From Solibacillus sp. FSL R5-0449 (GTDB taxonomy: Bacteria; Bacillota; Bacilli; Bacillales_A; Planococcaceae), in assembly GCF_037975215.1 (NCBI RefSeq), contig NZ_CP150239.1, forward strand, positions 1,216,001 to 1,280,000: a stretch of DNA of 64,000 bases. The letters run 5' to 3'. The notes below the pieces were generated by a model. The model saw only the letters and a program-made list of their open reading frames with translations, searched no databases and was not told the origin of the DNA. Position numbers and translations under genes: made by a program. Positions 1 through 64,000 of this stretch are shown one piece after another (the first letter of the stretch is position 1; every line of letters starts with the position of its first letter).

Positions 1-56
1 AAATCCAAGTATTTTGGACTGATTATTTGATGATACGTCGATAAGGGTGAAAGAAT

Positions 57-596
57 ATGATAACAACGAAAGAAGAAATGAGTAAAACAGCAATTACATT
101 ATTTAAACAAAATGGGTTTGAACAAACGAGTATTAGTAAAATTTGCGAGACTTTGAAGGTTACACGAGGTTCGTTTTATCATCATTTTGAAAGTAAAAAT
201 GAATTATTACTATTTTGGTTTTTGCAAAATGCACAACAATTTGTCCAATTTGACCGTACGATTGGTTCGCCAAAAGCCATTTTAAAAAAGTTTATACTTG
301 ATTATGCATCGCTCATTACTTCAATTGGCAAAGACCTCATGTACTATATTTTTATGGCGGAACTCGAGTTGAAGGGTGAGCATTTTTATATTTATTATGG
401 TGAACGGCAAGAATTTAAAACTTTTGTTGACCAGGCAAAACAAGCAGGTGAAATTACATCACTTATTGAGACAGAGCAATTGATGGATATGTTTTCAGCT
501 GCTTTTTTAGGAACAGTCGTCTTATGGCGATTCCATCAGGATGAACTAACTATAATCGATAATGTCGAACAAATCTTTGAAACAATATACAAATAG
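57..596 (+). CDS. TetR/AcrR-family transcriptional regulator
   Basis: The 179-aa protein has an N-terminal TetR helix-turn-helix at about residues 8-52, with the recognition part reading SISKICETLKVTRGSFYHHF. The rest is a helical ligand and dimer domain that cannot be assigned to a ligand. A GGGTGAAAG ribosome site precedes the ATG. It lies 63 bp upstream of, and in the same direction as, an FAD dehydrogenase, so it is a plausible local repressor of that gene. Family is clear; target and ligand are inference. Confidence 0.9.
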   Translation: MITTKEEMSKTAITLFKQNGFEQTSISKICETLKVTRGSFYHHFESKNELLLFWFLQNAQQFVQFDRTIGSPKAILKKFILDYASLITSIGKDLMYYIFMAELELKGEHFYIYYGERQEFKTFVDQAKQAGEITSLIETEQLMDMFSAAFLGTVVLWRFHQDELTIIDNVEQIFETIYK

Positions 597-659
597 GCGA
601 AAGCATACTAGCTGAGTAACATTTACTACTAGTGTGCCGCAAATGAAAGAGGTTTTTCT

Positions 660-2240
660 ATGGAAAAGGAAAATTTTGATATCATCATTGTTGGTGCTGG
701 AATGGCTGGGGTATGTGCTGCTATTGAGGCAGCTGAAAACGGTTTAAATGTATGTATGCTCGATGTAAGTTATGGTGGTGGAGCTAGTGGGATCTCTGGT
801 GGAGTTGTATATGCGGGTGGTGGAACTTCTACACAAAAAGAAGCTGGTGTAGAGGATAGTATCGATAATATGTATCGTTATTTAAAACAAGAAGTAGGAA
901 ATGTTGTTTCAGATGCCACGATTCGTAAGTTTTGTGAAGAAAGTCCAGGTTCAATTGAATGGTTGAAAGATAAAGGCATCAAGTTTGTTGGTACAGTATG
1001 TCCATATAAAACATCTTATCCAAATGATCAATTTTATTTATACTACTCTGGGAATGAAAAATCATATCCATATAAAGAAAAAGCTTCACCTGCTCCTCGA
1101 GGACATCGTACATTTGCAAAAGGACTTGATTCGGGGAAAGTCTTAATGGAAACGCTATTATCTTATGCGAAGAAATTACCAAATATTGATTTTCGTCCGT
1201 TAACGAGAGTGACTGATTTGTTAATCACAGACGGAAAAGTAACGGGTGTAAAATGCCGTGGGGTCAGAAACTTCAACAACCCCAAACATAAACGTTATGC
1301 GACAATTGGTACGAATTACGGGAAATATATTAAACCACTAGGCAAGAAAATGGATGAAAAAAGCCAACAAATATGGGAACAGCATGCAAAAGATTATGAA
1401 GTAACGGCAAAAGGAGTTCTTTTAAGTGCAGGCGGCTTTATTTTTAATGAAGAAATGTTGAAACAATATGGTGCAAAATCACAACATGTTATGCCGCTGG
1501 GTACGGTACACGATGATGGTTTTGGTATTCAATTAGGCATGAAAGCTGGCGGTGCTGTTGATCATATGGACGTATTGTCGATTTGGCGTTTCCTTTCACC
1601 ACCGTCCGATTTTATTCGGGGAATCGCCGTGGATAAAAAAGGACAACGTATTTTAAATGAGGATTTATATGGTGCTACGTTTACGAAGAAAATGGTAAAC
1701 GAGCATAACGGAGAAGGGTATTTAATTATGGACCGTGAAATTTGGCAGGATGCGAAAAAGAACGGCCCACGTGAATCTCTATCGTTCCAATCATTGATGA
1801 TGCGATACCTATTTACTCTTGGCTTCTATAAGGCAAACTCTATTCCAGAATTAGCGAAAAAGGTCAAACTTCCAGTGGAAGAGGTGACGAAAACTGTGAA
1901 TGAGTATAATAATGCGATTTTTACGGGACGTGATGAACCGATGCACAAAACACCAGAATCAGCTTCTCCAATTTTACGTCCACCATTTTATTTGATAAAT
2001 GTCTCGATAAAAAATTCACCTGCTTTTCCAGCACCTGGCTTAACATTAGGTGGTTTGAAAGTGAACGAAGAAACAGGGCAAGTTGTGACAGCTTCTGGTG
2101 AATCAATAGAAGGGTTATATGCAGCGGGACGTTCAGCAGTTGGTATTTGTTCAAATAGTTATATTAGTGGACTTTCATTGGCCGATGCGATGTTTTCAGG
2201 GCGTCGAGCAGCAAGACATGTAAGCCAATTGTCAAATTGA
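660..2240 (+). CDS. FAD-dependent oxidoreductase (fumarate reductase / ketosteroid-dehydrogenase-like)
   Basis: The 526-aa flavoprotein has the FAD_binding_2 architecture. An N-terminal Rossmann motif GAGMAG lies at residues 12-17, followed by an acidic end of strand 2 (CMLDVSYGGG). The C-terminal FAD-closing motif GLYAAGRSAVG is followed by a serine/glycine-rich stretch. This layout is shared by fumarate reductase flavoprotein subunits, flavocytochrome c and 3-oxosteroid 1-dehydrogenases. No haem-binding CXXCH and no signal peptide are visible, so it should be cytosolic. Substrate is unknown. A ketosteroid or cyclic enone is suggested only by the neighbouring SDR genes. The RBS is AAAGAGG before the ATG. 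Confidence 0.82.
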   Translation: MEKENFDIIIVGAGMAGVCAAIEAAENGLNVCMLDVSYGGGASGISGGVVYAGGGTSTQKEAGVEDSIDNMYRYLKQEVGNVVSDATIRKFCEESPGSIEWLKDKGIKFVGTVCPYKTSYPNDQFYLYYSGNEKSYPYKEKASPAPRGHRTFAKGLDSGKVLMETLLSYAKKLPNIDFRPLTRVTDLLITDGKVTGVKCRGVRNFNNPKHKRYATIGTNYGKYIKPLGKKMDEKSQQIWEQHAKDYEVTAKGVLLSAGGFIFNEEMLKQYGAKSQHVMPLGTVHDDGFGIQLGMKAGGAVDHMDVLSIWRFLSPPSDFIRGIAVDKKGQRILNEDLYGATFTKKMVNEHNGEGYLIMDREIWQDAKKNGPRESLSFQSLMMRYLFTLGFYKANSIPELAKKVKLPVEEVTKTVNEYNNAIFTGRDEPMHKTPESASPILRPPFYLINVSIKNSPAFPAPGLTLGGLKVNEETGQVVTASGESIEGLYAAGRSAVGICSNSYISGLSLADAMFSGRRAARHVSQLSN

Positions 2241-2440
2241 TTCAAATACGATAGAAAACTACTAGATATTGTAGTAGAAGGCGATATTGAAGAGTGAAGA
2301 AGACTTTCTATAAAATGAGTTGTTAAACTGTGTGAAAGTTAAAGAAACCAATCTATTTATTAACTTGTACTACCACTAGTACAATATTTATACATCGTAA
2401 AAACTGCTTCTATTGAAATAATCGATTAAGGAAGTAAATG

Positions 2441-2485
2441 AAAAGCAGGTGCAACCATATGTTATGGATATATCTGCTTTTTTTA
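2441..2485 (+). terminator. Probable intrinsic terminator of the FAD oxidoreductase gene
   Basis: Outer arms AAAAGCAG and CTGCTTTT are followed by a run of T. The loop is long and contains a smaller CCAT/ATGG pairing, so the stem is weaker than most terminators in this window. Confidence 0.5.
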
Positions 2486-2548
2486 CGTGTATGCATTAGC
2501 TACGATCTTTTCTAAGTTAATATTTGTACTAGTATTCTATGTATTGCT

Positions 2549-2588
2549 TTGATATATTGATATTAAAATATAATACTCAAATTTGAGT
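2549..2588 (+). promoter_or_regulatory. Promoter-like sequence with perfect 14-bp palindrome before the SDR gene
   Basis: A consensus -10 TATAAT (2569-2574) is followed immediately by the perfect palindrome ACTCAAATTTGAGT (2575-2588). Candidate -35 boxes are TTGATA (14-bp spacer) and TTGCTT (19-bp spacer), neither ideal. The palindrome sits where a repressor would block initiation. A 12/14 copy occurs before the YhgE-like gene at 3802-3815. Confidence 0.5.
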
Positions 2589-2696
2589 GGTGTATTTTGA
2601 GTGAATGGGGTAAAAGGCGATTTTGGAATTTTGTTAAATCAATGGGGATAGGATGATTTGCATAGTTAAAATTGTAAAAAGAAGGAGTTATTTCAA

Positions 2697-3497
2697 ATGT
2701 CAAAAAACGTATATGTTATCACAGGTGGTTCAGGCGGAATGGGGAAAGCAACTGCTGAATTAGTCGGGAAATATGGCACTGTGTTATTAGCAGATGTGTC
2801 TGAAGAACGTTTAGAAAATACAAAACAAGAATTAGCTACTAAAGGGATTACAGAAGTCTATATTCAACAGGTAGACATTACAATTAAAGAAAATGTTATG
2901 GAACTTGCAGAAAAAGCCAATGCATTAGGAACATTAAAAGGCTTAATTCATACAGCAGGTTTATCACCAACAATGGCTGACTCAAAACGAATTACGGAAG
3001 TAAATTTAGTAGGAACAGGGTTTATTCTGGATGCTTTCTTACCTTATGCCACTGAAGGAACGTCTGTAGTATTAGTATCTTCTATGAGCGGTTATATGCC
3101 ACCTCGTCAAGGGCCATATGTGGAAGTACTAAAAAAACCATTAGCTGATAATGTAATTGAGACGATGGAACAATTTGCTCAAGGAAATCCAGGAGCAGCT
3201 TACTCTTTATCTAAATTAGGTGTGCAATTAATTGCTGCAGATCAAGCTTGGATTTGGGGACAAAAAGGAGCACGAATTAACTCGCTTTCACCCGGAACAA
3301 TAAACACACCAATGGGGCGTCAAGAAGCGGAACAGCAGGAACAAATGGCACAAATGCTAGCCATTACACCACTTCAACGTGAGGGAGAACCTACTGAAAT
3401 TGCGACAGCAATAGAGTTTTTACTTAGTGATGCAGCTAGCTACATTACAGGTATCGATTTACGAGTAGATGGCGGAACAATCGCGAACTTAAAGTAA
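2697..3497 (+). CDS. SDR oxidoreductase, 3-alpha-hydroxysteroid dehydrogenase/carbonyl reductase-like
   Basis: The 266-aa classical short-chain dehydrogenase has the cofactor motif TGGSGGMG at residues 9-16, catalytic serine near 129, and YSLSK giving Tyr169 and Lys173. About 40 residues separate the serine from the tyrosine instead of the usual 13 or so. This insertion is typical of the 3-alpha-HSD/carbonyl reductase branch (Comamonas HsdA type). The C-terminus ends in the normal SDR TGIDLRVDGG. An AAGGAG ribosome site lies 8 bases before the ATG. The steroid-like assignment is by architecture only; the true substrate is unknown. Confidence 0.85.
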   Translation: MSKNVYVITGGSGGMGKATAELVGKYGTVLLADVSEERLENTKQELATKGITEVYIQQVDITIKENVMELAEKANALGTLKGLIHTAGLSPTMADSKRITEVNLVGTGFILDAFLPYATEGTSVVLVSSMSGYMPPRQGPYVEVLKKPLADNVIETMEQFAQGNPGAAYSLSKLGVQLIAADQAWIWGQKGARINSLSPGTINTPMGRQEAEQQEQMAQMLAITPLQREGEPTEIATAIEFLLSDAASYITGIDLRVDGGTIANLK

Positions 3498-3547
3498 TGC
3501 TATTAAATTATTTTAATTTTTTGTAAGATAAAAAAATATGGGCGCTA

Positions 3548-3587
3548 GGTATACTGAAAATATGTTTGTTTTCAGTGTACCTTTTTT
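3548..3587 (+). terminator. Intrinsic terminator after the SDR gene
   Basis: Thirteen-base arms GGTATACTGAAAA and TTTTCAGTGTACC (12 of 13 pair) around an 8-base loop are followed by TTTTTT. It separates the SDR gene from the YhgE/PadR unit. Confidence 0.85.
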
Positions 3588-3736
3588 GATTTTGAAAAGT
3601 CTGTATAAGGTAACGGAGCTTTAAAAATCAAATTAATAAGGAACAATAAATACGTAATAATTTGTATGAAGAGAATGTTAGAAACCCTATAAATCTGACA
3701 CAGCCTTTAAGGTTTGAAGTAAAAGGAATAATAACT

Positions 3737-3815
3737 ACTCAAATTAGAATATTTTTAATTTGCTTTTCTATAAAAGTATTATAATATACTAAAAGTAATG
3801 TACTCAAATTATAGT
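3737..3815 (+). promoter_or_regulatory. Promoter region with two ACTCAAATT operator-like motifs
   Basis: ACTCAAATTAGAAT (3737-3750) and ACTCAAATTATAGT (3802-3815) flank a -10 TATAAT at 3780-3785. The second copy matches the palindrome before the SDR gene in 12 of 14 positions, and in both places TGTATT follows within a few bases. This suggests one regulator acts on both promoters. The neighbouring PadR protein is the best candidate by position. The rest of the 3588-3850 gap shows no gene. Confidence 0.45.
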
Positions 3816-3850
3816 GTATTGAATTACAGAAATGGTAGGGATAGTATTTA

Positions 3851-4996
3851 ATGAAATTTAAGCAGTTTACGAGACATTAAGGTTTTGGAGCCTCAGTATT
3901 TATGGGGATTTTTTATGCTGTGGCAATGCTAGTTATCTTTTTAATTGGCTATACAGCAATACCAGGGTAAATGGATCAATTAAAGATTGCGCTTGTTAAC
4001 GAGGACGCTGGAGAAACTGGCATACAAATCGCAAAACAGTTAAGCGAGAGCTTACCGTTTGAAATTGAATCAGATTACTCAAACGAAAAAGCATTACAAA
4101 AGTTAGAAGACAATAAAATTGCTCTTTTAATTCATATTCCAGAAAATTTTTCTGCAAGTGCACAAAAGGGTGAATCGGCTGAAATTAATTTCACAGTTAA
4201 TGAAGCTTCAGCAACGATGGTATCATCATCAATGAGCACAATTGTAAAGGAAATTAATCAGCAGTTAAGTACAAGCTTTTCAACACAAACAGCACAAGGC
4301 ATTTTAATGAATATGAATGTACCAGAAGAGCAAGCTGCCGCAATGGCACAGCAAATTGAAAATGCATATGTTGGAAATTATGTTATTATAAATGATGTAC
4401 CAGACGGAATGCATAATAGTATGTTACCAATGTTTTTAACAATGGCATGTTATGTTGGGGCGATGATTGCATCGATGCAATTAGTACAAGTATATAAACA
4501 TAACCGTGGTAAGGCATCACGCTTCAAGTTATTTGGTTATGTACAATTATCAGCGCTTATTATTGCGATTGTTTCAACAATTTTTGCATTAATTGTAGCA
4601 TATTTGATTACAGATTTAGATACAGCTGTTATGCTGAAAGTAGCAGGTCAGCAAGTTTTATTATATATGGCAGCATTTAATGTATGTGCAATCTTTACGT
4701 TCTTAATTGGCGAAGCCGGTATGATTATAAATATCCCAATATTACTTTCACAAACGATTGCCAATGGTGCAACGATACCACGTGAAATGATGTATGGTTA
4801 TTATGAAGTTGTCAGCTACATTACGCCGATGTACCATTCAGTTAATTCATATTTTGCCGTGATGTTTGGTTCTACAGATGCTTCACCATTTGTATGGGGG
4901 CTAGTCGCTGTAGGCGTAGGAGCGCTAATTATTAACTTATTGGTAGTGACTGTGTTGCACCGAAAAGAACCAGCGCCACGTTCAATTATTCAATAA
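3851..4996 (+). pseudogene. YhgE/Pip-type membrane protein with two in-frame TAA codons
   Basis: A single frame from ATG 3851 reads MKFKQFTRH, TAA (3878-3880), GFGASVFMG..., TAA (3968-3970), then a long open stretch from ATG 3971 (341 aa). Ignoring the stops gives about 381 aa: an N-terminal transmembrane anchor, an extracytoplasmic region, and five membrane segments in the C-terminal half starting near MLPMFLTMACYVGAM. This matches the YhgE/Pip, ABC-2-like membrane family. Both stops fall in the anchor-coding part while downstream codons look intact, so loss is recent or the ORF is re-initiated at 3971. It precedes a PadR gene, a common YhgE pairing. Confidence 0.75.
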
Positions 4997-5050
4997 AATG
5001 TTGAGTTGCAATCGATATTGGTTGCAGCTCTTTTTTTAGGGGGAGAAAAG

Positions 5051-5590
5051 TTGTCAATTCAAATTTATATTTTGAGCAAATTAATGGAGGGGGATAGCTA
5101 CCCTTACCAATTAAAAAAAGGGTTATCGGAACCAGTAGCGTTTGATAAAATGGCGAATATTTCAGAAAGTAAGCTTTATTATCATTTCGAGTCATTATCA
5201 AAGCAAGGACTTATTGCACCAATTGAAATTATTAAAGAAGACAATCGTCCGGATAAGCATCTTTATTCGATTACAGATAAAGGGCGTACAGTATTACCGA
5301 AGAAAATTTACGAGGTCTTTGAAAAAGCAACAAAAATGTCAGAGGTTATTATAGGTCTAATGTTTGTGCGATATGTAGAAGTTGAAAAGGTAATTGCAAT
5401 TATTCAAGTGAAAAAGCTATATTTAGAAAATAAGTACGAAAAGCTCGTGTCAATATACGATGATACGCACGTACCCAAACATATGGAAGCCCATGTAGAT
5501 TTAGCGAACGATTATTTTACAGACATGTTAAAAAGGGAAATTGAGTGGTTTCAACGAGTAATTGAATCGTTACAAAATGAAAATAAATGA
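5051..5590 (+). CDS. PadR-family transcriptional regulator
   Basis: The protein is 179 aa from the TTG at 5051, chosen because AGGGGGAG lies about 7 bases upstream; an in-frame upstream ATG has no ribosome site. The N-terminal winged helix (about residues 1-85) contains YPYQLKKGL and the typical PadR segment SESKLYYHFESLSKQGLI. The C-terminal helices are the dimerisation part. It follows the YhgE-like gene by 54 bp and probably represses it and itself, as in other PadR-transporter pairs. Ligand unknown. Confidence 0.88.
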   Translation: MSIQIYILSKLMEGDSYPYQLKKGLSEPVAFDKMANISESKLYYHFESLSKQGLIAPIEIIKEDNRPDKHLYSITDKGRTVLPKKIYEVFEKATKMSEVIIGLMFVRYVEVEKVIAIIQVKKLYLENKYEKLVSIYDDTHVPKHMEAHVDLANDYFTDMLKREIEWFQRVIESLQNENK

Positions 5591-5603
5591 GTATATATAA
5601 TAT

Positions 5604-5660
5604 AAAAACTGCATTTCCATATGATAATTTGAAATGAATTAATATGGGAATGCAGTTTTT
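5604..5660. terminator. Bidirectional terminator between convergent genes
   Basis: AAAAACTGCATTTCCATAT pairs with ATATGGGAATGCAGTTTTT across a 19-base loop. It is A-rich on one side and T-rich on the other, so it can stop both the PadR gene and the convergent SDR gene. Confidence 0.8.
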
Positions 5661-5709
5661 AATTGTTATTAGTAGAAATTTAATTTAGAAGAAAATTAAT
5701 AAACGACTA

Positions 5710-6468
5710 TTAATAAGCAGTCCAACCGCCATCAGCAACGATTACTTGACCCGTTATAAAGCTTGAATCATCCGAACCTAAGAATAACGCTAATTGTGCG
5801 ACTTCTTCTGGTTCACCTAGACGAGGCATTGTATCTTTACCAGTCATTTGACGGCCAAATCCGAACTGTGAAACACCTGTCATAGAGTTTTGGATATTTG
5901 TTTTTACGCCACCTGGTGCGATTGCGTTACAACGAATACCTGAATTTGCGTACATATAACCAGTATTTTTTGTTAGACCAACAACTGCGTGTTTAGAAGC
6001 TGTATAAGCTGCTCCACCACGCGTACCACGTAAACCGGCAGCTGAAGTATTATTGACAATAACACCATGACCTTGTTCTAAGAAGATGTTCACAGCGATT
6101 TGCATTGCTTGCATTGTTCCTACAGTATTGACAGCGAAAATACGGTTCCATTTAGCAAAGTCGACTTCACCAACTGGCTCCATGCCGTCCATAATACCAG
6201 CGTTATTTACTAAAATATCTAATTGACCGAAAGCTGCTTTTGTTTCTTCAAACATACGCTCGATATCAGCAAGTTCTGCTACGTTCGCTTGGTTTGCGAT
6301 TGCTTGGCCACCAGCTGCTATGATTGCGTCAGCTACAACTTTAGCGCCTTCACCATTGTAGTCAGAAACAACAACTTTTGCTCCTTCTTTTGCATATAAT
6401 TCTGCGATTGCTTTTCCCATGCCAGATGCAGCGCCTGTTACAATAGCTACTTTATTTTCTAATTTCAT
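5710..6468 (-). CDS. SDR-family NAD(P)-dependent oxidoreductase
   Basis: The 252-aa classical SDR has TGAASGMG at residues 11-18, NNAG near 88-91, catalytic Ser142, Tyr155 and Lys159 (YTASK), and a TGQVIVADGG end. Asp36 after the second strand (VVVSDYNG) favours NAD(H) over NADP(H) by the usual SDR rule. AGGAGG lies upstream of the ATG. Expression probably depends on the divergent TetR gene, since a promoter and a double TGTACA palindrome sit just upstream. The exact alcohol or ketone substrate cannot be told. Confidence 0.88.
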   Translation of the reverse strand: MKLENKVAIVTGAASGMGKAIAELYAKEGAKVVVSDYNGEGAKVVADAIIAAGGQAIANQANVAELADIERMFEETKAAFGQLDILVNNAGIMDGMEPVGEVDFAKWNRIFAVNTVGTMQAMQIAVNIFLEQGHGVIVNNTSAAGLRGTRGGAAYTASKHAVVGLTKNTGYMYANSGIRCNAIAPGGVKTNIQNSMTGVSQFGFGRQMTGKDTMPRLGEPEEVAQLALFLGSDDSSFITGQVIVADGGWTAY

Positions 6469-6493
6469 TTGAAAATTACCTCCTAAGGAAAAT

Positions 6494-6542
6494 TGTACAG
6501 TTGTACATTAAAAGTATAATCTAATAAAAGATTAATATTCAA
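6494..6542 (-). promoter_or_regulatory. Promoter and TGTACA operator of the minus-strand SDR gene
   Basis: Read on the minus strand, TTGAAT (6537-6542), an 18-bp spacer and TATACT (6513-6518) form a sigma-A promoter. TGTACA-N2-TGTACA (6494-6507) follows the -10 and is palindromic at both scales. It lies where a repressor would block transcription. The divergent TetR protein is the obvious candidate. Confidence 0.6.
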
Positions 6543-6559
6543 CTTACAAAGTAAGAGGA

Positions 6560-6599
6560 TTTGTTAGATATTAAACAAATTATCTGTTTTTGTTAGATA
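6560..6599. repeat. Direct repeat TTTGTTAGATA before the TetR gene
   Basis: Identical 11-mers TTTGTTAGATA lie at 6560-6570 and 6589-6599, with TTATCTG between them forming an inverted match to TTAGATA. They sit just before the TetR ribosome site and may be an autoregulatory operator. Confidence 0.4.
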
Positions 6600-6611
6600 A
6601 GGAGATAAAAA

Positions 6612-7166
6612 ATGAATAAACATGATTTAAGAGTTATCAAAACAAAGAAAAATATTCATAATGTTTTATTAGATTTGTTGAAAAAAAAGTCTTTATCTCA
6701 AATCAGTATTACAGAGCTTTGTAATTTAGCTGAAATTAGCAGAGGGACCTTTTATTTTCATTATCAAGAAATTGGAGATATCTTAGACGAAATTTTTGAA
6801 AAGACCATGCAGGATTTAGAACTTTGGTATAGTGATCCTTTTAAAAATGGGTTTAATATTAATCAAAAAAACTTGGCACCAGGGATGATTAAAATTTTTA
6901 ACCATGTAAAAAGAAATGAAGCGTTTTATCGAATTATTCTATCGTCTGACATATTTATTAAATATTATTATTTGCTTTATGAAAATATTATGAAGCTTCA
7001 TAGAGATTTTGGGAGTGGGCAATTCGAACAAAATAAATATACTTTGTCATATTCGGCAAATGGCATTATTGGCCTTATTCTAGAATGGCATAAAGAAGAT
7101 TTTAACAGTACTGAGGAAGAGATGAACAATCGGTTATATGAAATTCTTAAGTTTAATGATTTGTAG
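6612..7166 (+). CDS. TetR/AcrR-family transcriptional regulator
   Basis: The 184-aa protein has an N-terminal TetR helix-turn-helix (about residues 7-55, ISITELCNLAEISRGTFYFHY) and a C-terminal helical domain resembling the TetR_C_8/dihydroxyacetone-kinase-regulator type. It is transcribed divergently from the SDR gene over a 143-bp intergenic region that carries the TGTACA palindrome. AAGGAGAT lies upstream of the ATG. Likely local repressor of the SDR; inducer unknown. Confidence 0.88.
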   Translation: MNKHDLRVIKTKKNIHNVLLDLLKKKSLSQISITELCNLAEISRGTFYFHYQEIGDILDEIFEKTMQDLELWYSDPFKNGFNINQKNLAPGMIKIFNHVKRNEAFYRIILSSDIFIKYYYLLYENIMKLHRDFGSGQFEQNKYTLSYSANGIIGLILEWHKEDFNSTEEEMNNRLYEILKFNDL

Positions 7167-7189
7167 CTGAAAATTATTGGTAAATATTT

Positions 7190-7579
7190 TCCGGAGGGCA
7201 GGCTGAAGGCGTGCTGCTAGGAGGAATTATATACGTTCAACTTATTACAGGGCACTAAATACATGTCGAATACAGAGGATGTAATTCTTTTCATTGAAGA
7301 TGATGGATTAATAATCCAGCGACTTTCACAAGGGATTTAAGGTCACTATTACAAGCGTTAGGAAACATAAAAGGCTTATTAATTGGTCGTTTCCAAAACG
7401 TGAGTAAAGTGACAGAGGAGCAGTTCCCATTCATTTTAAATAAGCATCCTTGGCTAAAACAAATCCTTGTTCTCTTTAATTTGGATTTTGGTCATACACA
7501 ACCAATTTGCACGCTACCGATTGGTGGGAAGGTTCGCATTGATACAAGTAACGAGGGAATTCAAATAATCGAATTTTAA
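7190..7579 (+). pseudogene. Remnant of an S66 LD-carboxypeptidase (MccF-like) C-terminal domain
   Basis: Homology to the C-terminal third of S66 peptidases is spread over different frames. GGQAEGVLLGG starts near 7193, a frame change leads to TFNLLQGTKYMSNTEDVIL and FIEDDGLI, and a second change near 7310 leads to NPATFTRDLRSLLQ ... KGLLIGRFQNVSKVTEEQF, FGHTQP and a stop at 7577. About 130 of roughly 330 residues remain, and the N-terminal catalytic-serine half is absent. At least two frameshifts show it is not functional. Codon style matches its neighbours. Confidence 0.8.
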
Positions 7580-7614
7580 TTGATGTATTCTATTTGGATA
7601 CATACATAATTTAC

Positions 7615-7650
7615 ACAAAGCGTCTCTCTTCATTAGAGAGGGCGCTTTGT
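7615..7650. terminator. Terminator-like hairpin
   Basis: ACAAAGCG-CTCTCT pairs with AGAGAG-GCGCTTTGT around a short CATT loop. It lies between the S66 remnant and the convergent AbrB-like gene. T-runs are poor, so it may be a decayed terminator. Confidence 0.5.
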
Positions 7651-7714
7651 ATGCTTATAACATTGTATTTTTATATTTGCGAAAATGATTCTCGACAAAA
7701 CCTATAGGATTCAA

Positions 7715-7981
7715 TTATTTCTGTTTCAACTGATTTAGCAACACTTCAGCCCCTTTAGGAGAAAGGGTGATGTGATTAAATAATGTGAAGTTATTTGGTG
7801 TAATTTCTCCTGTTACGATGCATGCAGCATTCGAAACGAATTTTCGTAGAATGATTTCCTCACCGTCTACGAAAATTTCAACAGGGTCTTTTTCGTTGAT
7901 TTCAAGCGTTCTGCGTAGCTCCATTGGAATAACGATACGCCCTAATTCATCGACTTTGCGTACGATGCCCGTTGATTTCAT
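7715..7981 (-). CDS. AbrB-family transition-state regulator
   Basis: The 88-aa protein has an N-terminal AbrB swapped-hairpin DNA-binding domain: KSTGIVRKVDELGRIVIPMELRRTL at residues 2-26, then EINEKDPVEIFVDGEEIILRK. The C-terminal half (CIVTGEITPNNFTLFNHITLSPKGAEVLL) matches the AbrB/Abh multimerisation part. AGGAGGA precedes the ATG. The family controls post-exponential and biofilm genes in Bacilli. This copy stands beside a truncated coiled-coil gene in an accessory region, so it may be an Abh-like paralogue rather than the main AbrB. Confidence 0.88.
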   Translation of the reverse strand: MKSTGIVRKVDELGRIVIPMELRRTLEINEKDPVEIFVDGEEIILRKFVSNAACIVTGEITPNNFTLFNHITLSPKGAEVLLNQLKQK

Positions 7982-8000
7982 GGTCGTGTCCTCCTAATAC

Positions 8001-8342
8001 TTACTTCTTTTTCTCATTCGATTTCAAAAGCTCTTCTAAACGATTTTCATAAGACGCACGAATACGATCGTTTTCAGTCTGAAGCTCTTGTGTTCGCGTG
8101 TTGTATGTATCAAGCTGAGCCTGTAATTTCTCCTGGTATTCACGTTCAGCCTTCACAATGGCACGCTCTAATGCAAGCTCATGACGGTCTTGAAGAAGGG
8201 CAGTCGCCTGTTCAGCCTTCGCCTTTTCCTCTGCTAACGCTTTTTCAAGCTCAGTGGCTTTCGCTTCGTTCGCTTTTGCTTCATTTGTAGCAGCCGTTAA
8301 TGCCTGTTCAAGTTGTTGCTTTTCAGTAGTAGCAGCAGTCAA
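8001..8342 (-). CDS. Coiled-coil protein, probably truncated at the N-terminus
   Basis: The 113 aa are almost wholly charged and heptad-like, rich in A, E, K and Q: an alanine/glutamate coil at 5-50, then EREYQEKLQAQLDTYNTRTQ. The only available start is a TTG at 8342 with no ribosome site, and coding character stops abruptly there, so this looks like the C-terminal end of a larger coiled-coil protein cut by a rearrangement. It ends 19 bp before the AbrB gene on the same strand. Function unknown. Confidence 0.5.
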   Translation of the reverse strand: MTAATTEKQQLEQALTAATNEAKANEAKATELEKALAEEKAKAEQATALLQDRHELALERAIVKAEREYQEKLQAQLDTYNTRTQELQTENDRIRASYENRLEELLKSNEKKK

Positions 8343-8432
8343 TTTGACAATCTATCAAATGGATTTAGCTAAAATTATAGTTACTTTCAAAAGATTAATT
8401 ATGCCATCTCAAAATCCATCGTTAATAATATT

Positions 8433-8477
8433 CCTTATCGTTGTAAATTCGCGAAAATCTGGCTAGACTCCTAATAG
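8433..8477. repeat. 45-bp imperfect repeat, copy A
   Basis: It matches 8989-9033 in 37 of 45 positions, in the same orientation, with core CGTTGTAAAT-CGC--AAATCTG. Both copies are followed after a few bases by a hairpin of different sequence. Here the hairpin is at 8483-8510 (AAC-TTCCCAA / TTGGGAA-GTT). Confidence 0.7.
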
Positions 8478-8519
8478 CAAATAACATTCCCAACCGACAT
8501 TGGGAACGTTATATTTTAA

Positions 8520-8891
8520 TTAAATACTTGTAGTATATTTTTCAAGTTGCTTTTCTTTTTGACCTACTAACCCTGTTTTAGAAAACTTGTTGAACTGCTC
8601 TTTATCCAAAACCTTTGTTAATTGGTTCATCACCATTTCAGTAATCATATCTTTCATCTCACCCGTACCTTTTTCATTCTCTTTAGATTTAGGTAGCTTC
8701 GTTTCTTTAATCATTATTTTCTCGCCATTTACTTTCGTTACGTAATGACGTATATAGCCGTTTTCTTTTTTGATTTCATAGGTTGCTTTGGACTTTTTAT
8801 TTATATCTAAAAACAAATCATCGGATAAACGATTAGAGCCATCTTTTTTTAAGGAGCTAAGATAATTACTATTTCCTAATTGAATATTCAT
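8520..8891 (-). CDS. Hypothetical protein
   Basis: The protein is 123 aa from the ATG at 8891, chosen for GGAGG six bases upstream. It begins MNIQLGNSNYLSSLKK and is lysine- and glutamate-rich, soluble, without signal or membrane segments. The middle (YEIKKENGYIRHYVTKVNGEKIMIKET) looks like beta-strand hairpins and the C-terminal part is helical. No family was recognised. It lies between the two copies of the 45-bp repeat, as though it were the cargo of a small repeat-bounded unit. Confidence 0.65.
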   Translation of the reverse strand: MNIQLGNSNYLSSLKKDGSNRLSDDLFLDINKKSKATYEIKKENGYIRHYVTKVNGEKIMIKETKLPKSKENEKGTGEMKDMITEMVMNQLTKVLDKEQFNKFSKTGLVGQKEKQLEKYTTSI

Positions 8892-8988
8892 TGTAACCTC
8901 CAATATGTAACATATTTCCTTTTATATCGTCTGTTGTTTACTTAGTTAAAGGGTAATAAAGTTCCTGATATTTGGGGAAATTATCTCG

Positions 8989-9033
8989 CCTTAACGTTGT
9001 AAATCCGCATAAATCTGACGAGACCCCGAATAG
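8989..9033. repeat. 45-bp imperfect repeat, copy B
   Basis: This is the partner of 8433-8477 (37/45). It is followed by a strong hairpin at 9036-9075 (GAACCTAAATTGTTAG against CTAACAATTTGGGTTC, one G-T pair). That hairpin lacks a T-run on either strand, so it is not a typical terminator. Confidence 0.7.
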
Positions 9034-9093
9034 ATGAACCTAAATTGTTAGTCTAAAACCTAACAATTTGGGTTCAATGCAGATTTGAGAATG

Positions 9094-9672
9094 TTAATCG
9101 AATAAATATCCTGCTAAATCATTAGCTATACGTTCATTGTATTTTGGTGAGTACGGGTCAGCGAAACCATGCGCAGCTTCAACGATATTTATCAATACAT
9201 TAGGATAAGCTGCAAGACTTATTTTTAAATCGACTGGATTAAAGGATTTTTCTTGTTCACCAAATATTAGAATCGTTTCTGCATTTGGAATTACGTCTGT
9301 ATATTGTCGAATTCGTGAACCATAAAAGCCAATTACTTTATGTACAGAACGGTTATTACTGCAAAGCCAAGCAATTGTCGCACCAATACTAAAGCCGATA
9401 ATACGTATGTGGGCATATTCTTTTGATAAATCATTTATTAAAGCATTTATTTTACTCTTCGCTTTTTCAAATCCGATATTTTCCATGAAGTTTTTGTATG
9501 CTAGCTCTTCATCTTCATATGCGAATGCAGTGGTTCCTTGCAATAGGTTTGGGACATATACATCAAACCCCTTTTCATATAAAGCCTTTGCATAGTAATC
9601 CATATGCGAATTAATGCCATAAATTTCGTGAAGTAAAATAACACATTGACTTGAATTTTGTTTTAATTCCAC
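9094..9672 (-). CDS. Dienelactone hydrolase-family alpha/beta hydrolase
   Basis: This 192-aa protein has the alpha/beta hydrolase fold of the DLH family. The nucleophile elbow GFSIG is at about residues 96-100, an acidic residue follows EQEKSFNPVDL, and the catalytic histidine is in AAHGFADPYSP near 168. The N-terminus (CVILLHEIYGINSHMDYYAKALYEKGFDVYVPNLL) carries the oxyanion-loop EIYG typical of DLH. The nucleophile is Ser rather than the Cys of true dienelactone hydrolase, pointing to a general esterase. No signal peptide. Substrate unknown. Confidence 0.82.
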   Translation of the reverse strand: MELKQNSSQCVILLHEIYGINSHMDYYAKALYEKGFDVYVPNLLQGTTAFAYEDEELAYKNFMENIGFEKAKSKINALINDLSKEYAHIRIIGFSIGATIAWLCSNNRSVHKVIGFYGSRIRQYTDVIPNAETILIFGEQEKSFNPVDLKISLAAYPNVLINIVEAAHGFADPYSPKYNERIANDLAGYLFD

Positions 9673-10246
9673 CCAGACACGCCTCCCTTAACATTTAAGA
9701 TATATTGTAAATGTTCTTGGATATTAAAGATATATTTTGGTTCCCAAACCGACGTTTGGTAACATAATTTTCTAGTCCTGTACTCAAAATCGTATTTGTG
9801 CTTCTTTTTTATGTAAGGTAGTAGACCACATGAATATGACGAACCCTTATTCCACAATCTGGGCGCGATTATTGAAGAAGAGTTCCTAGGGCAAACAGTG
9901 TGTATGACACTTACCAATATGCATATTTTCTTGTATAAAATTTGCCCACAAATTGCCCACAAACTTATAACTTTCTACAGTGTATTATAATGAACGAACT
10001 TCTCAAAACATTGATTTATCAACATTCCTAGTGAACTGAATTACCACCTATTATATAGGAACAGAATCCGCACATCTGTACACCAGTGGGAACGCGACCA
10101 ATATATGAAGATGTACTAAGAGGAAAGCGTTGGGGCTATTGGCTCCAACGCGTTTTTCTGTATAAGCTTATGTTCTTTATTTCATCCGAATGTTGTAGAG
10201 TTTTTTCCTTCCTTTCCTTCTAAAATGAAAGAAGGAGGGGATGTAT
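9673..10246. other. Long non-coding or decayed region
   Basis: No convincing gene is seen. It contains a hairpin GGTTCCCAAACC-GAC-GTTTGG near 9739-9757 resembling the one at 8483-8510, and a perfect tandem 11-mer TTGCCCACAAA at 9942-9952 and 9953-9963. A short frame near 9830-9970 reads EYDEPLFHNLGAIIEEEFLG, which looks protein-like but has no start and may be a remnant. An orphan terminator lies at 10124-10158. Confidence 0.45.
10124..10158 (+). terminator. Orphan intrinsic terminator
   Basis: GCGTTGG-GGC/GGC-CCAACGC hairpin with TTTTT. No gene on this strand ends here. The sequence nearly duplicates the terminator at 10695-10728, which suggests that a duplicated or deleted gene once stood upstream. 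Confidence 0.75.
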
Positions 10247-10657
10247 TTGAAAGAGTGGACTGAAACATTACATGTAGCGCAACTTCGTATCGCACGGCCG
10301 ACCGATCAAATAGAACAGATAGAACGTTTTTATTGTGAAGGTCTCGGGCTTAAAAAACTTGGAGGCTTTAAAGGGCATGAAGGATACACGGGTATTATGA
10401 TCGGCTTGCCGGATGCATCATATCATCTGGAGTTTACCGAACATATTGACGGAAGTCCATGTCCTGCACCAACGGAAGATAATTTGCTTGTATTTTATAT
10501 GCCTAATGTTGAGCAAATTCAAGCAGTAAAGGCTCGACTCGCTAGTATGGGCTACTACGAGGTACCGCCTGAAAATCCGTATTGGGAAGAAAAAGGTGTG
10601 ACGATTGCGGACCCCGACGGCTGGCGTATAGTATTGATGAATACAAATGGGATTTAA
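10247..10657 (+). CDS. yycE: VOC-family (glyoxalase-fold) protein, YycE-like
   Basis: The protein is 136 aa from the TTG at 10247. AAGGAGG is correctly spaced from this codon and too close to the ATG six bases earlier. Two beta-alpha-beta-beta-beta modules are visible: VAQLRIARPTDQIEQIERFYCEGLGLKKL, then LLVFYMPNVEQIQAVKARLASMGY and GVTIADPDGWRIVLMN. This is the arrangement of glyoxalase/bleomycin-resistance proteins and resembles B. subtilis YycE. Metal ligands and substrate are not certain. It is monocistronic between two similar terminators. Confidence 0.8.
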   Translation: MKEWTETLHVAQLRIARPTDQIEQIERFYCEGLGLKKLGGFKGHEGYTGIMIGLPDASYHLEFTEHIDGSPCPAPTEDNLLVFYMPNVEQIQAVKARLASMGYYEVPPENPYWEEKGVTIADPDGWRIVLMNTNGI

Positions 10658-10694
10658 GCGTGGGCACACCACTAAATAAAAACAGATTAAAAAG

Positions 10695-10728
10695 AAAGCG
10701 TTGGGGCTGTATGCTCCAACGCTTTTTG
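10695..10728 (+). terminator. Intrinsic terminator of the VOC gene
   Basis: AAAGCGTTGGGGC pairs with GCTCCAACGCTTT around TGTAT, followed by T residues. It nearly duplicates 10124-10158. Confidence 0.85.
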
Positions 10729-10797
10729 TTAATAAAACATAAATATGGCAGGTTCATGTACGAACCTGAACAACATTATTTATGTATTCTCTCTATT

Positions 10798-10974
10798 TTA
10801 TGCCGCAGTATCCGAATACTTATTAAGTAACTCATCTAATTCTTGGCTGCAATGTACTACTTCAGGGTGTGTGAATCCTAGATCATTTGCTTTTTTGTAC
10901 ATGTCTTTTCTTTTAGATTCAATTCTTATTCTCAATCTTAGCCTAAATATTTTTTTGAAAAATAAAAATCTCAT
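10798..10974 (-). CDS. Spo0E-like aspartyl-phosphate phosphatase
   Basis: A 58-codon minus-strand ORF begins MRFLFFKKIFRLRLRIRIES and continues with a Spo0E-family body: KRKDMYKKANDLGFTHPEVV, then HCSQELDELLNKYSDTAA. The motif SQELD is the family signature; these two-helix proteins dephosphorylate Spo0A~P and delay sporulation. The ATG at 10974 is weakly supported (AAAGGA about 15 bases away), so the start may differ. It overlaps a meaningless plus-strand ORF and is easily missed. Confidence 0.82.
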   Translation of the reverse strand: MRFLFFKKIFRLRLRIRIESKRKDMYKKANDLGFTHPEVVHCSQELDELLNKYSDTAA

Positions 10975-11351
10975 TGCTAAATGTAAGTTCCTTTCTGAAG
11001 TATTACGCTGTTTTATTATTTACGAGTTAAATTAAACAGCGCCCATTCATCGTAACGTATTAAAAAAAAATAAAGTGTCGAAATGTGGTAGAAATAAAAA
11101 GTTCATAAATTTGTAAAAAATAGGTGTATTATACAAAAATAATTTCATCTCATCTTGACTTCAATTGTGAAACGAAATAATTAAAAAGAGTGTTGATTTA
11201 ACAAAGGTTTGTTTTCCTTTTTTTTGAAAATTTACCTTTTAGTTTGTAAATTATTAATTGATAGATTATTCTAATAAAGTACCCGAAAAATCGAAATTTA
11301 GGTTTGTAACCGTTTTCAATGTCGATATATAGAAGGGGGAGGAGATTACAC
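10975..11351. other. AT-rich intergenic region
   Basis: No gene is seen. It is very AT-rich and must hold promoters for the divergent Spo0E-like gene and the ABC operon. The only clear signal is GGGGGAGGAGAT ahead of the ATG at 11352. Confidence 0.5.
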
Positions 11352-12467
11352 ATGTTGCAGGCATTAAAAGTTGGATTACTAATCGAACGCTCCAACCGAA
11401 AAAATATTATTGCGTTACTCGCAGTGATCGTCATTGTGTTTGGATGTATGTTTTTTATTAAGGCGCAGTCCATAGGGGATCAGCTCAATGAAAAAAAGGG
11501 TGACTATTACAGTTCGCGTGCGGTATTAGCCAAGTTCCAAGTCCAGGATGCTTCCAGGGACGGGGATGGCAGTGATTTATTTAAAAATCTGACTCAGCAG
11601 AAAAGTGCTGTCGCATTACAAATTGCTTCATTAACTGTAGAAAACTATCCGATGTATTATGAGGCTTCCTACCGTATTGCGGAGCTGCGGCAACAAGCTT
11701 TTAATATGGAAGAGTACGAAAAAGTGAAGGATTTGCTGCCTTCCAAGTTCCAAAATTCAATGAATTACTTATATTTTAAAACGATGTACGAATCGGGTAA
11801 AAATACGATTAGCGATATCTCTCATTACATACCGTTTTTGTTGTATTTCTTTAGCTTAGTAGGTGTTGGCTGGTACATATTTATGAGTTTCTATACGAGT
11901 TCGATTTTACTGGATGATTTTGAGCATTCAAGCATTATAAAAGGCTACCCGGTCCGTTTTGACCAGTATGTGATATCGAAATGTATCATTGCCTTTTTGT
12001 ATGTTGTCGCGTTTATTGCGCTCATTTTTATCAGTGCTACGCCATTGCTATTTAATGGGTTGGGAGACGGTTCCGAAAAAGTGACTGTGTATTTAGGGGA
12101 CCCGGCATTAATTTCAAGTGTGCAATATATTGCGCTATGTATTGTCTACATGCTCGTCATTTCGATATTTGTCATGCTCTTATCGATTATTTTAAATGTA
12201 CTGCTGAAAAATATGTATCTGACATTATTTGTCCATTTTATTCTATTCTTTTTACCTATTATTTTCCCTTCAATTATTAGTGTGCTTCCGTACAGTCCAT
12301 TCCATTTCATGAATTTTAATGAAATTTTAAGTGGAATGCCGTTGGATTTAGTGCGTCCTGTGGATGTAACGATGAATATCGGGTTACTGATTATGAGTAT
12401 TTGTATTTTAATCATGTTATTTGTCATCAAAACATTCTTCTCTACAGGAAAAATTAAAAGGGCCTAG
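11352..12467 (+). CDS. ABC-2 type transporter permease
   Basis: The protein is 371 aa from ATG 11352, preferred over an upstream in-frame ATG because GGAGGAGAT sits right before it. One N-terminal membrane helix (NIIALLAVIVIVFGCMFFIK) is followed by a roughly 130-residue outside loop rich in charged residues, then about five helices. This is the ABC-2 permease layout. It is the first gene of a three-gene exporter with a second, distantly similar permease and an ATPase. Likely substrates (peptide, antibiotic or lipid) cannot be told; no precursor peptide gene was seen nearby. Confidence 0.82.
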   Translation: MLQALKVGLLIERSNRKNIIALLAVIVIVFGCMFFIKAQSIGDQLNEKKGDYYSSRAVLAKFQVQDASRDGDGSDLFKNLTQQKSAVALQIASLTVENYPMYYEASYRIAELRQQAFNMEEYEKVKDLLPSKFQNSMNYLYFKTMYESGKNTISDISHYIPFLLYFFSLVGVGWYIFMSFYTSSILLDDFEHSSIIKGYPVRFDQYVISKCIIAFLYVVAFIALIFISATPLLFNGLGDGSEKVTVYLGDPALISSVQYIALCIVYMLVISIFVMLLSIILNVLLKNMYLTLFVHFILFFLPIIFPSIISVLPYSPFHFMNFNEILSGMPLDLVRPVDVTMNIGLLIMSICILIMLFVIKTFFSTGKIKRA

Positions 12468-12478
12468 GGGGGAAAGAT

Positions 12479-13693
12479 ATGTACGGATATTTTAAATTTG
12501 AACTGAAACAGTTTTTTACGAATAAGAAAAACTTGGCGATCTATTTTCTCTTGGCATTTGCTGCGCTATTTTATGCGTTTAAGATTGCACCTGCCTATGA
12601 TCCGATTGAAAAGGTCGATCGCGAGGAAATAGAAGCCCGCTATTTAACGCGTCAGGAATTTATTGATGATTTAAGTAAGAGGAACTTAAGGGAAATACAT
12701 CCGACATCAGTTAGAGCATATTATGATTTTGCTGATATCAACCCGCTGGATAAGGCAAGAATGGATGCCCTTGATGCAAATGATCTGAAAAAGTATGCGG
12801 AAGTGACAAGCGCCTGGTATCTTCAAATGAACTATTTGACTTTTTATAATGAGCACCTATTCTATAATGACCGTTATTATGTGGCAGACAGAGAACATGC
12901 AAATGTTGAAGGTGCTTTAAATGCAATGGATCAACATTACCGGTATGGTGCTTTTAATGAGGCGAATTACGAGCTGTCGATTGGCGTTTTTGAGCAACGT
13001 ACGGCATTGCAGACGCTTGAACGACTTCTGAAAGGTCCGCTTCCGTTAATTTTAATTATATGTACCTTATTACTGGCGGTCGATATTGTGACGAAGGATC
13101 GCCGACACCCGTCTGTGCTGAAAGGTTTCCCGATTGCGGACTGGAAAAAGTTGCTCATGAAAATAGGTGTTGCTTTTATCGGCAGTATCGCTTTATTTGT
13201 ACCTTTACTTATTGGTTTTATGATAATCGGGGCTCAATCAGGTTTCGGCCATCTTAAACTGCCATCACCTGAGTATGCTTTGAATTTCATGCAAATAGGG
13301 AATGAGAGTTTAGCTAATATGATGACATTGGGCATGTTTTTGGGTCGGTCTTTATCATTACTGATTGTATGGTTCATTGTCATTATCAATGTTGTGGTTT
13401 TATGCAGTGTACTGTTCCGCCAAGAAATGGTGAATTTGGCAGTCGGACTATTCGTCATTTTTGGCGAAAAGTTTTATATGAACCGCGGTATCGGGTATTT
13501 CTGGGAAGTGGAAAAAGTACCGACAACGTATATCCATGTCGGAAAAGTTGTGTCGAGTTATCAGAACTATTTTTTAGGAAGTGAAAATGTTGATTATCAA
13601 CTTGGCCTGCTGTTATTGTCAATTTGCGCAGTTGTCCTATTGGTCATTGCACTGCTCATTTCACTTAATAAACGGTTCAAGCTTGTAAAATAG
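12479..13693 (+). CDS. ABC-2 type transporter permease
   Basis: This 404-aa second permease of the operon begins 11 bp after the first, with GGGGGGAAAG before the ATG. It has the same plan: an N-terminal helix (NLAIYFLLAFAALFYAF), a long extracytoplasmic domain to about residue 185, then five helices such as LPLILIICTLLLAVDIVT and IALFVPLLIGFMIIG. It most likely heterodimerises with the preceding permease. Confidence 0.82.
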   Translation: MYGYFKFELKQFFTNKKNLAIYFLLAFAALFYAFKIAPAYDPIEKVDREEIEARYLTRQEFIDDLSKRNLREIHPTSVRAYYDFADINPLDKARMDALDANDLKKYAEVTSAWYLQMNYLTFYNEHLFYNDRYYVADREHANVEGALNAMDQHYRYGAFNEANYELSIGVFEQRTALQTLERLLKGPLPLILIICTLLLAVDIVTKDRRHPSVLKGFPIADWKKLLMKIGVAFIGSIALFVPLLIGFMIIGAQSGFGHLKLPSPEYALNFMQIGNESLANMMTLGMFLGRSLSLLIVWFIVIINVVVLCSVLFRQEMVNLAVGLFVIFGEKFYMNRGIGYFWEVEKVPTTYIHVGKVVSSYQNYFLGSENVDYQLGLLLLSICAVVLLVIALLISLNKRFKLVK

Positions 13694-13707
13694 AGGGGGG
13701 ACAACGA

Positions 13708-14619
13708 ATGATTGCTATTGAAAATATTACCGTTCAGTTTGCGGATAAAAAAGTGCTTAATGATATTTCGATCAAGTTTGAACAGGGTGAGATGATCGGG
13801 TTAGTAGCACCGAACGGAACCGGAAAATCTACTTTGATGAATGTCATAATGAACTATTTGCAGCCAACAAGCGGGAAAGTATCGTTTAACGGTAATCTTA
13901 GCTATTCGAGTAAATCAAATGAAGTAAAAATTCACGAGTTTGTGTCGATGATGCCGGATCAAAGTGATTTATATAACCATTTAAGTGGACGTGCCCATTT
14001 AAAAATGTTCGCAACGATGTGGAAGTCCGACCCGAAGCTGATTGACGAAACGATAGAAGCGCTGAATATGGGGCATTATGTTAATAAAAAAACAGGTACC
14101 TATTCACTCGGCATGCGTCAGCGACTTTGTTTTGCAATGCAAATTGTAGCGAACACGGAAATTATGATGATGGATGAAGTCATGAACGGGCTCGACCCAA
14201 ATAATATTGAAGTCATTTCGAAGATTTTAATGAAGAAAAAGGCCGAGGGGAAAATGATTATTATCGCTTCGCATTTGCTCGATAACTTGGAGAAGTATGC
14301 AGATCGGATTTTCCTTTTCAATGGAGGCAAATTGGTCGATACGAATGAAATTATTGAAGGATTCAGCCAGGCAAAAATTAAAACAGTACGGATAAAAAAT
14401 ATGGAAGAATCCGTTAAAGCACTGTTAAAAGAGAAATATCCGCTGATTGAGCAGCAAACACTCGTTACGGATATGACATTGCTGCATCTTCCTCATTCGG
14501 AACCGATGCTGTTAAGCGAGCTAACTGAATTTCTGGTAGATAACAATGTAATGGATTTTGCATTTGGTAAAGTGACATTGAATGATTTATATGCCCTTTA
14601 CTATCATGAAGTTGTATAA
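13708..14619 (+). CDS. ABC transporter ATP-binding protein
   Basis: The 303-aa nucleotide-binding subunit has Walker A APNGTGKST at about residues 34-42 (usual GxNGxGKST), Q-loop MMPDQSD, signature SLGMRQR in place of LSGGQQ, Walker B IMMMDEV and a switch histidine in IIIASHLL. About 85 residues follow the ATPase core, as in ABC-2 drug and bacteriocin exporters. It lies 14 bp after the second permease and completes the operon, which ends at a strong terminator. Confidence 0.92.
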   Translation: MIAIENITVQFADKKVLNDISIKFEQGEMIGLVAPNGTGKSTLMNVIMNYLQPTSGKVSFNGNLSYSSKSNEVKIHEFVSMMPDQSDLYNHLSGRAHLKMFATMWKSDPKLIDETIEALNMGHYVNKKTGTYSLGMRQRLCFAMQIVANTEIMMMDEVMNGLDPNNIEVISKILMKKKAEGKMIIIASHLLDNLEKYADRIFLFNGGKLVDTNEIIEGFSQAKIKTVRIKNMEESVKALLKEKYPLIEQQTLVTDMTLLHLPHSEPMLLSELTEFLVDNNVMDFAFGKVTLNDLYALYYHEVV

Positions 14620-14630
14620 AGAATACTAAC

Positions 14631-14667
14631 GAAAAACGCCATTCTTTTTTAGAAATGGCGTTTTTCT
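14631..14667 (+). terminator. Intrinsic terminator of the ABC operon
   Basis: GAAAAACGCCATT and AATGGCGTTTTTC form a perfect 13-bp stem with a T-rich tail. Confidence 0.88.
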
Positions 14668-14719
14668 CGTATGAATAAGGGGATGATGCGCATAGTAAAA
14701 TGGGATTTGACTTAATTCA

Positions 14720-15232
14720 TTAATGTAATGGATGGTGCAGATGCAATGGCGGAGGGATTAGCCAGCCTTTTGATTTGTTTAAGCGTAATAGCTTTGCTCC
14801 AAGCTGTGCCTTAGCTGTATGGAATTGACCATACATCATTCCGATATCTTCTCGCGTTGTCATACCCATCGCCTGGCTGCATGCAACTAAACCGGCAGCG
14901 ACATCTACAGATAATGCTGCACTTATTTCAGGATCATTGAATCTTGCTCCTGGCGGGATGTTTTCGATTCGTGCTTCAGGACGTTCCGGTGGTGCAGGAG
15001 GAAGTCCAACGCCATTTAATTTAAGGATTTTTTCTAATTGTTTTACTTCTTCTCGAGCAAATTGAACAAAGTCTTCAATTATTTTTTTCAAGTCGTGGTC
15101 ACCGGCATGATTATAAAAAGTCTGATACCCGGCAATCATACTGTACCCTGCAGCCAAACTTGACCAAATGTTAAAAACTTCTCCATAATGTAACGGTTCA
15201 TCTTTTGGGTTACCCGTTAAAATTCCCATCAT
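14720..15232 (-). CDS. DUF3231 protein (single-domain)
   Basis: The protein is 170 aa from the ATG at 15232, where AAAGGAAG is properly spaced; longer in-frame starts lack one. The sequence MGILTGNPKDEPLHYGEVF, then AGYQTFYNHAGDHDLKKII and FGQFHTAKAQLG-like motifs are those of DUF3231, a four-helix ferritin-like fold common in spore-formers and often annotated near coat genes. Most family members are double-length (about 330 aa); this one has a single repeat and ends in a histidine/proline-rich tail PPPLHLHHPLH. Function not established. Confidence 0.82.
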   Translation of the reverse strand: MMGILTGNPKDEPLHYGEVFNIWSSLAAGYSMIAGYQTFYNHAGDHDLKKIIEDFVQFAREEVKQLEKILKLNGVGLPPAPPERPEARIENIPPGARFNDPEISAALSVDVAAGLVACSQAMGMTTREDIGMMYGQFHTAKAQLGAKLLRLNKSKGWLIPPPLHLHHPLH

Positions 15233-15363
15233 TACACTTCCTTTCAAAATTAGGTGAATCTCATACAACGGTAGTATGAGCAGTAAAAGTGTTTTCATTC
15301 ATACTTAAATGAAAAACATCATACAAGTCACATAATAATAGAAGTTAAAATTCCTTTTTATTC

Positions 15364-15411
15364 ACCAAAAAATAAGACGCCTGCTATTTAGTTGAATAGC
15401 AAACGCCTTAT
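15364..15411 (-). terminator. Terminator of the CarD-like gene
   Basis: On the minus strand ATAAGGCG-TTGCTATT pairs with AATAGCAG-CGTCTTAT and is followed by six T. Confidence 0.8.
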
Positions 15412-15512
15412 ATAATTTTTTATGTATAAAGTGGCAAATCGCTCAGTAACGAACAGTGTTGAAGTAAAATGGATTACTTCAACTCGTTAAAGAAATCAAC
15501 CTAATTTATAAA

Positions 15513-16016
15513 TCAGTTAGTAGGTCCTTGAACTCTTTTAAAAATCTCTTTTTCAATAGCATCTTTTGGCTTTTTAAGCGCAATTTCCAAGACGTCATAA
15601 ATAATCGTTGAGAGTTGCTGTAAAATTTGTGAATCTTGAGATGTAATTTTTTTCTCTTCTTTTTGTAATTCCAAGTCTTTTCGTAGGAGTGTATTCATTA
15701 ATTGTGCCGCTTCTAGATGGTTATTCGCACTTAAGATTTCTGCGTGATTTCTTTGACGGTTTGTACTGCGGTCATTCCATTCACTTGGTTCATTCGAAAA
15801 ACAATCCATAATTTGAACTGCTTCATCATAGCTCAAAAGTTTTTCAAGTTGTGAGTTCTTACTCTCTACTGGATGATATAGCGTTACTCCCGGTCTGATT
15901 TTTGACTGCATAACATAGTAAAGCATAGGCTCTCCTGTGAAGTTTTGTTCTATAATACCATCAATTTGACAAATACCATGGGATTTATAAAACGTTAAGT
16001 CACCAATTTTATACAT
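15513..16016 (-). CDS. CarD/CdnL-family RNA polymerase-interacting regulator
   Basis: The 167-aa protein has an N-terminal CarD_TRCF RNA-polymerase-interaction domain (residues 1-60: MYKIGDLTFYKSHGICQIDG with a strand-rich continuation) and a helical C-terminal half ending in LKKPKDAIEKEIF, as in the CdnL DNA-contacting domain. Such proteins bind the polymerase beta subunit and stabilise open complexes. GGAGG precedes the ATG. The gene has its own TTGACT/TAATAT promoter whose -35 lies inside a palindrome shared with the divergent MarR gene, so control by that protein is likely. Confidence 0.85.
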   Translation of the reverse strand: MYKIGDLTFYKSHGICQIDGIIEQNFTGEPMLYYVMQSKIRPGVTLYHPVESKNSQLEKLLSYDEAVQIMDCFSNEPSEWNDRSTNRQRNHAEILSANNHLEAAQLMNTLLRKDLELQKEEKKITSQDSQILQQLSTIIYDVLEIALKKPKDAIEKEIFKRVQGPTN

Positions 16017-16047
16017 ATATACGCCTCCAAAAAAAGTTATACGTTTA

Positions 16048-16092
16048 ATATTAATGTAATTTTGTATTTAAGTCAACTAAGTTGACTTAAAT
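16048..16092. promoter_or_regulatory. MarR-type palindromic operator overlapping the CarD-like promoter
   Basis: Perfect 13-bp arms ATTTAAGTCAACT (16066-16078) and AGTTGACTTAAAT (16080-16092) flank a single central A. On the minus strand, TTGACT (16071-16076) with a 17-bp spacer and TAATAT (16048-16053) forms the carD-like promoter, so its -35 is inside the left arm. Size and symmetry fit a MarR dimer site. Confidence 0.75.
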
Positions 16093-16187
16093 GTCCTATT
16101 AGTATCGTGAACTTGAATTAATATTTTTCCTTTAGTATGATGCTTGAGAATATTTAAGTATATGTTGAAAGAAAGAGGGGAGCCCCA

Positions 16188-16601
16188 ATGATTGACTTTA
16201 TAGAATTATTGTATCGCCAACATAAACAGTTACGCCAAAAGGCAGAAATTATGTGGAATGAAAATAATGACCTTCATATAACGAGTTCGGAATGGTTTGT
16301 ACTGAAAAACATATTTGAGGGTTATGTAACGGTACCGGAACTAGTAAAAAAATTGGACATTTCAAAGCAGGGGGTTCATAAATTTGTGACTTCCTTACAA
16401 GAAAAGGAACTTATTACGACCGAATTAATAAAAGGCTCGAAAGTTCAAAAGAGGGCCCATTTGACTGCAAAAGGAATCGTTATTGTTAATGAAAGCAAAA
16501 AGATGGAGTTTAAAATAGAAAAGATGGTAAGGAACACGATCGGAGATAAGGAATATGAACTGTTATTGGAGATGCTTAAAAAGCCGCTTCTAAAAGTTTA
16601 A
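16188..16601 (+). CDS. MarR-family transcriptional regulator
   Basis: This 137-aa winged-helix protein has its recognition region at TVPELVKKLDISKQGVHKFVTSLQEKELITTELI (about residues 48-82) and flanking dimerisation helices. AAAGAGGGGAG lies before the ATG. It diverges from the CarD-like gene, with a 27-bp palindrome between them, and probably represses that gene and perhaps itself. No cysteine typical of OhrR-type redox sensing is visible; the signal is unknown. Confidence 0.87.
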   Translation: MIDFIELLYRQHKQLRQKAEIMWNENNDLHITSSEWFVLKNIFEGYVTVPELVKKLDISKQGVHKFVTSLQEKELITTELIKGSKVQKRAHLTAKGIVIVNESKKMEFKIEKMVRNTIGDKEYELLLEMLKKPLLKV

Positions 16602-16623
16602 GTTCTATATTAATGGGGGCAAC

Positions 16624-16663
16624 TGAAAAAAACCGCAAGAAAGAACATTTCCTTCATGCGGTT
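16624..16663 (-). terminator. Terminator of the nitroreductase gene
   Basis: AACCGCA and TGCGGTT close a 19-base loop, and on the minus strand seven T follow. Confidence 0.75.
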
Positions 16664-16682
16664 ACCTCATCAATTTTAAACC

Positions 16683-17246
16683 TTATTTAAAAGAACCTTC
16701 AAATACAATTTCATTTAATGGACGGCGACCTGATGGCGTTTCACGTGCCTGTAATTCCGGAGACAGCATTTCTTTGTCGCCTTTGTAGCCGATTGCAATA
16801 GCTAAATGTACATCAAACGTATCCGGAATGTTAAATGCTTCTTTTGCCACATCCTTATATATACCGCTCATCGGATGTGTGATTAAACCTTCCTTTGCTG
16901 CCTGAAGTGACAGGAATCCCCATGCTGTTCCTGCATCAAACTCATGTGAGCCTTTTGTATTGTCAGAAATGACTAATACTAAAACAGGTGCACGGTTTGC
17001 CCATACTAAGTTACCTTCCATTAAAACAGGGTGGAACTTTGCTAAATCCTCTTCTGTTTTTGCCACGATAAAGCGCCAAGGCTGGTTGTTGCCTGCTGAT
17101 GGTGCCCAGCGTGCTGCTTCAAATACACGGTTTAATACATCTTCGGCAACAGGTGTGTCTGCATAGGCACGTGGTGACCACCGATTTAAAAATACTTCAG
17201 AAATGTCATGCTCCGCTGTACGGAATTCTTTTGCTTGTAATACCAT
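16683..17246 (-). CDS. Nitroreductase-family NAD(P)H flavin oxidoreductase
   Basis: The protein is 187 aa from ATG 17246, with AGGAGG nine bases upstream; longer in-frame starts have none. FMN-binding features are RWSPRAYAD near the N-terminus, ARWAPSAGNNQPWRFIV (residues 46-62) and GWGF-type AWGFLSLQAAKEGLITHPMSG in the middle, ending with GRRPLNEIVFEG. The fold is a dimeric FMN enzyme reducing nitroaromatics, quinones or flavin with NAD(P)H. Physiological substrate unknown. Confidence 0.88.
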   Translation of the reverse strand: MVLQAKEFRTAEHDISEVFLNRWSPRAYADTPVAEDVLNRVFEAARWAPSAGNNQPWRFIVAKTEEDLAKFHPVLMEGNLVWANRAPVLVLVISDNTKGSHEFDAGTAWGFLSLQAAKEGLITHPMSGIYKDVAKEAFNIPDTFDVHLAIAIGYKGDKEMLSPELQARETPSGRRPLNEIVFEGSFK

Positions 17247-17418
17247 GAAAAAAATCCTCCTAGTTCTATGTAATACATTTCCTATATTAACCAATGCTAA
17301 AATGTAATTGCAAACAAAATGCTTACAAAAAGTAACTAAATAATTTTTAGTTAGTTATTGAGGTGTAAATCCTTTAATCGATAAATAATTGTTAAAGCAG
17401 ATAAAATTGAATTTATAG

Positions 17419-17447
17419 TAGACAAATCCGATTATTTACTATATACT
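17419..17447 (+). promoter_or_regulatory. Sigma-A promoter of the cold-shock gene
   Basis: TAGACA (17419-17424), a 17-bp spacer and TATACT (17442-17447) predict a start near 17454. The leader to the ATG is then about 142 nt, in line with the long leaders of cold-shock genes. Confidence 0.7.
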
Positions 17448-17475
17448 AAGGTCAATGAGATAGTTACAAGACATT

Positions 17476-17542
17476 AAATTCACCTATTACAAAAAGTATT
17501 TCGTGGTTTAGTTGGTACTTTTTGTAATATGTGAATTTTTTT
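17476..17542 (+). promoter_or_regulatory. Long leader hairpin with T-tail before the cold-shock gene
   Basis: Twenty-three-base arms (17476-17498 and 17516-17538) pair in 22 positions around a 17-base loop, and a T-run follows directly. The hairpin lies in the leader between promoter and ribosome site. It has the shape of an intrinsic terminator, so it could act as a conditional attenuator or a temperature-sensitive or RNA-stabilising structure. Confidence 0.75.
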
Positions 17543-17595
17543 CTTTTGGAAGAATTGCGATCTTATTAAATTTAATTAATTGGAGGTCATTTATT

Positions 17596-17796
17596 ATGAC
17601 ACAAGGTACAGTAAAATGGTTTAACTCTGAAAAAGGTTTCGGTTTCATCGAAGTTGAAGGCGGTTCTGACGTATTCGCTCACTTCTCAGCTATTCAAGGT
17701 GAAGGTTTCAAAACTCTTGAAGAAGGTCAAAAAGTTGAGTTTTCAGTAGAAGACGGTCAACGTGGACCACAAGCTACAAACATCGTAAAACTTTAA
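17596..17796 (+). CDS. Cold-shock protein (CspA/CspB family)
   Basis: This 66-aa single cold-shock domain has RNP1 KGFGFIEV and RNP2 VFAHF, plus the N-terminal [10 protein letters not shown]. It is an RNA chaperone that melts secondary structure and binds single-stranded nucleic acid. The ATG at 17596 is preferred over an upstream in-frame start because TTGGAGG sits at the right distance. It is monocistronic with its own promoter, a large leader hairpin and a strong terminator. Codons are those of a highly expressed gene. Confidence 0.97.
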
Positions 17797-17817
17797 TTTT
17801 AATGATGTAACTATAGA

Positions 17818-17850
17818 AGAGGGGGCCTTTTATAAGGAACCCTCTTTTTT
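17818..17850 (+). terminator. Terminator of the cold-shock gene
   Basis: AGAGGG-CCTT pairs with AAGG-CCCTCT around TTAT and is followed by seven T. Confidence 0.88.
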
Positions 17851-17873
17851 TGCGAACTTTTGCACAAAAAAAT

Positions 17874-17915
17874 AAAGCAGTTCAAATTTATGGGGAAGTA
17901 AATTTGAACTGCTTT
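17874..17915 (-). terminator. Terminator of the 60-aa gene
   Basis: Perfect 17-bp arms AAAGCAGTTCAAATTTA and TAAATTTGAACTGCTTT surround an 8-base loop. The A-rich left side supplies a T-tail on the minus strand. Confidence 0.8.
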
Positions 17916-17938
17916 TAATTTTGCTTATTTTTAAGTGC

Positions 17939-18121
17939 TTATCCGACTAAGTTATGCTTAACTACTTCATAAGCTTGGCAAATATTTTTGTAAGCATCTT
18001 TATGTTCAGCAATCATTTCAACTGCAATTTCATATAAGTCAGAGGAGTCTGTTGTAACTAAATCGTTTAGTACTGCAGCCTCCATTTTTTCTACATATGA
18101 TAAAATTTCTGTATTCATCAT
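17939..18121 (-). CDS. Small hypothetical protein
   Basis: The 60-aa acidic helical protein begins MMNTEILSYVEKMEAAVLND and ends EVVKHNLVG. GGAG lies five to eight bases before the two adjacent ATG codons, and a strong terminator follows, so it is a real monocistronic gene. No family was recognised. It has no signal, membrane segment or cysteine pair (one Cys only). Confidence 0.65.
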   Translation of the reverse strand: MMNTEILSYVEKMEAAVLNDLVTTDSSDLYEIAVEMIAEHKDAYKNICQAYEVVKHNLVG

Positions 18122-18340
18122 TTCATCTCCGAATCTGTTTGTTGTTACTCTTAATATACAGTAAACAGACGTCTGACTTCAAAAGGAATGAGGGTAAAAA
18201 CGGGTAAAAATTTTAAAGTTTGACGATAAAATGAACTTAACAAAGTTTAGCTATTTGAAAGCGTTTTTCTAGTAATTGTCTAAATATTACATAAAAAAAC
18301 TGCTGCAAAAGAATTCCTTCGAAACAGTTTTTTCTCATTT

Positions 18341-19040
18341 TTATAGGTTTACTACATCGGAAAAGATGGCTTCAATTCCAAGTGATTCGAGTTGGCGGGC
18401 TACTTTTGCATCATTCACTGTATAAGTTCTGACGGTCATTCCGTTCTTGATCGCTTGCTGAACAATGGAACGCATCCCGTAGTAATAGGGGATATGGATC
18501 GCATCCGCGCCAAGCGTCTTGACATAGTCCTCTAAGTTTACAATAAGCGAAGCAAATAGCAGCGCGGTTTTTACATTTGGCATGATTTGCTGAAAACGCG
18601 CAATACTTTCATGATTGAAGGAAGAAATAATGACACGGTCTTCTAAGTTAAAGGTATGAATTTCATTAGCAATGAGTGCTTCAATGCCGGGATACTCGAA
18701 AAATGTCCGACTTTATCTCGATATTGATTGGGAAGGGCGTTGATTTAAAAATGGCTAAAGTTTCCGCTAATGTAGGTATTGTTTGACCAGCAAACTCCGG
18801 AGCAAACCATGAGCCATAATCGAATGCTCGCAGCTCTTCCAGTGTCATATCCTTCACATAGCCTTTACCTGTAGATGTACGGTCAATTGATTCATCATGA
18901 ATAACGACTAACTGGTTGTCCTTCGTTAAATGGACATCAAATTCAACTCCCCAAATAGCCATTTTTGCAGCTTCCTGAAAAGCGATCATCGTATTTTCGG
19001 GGTAGTTGGCACTGTAACCACGGTGAGCGAGAATCTTCAT
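18341..19040 (-). pseudogene. Glycerophosphodiester phosphodiesterase with a one-base frameshift
   Basis: The N-terminal part (from ATG 19040) carries the GDPD signature ILAHRGYSANYPENT and the metal/catalytic segment EFDVHLTKDNQLVVIHD, and runs to IEIKSDIF. It then leaves frame at an A5 run (18699-18703 on the plus strand) and stops. Removing one base restores a continuous frame through EYPGIEALIANEIHTF and SSFNHESIARFQ to GIEAIFSDVV. The repaired protein is about 232 aa, normal for UgpQ-type GDPDs, which split glycerophosphodiesters to glycerol-3-phosphate. It may be a recent mutation or a homopolymer sequencing error. Confidence 0.85.
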
Positions 19041-19054
19041 TTCATTCACTTCTC

Positions 19055-19330
19055 CTATTTTTCGCAAGCAATTCCGTCTTTATCGCGATCACTTTTTTCA
19101 TTTAATTTGTAAAGCTCAGCTGATACGAAAGGTTTATATTTTGTTTTGCCGCCTTTGTTCGTTGTTTTTGCGTCTTTCGCAACGCCGCCCTTATAAACCT
19201 TATTTAATTCTGTGCAGTTTTTATAAGCGACTGCTTTTGTTTTTGTAGCTGCCTCTGCTTCTATTGCCGTAAACGAGAAACCGCTTATTAAGACAGCTCC
19301 CATTAATAATCCTGAAATATACTTTTTCAT
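19055..19330 (-). CDS. Secreted Excalibur calcium-binding domain protein
   Basis: The 91-aa protein has a Sec signal peptide (KKYISGLLMGAVLISGFSFTAIEAEA, cleavage likely after AEA) and one Excalibur domain: YKNCTELNKVYKGGV and the EF-hand-like DRDKDGIACE at the end, with the conserved cysteine pair. AAGGAG precedes the ATG. These domains are exported and bind calcium; the biological role is unclear. It is 15 bp upstream of the GDPD gene on the same strand. Confidence 0.9.
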   Translation of the reverse strand: MKKYISGLLMGAVLISGFSFTAIEAEAATKTKAVAYKNCTELNKVYKGGVAKDAKTTNKGGKTKYKPFVSAELYKLNEKSDRDKDGIACEK

Positions 19331-19373
19331 CGTAATGCTCCTTAATAAACAGTATTTTCCAGTATTTTAACAT

Positions 19374-19415
19374 AAAAAAAAGCGAATTCACAAGGGAGGT
19401 AGTGAATTCGCTTTT
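19374..19415 (-). terminator. Terminator of fabI
   Basis: AGCGAATTCAC and GTGAATTCGCT pair perfectly, with an A7 run on the left giving a minus-strand T-tail and TTTT on the right, so it can work in both directions. Confidence 0.85.
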
Positions 19416-19417
19416 GA

Positions 19418-20194
19418 CTAACCCATAATATTATAACCGCTATCGATATAAATCGTTTCGCCTGTCACACCTCGGGAAAGGTGGCTTAACATCACGATTG
19501 TCATGTCAGCTACTTCTTCCTGGTTTGTGTTGCGTTTTAACGGAGAAGTTTCTTCGATTTTATGCAGGATCTGATTGAAACTTGGCACACCTTTTGCTGC
19601 CAATGTACGAATGGCACCTGCGGAAATGGCATTGACACGAATATTATCCGCACCGACATCCGCTGCCAAATAGCGCATTGATGCTTCCAGTGCTGCTTTC
19701 GCAACGCCCATTACATTGTAGCCGTCAAGAACACGCTGTGCACCTAAATAAGACATCGTTACGATAGAACCGCCTTCAGACATATAAGGTTTTGCAGCTT
19801 TTGTTACAGCAATCAGCGAATAGGCACTCGTATCTTGTGCAAAGGCATAGCCATCACGTGTTGTTTCGACGAATCGGTTGTGAAGGTCTTCGGCATGCGC
19901 GAAGGCAACAGAGTGGATAATGCCATGAATTACTTTAAATTGCTCGCCGATTTGATTGAATGCTTTTTCAATGCTTTCGTCGCTGTTTACGTCACATTCA
20001 ATAACTGTTGCATTGTGCTCTTCATAATTTGTTAAAAGCTTTTCGATTTTTCCTTTTGAACGTTCTTTACGATATGTGAAAATGACATTTGCTCCGACAT
20101 CAAATAGTCGTTTTGCGATGCCCCAAGCAATACTGCGCTCATTGGCAACACCCATTACAACAATATTTTTCCCTTTTAATTGCAATAAATCCAT
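19418..20194 (-). CDS. fabI: Enoyl-[acyl-carrier-protein] reductase (NADH)
   Basis: The 258-aa divergent SDR has GVANERSIAWGIA (NADH loop of FabI), YLGAQRVLDGYNVMGVAKAALEAS with the catalytic Tyr and Lys (Y-N-V-M-G-V-A-K), and the C-terminal THLSRGVTGETIYIDSGYN-type end. It reduces the enoyl-ACP double bond in the last step of each fatty acid elongation round. The promoter carries a perfect FapR operator, so malonyl-CoA-dependent control is expected. It is monocistronic. Confidence 0.96.
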   Translation of the reverse strand: MDLLQLKGKNIVVMGVANERSIAWGIAKRLFDVGANVIFTYRKERSKGKIEKLLTNYEEHNATVIECDVNSDESIEKAFNQIGEQFKVIHGIIHSVAFAHAEDLHNRFVETTRDGYAFAQDTSAYSLIAVTKAAKPYMSEGGSIVTMSYLGAQRVLDGYNVMGVAKAALEASMRYLAADVGADNIRVNAISAGAIRTLAAKGVPSFNQILHKIEETSPLKRNTNQEEVADMTIVMLSHLSRGVTGETIYIDSGYNIMG

Positions 20195-20216
20195 AACGAC
20201 ACCCCTAAAATGATTA

Positions 20217-20274
20217 GTTAATATTAGTACCTACTACTAATATTAACTATAACATCTCGATTATAGATGCGCAA
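20217..20274 (-). promoter_or_regulatory. fabI promoter with FapR operator
   Basis: On the minus strand TTGCGC (20269-20274), 17 bp, TATAGT (20246-20251). Just downstream of the -10 is a palindrome with perfect 13-bp arms GTTAATATTAGTA/TACTAATATTAAC (20217-20247). Its centre ATTAGTACCTACTACTAAT matches the known FapR box. Confidence 0.9.
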
Positions 20275-20293
20275 TGAGAAAAAAGGGCAAAAT

Positions 20294-20323
20294 AAAAAAC
20301 GACCCTTAATTAAGGAATCGTTT
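20294..20323 (-). terminator. Terminator of the ferredoxin gene
   Basis: AAACGA-CCTTAA pairs with TTAAGG-TCGTTT. The A-rich left side provides minus-strand T residues. Confidence 0.7.
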
Positions 20324-20336
20324 CGTATGTTTGTAT

Positions 20337-20627
<291 letters not shown>

Positions 20628-20687
20628 TTATTCTAATGGTGTTTTCGGCACTTTTCAACCTAATACTACGAAAATGAGGGATTTGAC

Positions 20688-21728
20688 ATGCTAATCCAAC
20701 AAATTCTTTTGAAAATTTTACATACTTTTCAGCAGGAACGCACTGTTTCAGCCGCCTATCACTTATTGAAAGGGAAGCGGTCAGGGCAGACAATTCATGA
20801 TGTAGGCCTCTTTAATTTATATTCCTACTTTGGGCTGCTCCCAAAACTAGCTCGTCATAAATTCGATGAGCAAATTGATCTCATGTTCGCCAAGAGTATT
20901 ATTATAATAGAGGAAAACGGTTTTTATACTATGACCGAGCAAGGAAAACAGCTTGCCTCAAAACCTGTGCGTCTTTCGTTTGATGGCTGGCATTACCGTG
21001 GCAATGAACATTTGTTTTTCGGCAGACTTTCGCTTATTATTCAAAGCCTGTCGCATCAGCTCCATCAGAAAAAAGCGTTTATCCCGATTGAAAAAAATGA
21101 ACAAGTACAGCAATGGGTACGTCAATTTTTAGTGCGACACCAATATCAGAAAGGCATGCTGCAACAAGCAATTTACTCGGAAATGTCTGCAAGTTTATCC
21201 GAAAGTGCAATCGAAGAAAACATGAAAGACATCCTCATGTACCGATTGACCGGCTATAATGAACCGGGATTTACGTGGCAGCAACTGGCATTTGGCTATA
21301 ATATGCAGGAAATGGATGTTCAACTGCACTACATTAGCGCATTGCATACTTGGTTGAATGAATTGTACCGTGAAAAAACACAATACCCGCTATTGAATGA
21401 AATTATGCAAAATATACGTGTGGAAGTCGTGCTGACTGCTTCGGCAAACGCAACCGCCCAGTTATACAGAACGGGAAGAACATTGGAAGAAATCAGTCAT
21501 ATCCGTCGATTAAAAATGAGTACGATTGAAGATCATATTGTCGAACTTGCGATGAATGAACCGAACTTTTCGATAGAGCCATTTGTATCAAATAAAGAAC
21601 AGCAACAAATTTTAGGTGCGGTCGAAGCTTACGATACGAAACGATTAAAAACATTGAAAGAATTACTGCCGCAGCTAAGCTATTTTCAACTTCGGCTAAC
21701 ATTGGCGAAAGGAGCGACCCATATATGA
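20688..21728 (+). CDS. ypbB: Helix-turn-helix protein YpbB
   Basis: The 346-aa protein precedes the RecQ-type helicase gene with a 4-bp overlap, the conserved arrangement in Bacilli. The C-terminal region (RTLEEISHIRRLKMSTIEDHIVELA) is an HTH_40 domain, a fold otherwise found at the C-terminus of RecQ helicases. The helicase here lacks that part, so the two proteins may act together (inference). No enzymatic motif is seen in the first 250 residues. Confidence 0.9.
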   Translation: MLIQQILLKILHTFQQERTVSAAYHLLKGKRSGQTIHDVGLFNLYSYFGLLPKLARHKFDEQIDLMFAKSIIIIEENGFYTMTEQGKQLASKPVRLSFDGWHYRGNEHLFFGRLSLIIQSLSHQLHQKKAFIPIEKNEQVQQWVRQFLVRHQYQKGMLQQAIYSEMSASLSESAIEENMKDILMYRLTGYNEPGFTWQQLAFGYNMQEMDVQLHYISALHTWLNELYREKTQYPLLNEIMQNIRVEVVLTASANATAQLYRTGRTLEEISHIRRLKMSTIEDHIVELAMNEPNFSIEPFVSNKEQQQILGAVEAYDTKRLKTLKELLPQLSYFQLRLTLAKGATHI

Positions 21729-23170
21729 ATTTACAAAGTGCCTTAAAGCAACATTTCGGCTATGATTCATTCCGGCCAGGACAAGAAGAAATCATCAAAA
21801 ATATAGTGGCGGGCAGAGATGTTGTGGCCATTTTGCCGACCGGAATGGGGAAATCCCTTTGTTACCAGCTGCCGGGCTATTTATTTCAAAAACCGGTGCT
21901 GATTGTGTCGCCGCTATTATCACTCATGCAAGACCAGGTCGATCAGCTAAAGCAAATGGGGGAAAAACGAGTTGTCGCATTGAATTCCTTTTTAACACCA
22001 GACCAGAAAAGGTATGCCCTACACTTTTTGGGAGAGTACCGGTTTATTTTCGTATCTCCGGAAATGCTGTTGCAGCCGCAAGTAAAGGCAAGAATTCAAG
22101 CGATGGAACTTTCGCTAATTGTTGCGGATGAAGCACATTGTATATCGCAATGGGGATTTGATTTTCGACCGGACTATTTACGGATTGGTGAAATATTATC
22201 GGAGTCGAATCGTCCGCCTATTCTTGCATTATCCGCCACAGCAACGGATACGGTTTTGGCGGATATCCAATCCTATTTAAAAATGAATGCACCTTTTCGC
22301 TATATGCACGCTGTAAACAGAGACAATATTCATTTAGTGAAAAAACTGTTTTCAGAGCGTGAGGAAAAGATTGAATGGATTATTGAACATGTTAAAAATA
22401 CAGCCGGCCCGGGTATCATTTATACGCAATCCCGGTCAAAAGCAGAAGCGATCAGTTTACAGCTTCTACAGCAAAATATTTCGGCGGCCGCTTATCATGC
22501 CGGGAAGGAAGCGCAGGACCGACAATTTATACAGCAGCAATTTTTAGCAGGCCAGCTTGAATGGATAGTAGCGACAAATGCATTTGGTATGGGTGTCCAT
22601 AAAGAAAATGTTCGTCAAGTTATTCATGAAACAATGCCTGCAACATTGTCGAACTATATGCAGGAAATTGGGCGGGCTGGTCGTGATGGCAAAAAAGCAG
22701 TTGCCTTTTTATTGTATTGTGACGGTGATGAGCAATTTGCAAAATTTATCGCGTCAGAAGATTTGCCGAAAAATATTCATGTGGACCGGTTCACAGAAGT
22801 GATGGCTGCTGGTGAACAGCCGCAGTCATTGCTTGCAAACGGGGAAATGTCGGAAGTCGTTTTCCGTGTGCTGAGTTATTGGCTGGCACGTGAATCTGCC
22901 GAGGAAGTAAAGAATCGGATGCTGAATTTACAGATTAAGAAATTTGAAGAAGTCCAGCTCGTTTTAAAGCTTATAGAAGGTACAGAATGTATGAGGAAGC
23001 AAGTCGTTCAGTACTTTGGTCAGCAATTGACTAAGCAGCAGGAAAATTGCTGTTCCAACTGTGGAATCGATGTGTCTGAACTGGTGGAAGAGAGAGATCC
23101 TTCAAAAACTATGATTAAAATGACCAATTGGCAACACCGTCTCAAGAAAATATTGTTAATAAACTCTTAA
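21725..23170 (+). CDS. recS: RecQ-family ATP-dependent DNA helicase RecS
   Basis: This 481-aa SF2 helicase has a Q motif (GYDSFRPGQEEII), Walker A LPTGMGKS (about residues 38-45), DEAHC box, motif III SATAT and motif VI IGRAGRDG. A zinc-binding RecQ-C element follows with Cys in CMRKQVVQYFG and CCSNCG. There is no winged-helix-HRDC extension, so it corresponds to the shorter B. subtilis RecS (YpbC) rather than the longer RecQ. It unwinds recombination and replication intermediates. Translationally coupled to ypbB. Confidence 0.93.
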   Translation: MNLQSALKQHFGYDSFRPGQEEIIKNIVAGRDVVAILPTGMGKSLCYQLPGYLFQKPVLIVSPLLSLMQDQVDQLKQMGEKRVVALNSFLTPDQKRYALHFLGEYRFIFVSPEMLLQPQVKARIQAMELSLIVADEAHCISQWGFDFRPDYLRIGEILSESNRPPILALSATATDTVLADIQSYLKMNAPFRYMHAVNRDNIHLVKKLFSEREEKIEWIIEHVKNTAGPGIIYTQSRSKAEAISLQLLQQNISAAAYHAGKEAQDRQFIQQQFLAGQLEWIVATNAFGMGVHKENVRQVIHETMPATLSNYMQEIGRAGRDGKKAVAFLLYCDGDEQFAKFIASEDLPKNIHVDRFTEVMAAGEQPQSLLANGEMSEVVFRVLSYWLARESAEEVKNRMLNLQIKKFEEVQLVLKLIEGTECMRKQVVQYFGQQLTKQQENCCSNCGIDVSELVEERDPSKTMIKMTNWQHRLKKILLINS

Positions 23171-23251
23171 TCTACTATCGAACCGTTTACTTTTATGTAG
23201 AAATTGGTCATAATAAAGTTATAATTTTTAGTAGTTGGAGGGGTGAAGGCC

Positions 23252-23968
23252 ATGACAAAAGAAGATTACCGGGAGAAGGTAGAGGAGCATCGTCAAGAGA
23301 TTGACCTACATAATGAGTCAGGTACAAAAATGTCACGTGTTAGCCGACATCGAAAGAAAAACGGAAAAAAACAAACAAACCCAATTATGACGGTGTTAAC
23401 AGTTATCTTAATTTTTATCCCTTTAGTTATTCTAGCTTATGTGTGGCTAATCTATGAACCGAACACATCTGCAAGTGAAAATGTAAATGTGGATAAGAAG
23501 GATGACTTAGTAGTGGAGATTCAAAAACAGGATCCGAAAACACAGCCAGCTGCTACTAACGATGACGAAGATAAAGAAGAAAAAAATGATGATAATTCGG
23601 CCGAAGTGGATGAGGCTAAAGCGAAAGCGGAAAAAGAAAAGTTAGCTGCTGAAGAAGCGAAAAAGGCGGAAGCACAAATCGCAAAAGAAAAAGCTGAAAA
23701 AGAAGCGGCAGAAATAAAAAAAGCGGAAGAAGCACAGAAAGTAGCTGCTGCTAAAGCGAAAGAGCAGGAAGCACAGAAAAAAGCTGCTCAGGAAGCGGCT
23801 AAAGCACAGCAAAAAACACATACTGTACAATCGACTGACAATCTATACCGCATCGCATTAAAGTACTACGGTAATGGTAGTCCTGAATATGTTAATAAAA
23901 TAAAAGCTGCCAACAATTTATCAACGGACAGTATTTCGACAGGGCAAGTTTTAGTAATTGTTCCATAA
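23252..23968 (+). CDS. ypbE: LysM-domain membrane-anchored protein YpbE
   Basis: The protein is 238 aa from ATG 23252, well spaced from TTGGAGGGG; an in-frame GTG touching the ribosome site is unlikely. A basic N-terminal cytoplasmic part is followed by one membrane helix (IMTVLTVILIFIPLVILAYVWLIY), a long Ala/Lys/Glu-rich helical linker, and a C-terminal LysM domain (THTVQSTDNLYRIALKYYG to VLVIVP) for peptidoglycan binding. The position after recS matches B. subtilis ypbE. The exact role is not known. Confidence 0.9.
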   Translation: MTKEDYREKVEEHRQEIDLHNESGTKMSRVSRHRKKNGKKQTNPIMTVLTVILIFIPLVILAYVWLIYEPNTSASENVNVDKKDDLVVEIQKQDPKTQPAATNDDEDKEEKNDDNSAEVDEAKAKAEKEKLAAEEAKKAEAQIAKEKAEKEAAEIKKAEEAQKVAAAKAKEQEAQKKAAQEAAKAQQKTHTVQSTDNLYRIALKYYGNGSPEYVNKIKAANNLSTDSISTGQVLVIVP

Positions 23969-23994
23969 TTTTTCTCACTTGTATAATGACTAGT

Positions 23995-24028
23995 AAAAAG
24001 ACGAACCGTTCCGGCTCTCGTCTTTTTC
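23995..24028 (+). terminator. Terminator of ypbE
   Basis: AAAAAGACGA pairs with TCGTCTTTTT, with additional CC/GG pairs inside. Confidence 0.85.
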
Positions 24029-24145
24029 TTTATGAAAGAAATTTGTTATTTTAAATACTTAGTAAACACTAGGTGAAATTAAAGGTTATGAAAGCATTAC
24101 ATCAGGCTATTGTGTTATTAGCATTTTTGAATTGGAGGACCGTGT

Positions 24146-24901
24146 ATGGTCATAATAAGTTTTATCGGAATCGCCTGTATTTCAGTGCTTCTCTATATGT
24201 ATAAAGAAGCACATGAAAATAACATCCGGTCACATGAAGTGAAAGCAATTGGCGATAATGAAACAATCCATCTTTATTTTATATCGGATACACATGCGCG
24301 CAAAATTAATGAAGCGATGATTGATTCGATTGATCAAAATATACAGGCTGTCCTCATAGGGGGAGATTTTGTCGATCGTCGGACTTCTGAAGATACAGTG
24401 CTCCATAATATACGCATGCTAAAAAAACTGGGCCCTATTTATTTTATATGGGGCAATAATGATATTGAATTCGGTGAACAAAAACTGCGTCAACTGCTGA
24501 AAGACCATCAAATCCATATTATTGAGAATGAATCAATCAGTCTCAAAAGCAAAAATAAGCTGTCTGTGAGCGCAGTTTCATATCGTCCGGAAGAACAGAA
24601 CATCCAGCAGGCAATCGGGCAATGCGAAGAAAAGAACACCGTTTTCATTGCGCATAATCCGGAACTGTTCGGCAAAGTACATAAGCAGTTTCAGCCACTG
24701 CTCAGTATTGGGGCACATTTACATGGCGGGCAAATTCGTCTCGGTAAATTCGGACTGCAGCCACACGGATATTTTAAAAAAGTGAAAAACCGCTATGAAC
24801 TTGTCAGTAACGGGTATGGTACGACGCTTGTCCCGCTGCGTCTCTGTGCAAAGCCGGAAAGTCATCTTATTACAATTAAATTTGAACAAGATGTAAAATG
24901 A
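24146..24901 (+). CDS. ypbG: Metallophosphoesterase YpbG
   Basis: The 251-aa protein has an N-terminal membrane helix (ISFIGIACISVLLYMY) and a calcineurin-like phosphoesterase domain with metal motifs SDTH (about 49-52), GGDFVDRR, GNNDIE, AHNPEL and GAHLHGGQ. It should face outward or lie at the membrane. It belongs with the YpbG/YkuE-type esterases; substrate unknown. TTGGAGG precedes the ATG. Confidence 0.88.
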   Translation: MVIISFIGIACISVLLYMYKEAHENNIRSHEVKAIGDNETIHLYFISDTHARKINEAMIDSIDQNIQAVLIGGDFVDRRTSEDTVLHNIRMLKKLGPIYFIWGNNDIEFGEQKLRQLLKDHQIHIIENESISLKSKNKLSVSAVSYRPEEQNIQQAIGQCEEKNTVFIAHNPELFGKVHKQFQPLLSIGAHLHGGQIRLGKFGLQPHGYFKKVKNRYELVSNGYGTTLVPLRLCAKPESHLITIKFEQDVK

Positions 24902-24942
24902 GAGAAAAGCGATTTATAGGAATTGAATAAGGAGATGTTAGT

Positions 24943-25908
24943 ATGCAAAAGGTAGATGCAATCATTGTTGGTGGAGGTCCATGTGGATTAGCTGCAGCGA
25001 TTGAACTACAAAATATCGGATTGTCGCCAGTCATTATCGAAAAAGGTAATATTGTCAATGCGATTTACAATTATCCGACACATCAAACTTTTTTTAGTAC
25101 GAGTGAAAAGCTGGCAATCGGGGATGTGCCGTTTATTATTGAACAACGAAAACCGAAACGCAATCAGGCACTTGTCTATTATCGCGAAGTCGTGAAGGCG
25201 AAAAACCTTCAAGTCAATCGTTTTGAAACAGTGGAAAGTGTTAAAAAAACGGATGGTTTATTTCATGTGCGCACTGATAAGGACAGTTATGAAACACCGT
25301 ATGTAGTCATTGCAACGGGCTATTACGATCATCCGAACTATTTGAATATACCAGGCGAAAATCTTCCGAAAGTGCATCATTATTTTAAGGAAGGACACCC
25401 GTTTTTCGATTTGAATGTACTGGTAATCGGCGGGAAAAACTCTGCAATTGATGCAGCATTGGAGCTTAATAAAGCAGGCGCACATGTGACGGTCATCTAT
25501 CGCGGCAATGATTATTCGCCGAGCATTAAGCCATGGGTATTGCCGGAATTTTTAGGTCTTGTACGAGAAGGCGAGATTTCAATGCACTTCAATACAGAAG
25601 TAAAAGAAATCAAAGAAAATGAAGTCATTGTCGAAATCGATGGACAACAAGAAACATTCGCTAATGATGTCGTATTCGCAATGACCGGTTATCACCCTGA
25701 TCATCGTTTCATTCGTGAAATGGGCGTCGAGATTGATGAACAAACAGGAAGACCGACATTCGATCCTGAAACAATGGAAACAAATGTAGAAAATCTATTT
25801 ATTGCCGGTGTCATTGCTGCGGGAAATAATGCCAATGAAATCTTTATAGAAAACGGCCGCTTTCATGGAAATATGATTGCTCAAAAAATTGCTCGTCAAA
25901 CTACATAA
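24943..25908 (+). CDS. ypdA: YpdA-family bacillithiol disulfide reductase
   Basis: The 321-aa flavoprotein has an N-terminal FAD motif GGGPCGLAAA (about 9-18), a second dinucleotide-binding GGKNSAIDAALE for NADPH, and C-terminal GVIAAGNNANEIFIENGRFHG. It lacks the CxxC of thioredoxin reductases, as expected for YpdA (Bdr), which uses a single Cys (here in GGPCG) to reduce oxidised bacillithiol. bshA in the same window supports a working bacillithiol system. AAGGAG precedes the ATG. Confidence 0.92.
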   Translation: MQKVDAIIVGGGPCGLAAAIELQNIGLSPVIIEKGNIVNAIYNYPTHQTFFSTSEKLAIGDVPFIIEQRKPKRNQALVYYREVVKAKNLQVNRFETVESVKKTDGLFHVRTDKDSYETPYVVIATGYYDHPNYLNIPGENLPKVHHYFKEGHPFFDLNVLVIGGKNSAIDAALELNKAGAHVTVIYRGNDYSPSIKPWVLPEFLGLVREGEISMHFNTEVKEIKENEVIVEIDGQQETFANDVVFAMTGYHPDHRFIREMGVEIDEQTGRPTFDPETMETNVENLFIAGVIAAGNNANEIFIENGRFHGNMIAQKIARQTT

Positions 25909-25920
25909 GGGGTGAATGTT

Positions 25921-26886
25921 ATGAAGAAAAAAGTAGTGCTGATTACAACAGGTGGAACGATTGCAAGTACACGCAACAAGAAAAATAAACTGGAGTCCGG
26001 CAAGCTGGATGGTCAAGCCATTTTATCGATGTGCCAGCTTGAAAATGAGATGGATATTGAACTGATTGATTTATACCAGATTCCATCGATGCATATGACA
26101 TTCGAAAATTTAAATCTACTGAATCAAACGGTCAAAAATGTATTTGAAGATCAAACGGTGAGCGGGATTGTCATTACACATGGTACGGACAGTTTAGAGG
26201 AGACGGCCTACTTTTTAGAGCTGACAATTCATGATGAACGCCCGGTTATTGTAACGGGTTCGCAAAAATCACCAGGCGATATTGGTACAGATGTCTATTC
26301 AAATCTCCGGAATTCCTTATTGGTTGCTTCGAATGAAGAGGCGAAAAATATCGGGGTGTGCGTTGTCTTTAATGAAAAAATCATCCATTCCAAATACGTG
26401 AAAAAAATGCATTCCTCAAGCATTAACGGCTTTGGATCGATCGGCTATGGGATGCTTGGATTTATCGATAACGACGAGGTCATCATTTACCAGAAGCCAA
26501 CACATAAAGAAGTATATGATATAAAAGAAAGCTACCCTGCTGTTGAAATTGTATTTGCTTATTTAGGTGCAAGTTCCATTATATTGGATGCCCTCTACGA
26601 AGCAGATGTTGAAGGTATTGTGCTGGTCGGAGCAGGTCGAGGTCAAGTTGCACCGAAAATGATGGGCGCAATAGAAAAACTTTGTCAAAAAGGAACGAAA
26701 GTTGTGTTAACGACATCGACTGAAGAAGGACGAGTATTCCCGACATATGATTATTACAGCAGTGCGAATTACTTGAAAGATGCCGGCGTTATTATGGGCG
26801 GGGACTTTGATCCGAAGAAAGCCCGTATGAAGCTCCTGTTGATGATTGCGAACGGCAATACGGATTTTGATACTTTTATGCATTAA
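25921..26886 (+). CDS. ansA: Asparaginase (type I)
   Basis: The protein is 321 aa from ATG 25921 (AAGGGG spaced correctly; an in-frame GTG nine bases earlier is too near the ribosome site). Catalytic motifs are TTGGTIAS at the N-terminus and THGTDSLEETA (about residues 81-91), with GSQKSPGDIGTD following. It hydrolyses asparagine to aspartate and ammonia. No signal peptide, so it is the cytoplasmic enzyme. It begins 12 bp after ypdA and is likely co-transcribed. Confidence 0.94.
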   Translation: MKKKVVLITTGGTIASTRNKKNKLESGKLDGQAILSMCQLENEMDIELIDLYQIPSMHMTFENLNLLNQTVKNVFEDQTVSGIVITHGTDSLEETAYFLELTIHDERPVIVTGSQKSPGDIGTDVYSNLRNSLLVASNEEAKNIGVCVVFNEKIIHSKYVKKMHSSSINGFGSIGYGMLGFIDNDEVIIYQKPTHKEVYDIKESYPAVEIVFAYLGASSIILDALYEADVEGIVLVGAGRGQVAPKMMGAIEKLCQKGTKVVLTTSTEEGRVFPTYDYYSSANYLKDAGVIMGGDFDPKKARMKLLLMIANGNTDFDTFMH

Positions 26887-26893
26887 TGATAGG

Positions 26894-26921
26894 AACTCGG
26901 CATGGAAATAGCCGAGTTTTT
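26894..26921 (+). terminator. Terminator of ansA
   Basis: AACTCGGC and GCCGAGTT surround a 9-base loop and T residues follow. Confidence 0.85.
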
Positions 26922-27011
26922 ATATTTTCTAGACAAATATTGGGTATGCTACACTGCTTAGAAAAAAATAGTGCTATACTATTTATGAGTCGAGAAACGA
27001 GAGGAGCCGGC

Positions 27012-27689
27012 ATGATGTTTATACTATTATCAGCAGCGATTGCGCCGGGTTTAGCCCTTTTAAGCTACTTTTATTTACGCAATGAGATGGATACCGAGCC
27101 ACGGCGTACATTAATGCATTCTTTCATATATGGCGGGGTTATAACCTTCCCTGTTTTATTTATACAATTTGTCATTAAAGAAGAACAGACATTTTCGAAT
27201 CCTTATTTTATCAATGCAATATTCACCAGTTCGATAGAAGAATTCGTAAAATGGCTCATTATTTTAGCCGTAATTTTACGCCATATCGAGTTTGACGATC
27301 CGTATGACGGTATTTTGTACGGTGCCGCTGTTTCATTAGGATTTGCTACTGTGGAAAACGTCCTCTATTTATTATCTTTTGGGATTGATCAGGCATTTAT
27401 GCGGGCGTTATTGCCGGTATCGAGTCATGCATTGTTCGGTGTAGTGATGGGTTACTATTACGGAAAAGGAAAATTTTCAAGTGACGAAATACAGAAGAGG
27501 TACATTGCGCTTGCCCTCTTTGCCCCAGTAGGTCTTCATATTATGTATAATTCAATTTTAATGTTAGAAGAATACTTTTTGTATGCAATGCTGCCGTTCA
27601 TGTTATTTTTATGGACGTTTGCATTACGCAAAGTCAAGCAGGCACATGAACATCTAATTGAACACTTATCCCGCAGTAACCATTTCTAA
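27012..27689 (+). CDS. prsW: PrsW-family intramembrane protease
   Basis: The protein is 225 aa from ATG 27012 (GAGAGGAG upstream); longer in-frame ORF sequence runs back over the ansA terminator and is not coding. About six membrane helices are visible, with the family motifs EEFVK (IEEFVKWLII), ENVLYL and a conserved histidine in SSHALFGVVMG. In B. subtilis PrsW makes the site-1 cut in the anti-sigma factor RsiW, activating sigma-W. It precedes sleB as in relatives. Confidence 0.92.
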   Translation: MMFILLSAAIAPGLALLSYFYLRNEMDTEPRRTLMHSFIYGGVITFPVLFIQFVIKEEQTFSNPYFINAIFTSSIEEFVKWLIILAVILRHIEFDDPYDGILYGAAVSLGFATVENVLYLLSFGIDQAFMRALLPVSSHALFGVVMGYYYGKGKFSSDEIQKRYIALALFAPVGLHIMYNSILMLEEYFLYAMLPFMLFLWTFALRKVKQAHEHLIEHLSRSNHF

Positions 27690-27727
27690 AAGGTTTGCTA
27701 CAAAAATATTTGTAGCAAACCTTTTTC
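27689..27727 (+). terminator. Terminator of prsW
   Basis: AAAGGTTTGCTACAAA pairs perfectly with TTTGTAGCAAACCTTT around a 4-base loop, followed by T residues. It begins at the prsW stop codon. Confidence 0.9.
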
Positions 27728-27851
27728 TATGTAAAAAACGGATTTGCAAACTCAAAATAAGTGACGAAAAACCTCTCTATAAATTGAAAAAAGCAGCTTT
27801 CGAATGTATAAACTTTTCAAATTTCTACATCCTACTGAAAAAGGAGTGGAA

Positions 27852-28640
27852 ATGTCAATGAAAAAAATCGTCTTGTTCGTAATCATTATATCAAGTAGTT
27901 TTGTAAGTCATACATTTGCATTTTCAGGTCAAGATGTGCAACGAGGTGCATTTGGTGACGATGTAATTGAGTTACAGGCACGACTTCAATATTTAAGTTT
28001 CTATCATGGGAAAATTGACGGGAAATTTGGTTACGGAACCTATTGGGCACTTCGTAATTTCCAGGAGCAATACGGGCTTCCTGTAGACGGGATTGCCGGA
28101 CGTTCTACGAAGGAAAAACTCGAGAATAATTCGGATTTCGACAAAGCGTGGGTTCATAAACAGATTAATGCTGGGAACAGCTTCACGTATTATGGCGGTG
28201 TCGCTTTGGAAAATCAGGTGAAAAAAGGTGGAAATGGCGGAAAAAGCTCAAATAGTACAACCTCCATGCAGCTTCCACCAGGCTACACAGAGCAGGATCT
28301 TCAAATTTTAGCGAATGCCGTATACGGAGAAGCGCGAGGCGAGCCGTATGAAGGACAAGTTGCTGTTGCAGCCGTAATTTTGAACCGTCTGGAGTCTCCG
28401 GAATTTCCGGATACGATTTCGGAAATTATTTTCCAGCCATTAGCTTTCACAGCTGTTGCGGACGGCCAGATTTGGCTTACTCCAAATGAACGTGCCAAAC
28501 AGGCTGTGTTGGATGCGATAAACGGCTGGGACCCATCCGAGAATGCTCTGTATTATTTTAATCCTGTAACAGCGACAAGTAATTGGATTTGGTCTAGACC
28601 TCAAATCAAACAAATTGGTGAGCATATTTTCTGCTTATAG
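27852..28640 (+). CDS. sleB: Spore cortex-lytic enzyme SleB
   Basis: The protein is 262 aa from ATG 27852, five bases after AAGGAG (a second ATG at 27858 is possible). A signal peptide (KKIVLFVIIISSSFVSHTFAFS) is followed by a peptidoglycan-binding domain (VQRGAFGDDVIELQARLQYL to GIAGRSTKEKL, about 30-95), a linker, and a Hydrolase_2 catalytic domain from LANAVYGEARGEPYEGQVAVAAVILNR, with catalytic Glu in YGEARGE. It cleaves muramic-delta-lactam cortex during germination and needs YpeB, encoded just downstream. Confidence 0.95.
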   Translation: MSMKKIVLFVIIISSSFVSHTFAFSGQDVQRGAFGDDVIELQARLQYLSFYHGKIDGKFGYGTYWALRNFQEQYGLPVDGIAGRSTKEKLENNSDFDKAWVHKQINAGNSFTYYGGVALENQVKKGGNGGKSSNSTTSMQLPPGYTEQDLQILANAVYGEARGEPYEGQVAVAAVILNRLESPEFPDTISEIIFQPLAFTAVADGQIWLTPNERAKQAVLDAINGWDPSENALYYFNPVTATSNWIWSRPQIKQIGEHIFCL

Positions 28641-28653
28641 GCGGGGGTAAAAC

Positions 28654-29937
28654 ATGAAAAAATTTGCATATTTATTAGGTTTATTTGTTGTCATATTAGC
28701 CTTTGTTTCCTTTGATCTATTTACACAAAATAAGGATTTGGAGCGAGCTGTTTATGCTACCCAATCGAGGGACCTTTCGGCAGCGACTGAAAAATTGTCG
28801 ACATTGCATACAGCGGTGGAACAATCTTTACTCTTTCAGGACGAAAAAGCTTTAAATAATGAATTGGATTCCATCTGGCGGTTGAGCAGTGATTTAAGAA
28901 AAACGGTCGCCAATTTACCGATTCAGGCAGAAGTACAAAATGAATGGATGCGTTATTTAGGGAAGATCGGTGATAACGCAAAACAAGCGGCCGCAACGGG
29001 GGACTATGAAAACTGGCGCGGTAAAATGAGTACGGTTGCTTCCAATTTACATGCGTTTGCAGAAGAATGGAATATCGCGACTGTCGCTTTTTATGAAAAT
29101 GACGGCGATTTAAAAAAATGGTCAACGAATCATACAACCGACCTTAAAGATTCACCGTTTATGAACGTGTCAAAACAATTAAAAACATATAATGAAACCG
29201 ATTTTCCATTAACTGCAAGTGAATCGGATTATGAGAAAAAGCGGGAGTTACAGCATTTAAAAGATAAAAAAATAACGAAGAGCGAAGCCATTAAAAATTT
29301 TAAAAAGTTTTTCCCGAATATCGATGATTCCATCGTAACCGTGACAAAAAGCAGTGATAATGCACCATACCCGTTCTATCATATTCAATTTATCCATGGT
29401 TCGAAAATCGGCTATGCCGACATAACAGAAAATGGCGGCCATCTTCTGTCATTCCTGCTTGAACGTCCGGTGAAAAAGGATGCACTCTCACATGAAGAAA
29501 TTTTGAATACCGCAAAAAGCTTTATGAATAAAGTAGGCTACACTGATGTGAAACTTTCCGAAACACGGGAAAATCATGAAGCATGGCATCTCGTATTTAC
29601 GAGAGTGTATGGCGATGATGAAGCTTTAATTTATCCGGATAGTATTCAAGTAAAAATTGCGAAGGATAACGCGGAAATTTTAGGTGTCAACGCAATGGAA
29701 TATATTCAGGAAGAAAAAATAAAAGAGCAAGGTGAGGTGCCGATCGACTGGGATAAGTTTTTTGCGGACCATGTAGGTGTCGAACAAGTGCAAAAGATTT
29801 ATACTGGCAATGGAAATCTGGAGCTGCGTAAATGTTATGAAGTTATTGCAAGGCTCGACAATAAGACACAGGATACGTATCGCATAGTAATCGATACGGA
29901 AACACATGAAGTGATCAAAAACGAAAAAGTGTTTTAG
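28654..29937 (+). CDS. ypeB: Germination protein YpeB
   Basis: The 427-aa protein starts 13 bp after sleB, with GGCGGGGG before the ATG. An N-terminal membrane anchor (FAYLLGLFVVILAFVSFDLF) is followed by a helical region and PepSY-type repeats in the C-terminal half (for example GYADITENGGHLLSFLLERPV and VIDTETHEVIKNEKV). YpeB is required for SleB incorporation and stability in the spore; the two are co-expressed in the forespore, usually from a sigma-G promoter, which I could not place confidently here. Confidence 0.94.
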   Translation: MKKFAYLLGLFVVILAFVSFDLFTQNKDLERAVYATQSRDLSAATEKLSTLHTAVEQSLLFQDEKALNNELDSIWRLSSDLRKTVANLPIQAEVQNEWMRYLGKIGDNAKQAAATGDYENWRGKMSTVASNLHAFAEEWNIATVAFYENDGDLKKWSTNHTTDLKDSPFMNVSKQLKTYNETDFPLTASESDYEKKRELQHLKDKKITKSEAIKNFKKFFPNIDDSIVTVTKSSDNAPYPFYHIQFIHGSKIGYADITENGGHLLSFLLERPVKKDALSHEEILNTAKSFMNKVGYTDVKLSETRENHEAWHLVFTRVYGDDEALIYPDSIQVKIAKDNAEILGVNAMEYIQEEKIKEQGEVPIDWDKFFADHVGVEQVQKIYTGNGNLELRKCYEVIARLDNKTQDTYRIVIDTETHEVIKNEKVF

Positions 29938-30045
29938 CAGTATGTAGAAGGTGCTAGGTCCAGTAAAAATAATTGTAAAAATATAGCTATATTTACATTC
30001 CCGTGAGATAATAAAGTATCAATAATTTCTTATGGGGAGAGGCAA

Positions 30046-30699
30046 ATGGAACTAAAAATTGGAACAAAACTAACGCTGGAGCCAACCTATACGGAAAGGG
30101 TCGAAAAATTTAAATGTCGTGTAGTTGATCGGCAGGACAATATGATTTTTATCGACTATCCAATTAATACGGCAACTAAAAAAATCGCTTTTTTAATAGA
30201 TGGCGCACAATTCCGTGCAACTTTCAGTACGGAAAAAAAGGAAAGTTACTGCTTTAATACAGAAGTTTTAGGACGTAAAGGCGGCAATGTTCAAATGATA
30301 CTGCTTGCGTGTCCACCACCTGAAGAGTTTATTAAAATTCAGCGCCGCGAATATGTTCGTGTAGAAACACCAGTAGATATTGCCGTAGAACATGACGAAC
30401 AGAAATTTCAGTTTGCGGCCGAAGACATAAGCGCCGGGGGAACATTGGTTCATATTAAGTCACCGGTCAATTTTACTGAAGGGGATTCAGTTAAGGCATT
30501 TGTTGTCCTGCCATTTGTAAATGGCGAAATCCGCTATGTCGAAACAGATGCGAGAGTCGTGAACATGTTCGAACGCAATGACATGAAAATGGCAGCATTG
30601 AATTTCACGGATACGGATGATTATGATAAACAGCAGATTGTCCGATTCTGCTTCGAACGACAAGTAATGATCCGCAAAAAAGAAATGAATGAATTATAA
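30046..30699 (+). CDS. ypfA: PilZ-domain c-di-GMP receptor YpfA (flagellar brake)
   Basis: The 217-aa protein has an N-terminal YcgR-like domain (about 1-95) and a C-terminal PilZ domain. The c-di-GMP motifs RRxxxR (QRREYVRVE, about 103-109) and DxSxxG (EDISAGGT) are intact. In B. subtilis YpfA/DgrA slows flagellar rotation when c-di-GMP is high. GGGGAGAGG precedes the ATG. Monocistronic, ending at a strong terminator. Confidence 0.93.
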   Translation: MELKIGTKLTLEPTYTERVEKFKCRVVDRQDNMIFIDYPINTATKKIAFLIDGAQFRATFSTEKKESYCFNTEVLGRKGGNVQMILLACPPPEEFIKIQRREYVRVETPVDIAVEHDEQKFQFAAEDISAGGTLVHIKSPVNFTEGDSVKAFVVLPFVNGEIRYVETDARVVNMFERNDMKMAALNFTDTDDYDKQQIVRFCFERQVMIRKKEMNEL

Positions 30700-30701
30700 G
30701 C

Positions 30702-30741
30702 AAAGGTCTAAAAAGTATTTTACTTTTTAGACCTTTTTAAA
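30702..30741 (+). terminator. Terminator of ypfA
   Basis: AAAGGTCTAAAAAGTA and TACTTTTTAGACCTTT form a perfect 16-bp stem with a 3-base loop and T-tail. Confidence 0.9.
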
Positions 30742-30853
30742 TAACTGAAACGAATGTTATGGACGGGCAGTTTTTTTAAAAAAAATATAGCGTAAAGAAG
30801 GTAAAATTTTTTTCCGTTATGATACAATAGCAACGGAAAGTAGGGAGTTAATT

Positions 30854-31528
30854 ATGATGAAAAAAATTCAAATTGCAATTGATGGTCCTGCAGGTGCAGG
30901 AAAAAGTACCATTGCAAAAATTGTAGCCGAAGCACTTCGATTTACATATATCGACACAGGTGCAATGTATCGGGCAGTGACGTATAAAGCGATGAAAGAA
31001 AACATACAATTACATGACGCAGAAGCGATTGAAAAAATGCTGCAGCAAACGGCGATTACATTAAAACCGTCGGAGCAGGGCCAACTCGTTTTTGTGGATG
31101 GACAAGATGTGTCACAGGCTATACGTTCAAATGAAGTTACGGCAAATGTATCAGAAGTTGCGGCACATGCCAATATTCGTGAAATTCTTGTAGCGATGCA
31201 GCAAAAGCTGGCTGCGGACGGCGGGGTTGTCATGGACGGGCGTGATATCGCAACACATGTTTTAAAAGATGCTGAGCTTAAAATCTTCATGTCTGCAACA
31301 GTTGAAGAACGTGCACATCGACGCTTCCTGGATAATGAACGCCGCGGTATTCCTTCTACAATTGAATCATTACAGAAGGAAATTGCATTGCGGGACAAGC
31401 TTGATAGTGAACGTGAAGCTTCACCGCTCATCCAAGCAGAAGATGCTTTATTTTTAGATACGACGCATTTATCAATTGATGAAGCGGCGCAGGAAATTTT
31501 GAAATTAGCGCAGCAAAAAATGCAGTAA
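30854..31528 (+). CDS. cmk: Cytidylate kinase
   Basis: This 224-aa NMP kinase has the P-loop IDGPAGAGKST (about 8-18), TGAMYRAVTYKA in the CMP-binding part, MDGRDIATHV with the conserved Asp-Gly-Arg-Asp, and the LID region RRFLDNERRG. It phosphorylates CMP and dCMP to the diphosphates. It is followed by ypfD as in most Bacilli. Either of the two adjacent ATG codons may be the start. Confidence 0.96.
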   Translation: MMKKIQIAIDGPAGAGKSTIAKIVAEALRFTYIDTGAMYRAVTYKAMKENIQLHDAEAIEKMLQQTAITLKPSEQGQLVFVDGQDVSQAIRSNEVTANVSEVAAHANIREILVAMQQKLAADGGVVMDGRDIATHVLKDAELKIFMSATVEERAHRRFLDNERRGIPSTIESLQKEIALRDKLDSEREASPLIQAEDALFLDTTHLSIDEAAQEILKLAQQKMQ

Positions 31529-31643
31529 ACACTATTAAAAAATGAAGCTAACGTACGAAATTTCTGAAAATAAAGGGTTATTTTTTGTTTTTGTAGAACT
31601 TATCGAATAAAATAAAAGTGGAATACGCGAAGGAGGGCTACAT

Positions 31644-32786
31644 ATGTCTGAGGAAATGAATTTAGGGTCAAACCAAAAATTTCAAGAAGGAGATATTGTG
31701 AAAGGTGTTGCTGAACAGGTTGAAGAAAAGTCAGTAACGGTTTCGATCGAGGGGGCACCTTTCGACGGGATTATACCTATTAGCGAACTTTCAAGCTTAC
31801 ACATTGAAAAAGCTTCTGATATAGTTTCAGTTGGCGATCAGCTAGAGCTTATGATTACGAAAGTTGAAGAAGAGAATTTTGTATTATCGAAACGCAAAGT
31901 AGATGCTCTGCACGCGTGGGATGAATTAAAAGCGAAATTCGAATCTGGTGAAGTATTCGAAGCAGAAGTAAAAGATGTTGTGAAAGGCGGACTTGTCGTC
32001 GATCTAGGCGTGCGCGGTTTCGTTCCGGCTTCACTCGTTGAAGATTATTTTGTCGAAGATTTTGAGGATTACAAAGGCAAAACTTTACGTTTAAAAATTA
32101 CAGAGTTAGATAAAGAAAAAGGCCGACTTATTTTATCTCATCGTGCAGTATTAGATGAAGAGAAAGCGTCGAAAAAGCAACAAGTGATTCAAAATATCCA
32201 TCAAGGGGATATGCTGGAAGGTACAGTTCAGCGCTTGGCGAAATTCGGTGCGTTCATTGATTTGGGCGGCATTGATGGATTAGTCCACATTTCACAAGTG
32301 GCACATGAACATGTTGAAGATATTTCTACGGTATTACAGGAAGGACAATCTGTAACTGTAAAAGTGCTTTCAGTCGATATTCCAAATGAGCGTGTTTCAT
32401 TATCGATCAAAGATACTTTGCCTGGTCCATGGACAGACATTGAAGAGAAAGCTTCTAAAGGCGCAATCTTAACAGGTACTGTAAAACGTCTTGTTACATT
32501 CGGTGCTTTTGTGGAAGTATTCCCTGGTGTTGAAGGTCTTGTCCATATTTCTCAAATTTCCCACAAGCATATTACAACACCGCATGAAGTCTTAAAAGAC
32601 GGACAAGAGGTGGAAGTAAAAGTACTTGAGGTAAATGAAGCAGAAAAACGCCTTGCACTAAGCATTAAAGCATTGCAGGAAGATTCTGCGAGCGACGAGG
32701 ACTACGATTACGAACTGCCTGAAGAAAATAAAGGTTTCTCTTTCAGCGATGTTATCGGTGATCAGCTAAAAGGATTCAAAAAATAA
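31644..32786 (+). CDS. ypfD: S1 RNA-binding domain protein YpfD (ribosomal protein S1 homologue)
   Basis: The 380-aa protein has four S1 repeats, at roughly 16-86, 104-169, 190-258 and 275-344. They end in motifs such as LSKRKV, LSHRAV, LSIKDT and LSIKAL. The last two begin EGTVQRLAKFGAFIDLGGIDGLVHIS and TGTVKRLVTFGAFVEVF. This is the short Firmicute S1, which may aid translation initiation or RNA stability but is not essential in B. subtilis. AAGGAGG precedes the ATG. Confidence 0.94.
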   Translation: MSEEMNLGSNQKFQEGDIVKGVAEQVEEKSVTVSIEGAPFDGIIPISELSSLHIEKASDIVSVGDQLELMITKVEEENFVLSKRKVDALHAWDELKAKFESGEVFEAEVKDVVKGGLVVDLGVRGFVPASLVEDYFVEDFEDYKGKTLRLKITELDKEKGRLILSHRAVLDEEKASKKQQVIQNIHQGDMLEGTVQRLAKFGAFIDLGGIDGLVHISQVAHEHVEDISTVLQEGQSVTVKVLSVDIPNERVSLSIKDTLPGPWTDIEEKASKGAILTGTVKRLVTFGAFVEVFPGVEGLVHISQISHKHITTPHEVLKDGQEVEVKVLEVNEAEKRLALSIKALQEDSASDEDYDYELPEENKGFSFSDVIGDQLKGFKK

Positions 32787-32794
32787 TATTACGA

Positions 32795-32833
32795 AAACCG
32801 CCCATATAAGGATGCTTATGTGGGCGGTTTTTT
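32795..32833 (+). terminator. Terminator of ypfD
   Basis: AAACCGCCCATATAAG pairs with CTTATGTGGGCGGTTT, with one G-T pair and a 4-base loop, followed by T residues. Confidence 0.9.
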
Positions 32834-32854
32834 GCTTTTTGGGAAGCTCATAGC

Positions 32855-33031
32855 ATGAAATTATTAGAACAAATTTATAGTTTATTAGAAAAAGCGAGTG
32901 GGATTTTAGAAGAATTGCATGCAATATTTGAACATATGGCATTCATTTTAGAACTTTTGGGAAATATATTAGAAGACCGCCTACTTATTAGAACTAGTCA
33001 CGTTATATTAGATAATTTCCCACTTTTTTAG
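32855..33031 (+). CDS. Small heptad-repeat peptide ORF (58 codons)
   Basis: From ATG 32855 the ORF reads as consecutive seven-residue units: KLLEQIY, SLLEKAS, GILEELH, AIFEHMA, FILELLG, NILEDRL, then LIRTSHVILDNFPLF. The DNA shows TTAGAA-type hexamers (one variant TTTGAA) spaced exactly 21 bases at 32864, 32885, 32906, 32927, 32948 and 32969, then 19-20 bases. Such peptides would form an amphipathic helix or coiled coil. The ribosome site is poor (GGGAAG at long spacing), so translation is not certain. No family recognised. Confidence 0.45.
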   Translation: MKLLEQIYSLLEKASGILEELHAIFEHMAFILELLGNILEDRLLIRTSHVILDNFPLF

Positions 33032-33157
33032 AAAATTATAGCCTCCGAAAAGTTTGACGATAAATCGAAATCGATTTTGAATGTTATGAAAAAATGATAT
33101 AATAGTCAAATTCGTGTATAATACGGAAAGACAAGAGTTTGGAAGGATGAAGTACAG

Positions 33158-34468
33158 ATGACAAAACCAGTAATCGCCATCGTAGGACGTCCGAACGTAG
33201 GTAAATCGACAATTTTTAACCGAATTGTTGGAGAACGTGTATCGATCGTGGAAGATATTCCAGGTGTAACACGGGACCGTATTTATAGTTCGGCTGATTG
33301 GCTAGCACATGAATTTAATATTATCGACACTGGTGGTATTGAAATTGGGGACGAGCCATTTTTAGAACAGATCCGTCAGCAAGCGGAAATCGCAATTGAT
33401 GAGGCGGACGTTATTATTTTCATGACTAATGGACGTGAAGGTGTTACGGCTGCAGATGAGCAAGTAGCAAAAATTTTATATAAAACAAAAAAACCGGTAG
33501 TACTTGCAATAAACAAAATTGATAACCCGGACATGCGTCATATGATTTATGACTTCTATTCATTGGGCTTCGGTGAGCCTTGGCCGATTTCAGGTTCACA
33601 TGGTTTAGGCTTAGGGGATTTATTGGATGAGTGTGCGAAACACTTCCCGAACCCGGATGAAGAACAATATGATGATGATACGATTAAATTCTCGTTAATC
33701 GGACGCCCGAACGTAGGGAAATCATCACTTGTGAATGCCTTTTTAGGTCAGGACCGAGTTATTGTAAGTGAAATCCAAGGAACAACTCGTGATGCAATCG
33801 ATTCTCCGTACTCATATGATGGACAAGATTACGTTATTATCGATACAGCGGGCATGCGTAAAAAAGGGAAAGTATACGAATCAACAGAAAAGTATTCGGT
33901 ACTCCGTGCATTGCGCGCGATTGAACGCTCAGACGTTGTTTTAGTCGTTCTGAATGCGGATGAAGGTATTCAGGAACAGGACAAAAAAATTGCAGGCTAT
34001 GCACATGAAGCCGGCAAAGCAATCATTATCGTTGTAAACAAATGGGATGCAATTGAAAAAGACGAGAAAACGATGAATATCTTTACAGAGCAAATTCGTG
34101 AACACTTCCTGTTTTTAGATTATGCACCGATCGTTTTCGTTTCGGCAAAAACGAAACAGCGTGTCCACAATATTTTACCGATTATCAAGCGTGTTAGTGA
34201 AAACCATGCGATGCGTATTCAATCATCAATTTTAAATGAAGTAATTGAAGATTCGATTGCACGTAATCCTGCACCAACAGATAAAGGTCGTCGTTTACGT
34301 ATTTACTATGCAACACAAGTGGCGATTAAACCACCGACATTCGTTGTATTCGTAAATGAACCGGAAATGATGCACTTCTCATACGAGCGCTTCTTAGAAA
34401 ACCGTATTCGTGAGACTTTCGATTTTGAAGGAACTCCAATACGCCTCATTACACGTGCTCGTGACTAA
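33158..34468 (+). CDS. der: Ribosome-assembly GTPase Der (EngA)
   Basis: The 436-aa protein has two tandem Era-like GTPase domains: P-loop GRPNVGKST near 10-18 with DTGG and NKID, and a second GRPNVGKSS near 183-191 with [11 protein letters not shown] and NKWD. A C-terminal KH-like domain follows. It is essential for 50S subunit maturation. TTGGAAGGATG-type ribosome site upstream. Position before gpsA matches B. subtilis. Confidence 0.97.
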
Positions 34469-34484
34469 AATTCAATAAAAAGGG

Positions 34485-34515
34485 CGCTAGTTTATGCAAA
34501 TGAACTAGCGTTTTT
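34485..34515 (+). terminator. Terminator of der
   Basis: CGCTAGTT and AACTAGCG around a 10-base loop, followed by TTTTT. Confidence 0.85.
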
Positions 34516-34583
34516 GTTCATAATAGGGTTTGACTTGAAGGATTAATTTTCAACAGACTTTAAGTGGAATTGGGGGTTTTTTA

Positions 34584-35597
34584 ATGGAAAATGTAGTAGT
34601 TTTAGGAGCAGGTTCCTGGGGAACGGCACTGGCCATCGTTTTAGCGGAAAACGGTCATAATACGCTCGTTTGGTCGCATCGCGAAGATCAGGCAGCTGAA
34701 ATTAATGAACAGCACACAAATAAAAAATATTTGCCGAATACGGTTTTGCCGAGTAATTTAAAGGCGACTTCAAATCTGGAAGAGGCTGCAAAACATGGTT
34801 CTACTATTGTGATGGCAGTACCGACAAAAGGAATCCGGGAAGTTTGCGGCAAAATTTCGGACTATATAACGGAGAAAGCGTTATTTGTCCATGTTTCGAA
34901 AGGAATTGAACCGGATACATTATTGCGTATTTCCGAACTGATGAAGGAAAGCCTTGCTGACAATGCGGTAAGTGATATCGTTGTGTTATCAGGTCCTTCC
35001 CACGCAGAGGAAGTTGTTTTAAAACATCCGACAACTGTAACGGCTGCTTGTGAAAATTTAGAGGCTGCAGAAAAAGTGCAGGATCTATTTATGAATCAAT
35101 ATTTGCGTGTCTACACAAATGATGATGTAATAGGCGTGGAAATTGGCGGTGCGCTGAAAAATGTCATTGCGCTTGCTGCAGGGCTGACGGATGGTCTGAA
35201 CTTTGGCGATAACGCGAAAGCGGCCTTAATTACACGCGGTTTAGCCGAAATTACGCGTCTCGGTGTAAAAATGGGCGGCAACCCGTTTACGTTTGCCGGT
35301 CTGACAGGTATGGGTGACTTGATCGTTACATGTACAAGTGTCCATTCCCGAAACTGGCGCGCGGGCAATATGCTCGGCAAAGGAATGAAGCTTGAGCAAG
35401 TATTGGATGAGATGGGAATGGTAGTGGAAGGTGTACGTACAACAAAGGCTACATACCAGCTCTCAAAAAAATACGATGTTTCGATGCCGATAACATCAGC
35501 ATTGTATGATGTGCTGTTTAATCATATGGAACCGAAAGCATTGGTTGAATCCTTAATGCTGCGCACGAAAAAAAGCGAAATTGATGAGATGAGCTGA
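34584..35597 (+). CDS. gpsA: Glycerol-3-phosphate dehydrogenase [NAD(P)+]
   Basis: The 337-aa protein has the N-terminal Rossmann motif GAGSWGTALA (7-16), KGIEPDT, GPSHAEEV and the catalytic lysine in GGALKNVIALAAG, then GDLIVTCTSVHSRN. It makes sn-glycerol-3-phosphate from DHAP for phospholipid synthesis. It is 115 bp after der with its own ribosome site, and a terminator follows. Confidence 0.97.
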   Translation: MENVVVLGAGSWGTALAIVLAENGHNTLVWSHREDQAAEINEQHTNKKYLPNTVLPSNLKATSNLEEAAKHGSTIVMAVPTKGIREVCGKISDYITEKALFVHVSKGIEPDTLLRISELMKESLADNAVSDIVVLSGPSHAEEVVLKHPTTVTAACENLEAAEKVQDLFMNQYLRVYTNDDVIGVEIGGALKNVIALAAGLTDGLNFGDNAKAALITRGLAEITRLGVKMGGNPFTFAGLTGMGDLIVTCTSVHSRNWRAGNMLGKGMKLEQVLDEMGMVVEGVRTTKATYQLSKKYDVSMPITSALYDVLFNHMEPKALVESLMLRTKKSEIDEMS

Positions 35598-35645
35598 ACT
35601 AGTATATTTTGCATGATTTCCAATTAATTTAATAATTTGTCACAA

Positions 35646-35683
35646 AACAGGAGGGATACTAGTATGCCTCCTGTTTTTTTTTA
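35646..35683 (+). terminator. Terminator of gpsA
   Basis: AACAGGAGG and CCTCCTGTT close a 12-base loop containing the palindrome ATACTAGTAT, followed by T residues. Confidence 0.88.
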
Positions 35684-35741
35684 CCTGAAAAGGCTATAAT
35701 TATTAGCGGTAACAACAATAAATAGAAAGGCGGTTTTAATA

Positions 35742-36011
35742 GTGCAACTTACTTTGCAGCTCATGAATCCACTATCAAATTTACTTTTAAATTCTGCACG
35801 TGGCCCATTAGCGAGCATGCATGCATTAGATGTTATGTGGGTTTCTTTTTATTCGATTGGTTTACTATTAATCTCAATTCTCATTATTACAGCAGTCCGT
35901 AAGTGGGTACATAATATGTTTTTGTCAATTTTATTGAAATTAGTAGCATATGTCATGTTTTTTATCGGCACATTATTAATGGTTCTTGTCGTACTTACAT
36001 GGCCGAACTAA
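35742..36011 (+). CDS. yphE: DUF2768 small membrane protein (YphE-like)
   Basis: The protein is 89 aa from the GTG at 35742, with AAAGGCGG upstream; an ATG at 35763 is an alternative. Two membrane helices (WVSFYSIGLLLISILIITAV and LLKLVAYVMFFIGTLLMVLVVL) match DUF2768, the family of B. subtilis YphE. Synteny gpsA-yphE-yphF-spoIVA agrees. YphE-region genes are expressed during sporulation in B. subtilis; molecular role unknown. Confidence 0.8.
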   Translation: MQLTLQLMNPLSNLLLNSARGPLASMHALDVMWVSFYSIGLLLISILIITAVRKWVHNMFLSILLKLVAYVMFFIGTLLMVLVVLTWPN

Positions 36012-36031
36012 TATAGGGGGAAATACATAAT

Positions 36032-36754
36032 ATGAAATCATCAAAATGGTTTGTTCTTTTGTCACTGGTCATTTTAGTGCTGACAGGCTGTGGCTCACCG
36101 ACAAATTTTGACCAGTCCAGCTTAAGGCCTGATGTCGATATGCTTGCAGGTGTACAGCGTGCGGTCAATGAATATCGTGAAGATACGGGAGTCCTTCCGA
36201 TTAAGACTCGTGACCAGGATACAGACATCTTCATTAAATACTTAATCGATTTTGAAAAGCTTATCCCGAAATATATCGGCTCACCGCCGGCAAACTCCTA
36301 TGAGAAGGGCGGTATATTCCAATATATTATTTGGGATCCCGAAGAAAACCCTACTGTAAAGCTCGTCGATTTGCGAACACCTGAGCGAATTCGCGAAATT
36401 AATATCCGCTTTAAAGGGACAACTTATCCGCAATTCAAAGATAAAATAGTTGAACATGTTTATACGGTAAACTTCGAGAATATTGGCTATAAAGAAGATG
36501 TTACCGTACAAAGTCCTTATTCGAACAATCAACTGCCGATTGTCGTATCTGCTGAAGGGGATTTGTATGTCGATTATTCGATTGATTTATATACGTACAT
36601 GAAAGACAACAATATTACAGCGGAACCGGGGGAGGATATCCGAGAGATTTTAGTGGAAAACTTCCCGGTTGTTCCTGCATACTCACTGCCATATACGGTA
36701 GATGAAAATAATGAGCCTGTCATTATGTATGATCCGACGAAAAAAGAAAATTAA
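36032..36754 (+). CDS. yphF: Lipoprotein YphF
   Basis: The 240-aa protein has a lipoprotein signal peptide with lipobox LTGC (cysteine near residue 21). The mature part is soluble, mixed alpha/beta and has no enzymatic motif that I recognise. Position between yphE and spoIVA fits B. subtilis yphF. It starts 20 bp after yphE with AGGGGGAAA upstream, so the two probably form an operon. Function unknown. Confidence 0.85.
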   Translation: MKSSKWFVLLSLVILVLTGCGSPTNFDQSSLRPDVDMLAGVQRAVNEYREDTGVLPIKTRDQDTDIFIKYLIDFEKLIPKYIGSPPANSYEKGGIFQYIIWDPEENPTVKLVDLRTPERIREINIRFKGTTYPQFKDKIVEHVYTVNFENIGYKEDVTVQSPYSNNQLPIVVSAEGDLYVDYSIDLYTYMKDNNITAEPGEDIREILVENFPVVPAYSLPYTVDENNEPVIMYDPTKKEN

Positions 36755-36761
36755 ACAAAAC

Positions 36762-36801
36762 AAGGTGTGCAAAAAAGTTAAATCTTTCTGCACACCTTTT
36801 T
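36762..36801 (+). terminator. Terminator of yphF
   Basis: AAGGTGTGCA and TGCACACCTT around a 17-base loop, with T residues. Confidence 0.85.
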
Positions 36802-36829
36802 CATATTTAAAAATCTCGGTACATATAGT
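36801..36829 (+). promoter_or_regulatory. Putative sigma-E promoter of spoIVA
   Basis: TCATATT (36801-36807), a 14-bp spacer and CATATAGT (36822-36829) resemble the sigma-E -35 and -10 elements (CATACAMT, 6 of 8). SpoIVA is a mother-cell sigma-E gene in B. subtilis. A start near 36836 gives a leader of about 50 nt to the proposed ATT start. Confidence 0.6.
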
Positions 36830-36888
36830 GTTTTGATAATGAATACTTCTAATTGGAGAAGATTACGGTATATAAAGGAGGCAATACA

Positions 36889-38367
36889 ATTAGCGAGCAT
36901 ATTTTTCAGCAATTGGCAGAACGTACGAATGGTGATCTTTATATCGGCGTTGTAGGACCTGTTAGGGTAGGGAAATCCACGTTTGTTAAGAAGGTAATGG
37001 AAGGCGTGATTTTACCTAATATCGAAAATGCCGAGGACCGTATGCGGGCGATGGATGAACTTCCTCAAAGCTCACCTGGGCCTACTATTATGACGGCTGA
37101 ACCAAAGTTTGTCCCAGCACAGGGAACTACGGTTGCCTTTGGGGAAAGTGCAATACCGTTTCGTGTTAGATTAGTAGATTGTGTAGGTTATGTGATTGAT
37201 GGAGCAAAAGGCTATGAGGATGAGTCAGGACCGAAGTTTGTGCAAACACCGTGGCATAATGAAGCGATAGCGTTTCAGGAGGCTGCAAAAATCGGTACCG
37301 ATAAAGTAATTCGGGACCATGCCAATATCGGAATTGTTGTGACAACAGACGGAACAGTAAATGGGATGTTGCGAGCAGCAGTTGAAAAGGCGGAACAGCA
37401 AATTATCGATCAGCTTACAGAGATCGGAAAGCCGTTTGTCATTGTACTCAATAGTACGACACCGCATTCAGCTGAAACATTGCATTTACAAAATGCTCTT
37501 GCACAGAAATATGATGTTCCTGTAATTCCGACAGCTATTCAACATATGCAGTTGAACGATGTCATGCTCATTTTGCAAGAAGCGCTATTCGAGTTTAATG
37601 TAAATGAAATTCAAGTGGAAAAACCGGAATGGTTGGATGTTTTAGATGATACTCACCATTTAAATGAAACATTGGCATTTGCGACGGCGCAATTACAAGA
37701 TGATTCAATGAAAATCCGTGACGTGGAAGCGGCGAGTCAACTGCTTCGCGAAATCGATTTTGTCGAAAGTTGCACCGTTGAAAATATTGATGCGGGACAG
37801 GGGATTGCAACATTACGTGTCAACATTCACAATGATTACTATAAGGAAACGTGTACCGAGTTTCTTGAAAAACCAATCGATACAAAGAAAGAGTGGCTCC
37901 TCTTTATTAAGGAAGCTTCAGAGGCAAAAGCGGCACAGCGTAGATTCCGCGATGCGATTGAACAGGCGAAGGAACACGGATATGGTGTCACATTGCCTGC
38001 GATGGATGAATTTGATCCGAGCGAGCCGGAGCTGATCGAACAAAATAATTTCTATGGTGTGCGTATGAAGGCGAAAGCTCCTTCTTACCACATTATCCGA
38101 ATTGATATGGAAGCGGAATTCTCGCCACTGATCGGATCCGAATTTCACAGTCAGCACTTGCTGAAAGACTTGCAGCATGCTTATGAATTTGACCGCCAGG
38201 CATTATGGCAAACGCAATTATTTGGAACACCTCTTCACGAAGTACTTACGGAAAGTATCCGTTTCAAAATGAAGAGTGTTCCGACACATGCGAAAAACAG
38301 AATGCGCCTCATGCTGGAAAGATTAATTAATGAAGGTGAAAGAGGTTTAATCACATTTATTATTTAA
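36889..38367 (+). CDS. spoIVA: Stage IV sporulation protein A (spore coat ATPase)
   Basis: The protein is 492 aa if started at ATT 36889. A perfect AAAGGAGG (36874-36881) lies seven bases before this codon, and 492 aa equals the length of B. subtilis SpoIVA. The only longer start, TTG 36853, has no ribosome site and would place that SD inside the gene. Walker A is GPVRVGKST, preceded by ERTNGDLYIGVV; DCVGYVIDGAKGYEDESGP and TTDGTVNGM are also conserved, and the C-terminus ends GLITFII. It polymerises with ATP hydrolysis on the forespore surface as the basement layer of the coat. Confidence 0.93.
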   Translation: MSEHIFQQLAERTNGDLYIGVVGPVRVGKSTFVKKVMEGVILPNIENAEDRMRAMDELPQSSPGPTIMTAEPKFVPAQGTTVAFGESAIPFRVRLVDCVGYVIDGAKGYEDESGPKFVQTPWHNEAIAFQEAAKIGTDKVIRDHANIGIVVTTDGTVNGMLRAAVEKAEQQIIDQLTEIGKPFVIVLNSTTPHSAETLHLQNALAQKYDVPVIPTAIQHMQLNDVMLILQEALFEFNVNEIQVEKPEWLDVLDDTHHLNETLAFATAQLQDDSMKIRDVEAASQLLREIDFVESCTVENIDAGQGIATLRVNIHNDYYKETCTEFLEKPIDTKKEWLLFIKEASEAKAAQRRFRDAIEQAKEHGYGVTLPAMDEFDPSEPELIEQNNFYGVRMKAKAPSYHIIRIDMEAEFSPLIGSEFHSQHLLKDLQHAYEFDRQALWQTQLFGTPLHEVLTESIRFKMKSVPTHAKNRMRLMLERLINEGERGLITFII

Positions 38368-38395
38368 CATACTAACAGAATAGGAAGTACCTACG

Positions 38396-38451
38396 ATTAC
38401 AGGGCCGTTCACTTTTATAGGTGAATTGTCCTGTAATTTTAGTTTTTTTTC
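38396..38451 (+). terminator. Terminator of spoIVA
   Basis: ATTACAGG and CCTGTAAT form the base and TTCAC/GTGAA continues the stem; eight T follow a few bases later. Confidence 0.75.
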
Positions 38452-38566
38452 AAAAAATGACGAAATATATACAAAACATGGAGGAATTCAGTTGCGTAGC
38501 GGTTTTCTGTATGTTAATCTTTTTACAGGATTTAGATTCATGACCCTTTGAGAGGAGGTGAATGGT

Positions 38567-38839
38567 GTGAATAAAACAGAATTAGTAAACTCTGTTGCTG
38601 AAGCTGCAGGTCTTTCTAAAAAAGACGCTTCTAAAGCAGTTGAAGCTGTATTTGATACAATTCAAGATGCTCTTGCAAAGGGTGACAAAGTACAATTAAT
38701 CGGTTTTGGTAACTTTGAAGTTCGTGAGCGTGCAGCACGTAAAGGTCGTAACCCACAAACGGGTAAGGAAATCGAAATTGCTGCTTCTAAAGTACCTGCT
38801 TTCAAGCCAGGTAAAGCACTTAAGGACGCTGTAAAATAA
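38567..38839 (+). CDS. hbs: HU-family DNA-binding protein
   Basis: The protein is 90 aa from the GTG at 38567, eight bases after AGAGGAGG; an in-frame GTG inside that ribosome site is excluded. The HU fold is complete: [45 protein letters not shown] with the DNA-clamping arm, and [16 protein letters not shown]. It is the abundant nucleoid protein that bends DNA. Codon use is that of a highly expressed gene. Confidence 0.97.
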
Positions 38840-38859
38840 TTCAGTTTCTCGAGGTACAT

Positions 38860-38897
38860 AGAGCAGCTCTCAGTCTAACTGAGAGCTGCTCTTTTTT
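38860..38897 (+). terminator. Terminator of hbs
   Basis: AGAGCAGCTCTCAG and CTGAGAGCTGCTCT form a perfect 14-bp stem with a 5-base loop and six T. Confidence 0.92.
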
Positions 38898-39191
38898 ACG
38901 TCTTAGGCTTAAGCGTAAGCTTCTCACACTATCAGGAAGTGGCGTTTTGTCCAATCGGAGCTGAACGGAAACTTTGACGCTTTTGTTCATTTCAGTTGTT
39001 TTTACCTGACTATGCTAAAAATAGTATAACTGTTTTGAACTTATGAGATTTATGTGCTACGATTCAAGAGTGCATTTAACCTTTTTTGCTAACCTATAAT
39101 CGGTTAGCGGGAAATTTAATATAGAATAAAAATTAATTAGATATAGATTTATACATAATAAACGTTTTGGTTTGTAGGAGGAATTTGTTTC
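38898..39191. other. Intergenic region before folE
   Basis: No gene is seen. It is AT-rich toward folE, presumably with the folE-mtrB promoter, but I cannot place one confidently. TTTGTAGGAGG supplies the folE ribosome site. Confidence 0.5.
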
Positions 39192-39761
39192 ATGTCGAAT
39201 GTCGATTTAAAAAAGATAGAAGAAGCAGTAAAAATGATTTTGGAAGCAGTTGGGGAAGATGTGACGCGTGAAGGATTACTGGATACACCAAAACGTGTTT
39301 CAAAAATGTATGCGGAGATGTTCAGCGGCTTACAGGAAGATCCGCGTGATTATTTCAGCACGGTATTCCATGAAGATCATGAGGAACTAGTTTTAGTAAA
39401 AGATATTCCATTTTATTCAATGTGTGAACATCACTTAGTTCCATTTTACGGAACAGCCCATATCGCCTACATACCTAAAGACGGAAAAGTTGCCGGCTTA
39501 AGTAAACTCGGACGCTGCCTCGAATCAGTAGCGCGCCGCCCTCAGCTTCAAGAACGCATTACATCAACTGTAGCGGATACAATTATGGAAATGCTCAATC
39601 CTAAAGGAGTATATGTTGTTGTGGAAGCGGAACATATGTGTATGACAATGCGCGGATTGAAAAAACCGGGTTCTAAAACCGTGACAGCTGTTGCACGCGG
39701 CATTTATGAACAGGATGATATAAAGCGTAATGAAGTGAATACATTCATCCAAATGAAATAA
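39192..39761 (+). CDS. folE: GTP cyclohydrolase I
   Basis: The 189-aa protein has the zinc- and substrate-binding signature [23 protein letters not shown] (about residues 71-93), [13 protein letters not shown] and CMTMRG. It converts GTP to dihydroneopterin triphosphate, the first folate step (mtrA in older B. subtilis naming). mtrB follows 55 bp downstream, the standard Bacilli mtrAB unit. Confidence 0.97.
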
Positions 39762-39816
39762 TAATAACAGTTATGGTATTATAGACAAAGAAATTAACAC
39801 GTGGGGAGATTGTATA

Positions 39817-40032
39817 ATGGGACAATCAGAGTATATTATTATCGAAGCAGAAGAAGATGGTGTACATGTTATTGGTTTAACACGCGGGACAGATACAAAA
39901 TTTCACCATTCAGAAAAACTGGATGCGGGAGAAGTTATGATCGCCCAGTTTACTGAACATACATCTGCCATGAAAATCCGGGGGAAAGCTAAAATTCACT
40001 CTGCACATGGTGTCGTACAAAGTAAAAAGTAA
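39817..40032 (+). CDS. mtrB: trp RNA-binding attenuation protein TRAP
   Basis: The 71-aa protein matches TRAP across its length. [20 protein letters not shown] and [30 protein letters not shown] include the tryptophan-binding loops and the KKR-type RNA-contact lysines and arginine. It forms an 11-mer that binds (G/U)AG repeats when loaded with tryptophan. GTGGGGAG precedes the ATG. Its classic target, the trp operon, is not at the usual place in this window. Confidence 0.96.
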
Positions 40033-40101
40033 CATCTCGTAATTCTCATATAAATATTAAAATGTACGTAAGCTTTATCACATTGAAATGGAGTAATTTC
40101 T

Positions 40102-40842
40102 ATGAATGCAACATCTATAACACAATCGGTTCAGAAGTTAAAATCTAATATTCTACAGCATGTTCATCATAGAGCATTACTTCAAAATGTTGGACAACCG
40201 ACTCTACAGGAAGAACAGCTGTTTTTCATTCAGCTTCCTTTTTTAAATGGCGCTCCTATGACCGATGAACATCAGATCAGTGCGGTCACAGTGGGAATTG
40301 TGCATGCTTCACTGACAGAGCACGAAAAAGTGAAGGAAGTGGAAGCAACGAGTAAAGAGCAGCAATTGCTTGTCCTTTCCGGTGATTATTATAGTGGTCG
40401 GTATTATCAGTTACTTGCACAAACGGGCAATATTTTTTTGATTCATAAGTTATCGGAAGGAATCGTAAAGCGTTGTGAACATCAGATCCGCATTTACGAG
40501 GAACAAAAACGGTCACTTGAACAGTGGATTGAAAGTTTAATGACGATTGAAAGTGAACTGATTGCACAATATTATGATGTATACGGTTTCACGGCCTATA
40601 CAGGGCTGATGCAGCAAACGTTAACCTATATTCGTTTGAAAAAAGAGCTCGATTTATTGAGCAAGGGGGAGCCGAGCTTTTTAAATAAGGCATTTTCAGC
40701 GGATTTGACTATGATGGATTCTATAATTGAAGCCTTTCGGGATCATTTATATGACATGGAGCGACAATTGAGAGAAAACTTGAGGATTATCGATTTAACG
40801 GATGAATTAAAACATTCCATTGAGCAATACATCACTTTTTAG
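40102..40842 (+). CDS. hepS: Heptaprenyl diphosphate synthase component 1
   Basis: The 246-aa small regulatory subunit has little catalytic sequence. It is assigned from family features such as HVHHRALLQNVGQPTLQEEQLFFIQLP, SGDYYSGRYYQLLAQTGNI and the position before menG and hepT. With HepT it makes the C35 side chain of menaquinone. GTAAGC/GGAG-type ribosome site upstream. The alternative annotation hepA refers to the same protein. Confidence 0.9.
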   Translation: MNATSITQSVQKLKSNILQHVHHRALLQNVGQPTLQEEQLFFIQLPFLNGAPMTDEHQISAVTVGIVHASLTEHEKVKEVEATSKEQQLLVLSGDYYSGRYYQLLAQTGNIFLIHKLSEGIVKRCEHQIRIYEEQKRSLEQWIESLMTIESELIAQYYDVYGFTAYTGLMQQTLTYIRLKKELDLLSKGEPSFLNKAFSADLTMMDSIIEAFRDHLYDMERQLRENLRIIDLTDELKHSIEQYITF

Positions 40843-40868
40843 TGAATTTAGAAAGGTCTTGAATAATA

Positions 40869-41570
40869 ATGGCGAAATCGAAAGAACAACATGTTCATGA
40901 AGTGTTTGAAAGCATTTCAGAGAGCTACGATAAAATGAACTCGGTCATTAGTTTCCAAATGCATGTTGGATGGCGTGAAGATACGATGAAACGTATGGCC
41001 GTAAAAAAAGGTTCCAAATGCCTTGATGTATGCTGCGGTACAGCTGATTGGACAATCGCACTATCGAAAGCTGTCGGTGATGAAGGGGACGTAAAAGGGC
41101 TTGATTTCAGTGAAAATATGCTGAAAGTCGGCAAGCAGAAAACCGAGAATATCCCGAATATCGAACTGATTCACGGAAATGCAATGGAACTACCATTTGA
41201 AGATAATACATTTGATTATGTAACAATTGGCTTTGGCTTACGAAATGTACCCGATTATATGCAAGTATTGCGTGAAATGAATCGGGTCGTTAAACCAGGA
41301 GGAATGGTAGTATGTCTGGAAACTTCCCAATCCGAAATTCCGGTATATCGCCAGCTTTTCCGTTTTTACTTTAATCATATTATGCCGCTGTTCGGAAAGA
41401 TTTTTGCGAAAAGCTACAAAGAGTATTCATGGCTGCAAAAGTCCGCGAATGATTTTCCCGGCATGAAAAAATTAGCGCAAATGTTCCGGGAAGCCGGATA
41501 TGAGAATGTCACATATAAACCATATAGCGGTGGGGCAGCAGCTATGCACATGGGTTTTAAGAAGAAATAA
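40869..41570 (+). CDS. menG: Demethylmenaquinone methyltransferase
   Basis: This 233-aa class I SAM methyltransferase of the UbiE/MenG type has [16 protein letters not shown] (SAM motif I, about 48-63), [30 protein letters not shown] and [16 protein letters not shown]. It carries out the last step of menaquinone synthesis, C-methylation of demethylmenaquinone. It sits between the two heptaprenyl synthase subunits, as in B. subtilis. Confidence 0.96.
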
Positions 41571-41592
41571 AAGTGGGAGTAGGTTTTGACGC

Positions 41593-42567
41593 GTGGAAAA
41601 GATGAAAATCAAAATGCTATATGCCGATATTAAATCAGATATAGAAGTCATCGAAAACGAATTGGAACAAGCGTTGAATTCATCTTCACACTTATTGAAT
41701 GATGCCTCAGTTCATTTACTACAAGCCGGCGGGAAACGTATTCGACCAGTATTTACGTTACTAAGTGCCAAGTTTGGTGACTATAATATTGACCGAATGA
41801 AAAACATTGCTGTCCCATTGGAGCTTATTCATATGGGTTCATTGGTGCATGATGATGTAATTGACAATTCGGATATGCGCCGTGGCCGGGAAACGGTGAA
41901 AGCCCAGTGGAACAACCGTGTGGCAATGTACACAGGTAATTTTATATTTGCACGTGCATTACAATATGTTACAAGCATAGAAAATCCGAGAGCCCATCAA
42001 ATATTAGCGAAAACAATGGTTGAGCTGGTAAATGGTGAAGTCATTCAAATTGAGGATAAGTTTCGTTTAGATCAAAGTTTGAAAGATTACTTCCGACGTA
42101 TTAAACGTAAAACAGCTTTACTGATTGAATCAAGTTGTGAACTTGGAGCGGTCGTAAGCGGTGCCGATGAAAAAACAGCTCGGCATTTAAAGCGCTACGG
42201 TTACTTTGTAGGAATGAGCTTTCAAATAGTAGATGATATATTAGATTTTACAGCGACAGACAAACAGCTCGGCAAACCGGCTGGCAGTGATTTACTGAAC
42301 GGGAATGTTACATTGCCGATATTGTTGATGAAAGACGATCCGCAGCTTGCCCCTTATTTGTCGAAAGTGGCATCAGAAGGATTAACGGAAGAAGAGCGCC
42401 AAAGTATGCTGGCACTAGTTCGGAATTCGGAAGCAATAAAAGAAGCAACCCATATTAGTAATTTGTATTTAAAAAAGGCTTTAAAAGAGGTCGAGGCATT
42501 ACCTAAGCACCCAATGAAGAAAAAATTGCGTGACATTGCGCTGTTCATGGGGAAGAGAAAGTCTTAA
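41593..42567 (+). CDS. hepT: Heptaprenyl diphosphate synthase component 2
   Basis: The protein is 324 aa from the GTG at 41593 (GGGAGTAGG nine bases before), or 321 aa from the ATG at 41602. It has the trans-prenyltransferase motifs GGKRIRP, first Asp-rich LVHDDVIDNSDMRRG, KTALLIESSCELGA and second Asp-rich FQIVDDILDF. It is the catalytic subunit that extends FPP with IPP to C35. The hepS-menG-hepT order is conserved. Confidence 0.95.
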   Translation: MEKMKIKMLYADIKSDIEVIENELEQALNSSSHLLNDASVHLLQAGGKRIRPVFTLLSAKFGDYNIDRMKNIAVPLELIHMGSLVHDDVIDNSDMRRGRETVKAQWNNRVAMYTGNFIFARALQYVTSIENPRAHQILAKTMVELVNGEVIQIEDKFRLDQSLKDYFRRIKRKTALLIESSCELGAVVSGADEKTARHLKRYGYFVGMSFQIVDDILDFTATDKQLGKPAGSDLLNGNVTLPILLMKDDPQLAPYLSKVASEGLTEEERQSMLALVRNSEAIKEATHISNLYLKKALKEVEALPKHPMKKKLRDIALFMGKRKS

Positions 42568-42681
42568 AATAATCTAGCCAATTTATGGTCAAATCTAATA
42601 TTTGTTGCAGTATGAGTAGGATTTTGGTAATATTTATCGGTAGGTGTAAAACCTTTTACTCAAATTTAAGGAGTGTTTATA

Positions 42682-43101
42682 ATGGCAATCGAAAAAACAT
42701 TTTTAATGGTTAAACCAGATGGCGTTGAACGTCAAGTAATCGGAGATATCGTTGACCGTTTTGAGCGTCGCGGTTTCGTAATGCGCGGAGCAAAATTAAT
42801 GGTACCAACTCGTGAATTAGCTGAAAAACACTATGCAGAGCACGCTGAGCGTCCTTTCTTCGGTGAATTAGTAGACTTCATCACTTCAGGCCCAGTATTC
42901 GGTATGGTTTGGGAAGGCGAAAACGTTATCCAATTATCTCGTATCATGATGGGTGCTACAAAACCAGAAGAATCAGCTCCTGGTACAATCCGCGGTGACT
43001 ACGCTGTAACTTTATCACACAACGTAATCCACGGTTCTGACTCTTTAGCTTCTGCTGAGCGTGAAATCGGTTTATGGTTCCCAGAAGGAATCGCTGAATA
43101 A
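42682..43101 (+). CDS. ndk: Nucleoside-diphosphate kinase
   Basis: The protein is 139 aa from ATG 42682 (AAGGAG well placed; an in-frame GTG nine bases earlier abuts it). Motifs are [19 protein letters not shown] and the active-site histidine in NVIHGSDS (about 115). It transfers the gamma phosphate between NTPs via phosphohistidine. Strong codon bias. Own terminator. Confidence 0.97.
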
Positions 43102-43113
43102 TTAAACATACAG

Positions 43114-43147
43114 AAAAGCTATCACTTTTAAGTGGTAGCTTTTTTTA
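43114..43147 (+). terminator. Terminator of ndk
   Basis: AAAAGCTATCACTT and AAGTGGTAGCTTTT (one G-T) with a 2-3 base loop, followed by T residues. Confidence 0.88.
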
Positions 43148-43264
43148 TATGGAACAGGAAAAACCGGGACTATTAATGGTATAATAAATCGGAATAATGA
43201 AACTATTTTTGGAATACATACGTATAAAAAGTATCGATTTAAATTAGTAGAAAGGGTGACATCC

Positions 43265-43492
43265 ATGTTCTGGGTAATGATTACAATAGTCGCTGTAGTA
43301 GGGATTTTGACAGATACTTACACGAAAAATAAAAATATTGAACTAAAGCGCCTTGATAAAGAAATCAAGCTGGAAAAACTAAGACTCGAAACTTATGATA
43401 AAGAAACAGCGAAGATGCAGCTTGAATTGGAACAGACTAAGCAATTACTGCTTGAATCACAACTAACAGACCGACCTGACAAAGTAAAATAA
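43265..43492 (+). CDS. Small membrane-anchored coiled-coil protein (paralogue 1)
   Basis: The protein is 75 aa from ATG 43265 (GAAAGGGTG upstream). One N-terminal membrane helix (FWVMITIVAVVGILTDTY) is followed by a charged helix with heptads ending ETAKMQLELEQTKQLLLE. It resembles the next gene in layout and in its last 20 residues, so the two arose by duplication. The type recalls PspC/YvlC-linked or phage-shock-like small proteins, but no family was recognised. Confidence 0.75.
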   Translation: MFWVMITIVAVVGILTDTYTKNKNIELKRLDKEIKLEKLRLETYDKETAKMQLELEQTKQLLLESQLTDRPDKVK

Positions 43493-43508
43493 TAATTAGA
43501 GGAGCGTA

Positions 43509-43748
43509 ATGAAGCGTATGGAAGATATTATTATTTTGTGCATTATTTTTGGTTCGGGTGCTACGATTGCATTAACCGCAATACTGACAGCACACAAACG
43601 ATCGAGTATGAAGCTGCAAATCAAAATGTTGGAGAAAGAGGCCGAGCTGGAACAGATTCGCTTACAGAGCTACCATTCCGAGACGGAAAAGATGAGGCTT
43701 GAACTAGAACAATCGAAACAACTTTTGCTGGAAAGACACATTGATTAA
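43509..43748 (+). CDS. Small membrane-anchored coiled-coil protein (paralogue 2)
   Basis: The protein is 79 aa, 16 bp after its paralogue, with GAGGAG upstream (ATG 43509, or 43518). A membrane helix (IIILCIIFGSGATIALTAIL) is followed by a coiled-coil helix ending ETEKMRLELEQSKQLLLER, close to ETAKMQLELEQTKQLLLE of the previous gene. The pair probably forms a hetero-oligomer at the membrane (inference). Function unknown. Confidence 0.75.
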   Translation: MKRMEDIIILCIIFGSGATIALTAILTAHKRSSMKLQIKMLEKEAELEQIRLQSYHSETEKMRLELEQSKQLLLERHID

Positions 43749-43825
43749 TGTTTATGGACAAAATCTGTTTCGGGTTCTGAAGTTTTCGGCTATAATAGGC
43801 ATACGTTAGATGAGGGGAAAGATGA

Positions 43826-44599
<774 letters not shown>

Positions 44600-44671
44600 T
44601 AGTACAATTTATAGATGCTCTGTAGAACGTAGAAGCTTTAGTTGAGATATACTTTAAAAAGCTATATATGA

Positions 44672-44709
44672 ATGCGCTTTTCGGATAATAGAGCGAAAAG
44701 CGTATTTTT
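44672..44709 (+). terminator. Terminator of cheR
   Basis: CGCTTTTCG and CGAAAAGCG pair around a 10-base loop, followed by TATTTTT. Confidence 0.82.
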
Positions 44710-44865
44710 GTTTCTTTTCGCTGACAAATGTGTCGTTTTCTAGTTGGAACGTTCAGAATATTCTAAAATAGATTATCGGCTGGCGGAAACAGTACTGTTA
44801 TTTAATTTGAAATATGTTATAGTGAAAAATACATACTTTAGCGAGTTGAAGGGAGAAAGTGTTTA

Positions 44866-46047
44866 ATGCGTTATTTAACAGCAGGTGAGTCACACGGACC
44901 ACAATTAACAACAATTATTGAGGGGTTACCTTCTTTACTTCCGGTAACAGCAGAAAAAATTAATTATGATTTAAAACGTCGTCAAGGTGGTCATGGTCGT
45001 GGTCGTCGCATGCAGATTGAGACTGATACAGTGGAAATTGTATCGGGAGTCCGTCACGGAAAAACATTAGGCTCACCAGTCGCATTAGTCGTTACAAATG
45101 ATGACTGGAAGCATTGGACGAAAATTATGGGTGCGGCAGAATTGCCGGAAGATATCGATCCATCTGAAATTAAACGCCAAATCTCACGTCCACGTCCAGG
45201 TCATGCGGACTTGGTCGGAGGGATGAAATACGGTCACCGCGATCTGCGTAACGTACTGGAGCGTTCAAGTGCACGTGAAACGACAGTACGTGTGGCAGTT
45301 GGCTCTGTCGCAAAAGCATTGTTGAACGAGCTTGGAATTTCCATTGTTTCACATGTTACGGAAATTGTAGGGATTAAAGCAGACAGCAGCTTGCTGGAAG
45401 GTAAATCCGCAGACGAAATCCGTACAATCATTGAAAACGACCCATGTTACTGTATCGATCCTGATGCTTCAGCAAAAATGGTGACAGCCATTGATGAAGC
45501 AAAACAGGCAGGGGACTCAATCGGCGGTGTCGTAGAAGTCATTGTAGAAGGTTTACCGGCGGGAATCGGCTCTTATGTGCATTACGACCGCAAATTGGAT
45601 GCAAAACTGGCATCTGCAATGTTAAGCATCAATGCATTTAAAGGCGTTGAGTTTGGTATCGGGTTTGAAATGGCACGTAAAAAAGGTTCGGAAGTACATG
45701 ACGAAATTTTATGGGATGACGAAAAGGGCTATACACGCGCAACAAATCGTTTAGGCGGTTTGGAAGGCGGTATGACGACAGGGATGCCGATTGTCGTACG
45801 AGGCGTGATGAAGCCAATCCCAACATTATATAAGCCGTTGCAAAGTGTTGACATTGAAACGAAAGAGCCTTTTAAAGCAAGTGTGGAGCGTTCTGACAGC
45901 TGTGCAGTACCTGCAGCATCCATCGTTGCAGAACATGTTATTGCCTGGGAAATCGCAAACGCTATCGTTGAGCAGTTCCATAGTGACCAATTACCACAAT
46001 TAAAGGCGCAGTTGGATGAAATGCGTCAGTACACGAAGGAGTATTAA
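44866..46047 (+). CDS. aroC: Chorismate synthase
   Basis: The 393-aa protein has the three chorismate synthase signatures: [16 protein letters not shown] at the N-terminus, [11 protein letters not shown] with RRQGGHGRG before it, and [15 protein letters not shown] near 340. It uses reduced FMN to convert EPSP to chorismate. It is the first gene of the aromatic operon (named aroF in B. subtilis). AAGGGAGAAAG precedes the ATG. Confidence 0.97.
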
Positions 46048-46048
46048 T

Positions 46049-47134
46049 ATGGAGATTCCGGTTCGCACTCCTTCGCACTCGTACGCAGTAACGATTGGGA
46101 ATGGGATATTACGTGATGCATTGACAGCACAGCATGATTTGCTTACTAAAGCAGATAAAATCATTGTATTGACAGATGAAAATGTTTGGGCAGCACAGCA
46201 AAGCTATTTTGAAGGGAATTTCCCGTACACGTTTGAAGTACATGTTATGCCGGCAGGGGAAACATGTAAAACCTTTGAAAATTATAATGATGTGCAAACA
46301 TATTTACTTAAGCAAAAGTGTACAAGAAAATCGCTTATTATCGCATTTGGCGGTGGTGCAGTCGGCGATTTGGCCGGGTTTGTTGCTGCAACATATATGC
46401 GGGGCATTCCGTTCATCCAAGTGCCGACAACAATTTTGGCACATGATTCAGCTGTTGGGGGAAAGACAGCCATCAATCACGAACTAGGAAAAAATATGAT
46501 CGGTGCATTTTACCAGCCGGAAGCCGTTATTTTCGATACCGAATTTTTACATAGTCTTTCCGAAAAAGAAGTACGCTCAGGGATGGCAGAAGTAATTAAG
46601 CATGCGTTGATTTCCGATGCACAATGGGTGGAAGAGCTGCTTGAGGGAGATCATGTAACGGAACTTCCGGAAGAACTGTTGGCAAATTATTTGGCACATG
46701 GCATTCAAGTTAAAGCGACCATTGTCGAGCAGGATGAAACCGAACAGTCCGTCAGAAAGTATCTTAATCTAGGGCATACATACGGGCATGCAATTGAAGC
46801 AGCAGCAGGCTATGGACGTGTAGCGCATGGTGAAGCTGTGATGATTGGCCTTATTTATGCACTTCTATTGAGCGAAGAATACGGTAAAGTTAATCACCAA
46901 TTTACGAAACGCTTTTTACATTTTGCAATGGAAAACGGCTATCCGTTTGAAGCTGTTCATGAATTTACATTCGATCAGCTGATTGAATATTTACTGAAAG
47001 ATAAAAAAGCCGACTATGGACAACTGCAGTTCGTGCTGCTTGAAACGATCGGACAACCATTTGTCCAAAAGGTTGAACTTGAACAATGCCGAGAAATTGA
47101 TCGTCAACTAAGAGCATTATTAGCGGAGGTGTAG
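46049..47134 (+). CDS. aroB: 3-dehydroquinate synthase
   Basis: The protein is 361 aa from ATG 46049, one base after the aroC stop, with AAGGAG inside the end of aroC. NAD-binding GGGAVGDLAGFVAATYMRGI and metal-binding regions EVIKHALI and LNLGHTYGHAIE are present. It makes 3-dehydroquinate from DAHP. It is tightly coupled to aroC and followed by aroH after 2 bp. Confidence 0.96.
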   Translation: MEIPVRTPSHSYAVTIGNGILRDALTAQHDLLTKADKIIVLTDENVWAAQQSYFEGNFPYTFEVHVMPAGETCKTFENYNDVQTYLLKQKCTRKSLIIAFGGGAVGDLAGFVAATYMRGIPFIQVPTTILAHDSAVGGKTAINHELGKNMIGAFYQPEAVIFDTEFLHSLSEKEVRSGMAEVIKHALISDAQWVEELLEGDHVTELPEELLANYLAHGIQVKATIVEQDETEQSVRKYLNLGHTYGHAIEAAAGYGRVAHGEAVMIGLIYALLLSEEYGKVNHQFTKRFLHFAMENGYPFEAVHEFTFDQLIEYLLKDKKADYGQLQFVLLETIGQPFVQKVELEQCREIDRQLRALLAEV

Positions 47135-47136
47135 CA

Positions 47137-47499
47137 ATGATTCGTGGAATTCGCGGTGCAATTACGATTGCTGAAGATAAAGCCGAATATGTATGGGGAG
47201 AAACGGCAAGATTAGTGAAAGAAGTTGCGAAACAAAATAATATTGAACCGGAAGATATTGCCTCTGTGACAATTTCTACAACGCCGGATATTCATTCGGC
47301 TTTTCCTGCCAAGTCGGTACGTTCGATGCCGGGGTGGCAGTATGTACCGATTATGTGCATGCATGAAATGGATGTGCCTGGTGCATTGCCATTATGTATT
47401 CGTGTATTATTACATGTGAATACGGAAACGCCACAGGACAAAATCCAACATATATACTTAGAAGATGCGGTAAAATTAAGACCAGATTTAGTGAAATAA
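47137..47499 (+). CDS. aroH: Chorismate mutase (AroH type)
   Basis: This 120-aa monofunctional AroH-class mutase begins MIRGIRGAITIAED and has SVTISTTPDIHSAFPAKSVR and RVLLHVNTE with active-site Arg residues. It converts chorismate to prephenate for Phe and Tyr. In B. subtilis the trpEDCFBA genes follow; here hisC follows after 25 bp. Confidence 0.96.
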   Translation: MIRGIRGAITIAEDKAEYVWGETARLVKEVAKQNNIEPEDIASVTISTTPDIHSAFPAKSVRSMPGWQYVPIMCMHEMDVPGALPLCIRVLLHVNTETPQDKIQHIYLEDAVKLRPDLVK

Positions 47500-47524
47500 T
47501 TGCGAGTTAGAGGAGACGTTAAGG

Positions 47525-48625
47525 ATGAAATGGAAACAACAGTTATTTGGAATGAAAGCTTACAAACCGGGAAAACCAATTGAAGAGGTTAAGAAGCTTT
47601 TCGGGTTGGATGAAGTCGTAAAGCTCGCTTCAAATGAAAATCCTTTTGGCAGCTCACCAAAAGTAAAACAATTTTTACAAAAAGATGAATCCAATCATGC
47701 AATATATCCGGACGGTTATGCTCAAAACTTACGAACATCATTGGCGAATTTCTATGGTGTTGATGAAAATGAAATCATTTTAGGAAATGGTTCGGATGAT
47801 TTAATCGCTATCATTACCCGTGCATTACTATATCCAGGTGTGAACACAGTCATGGCAGATTTATCATTTTCTCAATACTGGCATAATGCAGAGATTGAAG
47901 GGGCAGAAATTCGTAAAGTACCATTGAAAAATGGTGTCCATGATTTAGAAGCAATGCTGGAGGCAATTGATGAAAATACATCGGTTGTATGGGTATGTAA
48001 TCCTAACAATCCGACAGGTACTATCGTATCGGATGAAGCATTAAGTGCTTTCTTGGCTAAAGTGCCTAAGGATGTTTTCATTGTATTGGACGAAGCTTAT
48101 GTGGAATACATAAACGATGCCTCTTATAAAGATACATTGCATTATTTCCGTGACTATCCGAATTTAATTTTATTGCGTACATTCTCAAAAGCGTATGGAC
48201 TGGCTTCTTTCCGCGTTGGTTACGGAATTGCCCAAGCAGATGTTATTGCGAAGCTTGACCCTGTGCGTGCGCCATTCAACAATACGATCCTAAGCCAGCA
48301 AGTTGCGCAAGTCGCACTACAGGACCAGGAATACATTGCCAGCTGCCGTGAAGCAAATGAAATTGGCAAAAAGCAGTTTGTAGAATTTTGCGAGCAGCAC
48401 GGTTTAAATTATTTCCCATCCCAAACGAACTTTGTCATGTTTGAAGTGAAGGCTCCAAGTGATGTTGTATTTGAAGAGATGATGAAGCGCGGATTTATTA
48501 TCCGAAGCGGCGCAGCATTAGGATTGGAAGGCTATATTCGTGTGACAATCGGTACAGAAGCTCAAAATGCGAGATTTTTACAGTTGCTTGAAGAAGTCTT
48601 AAATGAACAAGGAGTACTTGCATGA
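47525..48625 (+). CDS. hisC: Histidinol-phosphate / aromatic aminotransferase
   Basis: This 366-aa fold-type I PLP aminotransferase has KLASNENPFGSS, NPNNPTGT, DEAYVEY and the PLP lysine in LRTFSKAYGLASFRVGYG (near 220). In Bacilli HisC in this operon serves both histidine and Tyr/Phe synthesis, fitting its place before tyrA. GAGGAGACG precedes the ATG; it overlaps tyrA by 4 bp. Confidence 0.95.
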   Translation: MKWKQQLFGMKAYKPGKPIEEVKKLFGLDEVVKLASNENPFGSSPKVKQFLQKDESNHAIYPDGYAQNLRTSLANFYGVDENEIILGNGSDDLIAIITRALLYPGVNTVMADLSFSQYWHNAEIEGAEIRKVPLKNGVHDLEAMLEAIDENTSVVWVCNPNNPTGTIVSDEALSAFLAKVPKDVFIVLDEAYVEYINDASYKDTLHYFRDYPNLILLRTFSKAYGLASFRVGYGIAQADVIAKLDPVRAPFNNTILSQQVAQVALQDQEYIASCREANEIGKKQFVEFCEQHGLNYFPSQTNFVMFEVKAPSDVVFEEMMKRGFIIRSGAALGLEGYIRVTIGTEAQNARFLQLLEEVLNEQGVLA

Positions 48626-49719
48626 CACGAAATGTCTTCGTAATCGGACTAGGGTTAATTGGTGGATCTGTAGCGATGGCTTTGCAGAAGGCACCACAAA
48701 CAAAAGTGTTCGGCTATGATGCTCATGAACAAACACGACAATTAGCGGACACTTTACAGGTCGTTCATGAAGTTGTTAAAAATCCTGCTGAGTTTGCAAA
48801 AGAAGCGGATGTTATAATATTTGGTACACCTGTAAATGTGACACTCGACTTTATGGAACAGCTGAAGTCGTGGGAATTGAAGCGCAATGTCATTATTACA
48901 GATACAGGCAGTACAAAAGCGAAAATAATGGAAAAAGCAGTAGAGCTGCGGCAACTGGGTATTACATTTATCGGCGGGCATCCAATGGCGGGTTCCCATA
49001 AAAGCGGTATTACAGCAGCAAAGCCCTATTTACTGGAAAATGCCTATTATATGCTGACACCCCATGAAGGGGAAGAGCTTGAAAAACTTGCTGCACTGGA
49101 TGATCTGCTGAAATTTACACTCGGGAAGATGGTCGTTGTCGATGCGAAGGTACATGACCATATGACAGCTGTTGTCAGCCATTTCCCGCATATTATCGCG
49201 GCATCTTTAGTACATCAGCTTAATAGTGAAAAACAGACATATCCAATGACCTCTTCATTAGCTGCAGGCGGTTTCCGTGATATTACACGTATTGCTTCCT
49301 CAAATCCTGCTTTGTGGCGTGATATTACAATGCAAAATAAGCAGGAATTGGTCGGACAGCTTGATAATTGGCTTAACGAAATGCAGCGTGTGCGTGATCT
49401 ATTGGCTGAAGGTGATGCGAAAGCGATCGAGAACTACTTCAGTGAAGCGCGTGATGTCCGGGACAGTTTACCGGTTGCGAACGGTGCCTTGTATATCCCG
49501 TACGATCTTTATGTCGATATCCCGGATTATCCAGGGGTCATTTCAGAAGTCACAGGCTTATTGGCTGAAAATAATATAAGTATTACAAATATACGTATCG
49601 TAGAAACACGTGTCGATGTATTCGGGATTCTGGTCATCAGTTTCCAGACAAATGAAGACCGGGAACGTGCGGCACAATGTATTGAACACAAGGCGAAGTA
49701 CGATACATATATTTCATAA
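48622..49719 (+). CDS. tyrA: Prephenate dehydrogenase
   Basis: The 365-aa protein has NAD-binding GLGLIGGSVAMAL (8-20), GGHPMAGSHKSGI with the catalytic histidine, and AAGGFRDITRIASSNPALWRDI. A C-terminal ACT domain (YDLYVDIPDYPGVISEVTGLLAENNISITNIRIVETR) is expected to give tyrosine feedback control. Overlaps the hisC stop by 4 bp. Confidence 0.96.
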   Translation: MTRNVFVIGLGLIGGSVAMALQKAPQTKVFGYDAHEQTRQLADTLQVVHEVVKNPAEFAKEADVIIFGTPVNVTLDFMEQLKSWELKRNVIITDTGSTKAKIMEKAVELRQLGITFIGGHPMAGSHKSGITAAKPYLLENAYYMLTPHEGEELEKLAALDDLLKFTLGKMVVVDAKVHDHMTAVVSHFPHIIAASLVHQLNSEKQTYPMTSSLAAGGFRDITRIASSNPALWRDITMQNKQELVGQLDNWLNEMQRVRDLLAEGDAKAIENYFSEARDVRDSLPVANGALYIPYDLYVDIPDYPGVISEVTGLLAENNISITNIRIVETRVDVFGILVISFQTNEDRERAAQCIEHKAKYDTYIS

Positions 49720-49754
49720 AAGCAAAAGGGATTTTCTTAAAAGGGGGTTCATAA

Positions 49755-51041
49755 ATGAGTACAACATTGCACTACAGTCAACCGTCATTGCAGGGCGATA
49801 TTACCGTACCGGGTGACAAATCGGTTTCGCATCGCTCGGTTATGTTCGGCTCGATTGCAAAAGGAAAAACGACGGTCAGCGGCTTCTTATTAGGAGAAGA
49901 CTGTCTGCGTACAATTGACTGTTTCCAAAAGCTTGGGGTAGACATTGAGGTTGACGGGACAGACGTAACGATAGACAGCCCGGGAATAGATGGGTGGACT
50001 GAACCGAAAGAAGTCCTTTATACAGGAAACTCAGGTACGACAACACGTTTAATGCTAGGGCTGTTATCCGGCACGAAATTACATACAATCATGACAGGTG
50101 ACGCATCGATCGGTAAGCGTCCTATGCGTCGTGTGGCAGATCCATTACGTTTAATGGGTGCGCAAATTGCCGGACGAGAAAATGGACAATATACGCCACT
50201 CGCAATCCAAGGTGGACCGTTAAAAGCGATCGACTACAAAATGCCTGTTGCCAGTGCCCAGGTGAAATCAGCTATTCTGCTTGCCGGTATACGTGCTGAA
50301 GGTACAACAGTTGTCCGTGAGGAAGAAATTTCACGTGATCATACAGAACGTATGCTGCGCCAGTTCGGGGCAACGGTAACAGTTGAAGACGGTGTCGTGT
50401 CATTGCAAGGCGGTCAAACCCTGACTGGAACACATGTAAATGTACCCGGCGATATTTCATCGGCCGCATTTTTCCTAGTTGCCGGTGCTATTGCGAAAAA
50501 CAGCAAAATTGTTCTGAATAACGTGGGGGTCAATGAAACACGTGACGGCATTTTAGAAGTACTTCAAAACATGGGTGCGAAAATGGCCATCACAATCGAT
50601 GACGAGAACGCAGCAGAACCAACCGCTACGATTACGATTGAAACTTCCGATCTAAAAGGAACAACAGTGGAGGGCGCGATTATTCCCCGCCTAATCGATG
50701 AAATTCCGATTATTGCACTGCTTGCGACACAAGCTGCCGGTAAAACAATCATTAAAGATGCAGAAGAGCTAAAAGTAAAAGAAACAAACCGTATTGATGC
50801 GGTTGTAAATGAGTTAAAGAAACTAGGCGCAAAAATTGAAGCGACAGAAGACGGCATGGTCATTGAAGGCCCGACTCCTTTACATGGTGGAAGCTTGAAA
50901 ACATATGGTGATCACCGTATTGGAATGATGGGTGCGATCGCAGCGCTAGTTGCGGATGGGGAAGTTGAATTGGATGATGCGGATTGTATCGCCGTTTCCT
51001 ACCCGACTTTTTTTGAACATGTTAATAGTATAATAAAATAA
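49755..51041 (+). CDS. aroA: 3-phosphoshikimate 1-carboxyvinyltransferase (EPSP synthase)
   Basis: The 428-aa protein has [49 protein letters not shown] and GDHRIGMM. The GNSGTTTR form (rather than GNAGTAMR) is typical of the Gram-positive class II enzymes. It joins PEP to shikimate-3-phosphate. Named aroE in B. subtilis. AAAAGGGGG precedes the ATG; a terminator follows and ends the aromatic operon. Confidence 0.96.
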
Positions 51042-51049
51042 TAATTTAC

Positions 51050-51088
51050 GGAGATGTAAAAAGAACTTCCTTTTTGCATCTCCTTTTT
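51050..51088 (+). terminator. Terminator of the aromatic operon
   Basis: GGAGATG-AAAAAG pairs with CTTTTT-CATCTCC, loop about 5 bases, then TTTTT. Confidence 0.88.
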
Positions 51089-51193
51089 ACTTTGTTCAAA
51101 TGAATTTTAAAAACATCCGAATTCTTTTTCTTGTGATGCATTGCTTCGTCATGTAGCATAATATTGAGAACAAAAGAAAAAGGTGAAATACAC

Positions 51194-52438
51194 ATGGAAC
51201 TATTACTACAAGCGATTCAAGAAGGAAATTTAGAGGAGATTAACCGACTTCTTGAATCTTTTTTAATGGATGCTGAACCCGCAGCACAATATGAAGTAGC
51301 CGAAGCACTTATGCATTACGGATTTTTAAATGAAGCAGACCGTGTATTTGAGCATCTTCAATTTTTATTTCCTGAAGAAGCGCAAATTTCAATCGACCGT
51401 GCAAGTGTTTTAATTGAGCTTGGCGAAGAGGATAATGCCCTCGATTTATTAATGGGGATTGCCGATGACGCGCCAGAATACCCTCAAGCGCTGTTAGTAT
51501 TGGCCGACTATTATCAAATGCAGGGGTTATTTGAAGTGGCGGAACAACGGATTAATGATGCGTTGCAAATTTTACCTCATGAACCTTTACTTCAATTTGC
51601 CAAAGCAGAATTATTATTTGAAACAGGTCGTTTTACAGAGGCTGTTCGAATTTATGAAGAGCTGTATGCGATCGATAAAAAGTTTGCTGGTATAATTTTA
51701 GCCCAGCGTCTTGCAGAAGTTTACCGTGCTGGTGCAGGTTATGAAACGGCTCTGGATTATTATATGGAAGCACTTGAAGAAGAAGTTACAGCAGACTTGC
51801 TGTTTGGTTCGGCTTATGCAGCGTTCCAGACGGAAAAATATGAACTAGCTATAAAACAGCTGGAAGATTTAAAAGAGTTGGACCCTGATTATTTCTCAGC
51901 TTATTTACTGCTGGCTGAAAGTTATGCAATGCTCGAGGATAATGAACGTGCCTTAAAAGTTATTAAAGAAGGTCTTAAACGAGACGAATACGATAAATCC
52001 CTCTATTTATTTGCGGGGAAAATGGCGATTAAAAATGGCAAACAGCAGGAAGCGATAGAGTTTTTAAGTGAGGCCATTGCATTGGACCCTGAATATATGG
52101 AAGCGATTTTAGTATTGATGTCTGTTTACAATACCGAACAACGCTATGAAGAAATTATTTCACTATATGAACAATTGCATCAAAATGAATTCGAATGGGT
52201 CGCTTTATATCCATTTGTAGCCAATGCTTATAATGAAGAAGAACTGTTCGAAAAAGCATACGAAATTTACAAAGAGGCATATAATGAATTTAACGATGAT
52301 GTTGAGTTTTTAGAGAAATATTTTGTGTTTTTAGTTGAGGACGGCAAGCGTGATGAAGCAAAGAAAATTGCCGAGCGACTTGTCCAATTACAGCCTTCTG
52401 AACAGCAATGGACTGATTTATTAGAACGCTTTGAGTAA
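51194..52438 (+). CDS. ypiA: TPR-repeat protein YpiA
   Basis: The protein is 414 aa from ATG 51194 (AAAAGGTGA upstream; longer in-frame sequence is not coding-like). It is almost entirely tetratricopeptide repeats, for example EPLLQFAKAELLFETGRFTEAVRIYEEL and SLYLFAGKMAIKNGKQQEAIEFLSEAI. No catalytic or membrane motif; a protein-interaction scaffold. The position upstream of ypiB-ypiF-qcrABC matches B. subtilis. Confidence 0.92.
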   Translation: MELLLQAIQEGNLEEINRLLESFLMDAEPAAQYEVAEALMHYGFLNEADRVFEHLQFLFPEEAQISIDRASVLIELGEEDNALDLLMGIADDAPEYPQALLVLADYYQMQGLFEVAEQRINDALQILPHEPLLQFAKAELLFETGRFTEAVRIYEELYAIDKKFAGIILAQRLAEVYRAGAGYETALDYYMEALEEEVTADLLFGSAYAAFQTEKYELAIKQLEDLKELDPDYFSAYLLLAESYAMLEDNERALKVIKEGLKRDEYDKSLYLFAGKMAIKNGKQQEAIEFLSEAIALDPEYMEAILVLMSVYNTEQRYEEIISLYEQLHQNEFEWVALYPFVANAYNEEELFEKAYEIYKEAYNEFNDDVEFLEKYFVFLVEDGKRDEAKKIAERLVQLQPSEQQWTDLLERFE

Positions 52439-52450
52439 AGGGAGGATTGC

Positions 52451-53002
52451 ATGTTGACATATTCCGTACCACTGAATGACAAAAAGTTGTTTATCAGGTG
52501 GTTTTTGAAAAATTTCCAGTTAAAAAGACGTGAAGGTGTATGGATTTTAAATTACTTACTAAGTAATGACGATTTGCTGAAAAATGTTCATTTCGTTGAT
52601 GAAGCACATTATTGCCCGCGTTCCATAGTAATGTCGACAATTGAAACAACAAGTATCCCATTCCGGTTTTATAAAGAAAATATTATGACATCCGATGCCG
52701 AAAAAGCATTTCATGATTTACGAATCAATGCCCACGAAGCAATTTATTTTCAGCTGAATTTCCCGAGCGTACCGCCTGATCCTCTGTATTTAGCGGTACT
52801 GGAGGAAAATCCTTACGTACCGGCTGATATCTTCATCAGTGAAAAAGACCGTCTAGCAGCCGAGCGTTTGCTGGAGAATAGTGTACTAGAATTCCAGGAA
52901 CAGCAACTGCTAAAAGAAATTGATGAAGCACTGGATAGTGGAGATAAAGAACGTTTTTTCGAGTTATCTAATTTATTGCAAGCATTAAAGCATACGAAGT
53001 AA
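52451..53002 (+). CDS. ypiB: UPF0302 protein YpiB
   Basis: The 183-aa soluble protein matches YpiB through ILNYLLSNDDLLKNVHFVDEAHYCPRSIVMS and the C-terminal IDEALDSGDKERFFELSNLL, an IDEAL motif. It starts 12 bp after ypiA. B. subtilis YpiB is implicated in qcr/cytochrome bc biogenesis and biofilm control. The mechanism is not visible in the sequence. Confidence 0.92.
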   Translation: MLTYSVPLNDKKLFIRWFLKNFQLKRREGVWILNYLLSNDDLLKNVHFVDEAHYCPRSIVMSTIETTSIPFRFYKENIMTSDAEKAFHDLRINAHEAIYFQLNFPSVPPDPLYLAVLEENPYVPADIFISEKDRLAAERLLENSVLEFQEQQLLKEIDEALDSGDKERFFELSNLLQALKHTK

Positions 53003-53072
53003 TTTTATACTTTATTAAAAAAATTACTTCTTTCCTATTTTCAGAAGTTTAAAGGTACTAGGAGGAAAGAAT

Positions 53073-53516
53073 ATGAACTTTATAGTAAAAGATGTAGAAC
53101 AGTTCCAGGCTCAGAAGCAATTTATAGATACGGCAATTGTCCCGCTCGTGCAATTGGATTTTTCGGATCAAGGAATGAAGCAGAGCAGTTCTGCTTCAGA
53201 ATATTTAATGACGTTGACGAATTTTATAGAACAGCAGTTTAAAGGACGTCTTTTATTATTGCCCCCCTTTTCATATACAATGGGAACCAAGTCAGATAAA
53301 ATGCCGGCAGCAATGGAAAAAGAATTGAAGGAAGCAGGTTTTAAAGCAGTGGTCTTTATTACCTGTGACCATTCTTGGACTGAATTGAAAGAATATTTAA
53401 ATATTATTTGGCTTCCGGCTATCCCACTTGAGTCTATGGACCAGGGTGTTAAACAGAGAATATTGGAAGATCAGCTAAAACAAGTCATCCCGACTTTTAC
53501 GAAAATTTGGGTTTAA
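53073..53516 (+). CDS. ypiF: DUF2487 protein YpiF
   Basis: The 147-aa protein is recognised by synteny and by QFIDTAIVPLVQLDFSDQGMKQ and FKGRLLLLPPFSYT, typical of DUF2487. Soluble, no catalytic motif. AGGAGG precedes the ATG. It lies just before the menaquinol:cytochrome c reductase operon and in B. subtilis is transcribed with ypiAB. Confidence 0.88.
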   Translation: MNFIVKDVEQFQAQKQFIDTAIVPLVQLDFSDQGMKQSSSASEYLMTLTNFIEQQFKGRLLLLPPFSYTMGTKSDKMPAAMEKELKEAGFKAVVFITCDHSWTELKEYLNIIWLPAIPLESMDQGVKQRILEDQLKQVIPTFTKIWV

Positions 53517-53691
53517 CGAGCATTTTTGTGCTACATTTGTTTCATTAAATGTTCACAAACTACACTTTTGGAAATGAATGCTATATTGACCAACTTATTC
53601 AGTTGATATATCATAGATATGTCCTAGTTATTTACTATTTTTAAAAGTATATGTCCGTTGGACTGACCTTTTAGTAAGAGGGGGGAAAAGG

Positions 53692-54198
53692 ATGAGTAGG
53701 AATCGAGTTACAAGACGTCAATTTTTAACTTATACAATTACTGGTGTAGGTGGATTTATGGCGGCAGGAATGTTAATGCCAATGGTACGTTTTGCTATTG
53801 ACCCAATTCTTCAGTCAAAAGAAGATGGTGATTTTGTACAGACAAGCAAAAAAATTGCCGAAATTACAGAAGTTCCGGTAAAAGTGGACTTCTCGTACGA
53901 ACAGACGGATGGCTGGTACAAATCAGAAGTAGCAGATGCTGCTTGGGTTTACAAAGAAGGTGACGAAATCATCGCAATCTCACCTGTATGTAAGCATTTA
54001 GGGTGTACTGTAAACTGGGAAGGTAATCCAGAATACACAAATCAGTTCTTCTGTGCATGTCATGCGGGGCGTTATGAAAAATCAGGTGTTAACGTTAAAG
54101 GTACACCGCCTCTTGGACCGCTGGATATGTATGAAGTGTCAGAAAATGATGGTTTCTTATTGCTTGGGAAAAAAATCGCTAACACACACAGTAACTAA
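53692..54198 (+). CDS. qcrA: Menaquinol:cytochrome c reductase Rieske subunit
   Basis: The 168-aa protein has a twin-arginine-like N-terminus (SRNRVTRRQFLTYT), a membrane helix (ITGVGGFMAAGMLMPMV), and the Rieske cluster ligands CKHLGC and CACHAGRY with GTPPLGPL. It is the iron-sulphur protein of the bc complex, exposed outside. First gene of qcrABC; AAGAGGGGGG before the ATG. Confidence 0.96.
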   Translation: MSRNRVTRRQFLTYTITGVGGFMAAGMLMPMVRFAIDPILQSKEDGDFVQTSKKIAEITEVPVKVDFSYEQTDGWYKSEVADAAWVYKEGDEIIAISPVCKHLGCTVNWEGNPEYTNQFFCACHAGRYEKSGVNVKGTPPLGPLDMYEVSENDGFLLLGKKIANTHSN

Positions 54199-54220
54199 AT
54201 AAGTTAGGGGGTACGACACA

Positions 54221-54895
54221 GTGCTAAATAAAATTTATGATTGGGTCGATGAACGTTTAGATATTACTCCTATTTGGCGTGATATTGCCGACCATGAAGT
54301 GCCAGAGCACGTTAACCCTGCCCATCACTTTTCAGCATTCGTTTACTGTTTCGGGGGATTAACATTCTTTATTACAGTAATCCAAATTCTATCAGGTATG
54401 TTCTTAACGATGTATTACGTACCGGATGTAGAGAATGCTTGGAAATCAGTTTACTATTTACAAAACGAAGTAGCATTCGGTGAAATCGTTCGTGGTATGC
54501 ACCATTGGGGGGCATCTTTAGTAATTGTCATGATGTTCTTACATACACTTCGTGTATTCTTCACAGGTTCATATAAAAAACCGCGTGAATTAAACTGGTT
54601 AGTTGGTGTAGGTATCTTTGCCATTATGTTAGGTTTAGGTTTCACAGGTTATTTATTGCCATGGGATATGAAAGCGTTATTCGCTACTAAAGTAGGTATC
54701 GAGATTGCTGCATCTGTTCCGTTTTTAGGTGAAACAATAAAAGTATTATTAGCTGGGGATTCTACGATTATCGGGGCGCAAACTTTAACTCGTTTCTTTG
54801 CCATTCATGTATTCTTCTTACCAGCAGCATTATTTGCATTATTGGCAGTTCACTTTATTATGATCCGCCGCCAAGGTATTTCAGGACCTCTATGA
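54221..54895 (+). CDS. qcrB: Menaquinol:cytochrome c reductase cytochrome b subunit
   Basis: The 224-aa protein is the b6-type short cytochrome b with four helices. Haem-ligand histidines are in GMHHWGASLVIVMMFLHTLRVF and in FAIHVFFLPAALFALLAVHF. Bacillus-type enzymes split cytochrome b into this part and a C-terminal part fused to cytochrome c in QcrC. TTAGGGGG precedes the start codon (GTG at 54221). Confidence 0.95.
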   Translation: MLNKIYDWVDERLDITPIWRDIADHEVPEHVNPAHHFSAFVYCFGGLTFFITVIQILSGMFLTMYYVPDVENAWKSVYYLQNEVAFGEIVRGMHHWGASLVIVMMFLHTLRVFFTGSYKKPRELNWLVGVGIFAIMLGLGFTGYLLPWDMKALFATKVGIEIAASVPFLGETIKVLLAGDSTIIGAQTLTRFFAIHVFFLPAALFALLAVHFIMIRRQGISGPL

Positions 54896-54934
54896 TCCGA
54901 AACTAATTGTACTATTTTTTAAGGAGGGGACACT

Positions 54935-55729
54935 ATGCAACGCGGAAAAGGTATGAAGTTCGTAGGTGATTCACGTGTAAAAGCGAGTAACCGTATGCCG
55001 AACGTGCCAAAAGATTATTCCGAGTATCCGGGGAAAACAGAAGCTTTCTGGCCTGACTTCTTATTAAAAGAATGGATGGTTGGTGCAGTTTTTCTAATCG
55101 GTTATTTATTATTAACTGTCGCACATCCTTCACCACTTGAAGGCCCGGCAGATCCAACAAATGCATCGTATATACCGTTACCGGACTGGTACTTCCTGTC
55201 AATGTACCAACTATTAAAATACACTTATGCATCTGGTCCATATAACGTCATTGGCGCAATGGTTATTCCAGGTATTGCATTTGGTGCATTAGCATTGGTG
55301 CCATTTTTAGATCGAACACCTGAACGTCGACCATTTAAACGACCATTACCGACAGCATTTATGTTGTTGGCAGTAGCAGCACTTATATATACAACATGGG
55401 AATCTGTTCAGGCAACTGACTGGGAAGCAGTTGATGCACAAGGGGAAATTACGGATAAGCATTTAGGTTTACTGCCGGATGTAGAAGTAGATGAAACTTC
55501 CGAAGGGTATGAAATTTTCCAGGCTCAAGCTTCATGTATAGGATGTCATGGTGGAGACCTGGCAGGAGTATCCGGTCCAATGCTTCTTGGCAATGAGTTG
55601 ACAGCCGAAGAAGTTCAGGACGTAATTGTGAATGGACGTGGCGGTATGCCGGCTGGTACATTTACAGGTACAGAGGAAGAACTTCAAGTTTTAGCTGAAT
55701 TTATCGCAGGATTAAAAGAAGCTGAATAA
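54935..55729 (+). CDS. qcrC: Menaquinol:cytochrome c reductase cytochrome b/c subunit
   Basis: This 264-aa fusion has an N-terminal subunit-IV-like part with three membrane helices (FLIGYLLLTVA, VIGAMVIPGIAFGALALV, FMLLAVAALIYTTW) and an extracytoplasmic monohaem cytochrome c domain with CIGCHGG (haem ligand His) and the distal GGMPAG methionine. AAGGAGGGG precedes the ATG. It completes qcrABC. Confidence 0.96.
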   Translation: MQRGKGMKFVGDSRVKASNRMPNVPKDYSEYPGKTEAFWPDFLLKEWMVGAVFLIGYLLLTVAHPSPLEGPADPTNASYIPLPDWYFLSMYQLLKYTYASGPYNVIGAMVIPGIAFGALALVPFLDRTPERRPFKRPLPTAFMLLAVAALIYTTWESVQATDWEAVDAQGEITDKHLGLLPDVEVDETSEGYEIFQAQASCIGCHGGDLAGVSGPMLLGNELTAEEVQDVIVNGRGGMPAGTFTGTEEELQVLAEFIAGLKEAE

Positions 55730-55742
55730 TAATTTTTAAACT

Positions 55743-55771
55743 GGAGAGTCAGAATATTGACTCTCTTTTTA
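55743..55771 (+). terminator. Terminator of qcrABC
   Basis: GAGAGTCA and TGACTCTC around a 6-base loop, followed by TTTTT. Confidence 0.85.
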
Positions 55772-55921
55772 ATTTTCATTTAGTTGTAGTATGCATCATA
55801 TACATTGTATGCTTGCGTAACGATTAAGAACATATATAATAAAAGACGTACAATAGTTGGTTTAGTTGCACACAATACATAATACAGAGTAAAGAAGAAT
55901 GTAAAAGAAAAAGGTGAACAA

Positions 55922-56521
55922 ATGAAAGCATATATGATGCAATTATGGTACGTATTAAACCATCGTGCCTTTTTAACCTTACTGCTTATTATTAACTTGC
56001 TAGGCACCGTGTACGGCTATTACTGGTACCGGGGACAGTTGGCAGTAACAGAACCGATTTACTATATATTCGTACCGGATTCGCCCACAGCAAGCTTATT
56101 TTTCTGTTTTGCTATTATCGGATGGCTTATCGGTAAAAATTTCAGGTTAATGGAAGTGCTTGCCTTTATTACCTTAATTAAATATGGCTTATGGGCAGTT
56201 GCGATGAACCTTCTGACGTTTGCAGAGAATGGACAGTTGGGAGCAGACGGATGGATGCTCGTTGCTTCCCATTTTTTAATGGCAGTACAGGCTGTTCTGT
56301 ATTTACCGAAATACCGATTTAAAATGTGGCACGTGATGGTTGCTGCTATTTGGACATTGCATAACGATATAATCGACTATTTGTTTGGCCAAATGCCATT
56401 TTACAGAGTCATTTACCAGTATCCAAGCGAGATCGGGTACTTCACTTTTTGGCTTTCGATAGCATGTATAGTCTTTGCTTTTCTTGAAAGTCGTAAGCGG
56501 GAATATTTGCAACAAGACTAG
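55922..56521 (+). CDS. ypjA: DUF1405 membrane protein YpjA
   Basis: The 199-aa polytopic protein has about six helices, for example FLTLLLIINLLGTVYGYYW, SLFFCFAIIGWLIG, VLAFITLIKYGLWAVAMNLL and FWLSIACIVFAFLE. It matches DUF1405 and the position of ypjA after qcrC. The conserved HNDIIDY motif suggests a functional site but no activity is known. AAAAGGTGA before the ATG. Confidence 0.9.
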   Translation: MKAYMMQLWYVLNHRAFLTLLLIINLLGTVYGYYWYRGQLAVTEPIYYIFVPDSPTASLFFCFAIIGWLIGKNFRLMEVLAFITLIKYGLWAVAMNLLTFAENGQLGADGWMLVASHFLMAVQAVLYLPKYRFKMWHVMVAAIWTLHNDIIDYLFGQMPFYRVIYQYPSEIGYFTFWLSIACIVFAFLESRKREYLQQD

Positions 56522-56573
56522 AAAGCCTTTAAAATTAAAGTATAGAAAGAGATAGAAGGGGAGTTAGATAATA

Positions 56574-57251
56574 GTGATGTATATTATTTACTTTATCATC
56601 ATTTTGCTGTTGCCAATTTACGCACAAATGAAGGTAAAAAGTACGTACAAAAAGTTTGCTAAAGTGTCTGCTGAAAAAGGAATGACAGGTGCTCAAGTAG
56701 CACGTTATATTTTAGATCAACATGGTTTAACAGATGTTCGTGTAGTACCGACTCAAGGTTTTTTGGCTGACCATTATAATCCTGCCACTAAAACGGTTGC
56801 TTTGTCTGAGGACAACTATTACAATTCTTCAATCGCCGGTACTGCTGTAGCAGCGCACGAAGTTGGTCACGCGATGCAGCATGCGGAGGCTTATTCGTTT
56901 TTAACATTGCGTTCGAAATTAGTGCCGGTCGCTAATATTTCATCGAATATGTCTTGGATTTTTGTGATTATTGGTATGCTTGGTTCAATTCCATCATTGT
57001 TATTGCTAGGTATTGTGTTATTAGCGGCAGGTGTTTTATTCCAAATCATCACATTGCCGGTAGAGTTCGATGCATCCAAACGTGCGATGAATGAAGTCGT
57101 ATCGTTAGGTATTATCAACAATTCTGAAGAGCGCTCAGCAAGCAAAGTATTAAATGCGGCAGCAATGACATATGTTGCAGCAGCAGCTGTAGCAGTAATG
57201 GAGCTATTACGTTTAATCCTAATTTATACAGGCATGAATTCTGAAGATTAA
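56574..57251 (+). CDS. Zinc metallopeptidase, YugP family
   Basis: The 225-aa membrane protein has an N-terminal helix, the zinc motif AAHEVGHAMQHA (HExxH near 95-99), then hydrophobic helices (IFVIIGMLGSIPSLLLLGIVLLAAGVLFQIITLPVEFDASKRA). The third ligand is probably in the EFDAS region, as usual for the Zn_peptidase_2/YugP family. GAAGGGGAG precedes GTG 56574/ATG 56577. It occupies the place of ypjB in B. subtilis. Natural substrate unknown. Confidence 0.9.
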   Translation: MMYIIYFIIILLLPIYAQMKVKSTYKKFAKVSAEKGMTGAQVARYILDQHGLTDVRVVPTQGFLADHYNPATKTVALSEDNYYNSSIAGTAVAAHEVGHAMQHAEAYSFLTLRSKLVPVANISSNMSWIFVIIGMLGSIPSLLLLGIVLLAAGVLFQIITLPVEFDASKRAMNEVVSLGIINNSEERSASKVLNAAAMTYVAAAAVAVMELLRLILIYTGMNSED

Positions 57252-57269
57252 TATTTAATAGAAATTAGA

Positions 57270-57307
57270 AAAAGTCATTTTCCCATTGTGGAAAATGACT
57301 TTTTTGA
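57270..57307 (+). terminator. Terminator of the zinc metallopeptidase gene
   Basis: AAAAGTCATTTTCC and GGAAAATGACTTTT form a perfect 14-bp stem with a 6-base loop and T-tail. Confidence 0.9.
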
Positions 57308-57352
57308 ATATTATTCAACCATTTACTAACTTATTAAGTTGTGTCCGCTTTG

Positions 57353-57470
57353 AATAAACGGGAGTTGATTGGAATGGAGGGCGGCAGACTCCTGCGGGAA
57401 AAGCGCGAGGGAGAGACTACAGGCTCGAGCCGCGCCCGCGGAAAGCGGCCGCCCGCAGTGGAAATCATCG
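57353..57470. repeat. GC-rich interspersed repeat element of Bacillaceae type
   Basis: This element is far more GC-rich than anything nearby. It runs TGGAATGGAGGGCGG, GACTCCTGCGGGAAAAGCGC, GCTCGAGCCGCGCCCGCGGA and AAGCGGCCGCCCGCAGTGGA before AATCA. I recognise the frame (CTCCTGCGGGAA ... GCCCGCGGAAAGCG ... GTGGAAATC) as a dispersed repeat common in Bacillaceae/Planococcaceae intergenic regions. It can fold (GGGCGG with CCGCCC), and appears here in a shortened form. Confidence 0.7.
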
Positions 57471-57509
57471 GACAATATTTAAAAATGCAAATAAATATAC
57501 TTCAAAAGA

Positions 57510-58376
57510 CTAATTTATCGGCTGTTTTTTATCGTCCAGTGTGAAGCCTTCACCAGTTACATCGCGGACATCCATGATGGATACGAATGCGTGCGGATCG
57601 ACACCATGAACGATATTTTTTAGACGGACAAGTTCGTTTCGGCCGATGACACAGTACAGAACATCCCGGTGTTCTTTTGTAAAGTGACCATGACCGTCAA
57701 AAACGGTTACGCCGCGGTCCATATTATTTGTAATTAAGTTTGCGATCTCATCGGACTTTACTGAAATAATAAATGCACCTTTTGCTGAATACGCACCTTC
57801 CTGCACTAAATCGATTACACGGCCGCCGACATACACAGCGACTAATGTATACATCATCGAACGGGCATCCAAAAACGTCATCCATGAGAAAAGAATGACA
57901 AAAAAGTCAAAGCCGAACATCGTTTTACCCATACTCCAACCAAGATATTTATTTGCGAGTCGGGCTAAAATATCGACCCCACCGGTTGTACCGCCGAATC
58001 GGAAAACAATTCCTAAACCGATCCCGACAAATACCCCTGCAAATAATGAGACAAGGAATAGATCATCCTTCAAGTTCATATCGACTTCATAAATTTGGAA
58101 GATTTTCAAAAATACCGATACACTAAGTGTACCGATGATCGTATAGATAAATGCTTTTTTCCCTAGTAAACGCCATCCAAGTATAAACATTGGAATATTT
58201 AATAACAAATTCATTAATGCTGGGTCCCAATTTAGTGTAAAATATAAAATAAGTGTAATACCACTAAATCCACCTTCACCCAGTTGGTTTTGCATATTGA
58301 AGTGGACAAAACCGAAACTGAATATTGCGGAACCTATAAGTATTCCGATGATATTCTGTATTTTTATTCCTTGCAT
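57510..58376 (-). CDS. ypjC: YitT-family membrane protein YpjC
   Basis: The protein is 288 aa from ATG 58376 with AGGAGG upstream; a longer in-frame ORF runs over non-coding sequence. About five N-terminal helices (IIGILIGSAIFSFGFVHF, FSGITLILYFTLNW, GVFVGIGLGIVFRFGGTTGGVDILA) and a soluble C-terminal DUF2179 domain (GAFIISVKSDEIANLI to FVSIMDVRDV) define the YitT/YpjC family. Transport function unproven. It is transcribed opposite to its neighbours. Confidence 0.9.
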   Translation of the reverse strand: MQGIKIQNIIGILIGSAIFSFGFVHFNMQNQLGEGGFSGITLILYFTLNWDPALMNLLLNIPMFILGWRLLGKKAFIYTIIGTLSVSVFLKIFQIYEVDMNLKDDLFLVSLFAGVFVGIGLGIVFRFGGTTGGVDILARLANKYLGWSMGKTMFGFDFFVILFSWMTFLDARSMMYTLVAVYVGGRVIDLVQEGAYSAKGAFIISVKSDEIANLITNNMDRGVTVFDGHGHFTKEHRDVLYCVIGRNELVRLKNIVHGVDPHAFVSIMDVRDVTGEGFTLDDKKQPIN

Positions 58377-58567
58377 AGTAAACCTCCTAAAATCGGTTGA
58401 GTAAGAATATATGTGTTGGAGCAGAAAAAAGGTTACATTGTTTATTATGTTTGATTTTTCCGCATTTGACAACAATATGAATGAACACAGGAATGTCACA
58501 TTTTATTACTCAAAATTAATTAAACAGGGATAAAAAGCAACTAACAGTAAAAAGGAGTTTTTTCAGA

Positions 58568-59365
58568 ATGACAATCAGAGTAGCAATTGCCGGGGCACGA
58601 GGCAAAATGGGAACAGAAGCAGTACATACAATCATGAATAATGACGGAATGGAACTTGTATCAGCTCTTGATTATAAAGAAGTCGGCACATCACTGGCAT
58701 TGCTTGAAGAGTTCCCGAATCATTATAAAGTCCCGATTTATACAAATTTTGTTGAGCTTGTGCGTGAGACAAAACCGGACGTGCTTTTGGATTTAACAAA
58801 TCCGCTTTGTGTTTATGAACGAACAAAACAGGCGTTATTACATAATATACGTCCAGTTGTAGGGACGACAGGTTTTACCGATGAACAGCTTGAAGAACTG
58901 CAGCAAATGGCAACAGAAAGACAATTAGGCTGTATTATTGCGCCGAACTTTGCGATCGGGGCAATTTTAATGATGAAGTTTGCCAAAGATGCCGCAAAAT
59001 ATTTCCCGGATGTGGAAATTATCGAAATGCACCATGACCAAAAGCTTGATGCGCCATCTGGTACGGGAATCAAAACGGCACAAATGATCAGTGAAGTACG
59101 TAAGGCTAAAACGCAAGGGCATCCGGAAGAAAAAGAAACACATACTGGTGCTAGAGGCGCAAACTATGACGGCATGCATATCCATTCAGTCAGACTTCCA
59201 GGTTTAGTTGCACATCAGCAAGTACTGTTTGGCAGCACGGGTGAATTATTAACGATACGTCATGATTCATTAAATCGCGGAAGCTTTATGAGCGGTGTTA
59301 CATTTAGTATTGAAGAAGTAATGAAAACCAATACATTGATCTACGGATTAGAGAACATCATTTAG
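58568..59365 (+). CDS. dapB: 4-hydroxy-tetrahydrodipicolinate reductase
   Basis: The 265-aa protein has NAD(P)-binding GARGKMG (about 9-15), GTTGFT, and the catalytic histidine/lysine segment EMHHDQKLDAPSGTGIKTA (about 155-173). It catalyses the second committed step of diaminopimelate/lysine synthesis, feeding cell wall and spore dipicolinate. AAGGAG precedes the ATG; it is followed 15 bp later by mgsA. Confidence 0.96.
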   Translation: MTIRVAIAGARGKMGTEAVHTIMNNDGMELVSALDYKEVGTSLALLEEFPNHYKVPIYTNFVELVRETKPDVLLDLTNPLCVYERTKQALLHNIRPVVGTTGFTDEQLEELQQMATERQLGCIIAPNFAIGAILMMKFAKDAAKYFPDVEIIEMHHDQKLDAPSGTGIKTAQMISEVRKAKTQGHPEEKETHTGARGANYDGMHIHSVRLPGLVAHQQVLFGSTGELLTIRHDSLNRGSFMSGVTFSIEEVMKTNTLIYGLENII

Positions 59366-59380
59366 AAATGGGTTGATATT

Positions 59381-59785
59381 ATGAAAATTGCTTTAATAGC
59401 ACATGATCGGAAAAAAGATAATTTAATTCAGTTTGCGATAGCCTATTGCGATATTTTGAAAGAACATGACCTTTATGCGACAGGCACTACTGGCACAATG
59501 ATTGAGGCCGAAACGGGACTTCCGATTACGAAATTCCGCTCGGGTCCATTAGGAGGAGACCAGCAAATTGGTGCGATGATCGCCAATAATGATATGGATA
59601 TGGTATTTTTCTTCCGTGATCCATTGACAGCACAGCCGCATGAACCGGATGTCATGGCATTGGTACGGTTATGCGACTTGTATCATATACCGCTTGCGAC
59701 AAATATGGGCACAGCGGAAATTTTATTAAAAGGGCTTCAGGAAGGTTTTGTTGACTGGCGCATTCTAGAAGAGCGCAGAAAATAA
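59381..59785 (+). CDS. mgsA: Methylglyoxal synthase
   Basis: The 134-aa protein has [11 protein letters not shown] (catalytic Asp and phosphate lysine), [28 protein letters not shown] and [14 protein letters not shown]. It converts DHAP to methylglyoxal, an overflow path when phosphate is short. dapB-mgsA synteny matches Bacilli. In B. subtilis bshB1 follows; here the next gene is bshA. Confidence 0.96.
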
Positions 59786-59869
59786 AATGTCGGTCAATTT
59801 TACTTTATAAATGTGTTTTATCATTTTAAATAAAGTTAAAATCGTATTGTTAAAAGGATGGGGAGCCGA

Positions 59870-61042
59870 ATGAAAAAATTAAAAATTGGTATTACATGTT
59901 ACCCGACAGTAGGAGGTTCGGGAGTCATTGCAACAGAGCTAGGCAAAATGTTGGCAGAACGAGGACATGAAATTCACTTTATTACATCAAGTGTGCCATT
60001 TCGACTTAATAAAATTTATTCAAATGTTTTTTTCCACGAGGTGGAAGTGAATAATTATTCGGTATTTCAATACCCACCATACGATATTGCATTAGCAAGC
60101 AAAATGGCTGATGTTGTTAAAGAGGAAAAACTGGATTTACTCCATGTTCATTATGCGATTCCTCATGCGGTTTGTGCTGTCTTGGCCCGTCATATGAGCG
60201 GCGAGAATTTTGGTATTGTTACAACACTTCACGGGACAGATATATCAGTTTTGGGCGAAGATTCTACATTGGCGCAGGCGATCAAGTATGGCATCGATTG
60301 TTCCGATGCAGTAACAACTGTTTCGGAATCGTTAAAACAGCAGACATATGCTTTAATCGATACGAAAAAACCGATTGAGACAATTTATAACTTTGTTGAC
60401 GAGGATGTATTTAAGCCAGTGGATCCAGGCAATTTAAAAGAGCAATTTGGAATATTACCGCATGAAAAAGTAATTATCCATGTCTCGAATTTCCGTAAAA
60501 TAAAGAATCTGCCGGATGTGGTCGATTCATTCCTGAAAATTCGTGAGCGTATGCCGGCCAAACTATTATTAGTCGGTGATGGTCCGGAAAAGCATCGTGT
60601 TACAGATATTGTGAAAGATTCACCTTATACGGATGATGTACTGTTTTTAGGTAAGCAGGAAAACATTACAGAACTTTTTGCGATCAGTGATTTAAAGTTA
60701 TTGCTGTCCGAAAAAGAATCATTTGGGCTCGTATTACTGGAAGCGATGGCATGCGGTGTACCAGGCATCGGAACAGCGATCGGCGGAATTCCTGAAGTAA
60801 TCGATCACGGTGTGAACGGCTATTTGGTTCCGCTTGGAGATACGCAATCTGTTGCGGATTATGCGGTCGAACTGCTGCAGGATGAAAAAAAACATCAGGC
60901 TTTCAGAGAAGCTGCACTAAAATCGGTACGGGAACAATTCCATGAATCAAAAATGGTTGAACAATATGAACGGATATATGAAAGTGTGGTTGAAAAAAAG
61001 AATGATTCCGCAACAATGGCAAGCGGCAAAGGAAGTCATTAA
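59870..61042 (+). CDS. bshA: N-acetyl-alpha-D-glucosaminyl L-malate synthase BshA
   Basis: The 390-aa GT4 glycosyltransferase starts at ATG 59870 (AAAAGGATGGGGAG upstream). YPTVGGSGVIATELGKMLAERGHEIHFITS at the N-terminus and the C-terminal nucleotide-sugar motif SEKESFGLVLLEAMACGVP are typical of BshA. It joins GlcNAc to malate in bacillithiol synthesis. The last 13 codons overlap cca, so its C-terminal tail VVEKKNDSATMASGKGSH looks extended and non-conserved. Confidence 0.94.
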   Translation: MKKLKIGITCYPTVGGSGVIATELGKMLAERGHEIHFITSSVPFRLNKIYSNVFFHEVEVNNYSVFQYPPYDIALASKMADVVKEEKLDLLHVHYAIPHAVCAVLARHMSGENFGIVTTLHGTDISVLGEDSTLAQAIKYGIDCSDAVTTVSESLKQQTYALIDTKKPIETIYNFVDEDVFKPVDPGNLKEQFGILPHEKVIIHVSNFRKIKNLPDVVDSFLKIRERMPAKLLLVGDGPEKHRVTDIVKDSPYTDDVLFLGKQENITELFAISDLKLLLSEKESFGLVLLEAMACGVPGIGTAIGGIPEVIDHGVNGYLVPLGDTQSVADYAVELLQDEKKHQAFREAALKSVREQFHESKMVEQYERIYESVVEKKNDSATMASGKGSH

Positions 61043-62171
61043 AAAGATTGAACATGCCGGTTATGAAGCTTTTATTGTAGGAGGAGCGGTGCGGGATTAT
61101 TATTTACAGGAAGAAAATAATGATGTCGACATCGCAACGAGTGCATTGCCTGAAGAAATTCAAACAATCTTCTCCCAAACAATCGATGTCGGAATCGCTC
61201 ACGGAACGGTCATTGTACTGGACTGCGGAGAACCGATCGAAGTAACAACTTACCGGACTGAGTCTACTTACAGTGACCATCGCCGTCCGGACGCAGTCGA
61301 GTTCGTTCGAAATCTACAAGAGGATTTGAAACGCCGGGATTTTACGATGAATGCGATGGCCCTTAGTCAAACGGGAGAATTTATCGATTATTATGATGGG
61401 CGCCAACATATCGACAGCAAAATGATTTGTGCTGTCGGGGAGCCGGGTCAGCGTTTTGAAGAAGATGCTCTCCGGATGCTGCGGGCTGTGCGATTTGCTG
61501 CCCAGCTTCACTTCTCAATCGAGGATAATACGTTCGAAGCGATTAGACAAAATGCCGCTTCGATTGAATATGTGGCAATCGAGCGTATTCAAGTGGAACT
61601 ATCAAAGATTTTTATTTCTGCCCATTCGGCATTTGGTATTGAATACATGGAAAAAACGACACTGAGTCATTATTTATATGGCGAGTTTAACTCTTCGGAT
61701 TGGACACATTTCGCTTCGGATGACCGGCAAGTTGGCTGGGCATATTTCTGTTTAATAAACGGCAGTGATTTGAACCTTCTTACAAAATATCGCTGTTCGA
61801 ATAAGGATAGACTCTTTGTGAAAACAGTGATGGATGCTTATGAGAGTCTACTCGACGGAATAAGTCATGTTGATTTGATGCGTTTTGATTCAATGGTTCT
61901 TAAAACAGCCTGCCAGTTTGTTATTTGGCAAAATCATACGCTGGATGTGGTCTATGAAGAATTAGTCGCACGAAAAAGCACATTGCCACTTCAGCATGCA
62001 CATGAACTGGCGATTACAGGAAAAGACTTGTTGGTATGGTCTTCAAAAAAACGCGGGAGCTGGATTAAACAGGCGCTCGATGCAGCAGTTGAAGCGGTCT
62101 TAAACGGGGAAGTACAAAATGATAAACAACAATTAAAGGAATGGTTTTATGCATTTCACGATGAAGGATGA
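61002..62171 (+). CDS. cca: CCA tRNA nucleotidyltransferase
   Basis: The protein is 389 aa from ATG 61002, which starts MIPQQWQAAKEVIKKIEHAG; upstream in-frame codons lie deeper inside bshA. The class II nucleotidyltransferase motifs are FIVGGAVRDYYL, NDVDIATSALPEEI, TYRTESTYSDHRRPD and RRDFTMNAMA, with GEPGQRFEEDALRMLRAVRFAAQL following. It adds or repairs the 3' CCA of tRNA. It overlaps bshA by 41 bases and birA by 23, so translation is probably coupled. Confidence 0.94.
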   Translation: MIPQQWQAAKEVIKKIEHAGYEAFIVGGAVRDYYLQEENNDVDIATSALPEEIQTIFSQTIDVGIAHGTVIVLDCGEPIEVTTYRTESTYSDHRRPDAVEFVRNLQEDLKRRDFTMNAMALSQTGEFIDYYDGRQHIDSKMICAVGEPGQRFEEDALRMLRAVRFAAQLHFSIEDNTFEAIRQNAASIEYVAIERIQVELSKIFISAHSAFGIEYMEKTTLSHYLYGEFNSSDWTHFASDDRQVGWAYFCLINGSDLNLLTKYRCSNKDRLFVKTVMDAYESLLDGISHVDLMRFDSMVLKTACQFVIWQNHTLDVVYEELVARKSTLPLQHAHELAITGKDLLVWSSKKRGSWIKQALDAAVEAVLNGEVQNDKQQLKEWFYAFHDEG

Positions 62172-63135
62172 AATTTTGAAGCGGTTTTTGACTGCGGATG
62201 GAGAACCAATCTCCGGGCAGGTGCTGGCAGATGAGCTCAACGTCTCCCGAACGGCAATATGGAAGCATATGCAGACATTGAAGCAGGAAGGCTATGAGTT
62301 TGAAACAGTAAAAAAACGTGGCTATAAACTGTTGTCTGTACCGGATAAGGTGGATATGGGTCAACTGCAGCAATTTTTGACGACGGAACGCTATGGCCGG
62401 CAAGTTCATTATTATGAAACGGTAGAGTCGACACAGCTTGTTGCGCATGAACTTGTCCGTAATGGTGCACCGGATGGCACAGTAGTAATTGCTGAGCATC
62501 AATCTGCAGGGCGAGGGCGCATGATGCGTGAATGGGAATCTACAGAAGGACAAGGTATTTGGATGACGGTCATTATACGTCCGGATGTTGCCCCTCATCA
62601 GGCACCTCAATTTACATTAGTTACTGCTGTGGCCATTGTTGAAGCAATGAAGTCGAGTTTTAAAAATTTCACTCCTGAAATCAAGTGGCCGAATGATATT
62701 TTAATCAACGGCAAAAAAACAACGGGCATTTTAACTGAAATGGTAGCTGAAGCGGATCGTATCCAGGCATTGCTCATTGGAATTGGCATCAATGTCAATC
62801 AGCAGAAGAGCGATTTCCCTGAACAGCTGCAATCGATTGCAACTTCGATTGCGATTGAAGAAGGAGAGCCAATTGAACGTGTGCATTTTGTCGCCAAAGT
62901 GCTTGAGTGTTTGGAAAAATACAGTGATGAATACGTGAAAAACGGCTTCGGTCAAATTAAAAAGCTATGGGAACAGGCTTCGGGAACAATCGGAAAACGG
63001 GTGAAGGCAACAACACTCCGTGAAGTCGTTGAAGGGGAAGCTGTCAGTATTACTGAGAGCGGTGTCCTGGAAATTCGTCAAGCAAACGGGGAAATTAAGG
63101 GCATTTATTCTGCCGACATTGAACTATTATCATAA
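62149..63135 (+). CDS. birA: Biotin ligase / biotin operon repressor BirA
   Basis: This 328-aa bifunctional protein has an N-terminal winged helix (LADELNVSRTAIWKHMQTLKQEGYEFETVKKRGYKLL), a central ligase domain with EHQSAGRGRMMREWESTEGQGIWMTVIIRP and KWPNDILINGKKTTGILTEM, and a C-terminal SH3-like part (GTIGKRVKATTLREVVEG). It attaches biotin to carboxylases and, with biotinyl-AMP, represses biotin genes. ATG 62149 has AAAGGA upstream and overlaps cca. Confidence 0.95.
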   Translation: MHFTMKDEILKRFLTADGEPISGQVLADELNVSRTAIWKHMQTLKQEGYEFETVKKRGYKLLSVPDKVDMGQLQQFLTTERYGRQVHYYETVESTQLVAHELVRNGAPDGTVVIAEHQSAGRGRMMREWESTEGQGIWMTVIIRPDVAPHQAPQFTLVTAVAIVEAMKSSFKNFTPEIKWPNDILINGKKTTGILTEMVAEADRIQALLIGIGINVNQQKSDFPEQLQSIATSIAIEEGEPIERVHFVAKVLECLEKYSDEYVKNGFGQIKKLWEQASGTIGKRVKATTLREVVEGEAVSITESGVLEIRQANGEIKGIYSADIELLS

Positions 63136-63190
63136 AGCTCAAAAAAAGTTTTTACAGCAATTATTTATTCTGTACGTTTTCTTCCAAACT

Positions 63191-63446
63191 TGTTATAGTA
63201 GCTCTAGGACAGTATCTTAATAGAACTGTACCTGCAACTGCTAGTCAACATTAAAAAAATCTGCTTTGATCTACACAGGACAGAGACGGAAGAAAACACG
63301 CATAAATGAATTCATTTTATACTTTTCGTTCGATTTTCTTTCCACTTAAAGTATGAAATGTGTTGAATTTACGTATGGTACTACCCTTCTGTCTAATTTT
63401 AGATAGAAGGGTATTTTTGTTTTCTTTCCACTTAAGGAGGAAGAAT
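63191..63446 (+). promoter_or_regulatory. panB leader with extended -10 promoter, repeats and terminator
   Basis: TGTTATAGT (63191-63199) is an extended -10. About 180 nt further, TACCCTTCTgTCTAA pairs with TTAGAtAGAAGGGTA (63382-63413) and TTTTT follows, a plus-strand intrinsic terminator. Only about 30 bp, without a promoter, separate it from the panB ribosome site. Direct repeats TTTTCTTTCCACTTAA lie at 63334-63349 and 63420-63435, and GTTTTCTTCC/GGAAGAAAAC (63176, 63288) form a long-range inverted repeat. The layout suggests attenuation of panB. Confidence 0.6.
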
Positions 63447-64000
63447 ATGAAAACAACAGCACAGTTTTTAAAAATGAAAGAGCAAGGCGAAAAAATTGTC
63501 ATGATTACTGCTTATGATTATCCGGCAGCAAAATTTTCAGAGGCGGCAGGTGTCGATATGATACTTGTCGGAGATTCCCTCGGGATGGTCGTACTCGGTT
63601 ATGAATCGACAATGCGTGTAACGGTGGAAGATATGATTCACCATAGTAAAGCGGTTCGCCGAGGTGCACCGGATACATTTATCGTCGTTGATATGCCGTT
63701 TGGTTCCTATCATGGAGATGTGAACGAAACACTGAAAACGGCTGTGAAAATGATGCAGGAAACGAATGCAAATGCCGTAAAAGTAGAAGGCGCAGATGAT
63801 GTCGTACCTGTTATTAAGAAGTTAACTGATGCCGGTATCCCGGTAGTGGCACATTTAGGACTGCAGCCACAATCGGCAGGTGTACTCGGAGGTTATAAAG
63901 TACAAGGAAAAACAGCCGAACAAGCTGAAAAATTATTGAATGACGCGCGACTTGTAGAACAGGCAGGCGCATGTGCCGTCGTGCTGGAATGTATTCCACA
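63447..64000 (+). CDS. panB: 3-methyl-2-oxobutanoate hydroxymethyltransferase (partial, runs off the window)
   Basis: The first 184 codons are present. [30 protein letters not shown], then [30 protein letters not shown] and [11 protein letters not shown] are hallmark PanB sequences, including the metal-binding Asp of VGDSLG and the Asp of VVDMPF. It makes ketopantoate from ketoisovalerate in pantothenate/CoA synthesis. AAGGAGG precedes the ATG. panC and panD probably follow outside the window. Confidence 0.96.

Follow-up and report, generated by a model that had tools for sequence, protein, structure and literature searches.

Directional box arrays at two-helical-turn spacing beyond transcription terminators in Solibacillus and its relatives

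Iterons, which occur on plasmids and on Vibrio chromosome II, are direct repeats that all face one way at a spacing of roughly two helical turns, each serving as the site of a DNA-binding protein. Type II centromeres (parC/ParR) and TubC likewise consist of tandem directional sites read by an oligomerising protein, with Type II centromeres present once per plasmid beside their own genes. REP/BIME elements are dispersed, species-specific repeats that lie between genes, often at 3' ends. Multiple recognition sites are also carried by the ends of Mu and Tn7, and in CRISPR or TIGR-like guide arrays the spacers are constrained or acquired as guides. In Bacillus subtilis, the sites of RemA are direct repeats of AT-rich sequence, believed to wrap around an octameric ring; the repeats are 7 bp long, 3 bp apart and poorly conserved (PMC8481266). 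Here, we detail an array of directional boxes in a 64,000-nucleotide stretch of the chromosome of Solibacillus sp. FSL R5-0449 (the window), the family to which it belongs, and its likely role.

Iterons, REP/RAYT systems, RemA sites and transposon ends each differ from these arrays in at least one tested feature. The arrays share with iterons directional repeats at about two helical turns, but they occupy 41 dispersed chromosomal loci after unrelated genes and no replication origin. The Rep3_N initiator (PF01051), found in one of 16 genus genomes, has no match in the genome containing the window (G000), and this absence, together with the 41 spread loci and their unrelated upstream genes, rules out Rep3 iterons. 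Unlike REP/BIME elements, the arrays have nine rigidly spaced boxes that are asymmetric, not palindromic. RAYT Y1_Tnp (PF01797) has two copies in G000 and is absent from G001, G015 and the array-bearing G008 and G012, while being present in other genomes; the non-palindromic box and the absence of Y1_Tnp from array-bearing genomes rule out REP/RAYT. RemA sites are also directly repeated, with 3-bp gaps where the arrays mostly have 21-bp steps; they are ruled out because RemA (PF04025), found in a B. subtilis control, is missing from all 16 genus genomes. Type II centromeres are single sites beside their genes, whereas the arrays are many chromosomal sites for which a partner gene was not found.

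The window array lies between ypfD and der (Table 1). A sequence-only reading had reported TTAGAA-type hexamers from 32864 to 33028, with one TTTGAA variant, and a 58-residue ORF from the ATG at 32855, and all of these are present as described. The flanking genes it named agree with the NCBIfam and TIGR03594 profile matches, the product of 31644-32786 matching the NCBIfam model for 30S ribosomal protein S1, that is, a ypfD-type protein. Its six heptads correspond to boxes 1-6, which share one reading frame; with box-to-box steps of 21 bp (five times), 19, 20 and 20, the last three steps leave the heptad frame. The limits of the element were set where conservation among paralogues ends, outside the first and last box. 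The spacers are unalike, which rules out plain tandem duplication, as the earlier reading had maintained. A search for three TTAGAA words at 21 bp (at most one mismatch) gave four matches in the window, all within the array at 32861-33036, and none in 100 dinucleotide shuffles; chance is ruled out by the shuffles and by the genome-wide absence of reversed-pattern triples. It is also the only array that turned up when the window was scanned for any 8-bp word repeated four times, whether at a period of 19-23 bp or at one of six control periods.

Table 1. Features of the ypfD-der gap and its flanks, in window coordinates
Feature	Position	Strand	Basis
Upstream gene ypfD, S1-domain protein	31644..32786	+	ORF; NCBIfam NF005208, 511 bits
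Intrinsic terminator of ypfD: hairpin AAAACCGCCCATATAAG..CTTATGTGGGCGGTTTT and T run	32794..32835	+	Sequence reading; folds as stem
58-codon ORF, array by-product, no gene	32855..33031 (ATG 32855, stop 33031)	+	ORF list; orthologue stops; no family match
Array element: nine directional boxes in one B-type array, without A array	32861..33036	+	Paralogue comparison
Box 1	32861..32872	+	TTAGAA at 32864
Box 2	32882..32893	+	TTAGAA at 32885
Box 3	32903..32914	+	TTAGAA at 32906
Box 4	32924..32935	+	TTTGAA at 32927
Box 5	32945..32956	+	TTAGAA at 32948
Box 6	32966..32977	+	TTAGAA at 32969
Box 7	32985..32996	+	TTAGAA at 32988, 19-bp step
Box 8	33005..33016	+	TTAGAT at 33008
Box 9	33025..33036	+	TTAGAA at 33028
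Downstream gene der	33158..34468	+	TIGR03594, 597 bits

The window array is one copy of a dispersed, directional array family found at 41 loci of G000 (3.58 Mb). A DNA search of this genome gave 38 matches, and exact TTAGAA-N15-TTAGAA-N15-TTAGAA triples number 77, against none of the reversed pattern. In the stretches that were retrieved, arrays of at least four boxes number 72 and fall into 41 clusters spread round the chromosome. Forty-four arrays have seven or more boxes, of which 43 contain a common 19-bp step that was used to align them in register. Boxes 1-6 are all present at 21-bp steps in 37 of these 43 (the first step being 20 in 13 of the 37), the remaining six miss or skip a box, and 40 of the 43 go on with steps of 19, 20 and then 20 or 21. 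The long-copy layout is accordingly one of nine boxes with core TATTAGAA at steps of 21 (five times), 19, 20 and 20-21, and box 4 reads TTTGAA more often than anything else (21 of 43 arrays). The box consensus, drawn from 394 sites picked for exact TTAGAA, spans about 12 bp and is directional, WTATTAGAA(C/G)AW. Spacing is rigid: steps from one TTAGAA to the next measure 19 bp in 42 cases, 20 in 64, 21 in 197 and 22 in one. A second, shorter array (A, usually four boxes) lies upstream of the main array (B) at 24 of the 41 loci, beginning 122-165 bp before it and most often 144; B arrays stand alone at 16 loci and an A-type array alone at one. Among aligned G000 paralogues, the spacers after boxes 6 and 7 are better conserved than other spacers, and that after box 7 is 85% A+T. 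On the + strand, both the spacers and the lead that precedes the A array are rich in G, and the spacers become rich in C toward the end of the B array, as if either side were G-rich when entered by transcription.

Divergence between species points to selection on the boxes. Across 23 orthologous locus pairs of G000 and a close species, G005, the box core (positions -2 to +5) differs at 40 of 2464 positions (1.6%), a figure lowered, at most about twofold, by calling boxes in G000 only and partly ascertained, since a G005 locus had to contain one or more perfect triples to be chosen. Over the same pairs, spacers differ at 678 of 2764 positions (24.5%) and flanks at 1114 of 4751 (23.4%), one of 47 array comparisons (below 60% identity) being left out of the count; the wider box (-3 to +8) differs at 185 of 3692, and gaps amount to 3-6 of about 311 per column. 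The window copy, in comparisons not selected for box content, differs from G008 and G012 at 3/72 and 4/72 core positions and at 31/81 and 25/81 spacer positions. At a permease locus, the corresponding counts against G003 and G005 are 2/104 and 2/104 for the core and 15/115 and 20/117 for the spacers. Boxes and their spacing are therefore under purifying selection, with near-neutral spacers that drift at the rate of the flanks. Such drift in place rules out CRISPR or TIGR-like guide arrays. The same selection is seen in a second genus, whose box word is TTTAGTTGGAA: in seven orthologous comparisons, three of them at one locus, the box columns left free by the search pattern (4-6, 8 and 9, the TTAG columns being fixed by it) differ at 5 of 175 positions, a count that excludes column 7 (9/35, reflecting a G/T alternation of the word), against 132 of 681 in the flank and roughly 21-47% in the outer spacer columns.

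The arrays also hold a characteristic place with respect to genes. The upstream gene is co-oriented with the array at 31 of the 41 loci, and in 21 of these 31 the first box follows its stop codon by 60-92 bp. Terminator-like hairpins on the + strand occur within 110 bp upstream of the array at 24 of 41 loci and downstream at 4 of 41, those on the - strand downstream at 17 of 41 and upstream at 5 of 41, and random windows of the same loci contain one in 69 of 657 cases, all by a crude detector. By this measure, the arrays lie mostly just beyond intrinsic terminators, where the DNA should be little transcribed. Twenty of the 41 upstream genes were scanned; four had no family match, and the 16 that did have unrelated functions, among them RecA, enolase, a pseudouridine synthase of the RluD type, an aldehyde dehydrogenase, two chemotaxis receptors and GerQ, as would suit a generic boundary role.

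The sequence-only reading had allowed that the hexamers might be protein sites two helical turns apart, and this suggestion is supported; the window array is one case of a dispersed, selected array class. We propose that a sequence-specific, oligomerising DNA-binding protein would occupy the array with its subunits on one face of the helix, and that this putative reader may assemble past the terminator, where little transcription is expected, into a short filament or wrap with a polarity. Both the position beyond terminators and the way the arrays are oriented relative to the upstream gene speak for a boundary or roadblock that is polar; the array would most likely serve as a boundary, blocking as a fail-safe any RNA polymerase that has read through the terminator or slid past it. 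Box word and reader protein would change together between species. DNA-bound LacI stops elongating RNA polymerase, and several polymerases together dislodge it more readily than one (PMC4132739). The LacI roadblocks presented there use engineered operators, whereas the arrays are natural and post-terminator; by analogy, a multi-site array would be expected to block polymerase better than a single site. Against a boundary count the last three steps (19, 20, 20), which drift off helical phase, the 17 of 41 arrays for which no upstream terminator was called, and the 10 of 41 with a divergent upstream gene. No obvious reader gene was seen by eye in a 16.5-kb array-rich stretch. To the reading as a whole, namely protein-occupied arrays that act as DNA, form a boundary or roadblock after terminators, and co-change with their reader, we assign a probability of roughly 0.5.

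Within the genus, an array may be present, absent or replaced at the same place. The der gene is present in all 16 genus genomes, and the TTAGAA array in the ypfD-der gap is common to G000, G008 and G012. In G003 (L078), G005 (L073) and G007 (L074), the gap holds another 21-bp array, with box TTTAG(T/C)CAA, which follows a closely similar terminator at the same post-terminator spot; by eye, the other ten genomes have no array in the 330 bp before der. The earlier remark that relatives encode other genes in this gap was only partly right: the array persists there in G008 and G012, and a different 21-bp one is found in G003, G005 and G007. At the permease locus, an array is present in G000, G003 and G005 and absent in G008, while G007 and G012 have other sequence past the permease. 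Eleven of the 16 genomes contain TTAGAA triples, with the reversed control at zero in all 11. Five of the 16 lack all four array words, TTAGAA, TTTAGTCA, TTAG and GATT; whatever the arrays do is therefore dispensable in the genus. G000 also carries TTTAGTCA arrays; at L283 (G000:C1:2520500-2525500), a pair of TTTAG(T/C)CAA arrays on one strand is separated by about 1.1 kb, and one of the two comes directly after a terminator. A word-blind scan of 400 kb of G008, from which plain tandem repeats were filtered, gave seven hits at five places at period 21 and none at every other period from 14 to 28. Six of the seven were TTAGAA and one was a third genus word, TCGTCA, found as TTWATCGTCA directly after a terminator in an A+B-like layout with steps of 21, 20, 51 and then 21 five times (L377:19380-19700). 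The same scan of 400 kb of G010, which is without array words, gave no hit at period 21, three at 18 and two at 24; a stricter version left one hit at 21 in G008 and one at 18 in G010.

Presence, absence and replacement at one place in close species, together with presence in only part of the genus, is what one might expect of mobile, non-autonomous elements that insert right after terminators and whose boxes are recognised by a putative transposase or recombinase. Dispersed copies with box-to-box homology and a clear box/spacer register fit this idea as well, as do the tandem array units at L021, L024, L027 and L067 of G000, with start-to-start distances of about 345, 338, 235 and 144 bp. However, Mu/Tn7-like ends have inverted binding sites, whereas A and B boxes share one orientation, which sets transposon ends of that kind aside. 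Among G000 paralogues, no conserved sequence extends beyond the first and last box, and boxes at fixed orthologous sites are strongly selected, unlike dead insertions. Matches to phage records are only fragments of 33 bases or fewer and one element had no match in plasmid records, which also speaks against a phage or plasmid origin; a pattern scan of viral contigs returned five, at least three of them outside long frames. We regard a mobile family as unlikely, and the two ideas may meet in a mobile family whose sites were taken into use.

Beyond the genus, arrays of this kind recur in related species, built from other boxes. TTAGAA triples were found in 13 of 185 genomes outside it, twelve with one to three matches and one (G114) with 12. 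Runs of five TTAGs at 21-bp steps are present in 51 of 261 family genomes (15 of 19 genera) and runs of five GATTs in 85 of 261 (11 of 19 genera), counted separately and with coding and plain tandem-repeat cases included in both. Box words vary by lineage, among them TTTAGTTGGAA or TTTAGTTGTAA, TTTAGCGGCGGAA, TATC(A/G)GCGATT, TATCCACGATT, TTTAGTTGCGGTT and TTATTAGACACTTT. The family loci that were fetched contain 65 arrays, 18 spanned by an open frame of at least 100 aa and 47 outside long ORFs; some, as in G098 and G108, consist in part of plain tandem repeats whose spacers are conserved. A terminator was called upstream of 12 of the 47 and, on the opposite strand, downstream of 18, a weaker signal in this mixed set than in G000, partly because the search word decides which strand each box family is given. 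Among the family loci listed, nine stand by eye directly after a terminator (L289, L294, L296, L298, L302, L303, L306, L307 and L308). A wider contig scan gave at least 115 stretches; among those listed, from which stretches inside long frames were filtered, many are plain tandem repeats, in Bacteroidota and others. Non-coding 21-bp arrays with a TTAGAA core and variable spacers are found in Ureibacillus manganicus (L114, L186), Bacillus tianshenii (L115, L129) and Alteribacter natronophilus (L136, L218). We suggest, tentatively and with more doubt than confidence, that helically phased arrays of some 5-13 directional boxes beyond terminators could form an undescribed class of transcription-unit boundary in the source family, Planococcaceae, and some other Bacillales, in which the specificity of a reader-protein family would drift and the word turn over while spacing, location and selection persist.

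The spread of the 41 loci round the chromosome, their location beyond terminators and the strong selection on boxes would also suit a chromosome-architecture site, at which a nucleoid protein organises or anchors DNA and which follows genes only because the DNA there is untranscribed. An architectural site would have no need of an orientation that follows the upstream gene (31 of 41), and species-specific boxes and the absence of arrays from five of 16 genus genomes would be unusual for a core nucleoid function. Moreover, with the origin assumed near base 1, the two chromosome halves hold 25 loci (15 on the + and 10 on the - strand) and 16 loci (10 and 6), with no obvious strand polarity between them. 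An architectural role accordingly strikes us as rather improbable.

That array orientation tracks the upstream gene would also fit an RNA element, in which an RNA-binding protein or nuclease binds UUAGAA motifs on transcripts that read through. Yet the arrays come after the terminator, + strand terminators downstream of them are at background (4/41 against 69/657), and the main step is exactly 2 x 10.5 bp. Folded as RNA, L002 does no better than its shuffles (z +1.78; 97 of 100 shuffles fold at least as well), and the good fold of a window stretch that includes the ypfD terminator (z -4.0) is attributed to the terminator hairpin and nearby pairing. Spacer-spacer duplexes are no better within elements than between them (best 6/500 in 55 tests), and when only the spacers were shuffled, the boxes being kept in place, 43 arrays gave a mean z of +0.15 (se 0.15) on the + strand and +0.23 (se 0.20) on the - strand. 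All Rfam matches in window positions 32000-34000 are well below gathering scores. A structured RNA is ruled out by these four results; the tests of pairing and structure still permit an unstructured linear motif, but an RNA element is on balance very unlikely.

A selected 58-residue heptad-repeat peptide, the other option of the sequence-only reading, is rejected: the frame is open in the window copy, but in the ypfD-der gap of G008 and G012, the two other species that share this copy, the LE frame carries in-frame stops, as it does in many G000 paralogues, while the spacers evolve like the flanks and the protein has no Pfam or NCBIfam match. With the G008 and G012 stops, the frame is not conserved in orthologues, as that of a protein-coding small ORF would be.

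Hundreds of selected, rigidly spaced sites in one genome, lying behind ordinary genes and changing in word from species to species, would imply a dedicated DNA-binding system, and no description of such arrays, by motif, taxa, spacing or location, was found in the openly licensed literature searched. If the arrays do delimit transcription, they would reveal how the gaps between genes are protected in bacteria that depend on intrinsic terminators. Fast change of the box against a fixed spacing would, furthermore, give a natural series in which a protein and its many genomic sites change together. Elsewhere in the window, positions 10097-10156 and 10668-10727 hold two 60-bp copies, 77% identical, each with a similar GCGTTGGGGC..GCTCCAACGC hairpin; these hairpins are probably terminators.
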